This document shows, one piece after another, positions 1 to 43,964 of a stretch of 43,964 nt of DNA. How positions within the stretch are numbered: position 1 is the stretch's first letter; each line of letters opens with the position of its first letter. Source of the stretch: Caryophanales bacterium. GTDB taxonomy: Bacteria; Bacillota; Bacilli; Exiguobacteriales; Exiguobacteriaceae. Made by a program: the position numbers and the translations under genes. The notes beneath the pieces are model-generated. The model made no database searches. It was given only the letters and a program-made list of their open reading frames with translations, and was not told the origin of the DNA. The DNA lies in the NCBI GenBank assembly GCA_902362975.1, contig CABIYO010000022.1:1-43964 (forward strand), in the 5' to 3' direction.

Positions 1-43
1 GACACGTGGAGCTGAATGATACTAATCGGTCGAGGCTTTGATC
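1..43 (+). rRNA. rrl: 23S rRNA, 3' end (partial)
   Basis: The first bases match the conserved 3' terminus of Bacillales 23S rRNA (GACACGTGGAGCTGA, then ACTAATCGGTCGAGG). Only the last ~43 bases are in the window; the rest lies upstream. The exact 3' end is approximate. About 55 bases of spacer separate it from the 5S gene. Confidence 0.9.
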
Positions 44-99
44 TAGTCGATGGTTTGTGTTGATGAATCCTCAGTTTTCAGGGAACGAGCCCTGTAGAG

Positions 100-216
<117 letters not shown>

Positions 217-224
217 CAACGCAG

Positions 225-258
225 AAGACGATCAAGCATATGCTTGATCGTCTTTTTT
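225..258 (+). terminator. rRNA operon terminator
   Basis: A perfect 30-base palindrome (225-254; half AAGACGATCAAGCAT) ends in a run of T. It closes the rRNA operon directly after 5S and lies only ~30 bases before the next start codon. Confidence 0.9.
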
Positions 259-288
259 CATATTTTGATAGTTTAGGAGGAATAACAG

Positions 289-1707
289 ATGGCTCCTGCT
301 CCGGAAAATCCGTTTACATTTTTAGAGGTTCTAGAACAGCATGTTCGCGAGCACCGCGTCTCTTTCCACGTACCAGGTCATCATAACGGTACGGTGATGG
401 ATGGTCGCTTACCTGATGCATTTGCAAAGGTCATGCCTTACGACTTGACCGAGCTAGCGCATTTAGATGATTTGCACGATGCCTCGGGAATCATCGAGCA
501 AGCTGAACGGGCGTTGGGTAATCTATACGCGAGTAACAGTAAGTGGCTTGTCAACGGATCGACTGTGGGAAATTGGAGTATGCTCGCGGCGACGGTGAAA
601 CGTGGTGAACGGGTATATGTTCAACGGAACTCACATAAATCGGTTTGGAACGCAATTGAGTGGCTAGGATTAAAGCCAGTGCTACTAACACCTAAGATTG
701 AACGTGGCACAGGCATCCCGACTGTCGTGACATTAGATACGGTCGAACAGGCCATTCAAGAATTTCCTGGAGGGAGAGCCGTCATGTTGACGTCTCCAAC
801 CTATTACGGAGATATGGCAGACATTCGAACGATTTCGGACTATTTGACATCATTCGACATTCCATTGCTCGTCGATGAGGCACACGGCGCTCATTTGATT
901 CATCCACAATTGCCACGGCGCTCTGCAATCTTCGAAGGAGCGAGCGCAGTCGTACAGTCCGCGCATAAAACGTTGCCTGCCTTAACCATGGGGGCTTGGG
1001 TTCACTATAAAGATAATATCGATGAAGCGCGCTTGAAGCATGCATTATCTTCTTTTCAGACTTCGAGTCCGTCTTATCTCATCATGGCTTCATTAGATTA
1101 TGCTCGTTCTTATTTAGAACGTTTAACGAATGAAGAATGGTCCGCAATCCAAAAAAGTCATGCACAATTTGTTCTTGAATTAAAAAGAGCTGGTTTTGTT
1201 GTAAAAGTCGGAGATGACTTTACGAAAGTAACGATTCTGACTCATCCGAAGAATGGATTGATCTTTAGTCAGCATCTCGCCTCAATCGGCATAGACATCG
1301 AGTTAGCGGCAGTCGATCATGTGTTATTCTGCTTGCCATTTAGGGAAATAAAGAAACAGGAAATTGAACATTGGATCAAATTAATAAAAAAAGCATCTAC
1401 CCATGTGCCGATCATTGAAGACGATGAAACAATCTTTCCCTTCCCACAAACCGAGCGCGTGTCTGAGCTCCATACGTTTGAAACAGCTCTTCCAATGCAG
1501 CGAGTTCTTTTCGACCGAGCAATCGGATTGATTTCAGCAGAGACGGTGATTCCATATCCACCAGGTATTCCATGGATTCTAAAAGGGGAGCGGATTACAG
1601 AAGAAAAAATCCAGGTGCTCCGGAAATGGATTTCTTTAGGGAGGAAGCTTCAAGCTAGTAAGCATGTTATGATAGAGCAAATTGACGTTATTGTAGAGGA
1701 GTTTTAA
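289..1707 (+). CDS. Orn/Lys/Arg decarboxylase family protein (YaaO-like)
   Basis: A 472-residue PLP-dependent fold-type I enzyme of the Orn/Lys/Arg decarboxylase major-domain family. The N-terminal motif VSFHVPGHH, the aspartate expected to hold the PLP nitrogen (D196 in VDEAHGAHL) and the Schiff-base lysine (K227 in SAHKTL) are present. The C-terminal part (from about residue 380) resembles the family's C-terminal domain. A strong RBS (AGGAGGA) lies 7 bases before the ATG. The place between an rRNA operon and tmk matches yaaO of B. subtilis; csfB, xpaC and yaaN, which I recall lying between, are absent. The substrate (arginine, lysine or ornithine) cannot be read from the sequence, so no speA or cad name is assigned. 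A polyamine role is inferred. Confidence 0.9.
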   Translation: MAPAPENPFTFLEVLEQHVREHRVSFHVPGHHNGTVMDGRLPDAFAKVMPYDLTELAHLDDLHDASGIIEQAERALGNLYASNSKWLVNGSTVGNWSMLAATVKRGERVYVQRNSHKSVWNAIEWLGLKPVLLTPKIERGTGIPTVVTLDTVEQAIQEFPGGRAVMLTSPTYYGDMADIRTISDYLTSFDIPLLVDEAHGAHLIHPQLPRRSAIFEGASAVVQSAHKTLPALTMGAWVHYKDNIDEARLKHALSSFQTSSPSYLIMASLDYARSYLERLTNEEWSAIQKSHAQFVLELKRAGFVVKVGDDFTKVTILTHPKNGLIFSQHLASIGIDIELAAVDHVLFCLPFREIKKQEIEHWIKLIKKASTHVPIIEDDETIFPFPQTERVSELHTFETALPMQRVLFDRAIGLISAETVIPYPPGIPWILKGERITEEKIQVLRKWISLGRKLQASKHVMIEQIDVIVEEF

Positions 1708-1710
1708 AAA

Positions 1711-2678
<968 letters not shown>

Positions 2679-2692
2679 TGGGAGTTGGGCAT

Positions 2693-3685
2693 ATGCGTTT
2701 TCAAGAATTGAGCGAGTCACAAACTGTCGTTTCTCGTATCATTCAAAATTCAATCATTTCGAATAAAGTGGGGCACGCATATATCTTTTCGGGAGATTAT
2801 GAGCCTTATTTGATTGATACAGCCACATTGTTCGCCAAAGCTTTATTTTGTGAATCACCAGATGGCGCAGAGCCTTGTGGAGTGTGTCGAAACTGTCGGC
2901 GTATGGATTCTAAAAACATTGTCGACTACATCGAAGTGGAGCCGGATGGTGCGAGTATAAAAAAAGAACAGATTCAGCAATTGCTCAGTGATTTATCACT
3001 ACGAGGTGCTGAAGGTGATCGCCAAGTGTACGTCATTCATCAAGCGCACAAGATGACGACTCAAGCGGCAAACAGCCTACTGAAATTCTTTGAAGAACCG
3101 GGAGTAGGAAAGCTTGCTATTTTAGTGACGACACAACCACAGTTGCTTCTTCCGACGATTCGTTCGCGCGCGCAACAACTTGTTTTTCGTCCAATCGACC
3201 GAGCCCAATTGGCGCAAACGATGTCAGAAGAACTGTCCTGTACGTATGATTTGGCATATCTTGCCTTGACCGTTTATCCGAAATGGGATGACGCGAAAGA
3301 AGCGCTTGAGCAAGAGTGGTTTGTACAGGCGTATGGGCTAGTGGTACAATTAATTGAAGTATTGACGAAACGACCTCAAGAGTTGCTCTTGTTCGCACAA
3401 GAAAAATGGTTAGGACATTTCAAAGGACGGAATGAGTTGCGAGTCGGTCTTGAATTATTCGAACATTGGTTAGAGGAGGCACTTCATTTAAAAGTGCGAG
3501 ATACGTATGCTCCGAAACTATTTAAGAATGAGACCGCCTTGTACAACGCATTTATCCAAAATCGATCTGTCACGAAGCTTACACATGCGATTGAAAGTGT
3601 ACATGCGGCCATTCGGCGACTTGAGGCAAACGTCAATCCTCAATTAACGTTCGAACGACTTTCGTTCGATTTGCAGAAAGGATAG
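2693..3685 (+). CDS. holB: DNA polymerase III delta' subunit
   Basis: About 330 residues; the clamp-loader delta' subunit, which helps open the beta clamp. Residues 53-68 hold a four-cysteine zinc module (C53, C62, C65, C68), followed by an AAA+ core (VYVIHQAHKMTTQAANSLLK, then FFEEP and TIRSR). The ATP-binding P-loop is absent: GDYEPYL stands where GxxGxGK would be, as is common for the non-hydrolysing delta' subunit. The usual SRC arginine-finger motif reads SRA. I chose the ATG at 2693 because GGGAG lies 8 bases before it; an in-frame ATG at 2678, next to the darA stop, has no such site. Confidence 0.93.
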   Translation: MRFQELSESQTVVSRIIQNSIISNKVGHAYIFSGDYEPYLIDTATLFAKALFCESPDGAEPCGVCRNCRRMDSKNIVDYIEVEPDGASIKKEQIQQLLSDLSLRGAEGDRQVYVIHQAHKMTTQAANSLLKFFEEPGVGKLAILVTTQPQLLLPTIRSRAQQLVFRPIDRAQLAQTMSEELSCTYDLAYLALTVYPKWDDAKEALEQEWFVQAYGLVVQLIEVLTKRPQELLLFAQEKWLGHFKGRNELRVGLELFEHWLEEALHLKVRDTYAPKLFKNETALYNAFIQNRSVTKLTHAIESVHAAIRRLEANVNPQLTFERLSFDLQKG

Positions 3686-3691
3686 AAGCGC

Positions 3692-4522
3692 GTGCTTGAA
3701 GTAGTTGGAGTCCGTTTTAAAGAAGCGGGAAAAATCTATTACTTTTCACCAGGCGATGCAACGCTTAAACGTGGGGACCATGTCATCGTTGAAACGGTAC
3801 GTGGCATTGAGTATGGGGAAGTCGTCCAAGTCAACAAGCAGCTCGAGGAAGACGAAGTCGTCCTGCCGCTGAAGACAATCCTTCGTGTTGCGGACCAAAA
3901 GGATGCGGATATCGTACGCGATAATCGACTGGCAGCCGTTGATGCTAAAGCCGTCTGTGAAGAAAAAATTCGAGAACATCAATTAGAAATGAAGCTAGTT
4001 GATGTTGAGTATACATTTGATCGCAATAAAGTGATCTTTTATTTTACTGCCGAGGGTCGGGTCGACTTTCGAGAATTGGTAAAAGACTTAGCTAGTGTGT
4101 TTCGGACACGAATCGAGCTCCGACAAATCGGTGTTCGTGATGAAGCGAAACTCCTTAGCGGGATTGGGCCATGTGGTCGGGTTCTTTGCTGTTCGTCATT
4201 TCTTGGGGAATTCGAACCGGTCTCGATCAAAATGGCCAAAGACCAGAATCTCTCGTTGAATCCGAATAAGATCTCTGGAGTATGTGGTCGTCTGATGTGC
4301 TGTTTGAAATACGAGAACGACACATATGAAGAACTGAAACGTGATTTACCAGACGTCGGCAAGCGAATCAAAATTCCAGAAGGTGATGGTCGGGTAATCG
4401 GTCTTAACATTTTGGACCAACTCATTCAAGTTGAGCTCCACGATCGGACGCGTGTCGTCACATATACGATTGATGAACTCGTTGAAGTGGGTGCGATTAA
4501 ACGAAAACCGTCAAAACAGTGA
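3692..4522 (+). CDS. ricT: RicT (YaaT), PSP1-domain Fe-S protein
   Basis: A 276-residue PSP1-domain protein. In B. subtilis RicT (YaaT) forms a complex with RicA and RicF that carries Fe-S clusters and stimulates RNase Y-dependent mRNA maturation; it was first linked to sporulation phosphorelay and biofilm control. Six cysteines sit in two matching motifs, CGRVLCC (C161, C166, C167) and CGRLMCC (C198, C203, C204), as expected for cluster ligands. The GTG start lies 6 bases after holB with an AAAGGA-type RBS. It probably keeps its RNA-processing role here, since the sporulation genes of this region are missing. Confidence 0.94.
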   Translation: MLEVVGVRFKEAGKIYYFSPGDATLKRGDHVIVETVRGIEYGEVVQVNKQLEEDEVVLPLKTILRVADQKDADIVRDNRLAAVDAKAVCEEKIREHQLEMKLVDVEYTFDRNKVIFYFTAEGRVDFRELVKDLASVFRTRIELRQIGVRDEAKLLSGIGPCGRVLCCSSFLGEFEPVSIKMAKDQNLSLNPNKISGVCGRLMCCLKYENDTYEELKRDLPDVGKRIKIPEGDGRVIGLNILDQLIQVELHDRTRVVTYTIDELVEVGAIKRKPSKQ

Positions 4523-4536
4523 TGGGGTGCTGAGCA

Positions 4537-4881
4537 GTGGAAAGAATGGACAAAAAAGAAGTGATGATGCGGGTGGATGCGATCGAACAACAGATGCAGC
4601 TTCTCACCGAACATTTAGGCGTGTTAAAAGAGCAGCTCGCTTATTTGCTTGAAGAGAACCAGCATATGTATCTAGAGAATCATCACTTACGCGAAAAAGT
4701 CGAACAATTGGCAGAAGTTGATACGACAAATGGTGATTCACAAATCGCATTGTCTGGGAAAGGGCAGAACAATTTGGCTGCGCTGTATCAAGAAGGATTC
4801 CATATTTGTAACCTCCATTACGGACAGGTACGAAAAGATGGAGACTGTCTCTTCTGTTTGTCGATGCTCAATAAACATTAA
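4537..4881 (+). CDS. yabA: replication initiation control protein YabA
   Basis: A 114-residue YabA: an N-terminal leucine-zipper helix (about residues 5-60) for tetramerisation and a C-terminal zinc-binding domain with H89, C91, C104 and C107 (FHICNLHYG...DCLFCLSML). In B. subtilis YabA binds DnaA and the beta clamp DnaN and restrains initiation of replication. The start is uncertain: GTG at 4537 has GGGG 8 bases upstream, whereas ATG at 4546 gives the MDKKE N-terminus seen in the B. subtilis protein. It is the last gene of its run and is followed by a terminator. Confidence 0.94.
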
Positions 4882-4886
4882 TATGG

Positions 4887-4925
4887 GGCGATAGATAGGA
4901 GTTCCCTATCCGTCGCCTTTCTTTT
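4887..4925 (+). terminator. terminator after yabA
   Basis: An interrupted hairpin (GGCGA-ta-GATAGG pairing with CCTATC-cg-TCGCC, loop of about 5 bases) is followed by TTTCTTTT. It separates yabA from trmN6. Confidence 0.75.
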
Positions 4926-4941
4926 ATAGAAGGAGGAAACG

Positions 4942-5679
4942 ATGGTAACGGTTAAGGATGGAGAACGCCTTGATGATTTGCTCGGACGTCCAGGTAAAAT
5001 CATTCAAAGTGATGATGTGTTCTCATTTTCGTTAGATGCGGTACTGCTTGCAGAGTTTGTATGGGTACCTATCCAAAAAGGACAACTGGTCGATTTGTGT
5101 GCTGGCACCGGGGCAATCCCGCTCTTTTTGTCATATCGTACAAAAGGAACGATAACAGGTGTGGAGATTCAATCGAAACTGGTTGACATGGCGAATCGAA
5201 GCATGGCAATCAATCGTCTCGAAGAGCGAATTCGAGTGGTGGAGGGCGATGTGAAAACGGCAGCGGCGCAGCTCGGACATGCACGATATGACGTGATCAC
5301 ATGTAACCCGCCCTACTTTTTAGCGAACGAGACGTCACTCCGAAATCAAAATGAACATCATACGATTGCGCGTCATGAAGTGCTGTGCACGTTAGAAGAT
5401 TGCATCAAGACGGCCAGTCAACTCGTCAAACCGGGAGGGAAAGTGGCGTTTGTGCATCGGCCAGAACGTTTACTTGATATCCTGACGTTGATGCGTGCGT
5501 ATCGAATTGAACCAAAACGAATGCAACTCGTTTACCCGAAAGCGGGACGCGAGGCGAATACCTTATTAATCGAGGGATCGAAAGATGGAAAATCAGGTCT
5601 TAAAATTTTACCGCCATTTGTTGTCTATGAAGAAGACGATACGTATACAGAAACGATGCGAGCTATTCTCGATGCCTAA
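4942..5679 (+). CDS. trmN6: tRNA1(Val) adenine-N6 methyltransferase, TrmN6-like
   Basis: A 245-residue class I SAM-dependent methyltransferase (YabB in B. subtilis). The SAM-binding loop [10 protein letters not shown] is at residues 51-60 and the catalytic NPPYF motif of N6-adenine methylases at 122-126. The family modifies A37 of a valine tRNA in E. coli; the exact target here is inferred. It starts with ATG after AGAAGGAGGA. Its last 8 bases overlap the start of yazA, so translation is probably coupled through trmN6-yazA-rsmI. Confidence 0.9.
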
Positions 5680-6037
5680 ACATTATACGTACATCTTGGA
5701 ATGCAGTGATGGAACGTACTACACGGGCTATACGACAGACGTGGAAAAACGACTCCTTGCACATAATGCCGGGAAAGGTGCGAAATATACGAAAGCCCGT
5801 CTCCCTGTACGACTTCGGTACGTACAATCGTTTGAGACGAAGCGAGAGGCCATGCGATACGAATGGTCCATCAAGCAATTGACCCGAGCACAAAAAGAGA
5901 AGTTGATGGAGGGGACGACCAATGAATTCACAGAAGAGCTATCAAACGGAACAACCGACGTTGTATGTCGTGCCGACCCCAATCGGGAACTTGGAGGATA
6001 TGACGTATCGAGCGGTACGGACCCTTCAAGAAGTTGA
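5672..6037 (+). CDS. GIY-YIG domain protein (YazA-like)
   Basis: A 121-residue single-domain GIY-YIG protein of the UPF0213 (YazA) group. The opening [19 protein letters not shown] holds the YIL...TGY form of the motif, followed by [19 protein letters not shown] and the FETKREAM segment. Family members are nuclease-like; the function of this subgroup is not established. The ATG at 5672 matches the start of known homologues; the frame stays open further upstream. The gene runs 116 bases into rsmI in another frame, so about 38 C-terminal residues have no family counterpart and may be a read-through tail. Confidence 0.85.
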
Positions 6038-6791
6038 CTTAATCGCAGCGGAAGACACACGACAAACGATGAAGCTTTGCCGACACTTTGATATTGCGAC
6101 AAAATTGATTAGCTATCATGAACACAATAAAGAAGTGAGTGGACCGAGACTGATTGACGATCTGTTGTCCGGGAAATCGATTGCCGTTGTCTCAGATGCA
6201 GGTATGCCGGGAATCTCAGACCCGGGAAGCGATCTCGTGCGATTAGCCATTGAGGCAAACATTCCGGTTGTCGTCTTACCCGGTGCAAATGCAGCACTCA
6301 CGGCACTCGTTGCATCCGGTCTTGCAACTGAACGTTTTCTCTATTACGGGTTCTTGCCGCGTAAGAAGAAAGATCGGGTTGAGGTCCTCGAATCGATTCA
6401 ATACGAACCGGGCACCGTCATTTTTTATGAGGCTCCTCATCGTTTGAAAGAGATGTTGACAGCGATTCGACAAGTGTTCGGGAATCGACAAATCGTATTA
6501 GGTCGTGAACTGACAAAAACGTTTGAAGAGTTTTTGAGAGGAACTGTGGATGAGGCGTTGACATGGTGTGAGGGCGAAGTGCGTGGTGAGTTTGTCGTCT
6601 TGGTGAGCGGAGCGACAGAGGCGGCACCTACGACTACGTGGTGGGAAGCACTCTCTGCATACGAGCACGTGGTTCACTATATCGAAGAAGGACTGAAACC
6701 AAACGCGGCAATCAAACAGACTGCGAAAGACCGCGGCGAGTCTCGGAATGATGTATACGATGCGTATCATCAATTGCATAAAAAAGAGTAA
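5922..6791 (+). CDS. rsmI: 16S rRNA (cytidine1402-2'-O)-methyltransferase
   Basis: A 289-residue tetrapyrrole-methylase-fold enzyme that 2'-O-methylates C1402 of 16S rRNA using SAM. The family motifs are [13 protein letters not shown] near residue 16, the AEDTR segment, [13 protein letters not shown] and the [17 protein letters not shown] glycine-rich loop. GGAGGGG lies 8 bases before the ATG, which supports this start even though it sits within yazA. It converges with abrB; its stop codon lies inside the shared hairpin at 6784-6815. Confidence 0.96.
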
Positions 6792-6815
6792 GCAAGGAAA
6801 TCCTTGCTTACTCTT
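6779..6815 (-). terminator. shared rsmI/abrB hairpin terminator
   Basis: A perfect 15-bp stem (AAGAGTAAGCAAGGA, 6784-6798, with its complement at 6801-6815; loop AA) sits between two convergent genes. On the minus strand it is followed by six T, so it is a good terminator for abrB. The + strand side has no T run. The TAA stops of rsmI (6789-6791) and abrB (6808-6810) both lie in the stem. Confidence 0.8.
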
Positions 6816-7101
6816 CGCTGTAGTAATTTTCGAGCATGTTCTTCAACTCAACGAGCACACGTTGTGCACCTTCTGGTGACAAGATGAGTTTGCCGTCTGC
6901 CAATTTGAAGTTATCATCTGATACTTCGCCTGTAACTTGGCAAGTCATGTTTGGCTTATATTTTTTCAAAACGATTTGATCGTTATCGACGTAAATCTCG
7001 AGAGCATCTTTCTCTGCGATACCGAGTGTACGACGCAATTCGATTGGAATAACGACACGACCAAGCTCATCAACTTTACGTACGATACCTGTAGATTTCA
7101 T
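6808..7101 (-). CDS. abrB: transition-state regulator AbrB
   Basis: A 97-residue AbrB. The N-terminal swapped-hairpin beta-barrel DNA-binding domain (KSTGIVRKVDELGRVVIPIE, then LRRTLGIAEKDALEIYVD) is almost identical to the B. subtilis protein. C54 of the conserved NMTCQVTGE segment is also kept; the C-terminal multimerisation part is more divergent. The start at 7101 follows GGAGGAGG by 8 bases; the open frame extends upstream but without homology. AbrB represses many post-exponential genes in B. subtilis. It is the only minus-strand gene in the window, in the same place (rsmI-abrB-metG) as in Bacillus. A strong promoter lies at 7182-7210. Confidence 0.97.
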   Translation of the reverse strand: MKSTGIVRKVDELGRVVIPIELRRTLGIAEKDALEIYVDNDQIVLKKYKPNMTCQVTGEVSDDNFKLADGKLILSPEGAQRVLVELKNMLENYYSEE

Positions 7102-7181
7102 TTTGTGTTTCCTCCTCCAATGATGTCGAAATCTCATGGTGACATGAATCGTCAAAATTCGACAATATGACTACAGCAAAA

Positions 7182-7210
7182 AGCATACTAAACTTTCCAA
7201 TTGTAGTCAA
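7182..7210 (-). promoter_or_regulatory. abrB promoter (sigma-A type)
   Basis: On the minus strand TTGACT (7210-7205) and TATGCT (7187-7182) are 17 bases apart. Transcription would begin near 7175, giving a leader of about 70 bases. The inner inverted repeat overlaps the -35 on one side and the start region on the other. Confidence 0.75.
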
Positions 7211-7365
7211 CTGCTTACTATCTGGAAAAGTGAATTTTCGAAATTTGTCGAATCAAGAACGATATATACCTAAATTTCCCCGTAAGTTTGAACTTGAAAC
7301 AAATAAAGGTTATTTTTGGAACACTTATGACGAAGAAAACGCAAAAAAATTCCAAATAATTAGGT

Positions 7366-7396
7366 TTGGAAATTCTTTTATCGAACCGTGTATAAT
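7366..7396 (+). promoter_or_regulatory. putative metG promoter
   Basis: A perfect -10 TATAAT (7391-7396) stands 37 bases before the metG start, with TTGGAA as a -35 at a long 19-base spacing. The leader would be about 30 bases, too short for a T-box or riboswitch. Confidence 0.5.
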
Positions 7397-7429
7397 GGAA
7401 ATTGCATATGTCGAAAGGATGGAGAATAA

Positions 7430-9394
<1,965 letters not shown>

Positions 9395-9402
9395 TGGAAT
9401 GG

Positions 9403-9430
9403 GGGAGACCGCGGTCTCCCTCTCTTTGTC
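9403..9430 (+). terminator. terminator after metG
   Basis: An 18-base palindrome (GGGAGACCGCGGTCTCCC, 9403-9420) is followed by the pyrimidine-rich TCTCTTTGTC. The T run is weak, so some read-through into tatD is possible. Confidence 0.6.
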
Positions 9431-9445
9431 TAAGGAGGAAACAAG

Positions 9446-10213
9446 ATGTTAATTGATACACATACGCACATCAATGCGGAACAGTTCAGTGAAGACGTGG
9501 AGGAGACGATTGAGCGAGCGAGAGAAGCGGGCGTTTCTCCGCTACTCGTCGTCGGATTTGATACACCGACCATCGATCGAGCCATTGAACTGGCAGAAAC
9601 GCACGAAGATATTTATGCCATTGTCGGATGGCATCCTGTCGATGCGATTGACTGTACGGATGCTGATTTAGCACGAATCGAAACACTCATGAGTCATCCG
9701 AAAGTCATGGCACTCGGTGAAATCGGTCTCGATTATCATTGGGACAAATCACCGAAAGACGTGCAACAACGCCTCTTTCGTCAACAGATTGCCATTGCCA
9801 AGCGAACGAATATGCCAATTGTCATTCATAACCGAGAAGCAACGGCAGATGTCCTTGATATTTTAGAAGAAGAGCATGCTGAAGAAGTCGGTGGTGTGTT
9901 CCATAGTTACAGTATGTCTGTCGAGCTCTTGCCTCGTTGTTTAGACTTGAACTTCTATATTTCGTTAGGAGGACCGGTCACGTTCAAAAATGCGAAGGTT
10001 CCGAAGATGGTGGCGCAAGAAGTGCCACTGAATCGTCTGCTTGTCGAGACGGACTGCCCGTACTTGACCCCAACACCATTCCGTGGAAAACGAAATGAAC
10101 CAGCATACGTCAAATACGTAGCCGAAGAGATTGCCAGCCTTCGCGATATGCCGTACGATGAGCTCGCTGCAGCGACGACAGCCAATGCGAAGAAGTTGTT
10201 TCGACTTCCATGA
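9446..10213 (+). CDS. tatD: TatD-family metal-dependent deoxyribonuclease
   Basis: A 255-residue TatD/YabD protein with a TIM-barrel metallohydrolase fold. Metal ligands can be seen in DTHTHIN (H6, H8), GEIGLDYHW, PIVIHNREA, FHSYS and the final VETDCPYLTP. Relatives have Mg-dependent 3'-5' exonuclease activity on DNA. An AAGGAGG lies 9 bases before ATG. It overlaps yabE by 4 bases (ATGA), and the order tatD-yabE-rnmV-rsmA is that of Bacillus. Confidence 0.94.
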   Translation: MLIDTHTHINAEQFSEDVEETIERAREAGVSPLLVVGFDTPTIDRAIELAETHEDIYAIVGWHPVDAIDCTDADLARIETLMSHPKVMALGEIGLDYHWDKSPKDVQQRLFRQQIAIAKRTNMPIVIHNREATADVLDILEEEHAEEVGGVFHSYSMSVELLPRCLDLNFYISLGGPVTFKNAKVPKMVAQEVPLNRLLVETDCPYLTPTPFRGKRNEPAYVKYVAEEIASLRDMPYDELAAATTANAKKLFRLP

Positions 10214-11494
10214 TCAAGCGTGTATTAGCAAGTATCGGCATTATTGCGACGGCATCTGTGGCGTATGTGATGCAACAACCTGAACCGATTCGAATCGTCG
10301 ACGATGGTGTGGTCATCGAGCATGAGACACGAGCTGACTCGGTTCTCGAGGTGCTTGAAGAGTTAAATATCACACTAGGTGAATCAGATTATGTCACACC
10401 GGCGCTCAGTGAGGATGTACTGGACGACCGCTTGATCCGGATTGAGCGTTCACATGAGGTTTCGCTCCAGATTGGCTACGGTCAAACGGAGAGAGTACAG
10501 ACGCGCGAGCGGACCGTAGAGGATGTCTTACTACGATACGGAGTCACGGTACGGGACGGAGATACGGTGTATCCATCAGCCCGTACACCGGTGACGAATG
10601 GGATGACGATTCGATATCAACCGGTCGTGACCGTGAATCTCATTGTCGGTCAAGAGGCGTTGACGATTTATACAATGGCTACGGATGTGGAGCAACTCTT
10701 AATGGAAGAGAACATCGATGTGACGGAAAGTGATACGGTCATGCCGGCCCCTTCCACACCGATACGAGAAGGGTTGACGATTACGGTCAATACAAATCGT
10801 GATGTCGTTCAATATGAGAGTGAGTTGATCCCGTTTGAAGTGGTTGAGGAAGAGGATGATACGCTCGAAGAAGGCGTGATGCAAATGGTGCAGGTCGGGG
10901 TTCCTGGACTTGAAAGGACAAGGTATGCACTTACTGTGGAAAATGGTACAATTACAAATCGTACGAAAACAGATGTCGAGACATTGCGTAAAACGATGCC
11001 GCAGATTATCAAAGTGGGAACGAGGAAAGTCACAGAACCGGTAACCGATCCCAAGTCAACGACCGTGGATGAATCGAGCCCATTCATTCCGGAAGCTGAA
11101 GTTGAGATTGCCGAACCGCCGAAAACAGATGACGTACTCGATTTTTCATCTGCTAAACAATTGCTTATGGAAGCGACCGCTTATACGAACAACCCGGAAG
11201 ACACGGTAACATACGACGGACGCGTGCTGACAAGAAGCGGATATGATGTAACCGACACGATTTTGTATGAAGGCATGCGCATCATTGCGGTCGACCCTGC
11301 CATCATTCCACTCGGGACCCGTGTATATGTCGAGGGGATCGGTATGGCGATTGCCTTGGATACAGGAAGTGCAATCAAAGGGCAAAAAATCGATATCATG
11401 ATGGATGAAAAGGAAGAGGCCGTGACGTTTGGTCGTAAACCACTCACCGTCTGGGTGATTCCAAAGCAGGAAGAAGAGAAAGAAGGATCAGACA

Positions 11495-11502
<8 letters not shown>
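10210..11502 (+). CDS. yabE: YabE-like cell-wall protein (DUF348, G5, 3D domains)
   Basis: A 430-residue exported or anchored protein. A short N-terminal hydrophobic segment (VLASIGIIATASVAYVM) follows two positive charges. Three DUF348 repeats cover about residues 28-200, a G5 domain about 210-285, and a C-terminal 3D domain about 320-420 with its three aspartates in AVDP, ALDTG and KID. This architecture is that of YabE and the resuscitation-promoting-factor-like family, probable lytic transglycosylase-like wall remodelling enzymes. Between G5 and 3D lies a linker rich in proline, threonine and acids. It is coupled to tatD (ATGA) and overlaps rnmV by 8 bases. Confidence 0.9.
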
Positions 11503-12955
<1,453 letters not shown>

Positions 12956-12962
12956 ATTAATC

Positions 12963-12991
12963 TTTATTTTCATATTCAATTATGTTATACT
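12963..12991 (+). promoter_or_regulatory. possible second veg promoter
   Basis: An extended -10, TGTTATACT (12983-12991), with a weak TTTATT at 17 bases. It would start transcription just before the veg RBS, leaving almost no leader, so it is less certain. Confidence 0.35.
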
Positions 12992-13012
12992 TGTAACAGT
13001 GAGGTGAAGCGT

Positions 13013-13249
13013 ATGCCAAAGACGTTACAAGAAATCAGACAAAAACTCGAATCGCATGTTGGTGAACGATTGACGTTGAAAGCAAACGGCGGTCGTAAGA
13101 AAGTTGTTACTCGGTTTGGAACGCTCGTTGAGACATATCCTGCAGTGTTCGTTGTGAAATTGGATGAAGACCTGCATAATGTGGAACGTGTCTCGTATAG
13201 CTACGCTGATGTCCTAACGGATACAGTTAAAATTGAATTCGGCAATTGA
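13013..13249 (+). CDS. veg: Veg protein
   Basis: A 78-residue Veg family protein (DUF1021). The core LTLKANGGRKK, ETYPAVFVVKLD and ERVSYSYADVLTDTV is highly conserved. In B. subtilis veg is strongly expressed in vegetative cells and promotes biofilm formation by acting on SinR. The ATG at 13013 follows GAGGTGA; a GTG at 13004 lies in that site and is not used here. In B. subtilis yabG lies before veg and sspF after it; both sporulation genes are missing. Confidence 0.94.
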   Translation: MPKTLQEIRQKLESHVGERLTLKANGGRKKVVTRFGTLVETYPAVFVVKLDEDLHNVERVSYSYADVLTDTVKIEFGN

Positions 13250-13263
13250 TTTATAAATGAGGG

Positions 13264-13293
13264 GCAGCTGCATTGGCAGCTGCTTCTTTTTTT
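13264..13293 (+). terminator. terminator after veg
   Basis: An 8-bp stem GCAGCTGC on both sides of an ATTG loop, followed by TTCTTTTTTT. Confidence 0.9.
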
Positions 13294-13349
13294 GTACGCC
13301 CGTTTACGGTACAATGGCGAACAGGAGACAAATGGGAAGGGTGAACGTG

Positions 13350-14213
13350 ATGCGCACGATCAGTGTGAAAGCGCCGGCAAAAATTAATTTGACACTTGAT
13401 GTCCTCGGAAAGCGTCCGGACGGCTATCATGAAGTAGAAATGGTAATGACGACAGTCGACTTAGCAGATCGCTTGGAGTTGACAGTTTTAGAGTCGGATG
13501 AGATTCGGATTCAATCAGAACACGCCTATGTGCCGAATGATCATCGGAATTTGGCATATCGAGCAGCAGAATTGTTGCGCGAGCGTTTTAACATTCAGCA
13601 GGGGGTCGAGATTGTGCTCGATAAACAGATTCCCGTGGCAGCTGGTCTTGCAGGTGGGTCGAGTGATGCGGCGGCAACGCTTCGTGGGATGAACGAATTG
13701 TTTTCATTGAACTTGTCATTAGAGGAGCTAGCAGAGATCGGTGCCGAGATTGGATCGGACGTCTCATTTTGTGTCATCGGCGGAACAGCTATCGCCCGTG
13801 GTCGTGGTGAACAGTTAGAAATGATCCCGCCCCCGCCCCCGTGCTATGTCGTTCTCGGTAAACCGAAAATCGGGGTATCGACGGCAGATGTGTATCGGGC
13901 AGTGCGTATGGAAGAGGTACATCACCCTGATACCGATGCCATGGTGGAGGCGATTCGTCAAAAAGATTTCCATGGAATCTGTAAACACCTTGGTAACTCA
14001 CTTGAGAGTGTGACACTTAAGCTTCACCCGGAAGTGAAACAAATCAAAGAAACGATGCGTCATTGCGGAGCGGAAGGTGTTCTCATGAGTGGAAGCGGGC
14101 CGACCGTGTTTGCGCTGATCGAACACGAGCAAAAAGCGCATCGAATCTATAATGGATTGAAAGGATTTTGCCCAGAAGTGTTCGTCGTTCGGATTCTCGG
14201 CAAAAGACATTGA
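13350..14213 (+). CDS. ispE: 4-diphosphocytidyl-2-C-methyl-D-erythritol kinase
   Basis: A 287-residue GHMP kinase of the non-mevalonate (MEP) isoprenoid pathway, phosphorylating CDP-methylerythritol. Motif [11 protein letters not shown] at the N-terminus with the substrate-binding lysine, the ATP loop [17 protein letters not shown], and the C-terminal [12 protein letters not shown]. The ATG at 13350 gives the MR-start shared with Bacillus; GTG codons at 13341 and 13347 are less likely. The RBS (GGAAGGG) is moderate. A TACAAT 35 bases upstream could be a -10 but has no clear -35. The other MEP genes are elsewhere. Confidence 0.95.
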
Positions 14214-14239
14214 ACAAAAACGAATGAAAGTGATATATT
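14210..14239 (+). promoter_or_regulatory. purR promoter (extended -10)
   Basis: TTGAAC (14210-14215) and TATATT (14234-14239) are 18 bases apart, with TG one base before the -10. The -35 begins inside the ispE stop. Confidence 0.6.
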
Positions 14240-14261
14240 CTCAGTAGAACATTCGTTTATT
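14216..14261 (+). promoter_or_regulatory. probable PurBox pair (PurR autoregulation)
   Basis: AAACGAATG (14218-14226) and CATTCGTTT (14250-14258) form a 9-bp inverted repeat with CGAA cores in opposite directions. PurR of Bacillus binds two opposed PurBoxes with CGAA cores. One box lies between -35 and -10, the other after the start point. The match to the consensus is partial. Confidence 0.5.
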
Positions 14262-14286
14262 ATTGAAGATGTGAAGGAGAATCCGT

Positions 14287-15111
14287 ATGAAAATTCGTAG
14301 AAGTGGTCGTCTCGTCGATATGACCCGTTATTTACTTGATCACCCGCATCAGCTTGTCTCGTTGTCGATGTTTTCAAGTCGCTATAAAGCTGCAAAGTCG
14401 TCGATTAGCGAAGACCTTGTCATTGTCAGTGAAATGTTGTCCCATGATGGGATCGGAAAACTGGTCACTGTCCCTGGTGCAGCCGGTGGTGTCATGTTTA
14501 TCCCAGGATGGAGTAAAGAAAAATCACTAGAGATGATTGATACGCTCTGTGAGCAATTATCAAAACCGGAGCGTCTCTTACCAGGAGGCTATCTCTACCT
14601 CACGGATGTACTAGGTAATCCAAGCCAAGTGAAACCGATGGGGCAGGTCTTTGCATCCGTCTTCGCCGACCGAAAAGTCGATGTGGTCATGACGATTGCG
14701 ACGAAAGGGATTCCTCTTGCCTATGCGGTCGCTGAACAGTTGGGCGTTCCGTTTGTGATTGTGCGTTCGGATAGCCGTGTCACAGAAGGTTCGACGGTCA
14801 GCATCAATTATGTATCAGGTTCATCGAAAGCGATTCGTACGATGGCGCTCGCACGTCGCAGTCTGCCACGTGGTGCGAATGTGCTTTTGATTGATGATTT
14901 CATGAAGGCCGGTGGGACGATTCGTGGGATGATGAGCCTCTTGAATGAATTTGAAGCCACTCTTGCGGGTGTCGGTGTCTTGATGGAGGCCGAAGGGGCC
15001 GAGAAAAAGATGGTGAGTGAATACGTCAGCTTGATGAAATTAACGAATGTCGATTCTGATGAAGGGCTTGTCACCATTTCACGGGGGAATGTGGAACAAT
15101 TCTTAAAGTGA
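14287..15111 (+). CDS. purR: purine operon repressor PurR
   Basis: A 274-residue repressor with an N-terminal winged helix (about residues 1-75, KIRRSGRLVDMTRYLLDHP) fused to a phosphoribosyltransferase-like domain that has the PRPP loop VLLIDDFMKAGGT. In Bacillus PRPP and (p)ppGpp compete here, so that PRPP releases PurR from DNA. AAGGAG lies 8 bases before the ATG. It sits near prs, which makes PRPP, and hprT, which uses it. In B. subtilis yabJ follows; here spoVG is next. Confidence 0.96.
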   Translation: MKIRRSGRLVDMTRYLLDHPHQLVSLSMFSSRYKAAKSSISEDLVIVSEMLSHDGIGKLVTVPGAAGGVMFIPGWSKEKSLEMIDTLCEQLSKPERLLPGGYLYLTDVLGNPSQVKPMGQVFASVFADRKVDVVMTIATKGIPLAYAVAEQLGVPFVIVRSDSRVTEGSTVSINYVSGSSKAIRTMALARRSLPRGANVLLIDDFMKAGGTIRGMMSLLNEFEATLAGVGVLMEAEGAEKKMVSEYVSLMKLTNVDSDEGLVTISRGNVEQFLK

Positions 15112-15140
15112 TTGGCAAAATTTTGATTTCGTTTTATGAT
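15112..15140 (+). promoter_or_regulatory. spoVG promoter (sigma-A type)
   Basis: TTGGCA (15112-15117), a 17-base spacer and TATGAT (15135-15140), starting right after the purR stop. The leader would be about 105 bases. The known B. subtilis spoVG promoter uses sigma-H; I see no good sigma-H match here. Confidence 0.65.
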
Positions 15141-15251
15141 TAGAGGGTATAGAGTTATCCATATGAAGTCATGACGTTCGTTTGAAACCAACTGAACCTT
15201 ACAGAAGATCACACCATGGCGTAGACAACGATGAAAAAGGGGATGCGAAAC

Positions 15252-15551
15252 ATGCAGATCACAGACGTAAAAATTCGCAAAGTCGCGACAGAAGGAAGAA
15301 TGAAAGCGTTGGCCTCAATCACACTTGACCATGAATTCGTTGTACATGACCTTCGAATCATCGAAGGAAGTAGCGGTCTATTTGTCGCCATGCCGAGCAA
15401 ACGGACACCAGAAGGGATTTTTCGAGATATTGCTCATCCGATTAACGGGGAAATGCGACAAAAGGTCGAAGCGGCTGTATTGGAAACCTATTCCAATATG
15501 GATGTGGAAACCTTTGACCCACAACATGTGTCATACGGTACACATGAATAA
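15252..15551 (+). CDS. spoVG: SpoVG regulatory protein
   Basis: A 99-residue SpoVG. The family core is intact: [20 protein letters not shown] and [21 protein letters not shown]. SpoVG is a nucleic-acid-binding regulator found well beyond spore formers (Staphylococcus, Listeria, Borrelia), where it affects envelope, virulence and RNA-level control. The ATG at 15252 follows AAGGGG by 9 bases; the in-frame ATG at 15231 lacks a site and homology. Its survival where other sporulation genes are missing suggests a non-sporulation role. Confidence 0.95.
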
Positions 15552-15555
15552 CAGA

Positions 15556-15590
15556 AAACAGCGGTTAGGTTGCCTACCGCTGTTTTTTTT
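15556..15590 (+). terminator. terminator after spoVG
   Basis: ACAGCGGT-t-AGG pairs with CCT-ACCGCTGT around a 3-base loop, followed by eight T. Confidence 0.92.
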
Positions 15591-15621
15591 GCGTTTCACT
15601 GGTTAAGGAACGGTACAACTA

Positions 15622-15650
15622 TTGAAACGAAGGCATGGTTTCGATATAGT
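15622..15650 (+). promoter_or_regulatory. glmU-prs promoter (sigma-A type)
   Basis: TTGAAA (15622-15627), 17 bases, TATAGT (15645-15650). The leader of about 80 bases contains a small hairpin (TCACA/TGTGA near 15710) just before the RBS. Confidence 0.7.
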
Positions 15651-15718
15651 AGAAACGGTGTAAATCGGATTTAGTTGCAGAAAAGCCGAACTATACAGAC
15701 CAATCACAGCTGTTGTGA

Positions 15719-17092
<1,374 letters not shown>

Positions 17093-17137
17093 CTTGCTGC
17101 CAATCATTATGGAAAACAATGGAGGAGAATCCTAAAC

Positions 17138-18094
17138 ATGTCTACTGTATACGAACGAGAAATTCGTCTATTTAGCTTAAACTCGAACCGCCCGCTTGCT
17201 GAAGAAATTGCGAAAGAAATTGGTGTCCCGCTCAGCGATTGCCAAGTCAAACGTTTCAGCGACGGTGAACTCTATATCAACATCGAGGAAAGTGTTCGTG
17301 GAGATGATGTGTATGTCATCCAATCAACAAGCTCACCTGTAAACGAAACGCTCATGGAATTGCTCATCATGATCGATGCACTCAAACGTGCTTCTGTCCG
17401 TACGATCAACATCGTGATGCCTTATTACGGGTATGCACGTCAAGACCGTAAAGCACGCTCGCGTGAACCGATTACAGCGAAACTTGTCGCTGACCTTCTT
17501 ACAGTAGCGGGTGCAACACGCGTCATCACGATGGATTTGCATGCAGCGCAAATTCAAGGATTCTTCAATATTCCGGTTGACCAATTACTTGGTGTACCGC
17601 TCATCTCGACTTACTTTGAAACAGAAGCGTTTCAAGCGAAAGATATCGTGGTCGTTTCTCCAGACCACGGTGGCGTGACACGTGCACGTAAATTGGCAGA
17701 ACGTTTGAAAGCGCCGATTGCCATCATTGACAAGCGTCGTCCGAAAGCGAACGTCGCCGAAGTCATGAACATCGTCGGTAGCGTCGAAGGGAAAACGGCG
17801 ATTTTGATCGACGATATCATCGATACAGCCGGAACGATCACACTTGCGGCAGATGCTATCGTCGAAGCGGGTGCGAAAGAAGTGTATGCGTCTTGTACAC
17901 ACCCAGTCCTTTCTGGTCCAGCGATGGAGCGTATCGATAATTCATCAATCAAAGAGTTGGTCGTCTTAAATACCATCGATTTGACGGGTCGTCCTTGCTC
18001 GAGCAAGATCAAGCAAATGTCGGTCGCCCATTTGCTTGGGGAAGCGATTATGCGCGTACACGAGCATAAATCGGTCAGTACCCTATTCGATTAA
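17138..18094 (+). CDS. prs: ribose-phosphate pyrophosphokinase
   Basis: A 318-residue PRPP synthetase, converting ribose-5-phosphate and ATP to PRPP for purine, pyrimidine, NAD, His and Trp synthesis. The signature [11 protein letters not shown] near residue 132, the catalytic flexible loop with [12 protein letters not shown], and the PRPP-binding loop [11 protein letters not shown] are present. The RBS is GGAGGAG. In B. subtilis ctc (a general-stress ribosomal L25-type protein) lies between prs and pth; here a terminator follows at once and ctc is absent. Confidence 0.98.
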
Positions 18095-18101
18095 AAAAAC
18101 G

Positions 18102-18133
18102 AGGCCCGGAGGCATTCGCCTTTGGCCTTTTTT
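18102..18133 (+). terminator. terminator after prs
   Basis: AGGCC and inner AGGC pair with GCCT and GGCCT around ATTC (with a small internal loop), followed by TTTTTT. Confidence 0.85.
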
Positions 18134-18150
18134 GTTCAGGAGGAAATGAT

Positions 18151-18708
18151 ATGAAATGCATCGTCGGTCTTGGGAATCCAGGGAAAAAGTTTGAGATGAC
18201 GCGACACAATGTCGGATTTTTAGCGATTGACCGTCTCGCCGAAAAGCATGGCATCTCGCTGAATGAAGTGAAGTTTAATGCCCTTATGGGAACGGGAAGA
18301 ATCAATGGTGAACGCGTAGTACTCGTCAAACCACTCACGTATATGAACTTGTCGGGTGAAGCCGTCCGTCCCATTTTAGATTATTATAAGATTGAGATTG
18401 ATGACTTATTAGTCATTTATGACGATTTGGATATGGTGCCCGGCAAGCTTCGTTTCCGTCCGAAAGGGAGCGCAGGTGGTCATAATGGGATCAAATCTCT
18501 CATTCAACACTTGGGAACGGCTGAATTCAAACGATTAAAGATTGGAATCGGTCGTCCCCCGCACCCGATTAAAGTCGTCGACTGGGTGTTGATGAACTAT
18601 CGCAAAGACGAGTTGCCAGAATTAAATGAAACACTCGACAACGCCGTAACCGCAGCCACTGATTTTGTGGATACAGATTGGCTGACGCTGATGAATCGAT
18701 ACAACTAA
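18151..18708 (+). CDS. pth: peptidyl-tRNA hydrolase
   Basis: A 185-residue Pth (spoVC in B. subtilis), which frees tRNA from dropped-off peptidyl-tRNA. It shows GLGNPGKKFEMTRHNVGF with the catalytic His in RHN, the PLTYMNLSGE segment, YDDLDMVPGKLR with the active Asp, and the G-rich GSAGGHNGIKSL. AGGAGG lies 8 bases before ATG. It is flanked on both sides by terminators. In B. subtilis the sporulation gene fin lies between pth and mfd; it is missing here. Confidence 0.97.
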   Translation: MKCIVGLGNPGKKFEMTRHNVGFLAIDRLAEKHGISLNEVKFNALMGTGRINGERVVLVKPLTYMNLSGEAVRPILDYYKIEIDDLLVIYDDLDMVPGKLRFRPKGSAGGHNGIKSLIQHLGTAEFKRLKIGIGRPPHPIKVVDWVLMNYRKDELPELNETLDNAVTAATDFVDTDWLTLMNRYN

Positions 18709-18729
18709 AGGGTCATTGCACCCTTTTTT
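18707..18729 (+). terminator. terminator after pth
   Basis: A short stem AAAGGGT/ACCCTTT with a six-base loop runs into a T run. It overlaps the end of the pth stop codon. Confidence 0.65.
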
Positions 18730-18753
18730 GTCGTATGAGTTGGAGGAAAATAA

Positions 18754-21700
18754 ATGAATGCTTTAGAGAGATTTATGGTGGCGCTCCCTGAAACGAATGT
18801 GATTCGAGAGCGACTCCAAAAAGTAGACCGTCAATTGGTGACAGGGTTGACGACAAGCGCAAAAGCCCTCGTCTTGGCTGGACTCGTGAAATCGTCCTCG
18901 AGACGTCTTGTTGTCGTGACGCATAACATGTATCAAGCCCAAAAGATGTTCGATCAACTTGAATCACTCATCGGTCCGGACAAAACGTTGTTGTATCCGA
19001 TCGATGAGACGCTAGCAGGTGAACTGTCACTGACGGCTAGTCCGGAACTGTTAGCCGCCCGAATCGATACCCGTACTCGTCTCCTCGACCAAACAGGAGG
19101 CGTTGTTGTCGTGCCGCTTGGTGGATTACGACGCTATGTACCAAGTCCGGAAGCATGGCAAGACAGTCGCATCATGTTGAAGCCAGGAAGCGACCTCGAT
19201 TTAGCGGATTTTGCGAAACAATTGACGGGCATGGGCTATGAACGAACGGCAACGGTGACGACACCTGGTGAATTTTCCGTACGCGGGAGTATTCTAGACG
19301 TTTATCCTCTTACGGAAGCACGTCCATATCGAATCGACCTGTTCGACACCGAGATTGACTCCATTTTCACGTTTGACGCGGAAACGCAACGCTCGCTTGG
19401 TGTAGAGGGGGAAGTGTGCATTACGCCTGCGACCGAGTTCATCGCAACGGAGAATCAGCTGAAGCAGGCGGGTGGTGCGCTTCGGAAGCAGTACGACCGA
19501 ACCGTCGAGTTGATTGGAAATGAAGTCATCCGACAAGCCCTTGAAGAAGGAGTCGTGACAGACATCGAGCGACTTGAGCGTGGAGACTTCCCGGAGAAAG
19601 TTGGGAAGTATTCGCCGTTGCTCTATACGTCCACGCTCCTTGATTACGTTGGGAAAGACGCTGTCCTCATTTTAGATGAGGTGGCGCGGATTGATGACGC
19701 TGCCGACGTACAGGACCGCGAGGAAGCGGAATGGTTCTCTTCACTCATCGAAAAAGGAGAAGCCGTCAGTAATTACACGCTCGCTGTCCCGATGCATAAA
19801 GTCTTCCGTGACTTGAAGCAAGTGGCGTTCTCTTTGCTGCCGTCTCGTCGTTCGGGTATTCCGGAGAGCGATACGGTCCATTTGAGCTGTCGTCCGCTAC
19901 CGGCGTTCCACGGTCAGATGCATCTATTGAAACAGGAAGTCGAGCGGTGGCAGCAAGGTAATCAACGCATCGTCGTGCTTGCGGGAGATAAGTCGCGTGC
20001 TGATAAAATCGAAGCGCTTCTTTCCGACTATGGAATCGCCTCGACTTTCACCAATGTCGATGGAGAGTTAGAACCGAGACGTGTCTCAATCCTCATCGGT
20101 CAAATCGAAGGGGGATTCGAACTGTCGACGAGCCGTCTCGTTGTCATATCGGAAGAAGAGTTGTTCAAGCGTGTGACGAAACGAAAACGTCAGACGAAAA
20201 ATTTGACGAATGCCGAACGAATCAAGAGTTACCAAGAGCTGAAGCCGAATGATTATGTCGTCCATGTACACCATGGAATCGGGAAGTACCTTGGCATTAA
20301 AACAATCGAGGTCGGTGGGATCCATCAGGATTATCTGCACCTCGTCTATGCAGGGGACGACGCCCTCTACGTGCCGGTCGACCAAATCGACCTCGTCCAA
20401 AAATATGTCGGGGCCGAAGGTAAAGAGCCGAAGATTTATAAACTCGGCGGCACCGAGTGGAAGAAAGTAAAATCGAAAGTTGCCAAATCGGTTGAAGATA
20501 TTGCCGATGAGCTTATTAAACTGTACGCGGAACGAGAGGCCTCGGTCGGTTTCGCGTTCCCGCCGGACGATGAAGAGATGAGACAGTTCGAATCTTCTTT
20601 CCCATACGCCGAGACAGAAGATCAGTTACGTTCGATTGCAGAAATCAAGGCAGATATGGAACGCTCTCGTCCGATGGATCGCCTTTTATGTGGAGATGTT
20701 GGATACGGGAAGACGGAAGTGGCGATTCGAGCGGCGTTCAAAGCCGTACTCGCCGGTAAACAAGTGGCATTTCTTGTTCCGACGACCGTCCTCGCCCAAC
20801 AGCACTATGAAACGATGCTCGAGCGGTTCAGCGAATTCCCGGTCAACGTATCGGTCATGAGTCGTTTCCGTTCGAAGAGCGAGATGACCGCGACGAAGAA
20901 AGGGTTGAAAGAAGGTACCATCGACATCGTCGTCGGGACACACCGCGTGTTGTCAAAAGACGTGACGTTCGCCGACCTTGGTCTCGTCATCATCGATGAA
21001 GAACAACGCTTCGGTGTCAAACATAAAGAACGGTTGAAGCAGCTGAAGACGAACATCGACGTCCTGACGCTGACGGCGACTCCGATTCCACGGACATTGC
21101 ATATGTCGATGATTGGGATCCGTGACTTGTCCGTATTAGAGACACCACCAGAGAATCGTTATCCTGTCCAAACATACGTTATGGAATACGACGGCATCGT
21201 CTTGCGTGAGGCGCTCGAACGTGAACTCGCTCGCGGGGGACAAGCGTTCTTCCTCTATAACCGCGTCGAAGGGATCGAACGAAAAGCGGAAGAGATTCGG
21301 GCCTTATTGCCCGATGCACGAATTGCAACGGCACATGGACGCATGACGGAGAGTGAGCTTGAGAGCCAGTTGATCAGCTTCCTAGAGGGCGAAGCGGATA
21401 TTTTAGTCTCGACGACAATCATCGAGACAGGAATCGACATTCCAAATGTCAACACTCTCATCGTCCACGATGCTGACAAGATGGGGCTGTCCCAGCTCTA
21501 TCAACTCCGAGGTCGTGTCGGACGTTCGAATCGAATCGCCTATGCATACTTCACGTATCGGAAAGACAAACGCTTGACGGAAGTGGCAGAAAGTCGTCTT
21601 CAGGCCATCAAAGAGTTCACTGAGCTCGGCAGTGGATTTAAGATTGCGATGCGCGACCTATCGATTCGTGGAGCTGGAAACTTACTCGGTGCACAACAGT

Positions 21701-22281
21701 CTGGATTCATCGATTCGGTCGGTTTTGACCTGTACTCACAAATGCTCTCTGAAGCCATTGAGGAACGGAAAGACCGCATGCGTGGACAAGCGAAACAAGT
21801 TGTCTTCAAACCGGAGATCACGTTCCAGGCCGATGCGTATATCCCTGATGACTACTTGTCAGATAGCGAATTGAAGATTGAGATGTACAAACGCTTCAAA
21901 TATGTAGATACGCCGAACGCGTTGTTCGCCCTTCAAGATGAACTGATTGAACGGTTTGGTGAATTCCCGGAACCGGTCGCGCTGCTCATTCAATTGACAC
22001 GTCTACGTATTTATGGAGAACTGGCAAAAGTGAGTCGAATCAAGCAGACGCCAGGGCGCATCGAGATTGTCTTATCGAAAGAATCGACGACGGCTCTCGA
22101 TGTCCCGTCCTTCATGGAATGGTCGATGCCGCTTGGTCGCAAGCTTGGGGTAGGGCAAGAAGACGGTGCCTTGAAACTGTCACTCAGCGGCCGGATGCCA
22201 CTAACAGAGCTCTTGAATGATGCCGATACTGTATTAGAAGAACTGATGAAGCGGTTGGTAGGCGATGCGGTCGCCAAGTAA
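18754..22281 (+). CDS. mfd: transcription-repair coupling factor Mfd
   Basis: An 1175-residue Mfd, which removes RNA polymerase stalled at DNA lesions and recruits UvrA. N-terminal UvrB-like domains (about 1-340), the RNA-polymerase-interacting domain (about 480-560, NDYVVHVHHGIGKYLG), and an SF2 helicase core with GDVGYGKTE (near residue 646), DEEQRFG and TATPIPRTL, then the TRG translocation module (LRGRVGRSNRIAYAYFTY) and a C-terminal autoinhibitory domain. GGAGG lies 8 bases before ATG. Its last 17 bases overlap the flippase gene. Length is typical. Confidence 0.98.
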   Translation: MNALERFMVALPETNVIRERLQKVDRQLVTGLTTSAKALVLAGLVKSSSRRLVVVTHNMYQAQKMFDQLESLIGPDKTLLYPIDETLAGELSLTASPELLAARIDTRTRLLDQTGGVVVVPLGGLRRYVPSPEAWQDSRIMLKPGSDLDLADFAKQLTGMGYERTATVTTPGEFSVRGSILDVYPLTEARPYRIDLFDTEIDSIFTFDAETQRSLGVEGEVCITPATEFIATENQLKQAGGALRKQYDRTVELIGNEVIRQALEEGVVTDIERLERGDFPEKVGKYSPLLYTSTLLDYVGKDAVLILDEVARIDDAADVQDREEAEWFSSLIEKGEAVSNYTLAVPMHKVFRDLKQVAFSLLPSRRSGIPESDTVHLSCRPLPAFHGQMHLLKQEVERWQQGNQRIVVLAGDKSRADKIEALLSDYGIASTFTNVDGELEPRRVSILIGQIEGGFELSTSRLVVISEEELFKRVTKRKRQTKNLTNAERIKSYQELKPNDYVVHVHHGIGKYLGIKTIEVGGIHQDYLHLVYAGDDALYVPVDQIDLVQKYVGAEGKEPKIYKLGGTEWKKVKSKVAKSVEDIADELIKLYAEREASVGFAFPPDDEEMRQFESSFPYAETEDQLRSIAEIKADMERSRPMDRLLCGDVGYGKTEVAIRAAFKAVLAGKQVAFLVPTTVLAQQHYETMLERFSEFPVNVSVMSRFRSKSEMTATKKGLKEGTIDIVVGTHRVLSKDVTFADLGLVIIDEEQRFGVKHKERLKQLKTNIDVLTLTATPIPRTLHMSMIGIRDLSVLETPPENRYPVQTYVMEYDGIVLREALERELARGGQAFFLYNRVEGIERKAEEIRALLPDARIATAHGRMTESELESQLISFLEGEADILVSTTIIETGIDIPNVNTLIVHDADKMGLSQLYQLRGRVGRSNRIAYAYFTYRKDKRLTEVAESRLQAIKEFTELGSGFKIAMRDLSIRGAGNLLGAQQSGFIDSVGFDLYSQMLSEAIEERKDRMRGQAKQVVFKPEITFQADAYIPDDYLSDSELKIEMYKRFKYVDTPNALFALQDELIERFGEFPEPVALLIQLTRLRIYGELAKVSRIKQTPGRIEIVLSKESTTALDVPSFMEWSMPLGRKLGVGQEDGALKLSLSGRMPLTELLNDADTVLEELMKRLVGDAVAK

Positions 22282-23812
22282 GTTTGCGCAAGGCGTCGTT
22301 TTGTTCGCCCTTGCCGGCTACGTATCGAAACTGATCAGCTTCGCCTATCGTGTCCCCTATCAAAACTTGGCGGGGGACTTCGGGCTTTATGCCTATCAAA
22401 CTGTCTATCCGTTCGCTGCCATCGTAGCGTCACTCGGCATTTATGCGATGCCGGTCGTCATTGCGAAAATCGGCGTCGGTGCGAAAGGGACGAATCGTAA
22501 GTTAGAAGTCTTATGGGGAAGCTTTTACGCCTTACTTCTACTCTCGTCCATGCTTGTCGTCACAGTATGGCTGTTTGCCCCTACTCTGGCAAGGTGGCTC
22601 GGAGATGCGCAGTTAGCTCCTGCACTACGTGTGATCAGTTTGAGTTATTTACTCATGCCGGCGTCAGCCGTGTTGCGCGGGGCTTTTCAATCTAGAGATG
22701 ACTTACGACCGAGCGCATGGTCGCAAGTGCTCGAGAACTTTGTCCGCGTGACGGTCATGCTATCCCTCTTATGGGTTGGGGTCCGTCTCGGAAAAGATGC
22801 ATATACGCTCAGTCAATATGCGTATGGTGCGACGCTCATTGGTGGGCTTGTGGCGATTGTCTTTTTAGTTTATCGCGCACGGGGAGTGCGGATTGTGAGG
22901 GTGCGACGTGTCACGTTTCGGAGTGGGATGAAACTCTTGTTGACGACCGGTTTTGCGGTCGGATTTGCGTCGCTCGGGATTTTATGGATGCAACTGGTCG
23001 ACTCCTTCACCATCGTCAATTTGATGGGCGGAACGTATGAGGCGAAGGTGAGCAAAGGCGTGTTTGATCGAGGGTATCCGCTCGTGCAATTCGCCATCCT
23101 GTTTACAACGACCATTGGGGTGGCCAATGTGCCGACGCTCGTCCGTCATTATCGGGCAGGGCATCTGCAAAAGACGACGCAGGGACTCCGTTCGATGATT
23201 CGTGTGACGACAGCGATTGCTGGTGCAGCGACTATCGGATTGATGGGTGTCATGTTTTTCTTAAATGTGGCCCTGTTTGAAGATGAATCTGGGACACGAG
23301 CCCTCGTCTTCTTAGCGACGAGCACGTTCGCTGCCTCCTTGGCGATCGCAAGCATGACTTGTTTGCAGGCGATTGACCGAGAGTGGGTCGCGGCACGCAG
23401 TATGGTCGTCGCAATGTTAGTGAAAAGTGCGGTAAATGTATGGCTCGTGCCGAGTTACGGTATTGAAGGCGCGGCAATCGGAACATCCATTGGATTTTTA
23501 GCGATGGCGTTCTATAATTTCCGGGCGCTCGACCGCTTGATTCCGCTCGGGTCATTTCGATCGAAACACTATAAGTCGTTATGGAAAGCCCTCGTACCCA
23601 TGCTAATCCTCATTGCCGTGTTAAACTGGCTAGGTCAGATGTGGGTCGACTCGCGAATCACTGCGTTCGGTTGGTTAATCGGAATGGTGTGTAGCGGTGC
23701 CGTCCTCTATATATGGAGACTATGGAGTACGCGAATGCTGTCACTTGCGGAATGGGAGTTGATCCCGTTCGGAAGTCGTCTGCTCGATGTGCTCGAGAAA
23801 AAGGAGAACTAA
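22265..23812 (+). CDS. polysaccharide/lipid flippase, YabM/SpoVB type
   Basis: A 515-residue integral membrane protein of the MOP superfamily (polysaccharide biosynthesis/MATE-like). About 14 hydrophobic helices can be traced, starting with VVLFALAGYVSKLISFAYRV. The N-terminal RVPYQNLAGDFGLYAYQ is typical of the SpoVB/YabM group, which flips lipid-linked wall precursors such as lipid II. The start overlaps mfd by 17 bases (another frame), with a weak GGTAGG site. In B. subtilis spoVT precedes yabM; here mfd and yabM overlap directly. A role in wall precursor or surface polysaccharide export is inferred. Confidence 0.88.
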   Translation: MRSPSKFAQGVVLFALAGYVSKLISFAYRVPYQNLAGDFGLYAYQTVYPFAAIVASLGIYAMPVVIAKIGVGAKGTNRKLEVLWGSFYALLLLSSMLVVTVWLFAPTLARWLGDAQLAPALRVISLSYLLMPASAVLRGAFQSRDDLRPSAWSQVLENFVRVTVMLSLLWVGVRLGKDAYTLSQYAYGATLIGGLVAIVFLVYRARGVRIVRVRRVTFRSGMKLLLTTGFAVGFASLGILWMQLVDSFTIVNLMGGTYEAKVSKGVFDRGYPLVQFAILFTTTIGVANVPTLVRHYRAGHLQKTTQGLRSMIRVTTAIAGAATIGLMGVMFFLNVALFEDESGTRALVFLATSTFAASLAIASMTCLQAIDREWVAARSMVVAMLVKSAVNVWLVPSYGIEGAAIGTSIGFLAMAFYNFRALDRLIPLGSFRSKHYKSLWKALVPMLILIAVLNWLGQMWVDSRITAFGWLIGMVCSGAVLYIWRLWSTRMLSLAEWELIPFGSRLLDVLEKKEN

Positions 23813-23813
23813 T

Positions 23814-25229
23814 ATGGGTTATACAATCACGGTGGTCGGACTCGGGTCGGGTGAGTTGAATCAATTGCCGCTCGGTGTGTACCGCCATTTAAAACAGCAA
23901 CCGCTCGTCTGGTTGCGCACAAAAGAACACCCTGTCGTTCAAGAGTTAGAAGCGGAAGGACTCGTGTTCGAATCATTTGATTCGGTCTATGAATCGAGTG
24001 ATACGTTTGAAGAAGTTTATGACCAAATTGTCGAGACGTTACTGAGTAAAAGTGAAGAAATGGCGATCACATACGCCGTACCGGGCCACCCGTTCGTAGC
24101 GGAACGGACCGTCGAACTATTGGTGGAACGCGGTGCCGACCTTCATGTACTCGGTGGACAGAGCTTCCTCGACGCCATGTTCCAGGCGCTCCAGATTGAT
24201 CCAATCAATGGATTTCAACTGCTTGATGCGACCGCGCTCGACCTTGAACGTTTGCAGGTGACCCAACATGTGCTTATCGGGCAAGTGTACGATGGATTCG
24301 TGGCGGGTGACGTCAAAGTGCAATTGATGGAACGGTATCCGGATGACCATCCCGTCACTCTTGTGACGGCTGCAGGTACGACAGAAGAACGAATCGAGCA
24401 CATCCCGTTATTCGAAATGGACCGGGTAGCGGAAGTGAATAACTTGACGACGCTCTACGTTCCGCCGCTCGTGGATGAATCGTATTTGGCGAAGGATTTT
24501 GCGACACTTAAACAAATCATTGCAACGCTTCGAGGACCAGACGGGTGCCCATGGGATCGTAAACAGACGCATACATCACTTCGCAAGTATCTACTAGAAG
24601 AGGCGTATGAGTTGATTGAAGCAATCAATGCAGAAGACGATGATGCCATCATCGAAGAACTCGGTGACGTCTTGCTTCAAGTTATGTTGCATGCTCAAAT
24701 CGGAGAAGATGAGGGCTATTTCGATATTCGTGACGTAATCGGTTCCATCAGTGAAAAGATGGTGCGCCGCCATCCACACGTCTTTGGCGATGTCACCGTT
24801 GAAGATGCTTCTGAGGTGGTGAAAAACTGGAATACGATTAAACAGACGGAAAAAGGGGAAAAGAAACAATCGCAACTCGATGGTGTTCTCGTCGACCAAC
24901 CTTCATTGATGCGAGCGGAGCAACTTCAAAAGAAAGCGGCTCACGTCGGATTTGAGTGGGATGACGTATCCGGTGCCTTCGAAAAACTGGAAGAAGAGTT
25001 AAAAGAATGGCATGAAGACCTAAGTGATGAATTGGAACTTGGGGACGTATTGTTCTCCATCGTGAACATTGCGCGATACGTCGGGCTGAATGCCGAGCAA
25101 GCATTAGAACAGACGAACCGAAAGTTCAAACGTCGATTCGAGTATGTGGAAGCGAACGGTGACCTTCACCAGATGACACTCGAACAGATGGATGCACTTT
25201 GGAACGAGGCAAAGGAGAAAGGTTTATGA
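23814..25229 (+). CDS. yabN: YabN: tetrapyrrole methylase-like + MazG NTP pyrophosphohydrolase
   Basis: A 471-residue fusion. Residues 1-225 form a tetrapyrrole-methylase-like domain (ITVVGLGSGELNQLPLGVY, AVPGHPFVAERTV). From about 240 comes a MazG domain (RGPDGCPWDRKQTH, LLEEAYELIEAI, EELGDVLLQVMLHAQ) with the acidic metal-binding helices, then a second MazG-like repeat (ELELGDVLFSIVNIARYVG). MazG hydrolyses (d)NTPs to monophosphates, a house-cleaning role; the methylase half has no known substrate. The ATG at 23814 follows AAGGAG; the open frame extends 9 codons upstream. It overlaps rqcP by 4 bases. Confidence 0.95.
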   Translation: MGYTITVVGLGSGELNQLPLGVYRHLKQQPLVWLRTKEHPVVQELEAEGLVFESFDSVYESSDTFEEVYDQIVETLLSKSEEMAITYAVPGHPFVAERTVELLVERGADLHVLGGQSFLDAMFQALQIDPINGFQLLDATALDLERLQVTQHVLIGQVYDGFVAGDVKVQLMERYPDDHPVTLVTAAGTTEERIEHIPLFEMDRVAEVNNLTTLYVPPLVDESYLAKDFATLKQIIATLRGPDGCPWDRKQTHTSLRKYLLEEAYELIEAINAEDDDAIIEELGDVLLQVMLHAQIGEDEGYFDIRDVIGSISEKMVRRHPHVFGDVTVEDASEVVKNWNTIKQTEKGEKKQSQLDGVLVDQPSLMRAEQLQKKAAHVGFEWDDVSGAFEKLEEELKEWHEDLSDELELGDVLFSIVNIARYVGLNAEQALEQTNRKFKRRFEYVEANGDLHQMTLEQMDALWNEAKEKGL

Positions 25230-25498
25230 GACTAGATAAGTTTTTAAAAGTGTCACGTCTAATCAAGCGTCGCACGTTGGCAAAAGAAGTGGCGGACCAA
25301 GGACGAATTCAACTGAATGGGCAAGTCGCGAAGGCGAGCACAGAAGTCAAAGTCGGAGACGAGTTACAAATTCGCTTCGGAAACAAACTCGTCACGGTCG
25401 TCATCGATTCAATCGCAGAACATGCACGTAAAGAAGATGCGAAAGAAATGTATCGTTTACTTAAAGAAGAGAAGATGGATGGTAGTATCAACTCATAA
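25226..25498 (+). CDS. rqcP: RqcP, S4-domain ribosome quality control factor
   Basis: A 90-residue S4-domain RNA-binding protein (YabO; Hsp15-like). The S4 fold runs from MRLDKFLKVSRLIKRRTLAKE to about residue 60. In B. subtilis RqcP works with RqcH on stalled 50S subunits to add alanine tails to nascent chains. The ATG at 25226 overlaps the yabN stop (ATGA) and follows AAAGGAGAAAGG. In B. subtilis yabP and yabQ (spore coat or cortex) stand between this gene and divIC; here divIC follows directly. Confidence 0.94.
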   Translation: MRLDKFLKVSRLIKRRTLAKEVADQGRIQLNGQVAKASTEVKVGDELQIRFGNKLVTVVIDSIAEHARKEDAKEMYRLLKEEKMDGSINS

Positions 25499-25540
25499 AA
25501 AAAAGTATACTTAATGTATTAAGAGGAGGGGGATGAGGCG

Positions 25541-25915
25541 ATGAACGGACGTAATCCGATGGATCGACAACGACGCATTCGAGCGCTAGATGAGCGTAGA
25601 GAACAGCTAGAAAAAGATACACATCGCCGACGAGTTCATCTTCGACGTCGTTTGGCGGCAGCTTCTCTCCTGTTTTTATTTGTCATGGTGTTGATTGGAC
25701 AGAGTTACTTCTCGAAAGTGGGATACGTATCGGACCAGCAACAAGCTTACGCACAAGCGAAAGTGGAGTTGCGTGAACAGCAGGCAGAACAAGATGAGTT
25801 GAAAGAGCAAGTGGAACGGTTGCAGGATGAGGATTATATCGCGAACTTAGCGCGAAACGAACTGCTTTTCTCTAAAGATGGGGAGATTATTTTCTACTTC
25901 TCCCCAGAGGAGTAA
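25541..25915 (+). CDS. divIC: cell division protein DivIC (FtsB-like)
   Basis: A 124-residue bitopic membrane protein: a basic cytoplasmic N-terminus (residues 1-38, rich in Arg), one membrane helix (about 39-57, LAAASLLFLFVMVLIG), then a coiled coil rich in E and Q (about 65-100) and a short C-terminal ENARNELLF-type segment (YIANLARNELLFSKDGEI). It joins FtsL and DivIB at the division site. AGGAGGGGG lies upstream of the ATG. It follows rqcP by 42 bases, and an imperfect palindrome (CTTAATGTATTAAG) lies in that gap. Confidence 0.93.
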   Translation: MNGRNPMDRQRRIRALDERREQLEKDTHRRRVHLRRRLAAASLLFLFVMVLIGQSYFSKVGYVSDQQQAYAQAKVELREQQAEQDELKEQVERLQDEDYIANLARNELLFSKDGEIIFYFSPEE

Positions 25916-25924
25916 GTCGGTTCG

Positions 25925-25953
25925 TTGACCGTTAGGGAAACGACTCGTATAAT
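25925..25953 (+). promoter_or_regulatory. yabR promoter (sigma-A type)
   Basis: TTGACC (25925-25930), 17 bases, perfect TATAAT (25948-25953). It starts 9 bases after the divIC stop; the leader is about 30 bases. Confidence 0.8.
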
Positions 25954-25990
25954 TAGAAAGAATCAATCAAAAAAAGGAGTACATTATTTT

Positions 25991-26494
25991 ATGTCAATTG
26001 AAGTAGGAAGCAAGGTACAAGGTAAGGTTACAGGGATTACGCATTTTGGAGCGTTCGTCGAGCTCCCAAATGGCAAGACAGGATTAGTACACATCAGTGA
26101 AGTGGCAGACTCTTACGTCAAAGACATTAATGAAGTGTTGACAGTCGGTCAGGAAGTCACGGTAAAAGTGTTAAACGTCGAAAATGATGGGAAAATCGGG
26201 TTGTCCATCAAGAAAGCAGTCGACCGTCCTGTAAGCGAACGCCCTGAGCGTCCAGCTGGTGAGCGTTTCTCTCGTGGCCCACGTCCAGGTGGCCCAGGTC
26301 AAGGTGGTCCACGCGGTGGTGGCGGTCCACGCGGTGGCGGCCCACGTGGTGGTGGTCGTCGTGAGCAACGTCGTGAACCAGAAACATTCGATACATTGAT
26401 GAGTAAGTTCTTGAAAGATAGCGACGAGCGTCTTTCGACGTTGAAACGTCAAACAGACTCAAAACGCGGTGGACGCGGAGCCAAGCGCGGGTAA
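25991..26494 (+). CDS. yabR: S1 RNA-binding protein YabR with RGG-rich insertion
   Basis: A 167-residue protein. Residues 4-75 form one S1 domain (GSKVQGKVTGITHFGAFVEL, HISEVADSYVKDI). Residues 80-128 are a low-complexity segment rich in G, R and P, with three PRGGG units (RGG at 108-110, 114-116 and 119-121). The last ~38 residues (FLKDSDERLSTLKRQT and a KRGGRGAKRG end) match the Bacillus tail. As I recall it, the B. subtilis YabR lacks most of the glycine-rich part. The ATG at 25991 follows AAGGAG with a long 11-base gap; in-frame codons upstream have no homology. It probably binds RNA or ribosomes. Confidence 0.9.
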   Translation: MSIEVGSKVQGKVTGITHFGAFVELPNGKTGLVHISEVADSYVKDINEVLTVGQEVTVKVLNVENDGKIGLSIKKAVDRPVSERPERPAGERFSRGPRPGGPGQGGPRGGGGPRGGGPRGGGRREQRREPETFDTLMSKFLKDSDERLSTLKRQTDSKRGGRGAKRG

Positions 26495-26550
26495 TCCTTC
26501 GTATACCAATTAGCTTCTACTCGTAACCATATAGGTCTTGTAATGAGACG

Positions 26551-26583
26551 AGCCATGAACATTTTTGTTTATGGCTTTTTTTC
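26551..26583 (+). terminator. terminator 1 after yabR
   Basis: AGCCAT-ga-AC pairs with GT-tt-ATGGCT, loop ATTTTT, then seven T. Confidence 0.8.
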
Positions 26584-26604
26584 TGTTAAAAAATTTTATA
26601 AAAA

Positions 26605-26628
26605 ACAACTAAAAGAGTTGCTTTTTTT
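26605..26628 (+). terminator. terminator 2 after yabR
   Basis: CAACT/AGTTG stem with a 5-base loop (AAAAG), followed by CTTTTTTT. It doubles the stop before the yhgE-like gene. Confidence 0.65.
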
Positions 26629-26696
26629 CGAGGAAGAGAGCAAAATAGGGAACATGAAAAAATAGTTATGTTTTATAAGTGAAGGTGGAGAGAAAA

Positions 26697-29309
26697 ATGA
26701 ATGGATGGAAACTGTGGACGGCGGAGTGGCGAAGTATCTTTAAGAACCCACGTGTGTTGGTTCCGATTCTCGCAGTCGCACTCGTACCGTTAATGTACGC
26801 CGGTATGTTCCTATGGGCTTTTTGGGATCCGTATGGACAGATGAAAGATTTGCCGGTCGCCATCGTCAATGAAGACAAAGGGGCAACGTTTGAAGGAGAG
26901 TCGCTTGCAATTGGAGATGACCTCACTGATAAGCTGCTGGATTCAGAGGCGTTCAAGTTCGTCGAAACGACGAAGAAAGAAGCGGAATCTGGACTGAAAG
27001 ACCATGACTACTACATGGCGATCGAGATTCCAGAAGACTTTTCAGAAAAAGCAACGACTGCTTTAGATGAACATCCGGAGCAACTCGAACTGAAGTATAT
27101 CGCAAATGAATCGTATAACTTCTTAGCCGCACAAATCGGTGGTTCCGCGATGGAACAAGTCAAAGCGGAACTGTCGACCGAAGTCTCGAAACAGTACGTC
27201 AGTGCGTTGAAAGACGGATTGAATGATGTGGCAGACGGACTCGGTGAGGCCGCAGACGGTGCAGCGACACTTGCGGACGGCTCAACGTCAGCAAAAGACG
27301 GTGCCGTCAAACTGGCGGACGGGACGAAGCTTCTCGCTTCGAAACAACGTGAGCTCGCAGATGGAGCAAGCCAATTAAACAATGGGATGATTCAGTTGGC
27401 CGATGGTTCATCTGAACTCGCGGATGGGACGAAGCTTCTCGCTTCGAAACAACGGGAACTGGCGAATGGAGCAAGTCAATTACGTGATGGTGTTTCGCAA
27501 TTGGCTGATGGCTCATCTGCACTTGCGGATGGCAGTCAACAAGTATACGAGGGCTCAGCCTCACTTGCGGACGGAGTCCATCGTGTCAGCGTGGGCGCTT
27601 CTGCCTTACAAGGCGGGACGAGCCAACTCGTTGACGGAACAGGAGCGTTCGCGTCTAAGCTAGATGAGCTGCACACAGGTGCGAAAACATTGAACCAAGG
27701 CGTTCAAGACCTTGCTGCCGGCATCGAGCGTTCGAAAGAGGGGGCATCTGCATTACAGGATGGTGCCACAAAACTCACAGGAGCGTTGACTCAGGCGAAG
27801 GATGGAAACGCGGCACTTGTTGCGGGTCAAACAGACGTGATCAATGGGATCGGACAAATGAAGTCTGAATTGACTGCGAAACAAGATGAGCTGATTGGAC
27901 AATTGACAGCACTCGCTGAGTCGGGACAATCGGCATCACCTGAAATGCTTCAAGCCATCGCGGCACAATTGAGCGAAGGGAAGCAAGAGACGGCGGCCGG
28001 GTTTGATCAACTATCCGCTGGCGCGACGAAAGTGAAAGAAGGACAGGTCGCACTTGGTGCAGGTCTTGATCAGGCAGGTACAGGTGCAAACAAACTGTCG
28101 ACTGGACTTTCTGACTTGAGTGCCGGTCAAACGAAATTGGCCGAAGGTGCGAACGCGTTGGCAAGTGGTTCAAGTCAAATCGAGCAAGGTACGCAAACGG
28201 CAGCCAATCGTTCTCAAGAACTCGTGTCGGCGAGTGCGAAGCTCAATCAAGGCGCGATACAACTTCAAGATGGGACAACTGAGCTCGCCTCTGGAAGTGA
28301 CAAGCTTGTAGATGCGACTGGACAGTTGTCTGAAGGTAGCGAAAAGCTTGCGGATGGAGCGAAGAGCGCAAGCGCCGGTACAAGTGAATTGGTGAATGGT
28401 GCGAATCAGTTAGCGGATGGTGGTCAAAAGCTGCAGTCAGGAAGTCGTGAACTGGCCGAAGGCGCGAAGAGTGCTGGAGCCGGAACGAGCAAGCTGACGG
28501 ATGGTGCGAATCAGCTCGCAAATGGTGGAGAAGAACTTTCAGAAGGTAGCGGTGAACTCGCTGACGGTATGAAGGAGCTCGCATCAGGTAGTGAGGAACT
28601 TCGTGACGCCTTAGTGAAAGGTGCGAAAGATGCAGACATCGGTTTAACGGATGACAACGTCGAGATGATGGCCGATCCAGTGTCGCTCGTCGACAACTCG
28701 ATTCACGAGGTGCCAAACTACGGTACTGGATTCGCTCCATACTTCATGTCGCTCGGACTTTTTGTTGGGGCACTCCTTCTCTCGATCGTTTATCCGTTAT
28801 ACGATCCAGCAGGACGTCCGAAACGTAGTCTATCGTGGGTATCGTCGAAATCTGGTGTCCTCATGGTCGTCGGATTCCTGCAAGCATTGATTCTCGATGT
28901 GGCGATGGTGCAATTGCTCGGTCTTGAAGTGAGCGAACCGTTGAAATTCTTCGGTTTCAGCTGGTTGACGAGCATCACGTTCCTCTTTATCGTACAGTTG
29001 CTCGTGACAACACTCGGAAACCCTGGACGTTTCGTGGCAATCGTCTTGTTGATTTTACAATTGACGACGTCAGCCGGGACGTTCCCACTTGAATTGATTC
29101 CAAGAGCGTTGCAACCGTTCAATGCACTGCTTCCAATGACGTATACGGTTGCCGGATATAAGGAAATTATATCGTCAGACGGTGCGCAGTATTTGCAGAT
29201 GGCGACAACCTATTTAGTGTTTGTGGCAGCCGGATGCTTTGTCTTACTATGGGCTTACTTCCGGATTGCATGGAAGAAAAAATATCATCGAGTCGCATCA
29301 GAAGCATGA
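26697..29309 (+). CDS. YhgE/Pip-family membrane protein with long heptad stalks
   Basis: An 870-residue protein. N-terminal helix (about 20-45, VLVPILAVALVPLMYAGMFL) and a conserved extracellular start (LPVAIVNEDKGATFEG) are typical of the YhgE/Pip (phage infection protein) family, related to the ABC-2 permease fold. Residues 171-387 are 31 unbroken heptads of the type LxxGxxx, 388-438 a linker without them, and 439-641 a further 29 heptads. Five membrane helices follow (about 680-865) resembling an ABC-2 membrane domain. GGTGGAG lies 6 bases before the ATG at 26697. Relatives include a lactococcal phage receptor and EsaA of type VII secretion; no other T7SS gene is seen. The function here is unknown. 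Confidence 0.85.
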   Translation: MNGWKLWTAEWRSIFKNPRVLVPILAVALVPLMYAGMFLWAFWDPYGQMKDLPVAIVNEDKGATFEGESLAIGDDLTDKLLDSEAFKFVETTKKEAESGLKDHDYYMAIEIPEDFSEKATTALDEHPEQLELKYIANESYNFLAAQIGGSAMEQVKAELSTEVSKQYVSALKDGLNDVADGLGEAADGAATLADGSTSAKDGAVKLADGTKLLASKQRELADGASQLNNGMIQLADGSSELADGTKLLASKQRELANGASQLRDGVSQLADGSSALADGSQQVYEGSASLADGVHRVSVGASALQGGTSQLVDGTGAFASKLDELHTGAKTLNQGVQDLAAGIERSKEGASALQDGATKLTGALTQAKDGNAALVAGQTDVINGIGQMKSELTAKQDELIGQLTALAESGQSASPEMLQAIAAQLSEGKQETAAGFDQLSAGATKVKEGQVALGAGLDQAGTGANKLSTGLSDLSAGQTKLAEGANALASGSSQIEQGTQTAANRSQELVSASAKLNQGAIQLQDGTTELASGSDKLVDATGQLSEGSEKLADGAKSASAGTSELVNGANQLADGGQKLQSGSRELAEGAKSAGAGTSKLTDGANQLANGGEELSEGSGELADGMKELASGSEELRDALVKGAKDADIGLTDDNVEMMADPVSLVDNSIHEVPNYGTGFAPYFMSLGLFVGALLLSIVYPLYDPAGRPKRSLSWVSSKSGVLMVVGFLQALILDVAMVQLLGLEVSEPLKFFGFSWLTSITFLFIVQLLVTTLGNPGRFVAIVLLILQLTTSAGTFPLELIPRALQPFNALLPMTYTVAGYKEIISSDGAQYLQMATTYLVFVAAGCFVLLWAYFRIAWKKKYHRVASEA
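27315..27524 (+). repeat. 105-base tandem duplication in the heptad region
   Basis: Two copies, 27315-27419 and 27420-27524, each encode five heptads starting ADGTKLL or its equivalent. A 29-base block is identical (27321-27349 and 27426-27454). A second, older-looking five-heptad duplication is seen at protein level near residues 551-620. Confidence 0.85.
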
Positions 29310-29323
29310 TGTAAAAACGGTAC

Positions 29324-29368
29324 AAAATCGTGTATAGTGGTTAAGACGACACTATGCACGATTTTTTT
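29324..29368 (+). terminator. terminator after the YhgE-like gene
   Basis: A 16-bp stem (AAAATCGTGTATAGTG with CACTATGCACGATTTT, one G-T pair) with a 10-base loop and a T run. Confidence 0.9.
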
Positions 29369-29389
29369 CTTAAAAATATAAAAAAAGAA

Positions 29390-29418
29390 TTGACACTCGA
29401 ATGGCGACTGGTTATTAT
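29390..29418 (+). promoter_or_regulatory. tRNA promoter (sigma-A type)
   Basis: Consensus TTGACA (29390-29395), 17 bases, TATTAT (29413-29418). The same -35 and -10 occur in the second rRNA promoter at 43824-43852. Confidence 0.82.
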
Positions 29419-29449
29419 AGAAAATGTGCTTAGGACACAAAAATAACAT

Positions 29450-29526
29450 GGCGGTGTAGCTCAGCTGGCTAGAGCGTACGGTTCATACCCGTGAGGTCGT
29501 GGGTTCGACTCCCTCCGCCGCTACCA
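29450..29526 (+). tRNA. tRNA-Met (CAT), elongator type
   Basis: A 77-base cloverleaf with acceptor GGCGGTG/CGCCGCT, D-arm TAGCTCAGCTGGCTAGAGC, anticodon loop TTCATAC and T-arm GGGTTCGACTCCC; CCA is encoded. It lacks the three G-C pairs of the initiator anticodon stem and looks like elongator tRNA-Met of Bacillus. A tRNA-Ile2 (modified CAT) is the alternative but fits less well. Confidence 0.93.
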
Positions 29527-29535
29527 TTTTATTTA

Positions 29536-29607
29536 GGCCCGTTGGTCAAGCGGTTAAGACACCGCCCTTTCACGGCGGTAACACGGGTTCGAATCCCGTA
29601 CGGGTCA
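29536..29607 (+). tRNA. tRNA-Glu (TTC)
   Basis: A 72-base cloverleaf: acceptor GGCCCGT/ACGGGTC, D-arm TGGTCAAGCGGTTAAGACA, anticodon loop CTTTCAC (TTC) and T-arm CGGGTTCGAATCCCG. The 3' end reads ACTT, so CCA is not encoded and must be added. It follows tRNA-Met by 9 bases in one transcript, the same Met-Glu pair that I recall at this site in B. subtilis. Confidence 0.95.
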
Positions 29608-29621
29608 CTTAACCTAAGCGT

Positions 29622-29655
29622 AAAGAAGCCATCTCAATCGAGATGGCTTCTTTTG
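29622..29655 (+). terminator. terminator after tRNA-Glu
   Basis: A perfect 14-bp stem (AAAGAAGCCATCTC/GAGATGGCTTCTTT, loop AATC) with TTTTG. It ends 9 bases before the tilS RBS. No separate promoter is seen for tilS, so read-through may feed tilS-hprT-ftsH. Confidence 0.88.
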
Positions 29656-29675
29656 TTATATCAAGGAGGGAATTC

Positions 29676-30902
29676 ATGAAAAAGGTACTCGTTGCTGTGT
29701 CCGGTGGAGTCGATTCCATCGTCTTGTTGGACCGTCTCGTCAAACAAGGGTGGGATGTCGGGGTGGCGCACGTCCATCATGGCTTACGAGAAGCATCAGA
29801 TGAAGAGTACACGTTCGTCGCGCACGTAGCGGCATCCTACCAAGTCGCGTTTCATGGGACGCGTCTCCATTTTCAAGAAGGAGCATCACAGGCTGATTAC
29901 CGTAAGGCCCGCTACCGTTTTTTTGAAGACGTCATGAATGAACATGGATACGATACACTGGCCACGGCTCATCATGCGGATGATGTGTTGGAGACGGTGC
30001 TCATTCAACTTCACCGAAACGTAATCGAAGTGAAAGGAATTCCTGAGAGAAGAACGTTCGGGCGTGGGACGTTGATCCGTCCTTTATTAAGAGAAACAAA
30101 GGTGCAGCTCATCGAGTATGCTAGGAAAAACGAGCTTGCCTGGAGGGAAGATGCCACCAATCAGGAAGTGACCTACTTACGGAACCGGATCCGTCACGAA
30201 ATCATCCCGAGGTTGAAACAACTGTGGCCGACAGTCGTTGACGATGTCTACAATACGGCGAAACAGGCATACGCTGAATGGGACATGCGTTACCAGTCAT
30301 GTTGGCGATGGATTGAAGAAAATGTGGAGCTTGAAATGAAAGCGTTTCATGTGAAACTTGATGAGTTTAATCGCTTATCCTCACTTGAGCGGTATACGGT
30401 CGCTCGCTTGCTGTCCCATCGCTATGGGGTAGAGATTGGTGAGGCGGTCGAAAAGTTAAGCATGAGTCAAAAGGACACCGGAACCTATCACCTGTCAGGT
30501 GAGTGGTTCATGATGAAGCAGAAAAGGGTACTTAATCTTGTCCAACGTTCGACAGAAGCACCACTTCATCCCGTTCAGGTCGAGTCGTTACCGGCCGTCG
30601 TTCAATTTGGAAAGCGTACGGTTTCGTTGTCCATCGAAGAGGGACGTGAAGGTATTCCGCTAAAGGAAATCACTTATCCGTTGACAATTCGTTCGCTCGC
30701 ACCTGGAGATCGAATGAAGTTGAACGTGGGGACAAAAAAAGTATCCCGTATCCTAATCGATGAAAAGGTTGAGCGAACCATTCGACCGACGCTCCCGTTG
30801 CTTGAGGACGCCTCGGGACAAATTCTCGCGATTGTTGGGGTAAGAGTTTCAGAATTTCTAGACAAGTCGGATGCGATTTGCCTACGATTAATGGTAAAAT
30901 GA
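29676..30902 (+). CDS. tilS: tRNA(Ile)-lysidine synthetase
   Basis: A 408-residue N-type ATP pyrophosphatase that turns C34 of tRNA-Ile (CAU) into lysidine, so that it reads AUA. The PP-loop SGGVDS is at residues 9-14; [11 protein letters not shown] and the LATAHHADD motif follow; the C-terminal domain is present ([16 protein letters not shown]). It is some 60 residues shorter than I recall for the B. subtilis enzyme, with the deficit apparently in the middle. AAGGAGGG lies before the ATG; in-frame codons upstream lie in the terminator. tilS-hprT-ftsH is a conserved order. Confidence 0.95.
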
Positions 30903-30937
30903 TGATTGTGTCGAAACAGAAAGAGGAGGATTTCAAG

Positions 30938-31483
30938 ATGTCATTAATGAACGATATGGAGAAAATTTTAATCTCACGTGAAGAGATTCAAGAAAAGGTG
31001 AAAGAACTCGCTGGAACATTGAGCGAAGACTATAAAGAAAAATTCCCGCTTCTCGTATGTGTATTGAAAGGCGCGATGCCATTCATGGCGGACCTCGTCA
31101 AAGAAATGGATATCCATTTAGAGATGGATTTCATGGACGTGTCGACGTATCATGGAGGAACTTCTTCGACAGGTGAAGTGAAAATCGAGAAAGATTTAAA
31201 TACATCTGTAGAAGGACGCGACATCTTGATTGTAGAAGATATTATTGATAGTGGATTGACGCTTGGTTACCTCGTCGATCTTCTTAAATACCGTAAAGCG
31301 AAGTCTGTGAAGATTGTCACGCTTCTCGATAAGCCGACTGGCCGTAAAAATGGTTTATCAGCAGACTATAGCGGTTTCGTGATTCCACACGAATTCGTTG
31401 TCGGCTACGGTCTTGATTATGAAGAGAAATATCGTAACCTTCCTTATGTCGGTGTGCTCAAACCGAGCGTTTACGGGGGCTAA
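30938..31483 (+). CDS. hprT: hypoxanthine phosphoribosyltransferase
   Basis: A 181-residue purine salvage enzyme, forming IMP and GMP from hypoxanthine or guanine and PRPP. The PRPP loop [13 protein letters not shown] is near residues 95-107; [12 protein letters not shown] and LLDKPTGRK are further signatures. The ATG at 30938 follows AGAGGAGGA; the open frame starts earlier, inside tilS, without homology. It joins prs and purR in this window as part of purine balance. In Bacillus HprT also binds FtsH. Confidence 0.97.
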
Positions 31484-31588
31484 CGTTTTTCTTTTGAAAA
31501 TGTGACGTGGTAAGATAAAGGAAATCCCCAAAGTATAGGCATATACTGAATGGGCGAGAACATCGTTTCTCGGAATAGGAGGCAGAGA

Positions 31589-33613
31589 ATGAATCGTGCA
31601 GTGAAAAACACATTGGTTTTTGGTGTGATTTTCCTAGCCTTGATCTTGTTCCTTCAATATTTGCAGAATCCGAATAGTCAGAGTGAAACGCTCTCGTATT
31701 CGAAATTCCTAGAATATGTGGAAGATGATCGAATTGAGACGGCAACCGTACAAGAAGTCCCGGGGGCTATCTCGATTACAGGCGATCTTACAGGAGATGA
31801 AGACCAACGTTATGAAACAAACATTCCAGCGAACGAAGCGGAATATGCGGATGTATTAACGCAGCTTCGAACGAATACGGATATTCAAATCGAGGAGGCC
31901 GAATCCAACAGTAGTTGGTTCAGCATCGTCTTCGCGATTTTACCGTTCATTATCATCTTCATCTTGTTCTTCTTCTTGTTGAACCAGGCGCAAGGTGGTG
32001 GCGGTGGTGGTCGTGTGATGAACTTCGGGAAATCGAAGGCGAAACTATACGACCAAGAAAAACGTCGCGTCACATTCAAAGATGTGGCTGGGGCGGACGA
32101 AGAGAAGCAAGAACTCATCGAAGTCGTTGAATTCTTGAAAGATCCTCGCAAATTCTCGAAACTCGGCGCACGTATTCCAAAAGGGGTCTTACTCGTAGGT
32201 CCTCCAGGGACAGGTAAAACACTCTTGGCTCGTGCGGTAGCCGGTGAAGCCGGTGTTCCCTTCTTCTCAATCTCAGGTTCGGACTTCGTTGAGATGTTTG
32301 TCGGGGTCGGGGCGTCACGTGTTCGTGACTTGTTCGAAACTGCGAAAAAGAATGCGCCATGTATCATCTTCATCGATGAAATTGATGCGGTCGGTCGCCA
32401 GCGCGGTGCCGGTCTCGGTGGTGGACACGATGAGCGTGAACAAACATTGAACCAACTCCTTGTTGAGATGGATGGATTCAGTGATAACGAAGGGATTATC
32501 ATGGTTGCGGCGACAAACCGTCCAGATATCCTTGATCCGGCACTCCTTCGTCCAGGTCGTTTTGACCGTCAAATTACGGTCGATCGTCCGGATGTCAAAG
32601 GGCGCGAAGAAGTATTGAAAGTCCATGCACGTAACAAGCCACTCGATTCGACGGTGGACTTGAAGTCGATTGCACAACGTACGCCTGGTTTCTCTGGGGC
32701 AGACTTAGAGAACCTCTTGAACGAAGCGGCACTCGTTGCGGCACGTTCGAACCGTACAGCTATTTCAGTTGTCGATGTGGAAGAAGCAATTGACCGTGTT
32801 ATCGCAGGTCCTTCGAAGAAGAGTCGCGTCATCTCTGAAAAAGAGCGCAACATTGTTGCATATCACGAAGCAGGTCACACAATCATCGGTCTCGAGCTTG
32901 AGAATGCGGATGAAGTACACAAAGTGACAATCGTTCCACGCGGAAACGCAGGCGGATATGTCGTCATGCTTCCGAAAGAAGATCGTTACTTCATGACAAA
33001 ACCTGAACTCGAAGACAAGATTGTCGGTCTTCTTGGTGGTCGCGTCGCTGAAGATGTTATCTTTGGAGAAGTGTCGACCGGAGCGAGCAATGACTTCCAG
33101 CGCGCTACTAGTATCGCACGTAAGATGGTCATGGATTACGGGATGAGCGATAAACTCGGACCGCTCCAGCTCGGTTCAAACCATGGCGGACAAGTCTTCC
33201 TTGGTCGCGATTTCCAGACAGAGCAGAACTACTCGGATGCGATTGCGCAAGAAATCGATTTGGAGATTCGAGACATCATCAATCGCTGTTACGCGAAAGC
33301 GAAGCAGATTTTGACAGATCGTCGTGAAGATCTCGAACTCGTTGCGAAGACGTTGCTTGATGTCGAGACGCTCGACTCGAAACAGATTCGTCATTTGATC
33401 AAGACACGCGAGTATCTCCCGCATGAGCCGGAAGAGGGCGTGGATGGATCGACGGATGCGGATGACGCAGCGAAGAAAGATGATGCAGCCGTTCAACACG
33501 GTCAAGTCGTCGATCAACCTGAAGTTGTCCAAGACAGTCAGCCGGATGTCGTACCTGAAGGCGATAAGCCAGAAGCGACACCGACAGAACGTCCGAATAA
33601 CGAATCACGTTAA
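31589..33613 (+). CDS. ftsH: ATP-dependent membrane protease FtsH
   Basis: A 674-residue AAA+ metalloprotease. Two membrane helices (about 7-25 and 110-132) flank an extracytoplasmic domain; the Walker A GPPGTGKT is near residue 204, Walker [12 protein letters not shown], the SRH with arginine fingers RPGRFDRQ, and the zinc site HEAGH at 426-430. The C-terminal ~60 residues are an acidic, proline-rich tail with DAAK, QPEVV and TPTERP. It degrades misfolded membrane and regulatory proteins. AGGAGG precedes ATG 31589; an earlier ATG in frame at 31550 lacks a site. Confidence 0.97.
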
Positions 33614-33619
33614 TGAATG

Positions 33620-33655
33620 AGACGAATGCCCTTGACGAGGCATTCGTCTTTTTTC
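33620..33655 (+). terminator. terminator after ftsH
   Basis: An 11-bp stem AGACGAATGCC/GGCATTCGTCT with an 8-base loop and six T. Confidence 0.93.
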
Positions 33656-33656
33656 G

Positions 33657-33665
33657 TGTTATAAT
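33657..33665 (+). promoter_or_regulatory. coaX promoter (extended -10)
   Basis: TGTTATAAT, an extended -10, begins two bases after the ftsH terminator. The nearest TTGACG lies in the terminator loop at an unsuitable 22-base spacing, so the -35 is weak. Confidence 0.5.
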
Positions 33666-33706
33666 TCGAGCGAACTGCAATTGACAACAAAGTGAGGAAC
33701 TATATC

Positions 33707-34471
33707 ATGATTTTAGTGATTGATGTTGGAAATACAAATATTGTTCTCGGGATGTACGATGGAGATCATCTCGTACACCATTGGCGCATCTCAACGGATC
33801 GTACAAAAACGACCGACGAGTACGGTATGCTGGTGAAATCGCTATTCGATCATTCGAACGTCTCGTTCGACCAGGTCGAAGGAATCATCTTATCTTCTGT
33901 CGTACCTCCTGTTATTTTCCCACTTGAGCAAATGTCGCAACGATACTTCAATGTACGTCCAACCGTTGTGGGACCAGGTGTGAAGACAGGGTTAGACATT
34001 CACGTCGAGAACCCTCGCGAAGTCGGGGCCGACCGAATCGTTAACGCGGTGGCTGGAATCGCCAAGTATGACGGTCCGCTCATAATTGTTGATTTTGGAA
34101 CGGCAACCACGTATTGTTACATCGATGAGAAACGTCGTTACCATGGCGGAATCATCTCGCCAGGTATCATGATTTCAGTTGAGGCACTCTATCAGCGCGC
34201 CGCGAAACTACCTCGGATTGAATTGGCGACCCCGCCGACAGTCATCGGGAAGAACACGATTCAAGCGATGCAATCGGGGACATATTATGGATATGTGGCA
34301 CAAGTGGACGGTATCGTGAACCGAATGAAGCGTGAAGTCGGTGAAGCGACTGTCATTGCAACGGGAGGGCTGGCGCGATTGATCAGTGAACATGCAGAGA
34401 CAATCGACCATGTGGATTCGTTCCTGACACTCGAAGGCCTCCGTCTCATTTACGAGCGCAATCAAAAGTAA
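33707..34471 (+). CDS. coaX: type III pantothenate kinase
   Basis: A 254-residue type III pantothenate kinase, first step of coenzyme A synthesis. It has the ASKHA-fold motifs [21 protein letters not shown] and [19 protein letters not shown] lies 8 bases before the ATG; the GTG at 33692 is part of that site. It is followed 19 bases later by hslO. Type III enzymes are not inhibited by CoA, unlike type I. Confidence 0.96.
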
Positions 34472-34490
34472 ACTAAAGGAGCTAAATCAT

Positions 34491-35420
34491 ATGATTCATA
34501 CAGAACAACAAGCACTACTCGACCAGATGAAGGATGACTATCTCGTTCGTGCCCTCGGTTTTAACGGAGAGGTTCGTGCCTTTGCTGCACGCACGACAAA
34601 AACGGTATATGAGACGCAACTTCGTCATCAAACGACACCAGTTGCTTCAGCTGCCCTCGGACGGACGATGACAATCGGCGCGATGATTGGAGCGATGCAG
34701 AAAGGTGCAGCGCGTGTCACGCTTAAGGTAGAAGGTGATGGTCCAATCGGGAAAATCATCGTGGACGCGAATACAGCGGGAGATGTTCGTGGATATGTAT
34801 CGCACCCGCGTGTCGATGGCGGTACATTCGTCAACGAACAAGGGTTGACGAAATTGAAAGTCGGCGAAGCCGTCGGAAAAGGAACCATTTCTGTCATTAA
34901 AGACTTAGGATTGAAAGACTATGTCGGCGGTTCTTCAGAGATTCAAACGGGCGAAATCAGTGAAGACTTCACGTACTACTTCGCCACATCTGAGCAAGTG
35001 CCGTCAGTCGTCGGAGCGGGTGTCCTTGTCTTACCGGAAGATGAATCGATTCTTGCTGCAGGTGGAATCATCGTCCAGTTGCTCCCGAACGCTTCTGAAG
35101 AGACGGTACAAGCGCTCGAAAAAGCACTTCAGACGTTCCCGCCCGTATCGATTTTGATTGGTGAAGAGAAAACGCCAGAAGAAATGCTTCAATTACTCCT
35201 TGGCGATAGCCTCGATGTTCTCGACACGAACCCGATTCAGTTCAACTGCCCATGCAGCCGTGAACGAATGGAAAGCGCCATTATCGGTCTCGGAAAAGAA
35301 GAGATTCGTCAGATGATTGAAGAAGATGGCGGAGCCGAAGCCGTATGCCATTTCTGTGGCGAAAAGTATCATTTCTCAGCGGAACAGTTAGAGACGATGA
35401 AAGTGCAGGCACAGGCGTAA
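34491..35420 (+). CDS. hslO: redox-regulated chaperone Hsp33
   Basis: A 309-residue Hsp33, a holdase turned on by oxidative unfolding. The redox-switch zinc site is intact: CPCS and CHFC near the C-terminus. The core includes ALGRTMTIGAMIGAM, and GDVRGYVSHPRVDG. The N-terminus has some 15 residues (MIHTEQQALLDQM) more than the Bacillus form, which starts near DYLVRAL; AAAGGAG lies 9 bases before the ATG used, while the later ATG at 34527 has none. It shares a transcript with coaX. Confidence 0.96.
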   Translation: MIHTEQQALLDQMKDDYLVRALGFNGEVRAFAARTTKTVYETQLRHQTTPVASAALGRTMTIGAMIGAMQKGAARVTLKVEGDGPIGKIIVDANTAGDVRGYVSHPRVDGGTFVNEQGLTKLKVGEAVGKGTISVIKDLGLKDYVGGSSEIQTGEISEDFTYYFATSEQVPSVVGAGVLVLPEDESILAAGGIIVQLLPNASEETVQALEKALQTFPPVSILIGEEKTPEEMLQLLLGDSLDVLDTNPIQFNCPCSRERMESAIIGLGKEEIRQMIEEDGGAEAVCHFCGEKYHFSAEQLETMKVQAQA

Positions 35421-35433
35421 GGAACGTTTCAAA

Positions 35434-35463
35434 TTGCATATTTTCAATTCGATAGGGTATGAT
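35434..35463 (+). promoter_or_regulatory. putative cysK promoter
   Basis: TTGCAT (35434-35439) and TATGAT (35458-35463) at 18 bases. The following AT-rich GATAATAATATCGG could be an operator; no clear CymR site or S-box is seen. Confidence 0.5.
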
Positions 35464-35504
35464 AATAATATCGGAATAGTCGGAATTATGAAGGAGGAAA
35501 TGCA

Positions 35505-36458
35505 ATGCGTATCGTAAACTCAGTAACAGACTTGATTGGAAAGACTCCGATTGTGAAATTGAACGGAATGACTGGACCAGAGGATGCCGACGTGTATCTG
35601 AAGCTCGAATATATGAACCCGGGATCAAGCGTCAAAGACCGGATCGCCCTCGCCATGATCGAAGCTGCTGAAAAAGATGGCATCTTGAAGCCGGGTGATA
35701 CAATCATCGAGCCAACGAGCGGAAACACGGGCATTGGTCTTGCGATGGTCAGTGCCGCAAAAGGATATAAAGCCATTCTCGTCATGCCTGAAACGATGAG
35801 CATGGAACGCCGAAACCTCCTTCGTGGATACGGGGCCGAATTGATTTTGACACCAGGACCTGAAGGGATGGGTGGAGCGATTCGACGCGCTACTGAAGAA
35901 GCAGAGAAACATGGCTACTTCCTCCCGCAACAATTCAATAACCCAGCTAACCCGAACGTCCATGAAATGACGACGGGACCTGAGATTGTAGAGGCGTTTG
36001 AAGAATCAGGACTTTCAGTCGACGCTTTGATTGCCGGAGTCGGGACGGGCGGTACAATCACCGGCGTAGGTAAAGTCCTGAAGGCGAAGTACCCGGACGT
36101 AAAAATTCTCGCCGTTGAACCGGTCGATTCACCTGTCTTATCAGGCGGGAAACCGGGGCCTCATAAGATTCAAGGGATTGGGGCTGGATTTGTTCCATCA
36201 ATCCTCGACACGGATATTTATGAAGGGGTTCTTCAAATCACGACAGAGCAAGCGTTCGAACATGCTCGTCAGGCGGCACGTACGAACGGTGTCCTCGGTG
36301 GTATCTCTTCAGGAGCTGCCATTGCTGCAGCGCTTGATACAGCGAAGCGCCTTGGTAAAGGGAAAAATGTATTGGCGATTATCCCGTCAAACGGTGAACG
36401 TTACTTGAGCACGCCGCTCTATCAGTTTGATGAAGAGTCAAACGAGAGTCGCGTATAA
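35505..36458 (+). CDS. cysK: cysteine synthase A
   Basis: A 317-residue PLP enzyme forming cysteine from O-acetylserine and sulfide. The PLP lysine is in [10 protein letters not shown] (near residue 45), the substrate loop in [12 protein letters not shown], and the phosphate-binding [10 protein letters not shown]. The C-terminal GGISSGAA is conserved. AAGGAGG lies before the ATG. It is transcribed alone and followed by a terminator. In Bacillus CysK also works as a partner of CymR; the regulation here is unknown. Confidence 0.97.
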
Positions 36459-36464
36459 CATTTC

Positions 36465-36510
36465 AGGCAGTAATCGAGAGACATTCTCTTTCGATTGCTG
36501 CCTTTTCTTG
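36465..36510 (+). terminator. terminator after cysK
   Basis: GGCAG, AATCG and GAG on the left arm pair with CTC, CGATT and CTGCC on the right, with small mismatches, followed by TTTTCTT. Confidence 0.8.
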
Positions 36511-36552
36511 TGTACAATAAAAGGCATGAATGAATAGACGGAGGAATGACAT

Positions 36553-37932
36553 GTGAGATCGACTGCGTTCAGAACAAAGCGGATGACGAAAGAGAAGATG
36601 TATGAGACATACATGACGTTGACGGCGGATCAACCGTATCATGCATGGTTAGAAAGTGGGAGAGCGGGACGGTATACGATTGCGGGAATCGAGCCGTTCG
36701 GTCGCTTTCATGTAAAAGACGGTGTCGGACTCTTGCAAATGGGCGATACGACCGAAACGCTATACGGAAAGCCGCTTGAGCTCGTCAGTGACGTCCGGAA
36801 GCGATTTGAGGCCGAGCGTCCGGAAGGGGCTCCTCCTTTCTTTGGTGGCATGATCGGGTATGTCAGTTATGATGTGGCCCGGACGATTGAACGTCTCCCT
36901 CAGCAAGCGGAGGATGACTTGGCAACACCAGACGTCTCGTTTCTTCTGTTTGATGAGGTGGCGGTGTTTGATGAAGTGGATTCGACTTTGTATTTGATGG
37001 TGACAGCGGATGAGGGTGCAGAACGTAAGGCGGACCGATTGGCGGCCATGTGGAACGTCGAGTCGCATTACGCGTTCAAGCCGACAAGGCAGTCATGGGT
37101 AGAGCGATCGCGCTCCATGTCCCAGGAAGAGTTTGTTGAAGCGGTCAAACGGATTCAGTCCTATATCGTAGAAGGGGACGTGTTCCAAGTGAACTTAAGC
37201 GTTCGGCAGTCTGAACCGCTTCTCGCTGACCCGCGTCGTGTATATGATACGTTGCGACAAATGAATCCATCTCCTTATATGGGATATTTCGTGGATGACG
37301 CTTTGACGATGGTCTCTGCTTCACCAGAGTTGTTGCTTGAAAAACATGGAACCGACATTTCGACACGCCCAATCGCGGGTACGCGTCCACGTGGGAAAGA
37401 TGATGTGGAAGATTTGGAGTTAACGAACACGTTGCTTGAAAACGAGAAAGAGCGTGCAGAACACGTCATGCTCGTCGACCTCGAACGGAACGACCTTGGC
37501 AAGGTGGCGGCATATGGTAGCGTTCATGTTGATGAATTGATGGTGATTGAGAAATACTCACACGTACAACATATCGTCTCAAACGTACGGGGTACGATTC
37601 GGGATGAAGTATCAGGAGCCGAAGCGCTGGCAGCGTTGTTCCCAGGCGGCACCATCACCGGCGCCCCGAAAATTCGAACGATGGAAATCATCGAAGAACT
37701 CGAACCAGTTCGCCGGGGACTCTACACCGGTTCATATGGATGGTTAAGTTGGAATGACGACCTTGTCTTCAATATCACCATTCGAACGATGGTCGTGAAA
37801 GACGGAATCGCATACGTTCAAGCGGGAGCAGGTATTGTGATTGATTCGGATCCGGTCTCGGAATATGAAGAATCCCTGTCCAAAGCGAAGGCGCTATGGG
37901 CGGCGAAACACATGACGGAGGAAACGAGATGA
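36553..37932 (+). CDS. pabB: aminodeoxychorismate synthase component I
   Basis: A 459-residue chorismate-binding enzyme, first of the p-aminobenzoate branch to folate. It forms 4-amino-4-deoxychorismate with ammonia from PabA. Motifs: [25 protein letters not shown], and the C-terminal [19 protein letters not shown]. The presence of pabA, pabC and folP downstream favours PabB over TrpE. It starts with GTG, with GGAGGAA 6 bases before; an ATG two bases earlier is at once followed by TGA. Overlaps pabA by 4 bases. Confidence 0.95.
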
Positions 37933-38513
37933 TTGTATTGATCGACAACTATGACTCATTTACGTATAACTTGGTGCAATATTTCGGTGAACTCGGTCAG
38001 GAACTGGTCGTGTATCGAAACGATGAAGTCACGATTCAAGAGATCGAGGCGCTTGCCCCGAGTTATCTTGTTATTTCGCCGGGACCTTGCACTCCGAATG
38101 AGGCGGGAATTAGCGTTGAGGCAATCCGAGCGTTCGCAGGTCGTATCCCGATTTTAGGGGTTTGCCTCGGACATCAGGCGATTGCGCAAGCGTTCGGTGG
38201 AGAAGTCGTCCATGCGGAGCGGCTCATGCATGGAAAAACGTCGAAGATTCAACATGACGGAAAATCGATTTTCAAGGAGATTCCGCAACAGTCGGTCGTG
38301 ACCCGTTATCACTCGTTATCTGTGGAGCGTTCGTCGCTACCAGAGTGTCTAGTGGTCACTGCCGAGACGGAGACTGGAGAAATCATGGCACTCCGTCACC
38401 GAACGCTTCCGATCGAAGGGGTGCAATATCACCCTGAAGCGATTTTGACTGAGCATGGGAAGAAAATGATTCGAAACTTTATCGAGGAGTATCGTCATGT
38501 GGTATTGGCATAA
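37929..38513 (+). CDS. pabA: glutamine amidotransferase (PabA/TrpG)
   Basis: A 194-residue class I glutamine amidotransferase subunit. It has [15 protein letters not shown], the catalytic Cys in [10 protein letters not shown] and the His-Glu pair in YHPEAIL. In Bacillus this protein serves both p-aminobenzoate and anthranilate synthesis; the same is possible here, since no trp genes are in the window. The start overlaps pabB (ATGA), with GGAGG upstream. The gene overlaps pabC by 17 bases. Confidence 0.95.
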
Positions 38514-39315
38514 CGGAGAGTTAGTCGAATGTGAGAAGGTGTTGATTCCGGTTGAAGATCACGGTTTTTTGTATGGGATGGGCTTGTTCGAGACGTTCCG
38601 TACATATGAATTCGTCCCTTTCCTGTTCGATGCCCACTGGGAGCGCTTGATGAAGAGTCTCGATGAGCTGTGGATAGACTTCCCGTTTACGAAAGAAGAA
38701 ATCGAGACGGCGATTCAGCAACTGTGCCGTCAAAACGATGCACCCGATCTCTATATCCGCTTGAACGTATCGGCAGGAGTTGCACCACTGGGTCTCTATG
38801 CGGGGCGTTATGAGACACCGAACGTCACGTTGATCGTCAAACCGCTCTCCTCAGAAGTCGTACCACAGGAAAAGAGAGTCGAACCGATTCCGTTTCCGAG
38901 AAGTCGTCCTGAAGCGGCTTTTCGATTAAAATCGCATCATTACATGAACAATATCCTTGGGAAACGGGTCTTACAAGACCAGAGGGCTGAAGGACTATTT
39001 GCGGACGAACATGGACATGTGGTGGAAGGGCTCGTGTCGAACATCTTTTGGGTCGGTCCAGATGATAGGTTATACACGACTCCGCTCTCGAGCGGAGCAC
39101 TCGCAGGTGTGACGCGACAATGGGTGATAGACCATTTCTCTGTAGTCGAACAACCCGTGACATTTGAAGAATTGGCTGCAGCGAAAGAGATTTGGATGAC
39201 GAATTCAATCCAACAAGTCGCTCCGGTGACGCATTATGGAAAGCTGAGATACCCCGGTAAAGACGGGGTACGATTTAACGAAGTGTGGGCGAAACTCGTT
39301 CGCTCACTTGGTTAG
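38497..39315 (+). CDS. pabC: aminodeoxychorismate lyase
   Basis: A 272-residue class IV aminotransferase-fold PLP enzyme releasing p-aminobenzoate and pyruvate. The N-terminal [17 protein letters not shown] is typical; the PLP lysine lies in [12 protein letters not shown]; the C-terminal [12 protein letters not shown] is the family signature. D-amino-acid or branched-chain aminotransferases share the fold, but the operon decides for PabC. GAGGAG precedes the ATG, which lies within pabA. Confidence 0.94.
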
Positions 39316-39326
39316 GAGGCGGAAAC

Positions 39327-40112
39327 ATGACGAAAATCATGGGTATTTTAAACGTGACCCCGGACTCGTTTTCGGATGGGGGACGGTATACGGCAATCGA
39401 GGAGGCTGTACGACATGCGAAACAACTCGTACAAGAAGGTGCCGATGCGATTGATATCGGTGGAGAATCGACGAGACCGGGCGCAGTACTTGTTTCCGAA
39501 GAAGAAGAGATTGAACGTGTCGTCCCGATCATCCGTCGACTGACAAAAGAAATCGATGTTCCGATTTCGATTGATACGTATAAGCCGACGGTGGCGAGAG
39601 CGGCAATCGAGGCCGGTGCGACGATTATCAATGACGTATGGGGTTCGAAATGGGGAGACCGCTCGATGGCACGTGTCGCTTTCGAATATGGGGTTCCCAT
39701 CATTCTCATGCATAACCGAACAGACCGGGACTACCATCATTTCATTGAAGATGTGGTTAGCGATTTACAGGAATCCATCGAGATTGCACATGCGGCAGGC
39801 GTAAAGGATGAGCACATTTGGTTAGATCCGGGCATCGGATTTGCGAAAGACGTGACGCAAAACCTCGAACTCATGAATCATCTCGACGTGATCACACGTC
39901 TTGGGTATCCGGTTCTGCTCGGCACGTCGCGTAAGTCGTTTATCGGTCATACGCTCGATTTACCAACAGAGGAGCGTCTTGAAGGAACCATTGCGACGAC
40001 ATGTCTCGGAATCATGAAAGGGTGCGACTGGGTGCGTGTGCACGACGTCAAAGCAAACGCCCGTGCGGCGAAGATGATGGATGCGATGATTGGGGGAAAC
40101 GGACGTGGATAA
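39327..40112 (+). CDS. folP: dihydropteroate synthase
   Basis: A 261-residue DHPS, joining p-aminobenzoate to 6-hydroxymethyl-dihydropterin pyrophosphate; the target of sulfonamides (sul in Bacillus). The two signatures ILNVTPDSFSDGGRY and GGESTRPGA are present, as are DPGIGFAK and LLGTSRKSFIG. GGAGGCGG lies 5 bases before the ATG at 39327; the open frame extends into pabC. The stretch SRKSFIG is of the wild-type kind. It overlaps folB by 8 bases. Confidence 0.97.
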   Translation: MTKIMGILNVTPDSFSDGGRYTAIEEAVRHAKQLVQEGADAIDIGGESTRPGAVLVSEEEEIERVVPIIRRLTKEIDVPISIDTYKPTVARAAIEAGATIINDVWGSKWGDRSMARVAFEYGVPIILMHNRTDRDYHHFIEDVVSDLQESIEIAHAAGVKDEHIWLDPGIGFAKDVTQNLELMNHLDVITRLGYPVLLGTSRKSFIGHTLDLPTEERLEGTIATTCLGIMKGCDWVRVHDVKANARAAKMMDAMIGGNGRG

Positions 40113-40470
40113 AATATTTGTGAACGGGATGCGTTTTTACGGTTATCATGGGATGTTTGCAGAAGAAAACCGTCTCGGTCAACGGTTTCACGTGGATTTA
40201 ATGTGTGAACTAGATCTCACTCCTGCGGGACGTTCGGATGACTTAAACAATGGGGTCAGCTATGCCGGCTTGTATCAATTGACGGAAGATATTGTGACGG
40301 GAGAACCGGTCAATTTGTTAGAAACACTCGGAGAACGCATCACGACAGCCGTGTTGGCGCATAGTGAGTTGATTCAACGTGTGACGGTTAAAGTGATTAA
40401 ACCGGACCCACCCATCCCGGGACACTATGATTCAGTAGCAATTGAGATGACAAGGGGACGGACGTCATGA
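40105..40470 (+). CDS. folB: dihydroneopterin aldolase
   Basis: A 121-residue folate-pathway aldolase giving 6-hydroxymethyl-dihydropterin. It has FYGYHGMFAEENRLGQRF and the C-terminal VKVIKPDPPIPGHYDSVAIE, with the catalytic lysine in KPDPPI. I chose GTG at 40105: GGGGG lies 8 bases upstream, and the start VDKIFV matches the Bacillus enzyme. It overlaps folP by 8 bases and folK by 4. Confidence 0.95.
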   Translation: MDKIFVNGMRFYGYHGMFAEENRLGQRFHVDLMCELDLTPAGRSDDLNNGVSYAGLYQLTEDIVTGEPVNLLETLGERITTAVLAHSELIQRVTVKVIKPDPPIPGHYDSVAIEMTRGRTS

Positions 40471-40964
40471 TTTATATTGCATTAGGCGCGAACATCGGGG
40501 AGCGGGCTGCGCAATTGTCTGTGGCAATCGATGAGATGGAGCGAGCAGGTCTCCACGTCACGAAACAGTCGTCGGTCTATGAGACGGCTCCTGTCGGATA
40601 TACAGAGCAACCTTCGTTTTTTAATATGGTGGTCGAAGTCGAGAGTCGCCAATCCTCGGACGAACTGCTCAACACGCTTCAACAGATCGAACAACGATTA
40701 GGACGGGAACGTCTATTTAAGAACGGACCGCGTACCATCGACCTTGACATCCTCTTTTATAATGGGGAAGATATACAATCAGAACACTTAACGGTTCCGC
40801 ATCCGCGCATGCAGGAACGTGCATTTGTTCTCGCCCCGTTAGCGGAGATCGCGCCAAAACTCGTCGTTCGAGGACGGACGGTCGCCTCTTGGCTTGAAGG
40901 GTTACCGAGGACGGACCGCCAAGATGTCGTCCGATTACAGTTGCTTACGAATTTGGTGAAATGA
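40467..40964 (+). CDS. folK: HPPK, 6-hydroxymethyl-7,8-dihydropterin pyrophosphokinase
   Basis: A 165-residue HPPK, supplying the pyrophosphorylated pterin for folP. It shows ALGANIGER, PSFFNMVVEVE, the signature GPRTIDLDILFYNG and HPRMQERAFVLAPLAEIAP. The ATG overlaps the folB stop (ATGA). In B. subtilis a small HTH gene (yazB) comes next; here dusB follows after 13 bases. Confidence 0.96.
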   Translation: MIYIALGANIGERAAQLSVAIDEMERAGLHVTKQSSVYETAPVGYTEQPSFFNMVVEVESRQSSDELLNTLQQIEQRLGRERLFKNGPRTIDLDILFYNGEDIQSEHLTVPHPRMQERAFVLAPLAEIAPKLVVRGRTVASWLEGLPRTDRQDVVRLQLLTNLVK

Positions 40965-40977
40965 AGGATGTGTTGTC

Positions 40978-41973
40978 TTGACAGGCTTTAAGATTGGAAA
41001 CATAGATATTAAAAACCGTGCAGTCCTCGCGCCGATGGCCGGCGTGACCAATCCCGCTTTCCGTTTGATTGCAAAAGAGTTCGGAGCGGGGCTCGTCTGT
41101 GCCGAGATGGTTAGTGATAAAGGTATCCTGCTCGAGAATGCTCGGACGATGCGCATGCTATACGTCGATGAACGAGAGAAACCGCTCAGTTTACAAATCT
41201 TCGGCGGTTCGAAAGATACACTCGTCAGAGCGGCGCAGTACGTCGACCAAAACACCAATGCGGATATCATTGATATCAACATGGGTTGTCCCGTACCGAA
41301 AGTGACGAAGTGTGACGCTGGGGCGAAGTGGTTACTCGACCCGGATAAAGTGTATGAGATGGTGAATGCCGTCACGAATGTCGTCGAAAAACCGGTCACG
41401 GTGAAGATGCGACTTGGTTGGGATGACGAGCATATCTTTATTTTGGATAATGTGAAGGCGGCTCAGACGGGTAGAGCGGCAGCGATTGCCATTCACGGAC
41501 GTACACGGGCCCAACAATATGAAGGAACTGCGAATTGGGACTGGATTGGCGAGGCGAAGAAAGTAGCGACTGTCCCGATTATCGGGAACGGGGATATCGC
41601 AACCCCGCAGGATGCGAAACGTGTGATTGACCAATATGGTGTGGATGCCGTCATGATTGGACGCGCTGCACTCGGGAATCCGTGGATGCTTTATCAAACG
41701 GTCCAGTACCTCGAAACAGGGGAACTCCCTCCGGAACCAGAGGCGCGTGAGAAAATCGATATTTGCATGCTTCATCTCGACCGGTTGAGTGCAATCAAAG
41801 GTGAGCTGACAGCCGTACGCGAAATGCGTCAACATGCGGCTTGGTATTTGAAAGGGTTGAAAGGCAGTGGTCCGATTCGCAAACAAATCAATGAAACGGA
41901 ATCGCGCGAGGCGTTCGCGGCGGTCCTTTATGGATTTGTGGACCAACTCGAACGACAACTGTCAGAAGTGTGA
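40978..41973 (+). CDS. dusB: tRNA-dihydrouridine synthase
   Basis: A 331-residue flavoenzyme reducing uridines in the tRNA D-loop. Motifs: LAPMAGVTNPAFRLI, NMGCPVPKVTK with the catalytic cysteine in MGCP, RLGWDDEH and GNGDIATPQDA, then MIGRAALGNPWML. It starts with TTG after AAGGATG at a distance of about 9 bases; no ATG or GTG is available in frame. The N-terminal TGFKIGNIDIKNR matches the family. It ends the folate transcript. Confidence 0.95.
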   Translation: MTGFKIGNIDIKNRAVLAPMAGVTNPAFRLIAKEFGAGLVCAEMVSDKGILLENARTMRMLYVDEREKPLSLQIFGGSKDTLVRAAQYVDQNTNADIIDINMGCPVPKVTKCDAGAKWLLDPDKVYEMVNAVTNVVEKPVTVKMRLGWDDEHIFILDNVKAAQTGRAAAIAIHGRTRAQQYEGTANWDWIGEAKKVATVPIIGNGDIATPQDAKRVIDQYGVDAVMIGRAALGNPWMLYQTVQYLETGELPPEPEAREKIDICMLHLDRLSAIKGELTAVREMRQHAAWYLKGLKGSGPIRKQINETESREAFAAVLYGFVDQLERQLSEV

Positions 41974-42051
41974 ACTAGTGAAAAGAACTAATTTATGGTA
42001 AGCTTGTTTGGCGAAAAAGTGCACCACAACGAATGAACGGCTTCGGCTGTG

Positions 42052-43612
<1,561 letters not shown>

Positions 43613-43623
43613 TCAATTAAATG

Positions 43624-43663
43624 GTCGGATCATCCGTTAGTATGATCCGGCTTCTTTATTTTT
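43624..43663 (+). terminator. terminator after lysS
   Basis: A 10-bp stem (GTCGGATCAT/ATGATCCGGC, one G-T pair) with an 8-base loop, followed by TTCTTTATTTTT. Confidence 0.85.
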
Positions 43664-43748
43664 GTTGTCTCGAAACGCATGCGTAAGCCGTTAAACAGAA
43701 GGGATACTAAAGATAAAAAAATTTTTCAAAAAACTTTTACAAAAACCC

Positions 43749-43777
43749 TTGCGTTAATTAGAGGTGTGCGGTAAAGT
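43749..43777 (+). promoter_or_regulatory. rRNA operon promoter P1
   Basis: TTGCGT (43749-43754), 17 bases, TAAAGT (43772-43777), preceded by a very A/T-rich stretch (43707-43746) that could act as an UP element. Confidence 0.6.
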
Positions 43778-43823
43778 AATAAACGTTGCCGCTGATGGCA
43801 GCGGAAAAGAAATAAAAAAGTGG

Positions 43824-43852
43824 TTGACAACTGTGTCGATGGCTTGTATTAT
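43824..43852 (+). promoter_or_regulatory. rRNA operon promoter P2
   Basis: Consensus TTGACA (43824-43829), 17 bases, TATTAT (43847-43852). Between P1 and P2 lies a small hairpin (CCGCTG/CAGCGG at 43789-43804, loop ATGG). Confidence 0.85.
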
Positions 43853-43964
43853 TTTAAGAGTCGCCAAGAGCGGCAGACGAACTTTGAAAACTGAACGATG
43901 AGGCAAAAATAAGTTTTACCATTTTTGAATGAAGCGCAAGCTTCGTCAATTTAAGAGCTATATC
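43853..43964 (+). other. rRNA operon leader (start of pre-16S)
   Basis: The leader contains ACTTTGAAAACTGAACGATG, a segment found before 16S in many Bacillales, and a GCAA-tetraloop hairpin (GAAGC/GCTTC, 43931-43944). No 16S sequence is reached; it should begin within a few tens of bases past the window's end. Confidence 0.8.

Follow-up and report, generated by a model that had tools for sequence, protein, structure and literature searches.

Several elements of the system described here are known already: the YhgE/Pip family, its stalk-like architecture, the hairpin rods of YjaE and the paired heptad indels of chemoreceptors. A passage on the YjaE dimer (PMC12474359) predicts a 360 Å rod whose monomers each fold on themselves and whose outer end carries a helix bundle. 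In the portion of the PIP_EF report drawn on here (PMC4999554), this protein is a phage receptor required for phage DNA entry, with its phage-specificity region, residues 342-494, placed centrally in the extracellular portion. Excerpts on EsaA describe solved ectodomains as elongated dimers whose length suffices to cross the wall (PMC10765036), and an excerpt on YueB describes this protein, too, as long enough to span the wall (PMC9863714). Symmetric heptad indels in a helical hairpin are documented for chemoreceptors in passages of two papers (PMC5907407, PMC6628036).

The gene studied here lies in a contig of 43,964 nucleotides, called the window, from Exiguobacterium. It runs on the + strand from an ATG at 26697 to a stop codon ending at 29309; the first start in the list of open reading frames is an alternative GTG 18 bases upstream. 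The best named match of the 870-residue product is a protein of E. profundum PHM 11. Like the lactococcal Pip/YjaE and enterococcal PIP_EF family, it scores above the cut-off for TIGR03061 (N-terminal domain, 203.5 bits against 96.15), TIGR03062 (C-terminal domain, 209.8 against 102.2) and the xxxLxxG repeat of TIGR03057 (174.4 against 18.6, E = 8.1e-53, NCBIfam). The Leu/Gly repeat is thus a known feature of the family, described by TIGR03057. The features referred to below are as follows.

26697..29309, + strand: YhgE/Pip family gene including the stop codon, 870 residues; TIGR03061 and TIGR03062 well over cut-off, 97% identical to the E. profundum match.
26697..27206, + strand: residues 1-170, first membrane helix and extracellular alpha/beta domain; TIGR03061 and the first part of ABC2_membrane_3, with a weak Foldseek match to 3cni, a putative ABC type-2 transporter domain (E 0.033).
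27207..27857, + strand: arm 1, residues 171-387, 31 Leu/Gly heptads; helix in both structure models save one short break in each.
27312..27521, + strand: residues 206-275, tandem 35-residue module of arm 1 in two copies, 79% DNA identity; one copy in the 800-residue class.
27858..28010, + strand: crown of the hairpin, residues 388-438, without heptad glycines.
27921..27938, + strand: predicted turn between the arms, residues 409-414, at the identical site in both AlphaFold models.
28011..28619, + strand: arm 2, residues 439-641, 29 Leu/Gly heptads; helix in both models save one short break in each.
28347..28556, + strand: residues 551-620, tandem 35-residue module of arm 2 in two copies, 68% DNA identity; one copy in the 800-residue class.
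28620..29309, + strand: C-terminal membrane domain, residues 642-870 plus stop codon, ABC-2-permease-like; TIGR03062.
26550..26577, + strand: terminator-like hairpin with a T run, between the upstream S1-domain gene and the YhgE/Pip gene; such sites are no more frequent in the region than expected by chance (3 found, 2.8 expected).

The original prediction described 31 and 29 Leu/Gly heptads around a gap of 51 residues, and residue counts, shuffles and TIGR03057 all bear this out. Position 4 is glycine in 27 of the 31 heptads of arm 1 and in 25 of the 29 of arm 2, and position 1 is one of LIVMAF in 30/31 and 29/29, respectively. Over 5000 shuffles of each arm segment, the best-phase glycine counts averaged 7.4 (arm 1) and 7.3 (arm 2) and reached at most 13, against the observed 27 and 25. 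The heptads had also been called in register; each array does keep a single register, but the two arms differ, being 268 residues apart, or 38 heptads plus two residues. The intervening 51 residues do lack heptad glycines, as predicted, but they are modelled as helix running on from both arms, with only 409-414 unwound.

Seven of the eight neighbouring genes searched gave matches (MurJ/SpoVB-like, yabN/mazG, S4-type, S1-domain, tilS, hpt and ftsH), while the profile search returned no match for the eighth, at 25541-25915. Two tRNAs lie near the gene, which at 25925-29643 of the window stands between a yabR-like S1-domain gene and tRNA-Met/tRNA-Glu/tilS. The equivalent stretch of B. subtilis contains spoIIE, yabS and yabT; the YhgE/Pip gene occupies the place that sporulation genes have in spore formers. 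The locus is not fixed over the genus, because in the distant E. flavidum the gene (L040, 4001-6358, 44% identity) is accompanied by different genes, one CAAX-protease-like and one for an ion channel.

The likeness to EsaA and YueB lies in the layout, a long extracellular part set between one membrane helix at the N-terminus and several at the C-terminus, and in a weak match of the N-terminal domain to TIGR03929. Klein 2021 is said to be the primary paper on EsaA, and Sao-Jose 2006 that on the YueB fibre. Membership of EsaA was rejected at 79.4 bits against the TIGR03929 cut-off of 122. None of 19 Exiguobacterium genomes holds an EsaA above this cut-off, compared with one of 14 control genomes, and the matches of the eight neighbours searched include no type VII secretion family. 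One of the 19 genomes (G013) matches neither the 870-residue protein nor TIGR03929.

The other 18 Exiguobacterium genomes carry the gene, six as the 870-residue form and twelve as a form of about 800 residues, judged by open-frame lengths. On alignment, the shorter form has exactly 35 residues fewer in arm 1 and exactly 35 fewer in arm 2. After a foreign sequence (L204) and all those below 799 residues were left out, 34 of 59 Exiguobacterium sequences remained, each distinct: 10 have both inserts, 24 have neither and none has only one. Prior to the length cut, 48 of 58 sequences had both gaps and 10 had none. In a tree built from the flanking domains, with two outgroup sequences as its root and carrying no support value, the 10 long sequences form one clade with short sisters; for this reason, a single origin of the 870-residue form, through duplication in each arm, is most likely. 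The two duplications, residues 206-275 and 551-620, are mirror partners with a mirror sum i+j of 826. A tandem-repeat program detected the array of arm 1, while that of arm 2 was not detected.

The same relation was followed across the family. Relatives were pooled from the best 120 of 6157 protein-search matches, 30 genus loci, 78 named loci and two sets from a search for the family across the class, namely 30 loci and a further 80 regions chosen by hand from its listing. This gave 495 distinct proteins or long open reading frames, neighbours included, of which 321 had both end domains and 219 remained after near-duplicates were removed. A crown finder based on the longest glycine-free gap put the crown in the wrong place in several relatives whose crowns are long or noisy, and therefore the main test was made on pairwise alignments; an arm-length survey of the 219 representatives dropped 29 as ambiguous. 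From these representatives, 45 phylogenetically independent sister pairs of unequal length were drawn. At an interdomain identity of at least 0.45, 27 pairs show a change in the arms, which is exactly equal in both arms in 12 of them.

Outside the B. cereus group, 10 of 15 pairs are equal in both arms (permutation mean 1.06, maximum 6), and in none of the 15 is the change confined to one arm. A second counting, in which the gap midpoint rule and the grouping differed, gave 13 of 27 overall and 10 of 14 outside the group. The five pairs that are not exactly equal are mostly distant, and small gaps lie scattered round their crowns; one such case is a noisy change of 70+70. Under five gap settings, the equal pairs range from 8/10 to 9/9 at an identity of 0.5 and from 9/15 to 11/13 at 0.45. 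The heights of the changes agree as well. In 16 pairs with one equal-sized indel per arm (at least 7 residues in each arm, identity at least 0.3), the distance from the base matches between the arms (r = 0.92, rank correlation 0.94), and the median mismatch is 13.5 residues, whereas random placement gives 57 (p = 0.00015). Length changes thus tend to occur opposite each other, because indel heights match between the arms. Arm lengths co-vary family-wide, mostly in equal steps at equal heights. The original prediction had asked whether the arms of homologues change in length together; the absence of one-insert forms in Exiguobacterium and of one-arm changes among the 15 pairs answers that they usually do.

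Counted in residues, the B. cereus group looked like an exception: 2 of 12 pairs are equal, 3 of 12 change in one arm only and two change in opposite directions. This appearance arises because 23-residue modules of arm 1 stand opposite 21-residue modules of arm 2. The arms in this group are built of modules of 35, 28, 23 and 21 residues. Sequences were assigned to the group by crown motifs among the protein-search matches, and not all of them carry a species name. Of 95 sequences parsed, 84 had clean anchors; in the other 11 the anchor motif was missed or displaced, and some of these look mirrored if two modules are merged, while others do not. When the modules are written out starting at the base and ending at the crown, one arm mirrors the other in 65 of the 84 sequences and in 12 of 20 distinct combinations. 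Permuting the arms among combinations gives a mean of 1.25 mirrored combinations (maximum 7), and shuffling the order of arm 2 gives 0.37 (maximum 4). That 23 and 21 count as equivalent was decided once the data were known; if the two are kept apart, arm 1 has as many 23s as arm 2 has surplus 21s in 79 of 84 sequences. For example, [35,28,23,23,28,28] in arm 1 accompanies [35,28,21,21,28,28] in arm 2, and [28,28,23,28,28,21] accompanies [28,28,21,28,28,21]. In the 12 mirrored combinations, corresponding boundaries are 11 to 19 residues apart in height.

Of the 19 unmirrored sequences, six are single forms, and the other 13 fall into two complementary types in which one side has two modules more. 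The P0065 type (10 sequences) and the P0022 type (3) carry two extra 28-residue modules in opposite arms, and are either natural unmatched forms or products of one-sided assembly collapse. Some unmirrored forms on draft-sized contigs may be collapsed repeats; P0022 and P0118 include members on contigs larger than 5 Mb and may be genuinely unmatched. The 23-residue module corresponds to three heptads plus two residues, so that each one adds a two-residue offset (e.g., P0083, arm 1), which should locally alter the helix packing.

Structure prediction for the monomer, proposed with the original prediction, gave a helix-turn-helix in both AlphaFold models at moderate confidence. The whole protein (40 sequences) was modelled with a pLDDT of 68.6 and a pTM of 0.38, and residues 138-650 (41 sequences) with 72.8 and 0.54. 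Both models have long stalk helices, running to 408 and again from 415, and the only unwound stretch that they share is 409-414; residues 410-414 have a pLDDT under 50 in the whole-protein model. In each model both arms are also broken at points facing each other, but the height differs between the models (243-247 with 575-578; 284-289 with 533). These breaks are probably spurious bends, a limit of AlphaFold for coiled coils that is named in the abstract of PMC11676326. The turn centre corresponds to i+j = 823, compared with 826 for the mirrored duplications. Superposed chemoreceptor chains, whose sums are rough guides to register, gave 822 or 823 for the first plus last residue in 4 of 8 rows (747, 805, 805 and 862 in the others) and, in a second set, 819 to 826 in 4 of 5 rows (788 in the other). 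A search by sequence found no solved structure of a YhgE/Pip stalk.

Of the tip foreseen in the original prediction, a turn at 409-414 between the arms stands; no separate domain is predicted, and the crown is no more variable than the arms. A crown forming a separate tip domain was rejected on the helices that reach 408 and resume at 415 in both models. A hypervariable crown serving phage escape was likewise rejected: over the 34 Exiguobacterium sequences, mean pairwise identity is 0.695 in the crown, against 0.693 and 0.677 in the arms. Compared with the Pip family, the Exiguobacterium crown is short, at 51 residues, and is not hypervariable. To our knowledge, no phage uses the Exiguobacterium protein.

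The membrane part was matched structurally to the ABC-2 permease fold. Compared with ABC-2 permeases (ABC2_membrane_3, ABCG fold), the protein differs in having its two halves separated by an inserted stalk of about 470 residues. Both stalk ends are anchored in one membrane domain. The Pfam and NCBIfam profile searches found no ATP-binding domain in the 870 residues. Stalkless YhgE-like ABC-2 permeases of 386-422 residues occur at L238, L239, L240, L243 and L244, near TetR, MarR or PadR genes, and the seven neighbours of these that were tested include no ABC ATPase.

We propose, with considerable confidence, that the protein is a membrane-anchored helical hairpin on an ABC-2-permease-like base, with arms that pair locally; this confidence attaches to the hairpin architecture as stated and is lower for each step added. 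The antiparallel pairing of helical arms in the original prediction is supported by the co-varying lengths, the mirrored strings of the B. cereus group and the two models. The predicted base would consist of the N-terminal membrane helix, the extracellular alpha/beta domain and the C-terminal membrane helices, with the stalk inserted between them. Arm 1 would climb from the membrane and turn at 409-414, and arm 2 would return antiparallel, bringing together residues whose numbers i and j sum to 820-826. The Leu/Gly heptads probably allow the arms to pack closely. Pairing would be local and specific, so that a module gained or lost in one arm is, as a rule, matched opposite, and the stalk would grow or shrink in paired seven-residue steps of about 1 nm in height per pair. 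By analogy with YueB, EsaA and YjaE, the protein is probably a dimer forming a rod of about 35 nm that crosses the wall, with the turn at or near the wall surface, where it may serve as a docking or receptor site. A transport role of the base is conceivable.

Long heptad arrays often form parallel dimers, and instead of pairing within one chain each array could in principle form a parallel coiled coil with its counterpart in a second chain, the matched lengths reflecting nothing more than selection on reach. We consider this very improbable: selection on reach would not give indels of equal height or mirrored unequal modules, both monomer models turn at identical residues, and both stalk ends belong to one membrane domain. 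A technical origin of the matched lengths, either from repeats collapsed during assembly or from the way the aligner places gaps, is hardly credible. Repeats are indeed prone to misassembly, and many unmatched forms of the B. cereus group lie on draft-sized contigs, but collapse acts on each arm separately and so would produce mismatches rather than matches; moreover, the result outside the B. cereus group is stable under the five gap settings, and Exiguobacterium has no intermediates among 34 sequences.

The stalk could also be a conduit, an adaptor-like tube for a substrate moved across the wall by the permease-like base, rather than a presenting rod. In its favour are the ABC-2-permease-like character of the base and the coiled-coil tube that the abstract of PMC12501195 reports for the MmpS5L5 pump. 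The gene upstream is a TetR-type regulator in all four other Bacillales loci tested, and a TetR, MarR or PadR regulator is close by in all five loci of stalkless relatives tested. Such an adjacent regulator is a layout common for efflux genes. We nevertheless regard a conduit as unlikely, since a hairpin or hairpin dimer with small Gly/Leu cores would leave no obvious lumen, and the eight window neighbours searched include neither an ABC ATPase nor a regulator. An arm length tuned as a ruler to the thickness of the cell wall appears quite unlikely as well. Estimated as half the interdomain length times 0.15 nm per residue, the reach runs from about 18 nm to 50 nm over interdomain lengths of 245 to 665, which brackets common wall thickness, and EsaA and YueB are described as wall-spanning in the excerpts cited above (PMC10765036, PMC9863714). 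A plain wall ruler is, however, disfavoured: in all seven genomes compared, the stalked paralogues have unequal interdomain lengths, 23 to 155 residues apart (324/353 in four genomes of one genus; 334/311; 268/366; 390/324/235). If the crowns are alike, this gap amounts to about 2 to 12 nm of reach. The seven are the genomes with at least two measured stalked paralogues; an eighth had one that was measurable, and some long paralogues were left out.

Returning to the locally paired hairpin, a known parallel is the chemoreceptor. Alexander and Zhulin 2007 reportedly deals with chemoreceptor length classes. The chemoreceptor hairpin is cytoplasmic, whereas the YhgE/Pip stalk is, by homology, extracellular and has glycine at position 4 of most heptads; the B. 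cereus-group modules of 21-35 residues, with 23 facing 21, are a further difference. No chemoreceptor signalling domain is among the Pfam matches of the 870-residue protein at E <= 0.001. PF00015 is listed in the precomputed domains of two relatives (P0036 and P0110) among the best 120 of 6157 matches, probably as a coiled-coil cross-match. That a YhgE/Pip stalk obeys the paired-indel rule, with position-matched indels and mirrored unequal modules, appears to be new; in titles, the beginnings of abstracts, passages and part of the long listings, we found no report of paired indels or mirrored modules in this family.

More speculatively, the stalk may be a sequence-specific zipper closing module by module, whose length would be an identity code that keeps paralogues from co-assembling, each paralogue setting its own crown height. 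We consider this possible but doubtful. Each module of arm 1 would then have one proper partner in arm 2, even where 23 residues face 21, and the gene would evolve by paired edits at mirrored positions.

The mirrored indels fix the hairpin's register to an accuracy of a few residues, without the need for a structure. The family is widespread in the class, where a TIGR03061-type N-terminal domain is above cut-off in 218 of 299 genomes searched, and some of its members are phage entry receptors. The stalk therefore offers a natural case for studying how two distant parts of a gene stay matched and what unmatched forms do, and also whether length sets reach or the choice of partner. If the zipper reading is true, stalk length would act like the length classes of chemoreceptors.
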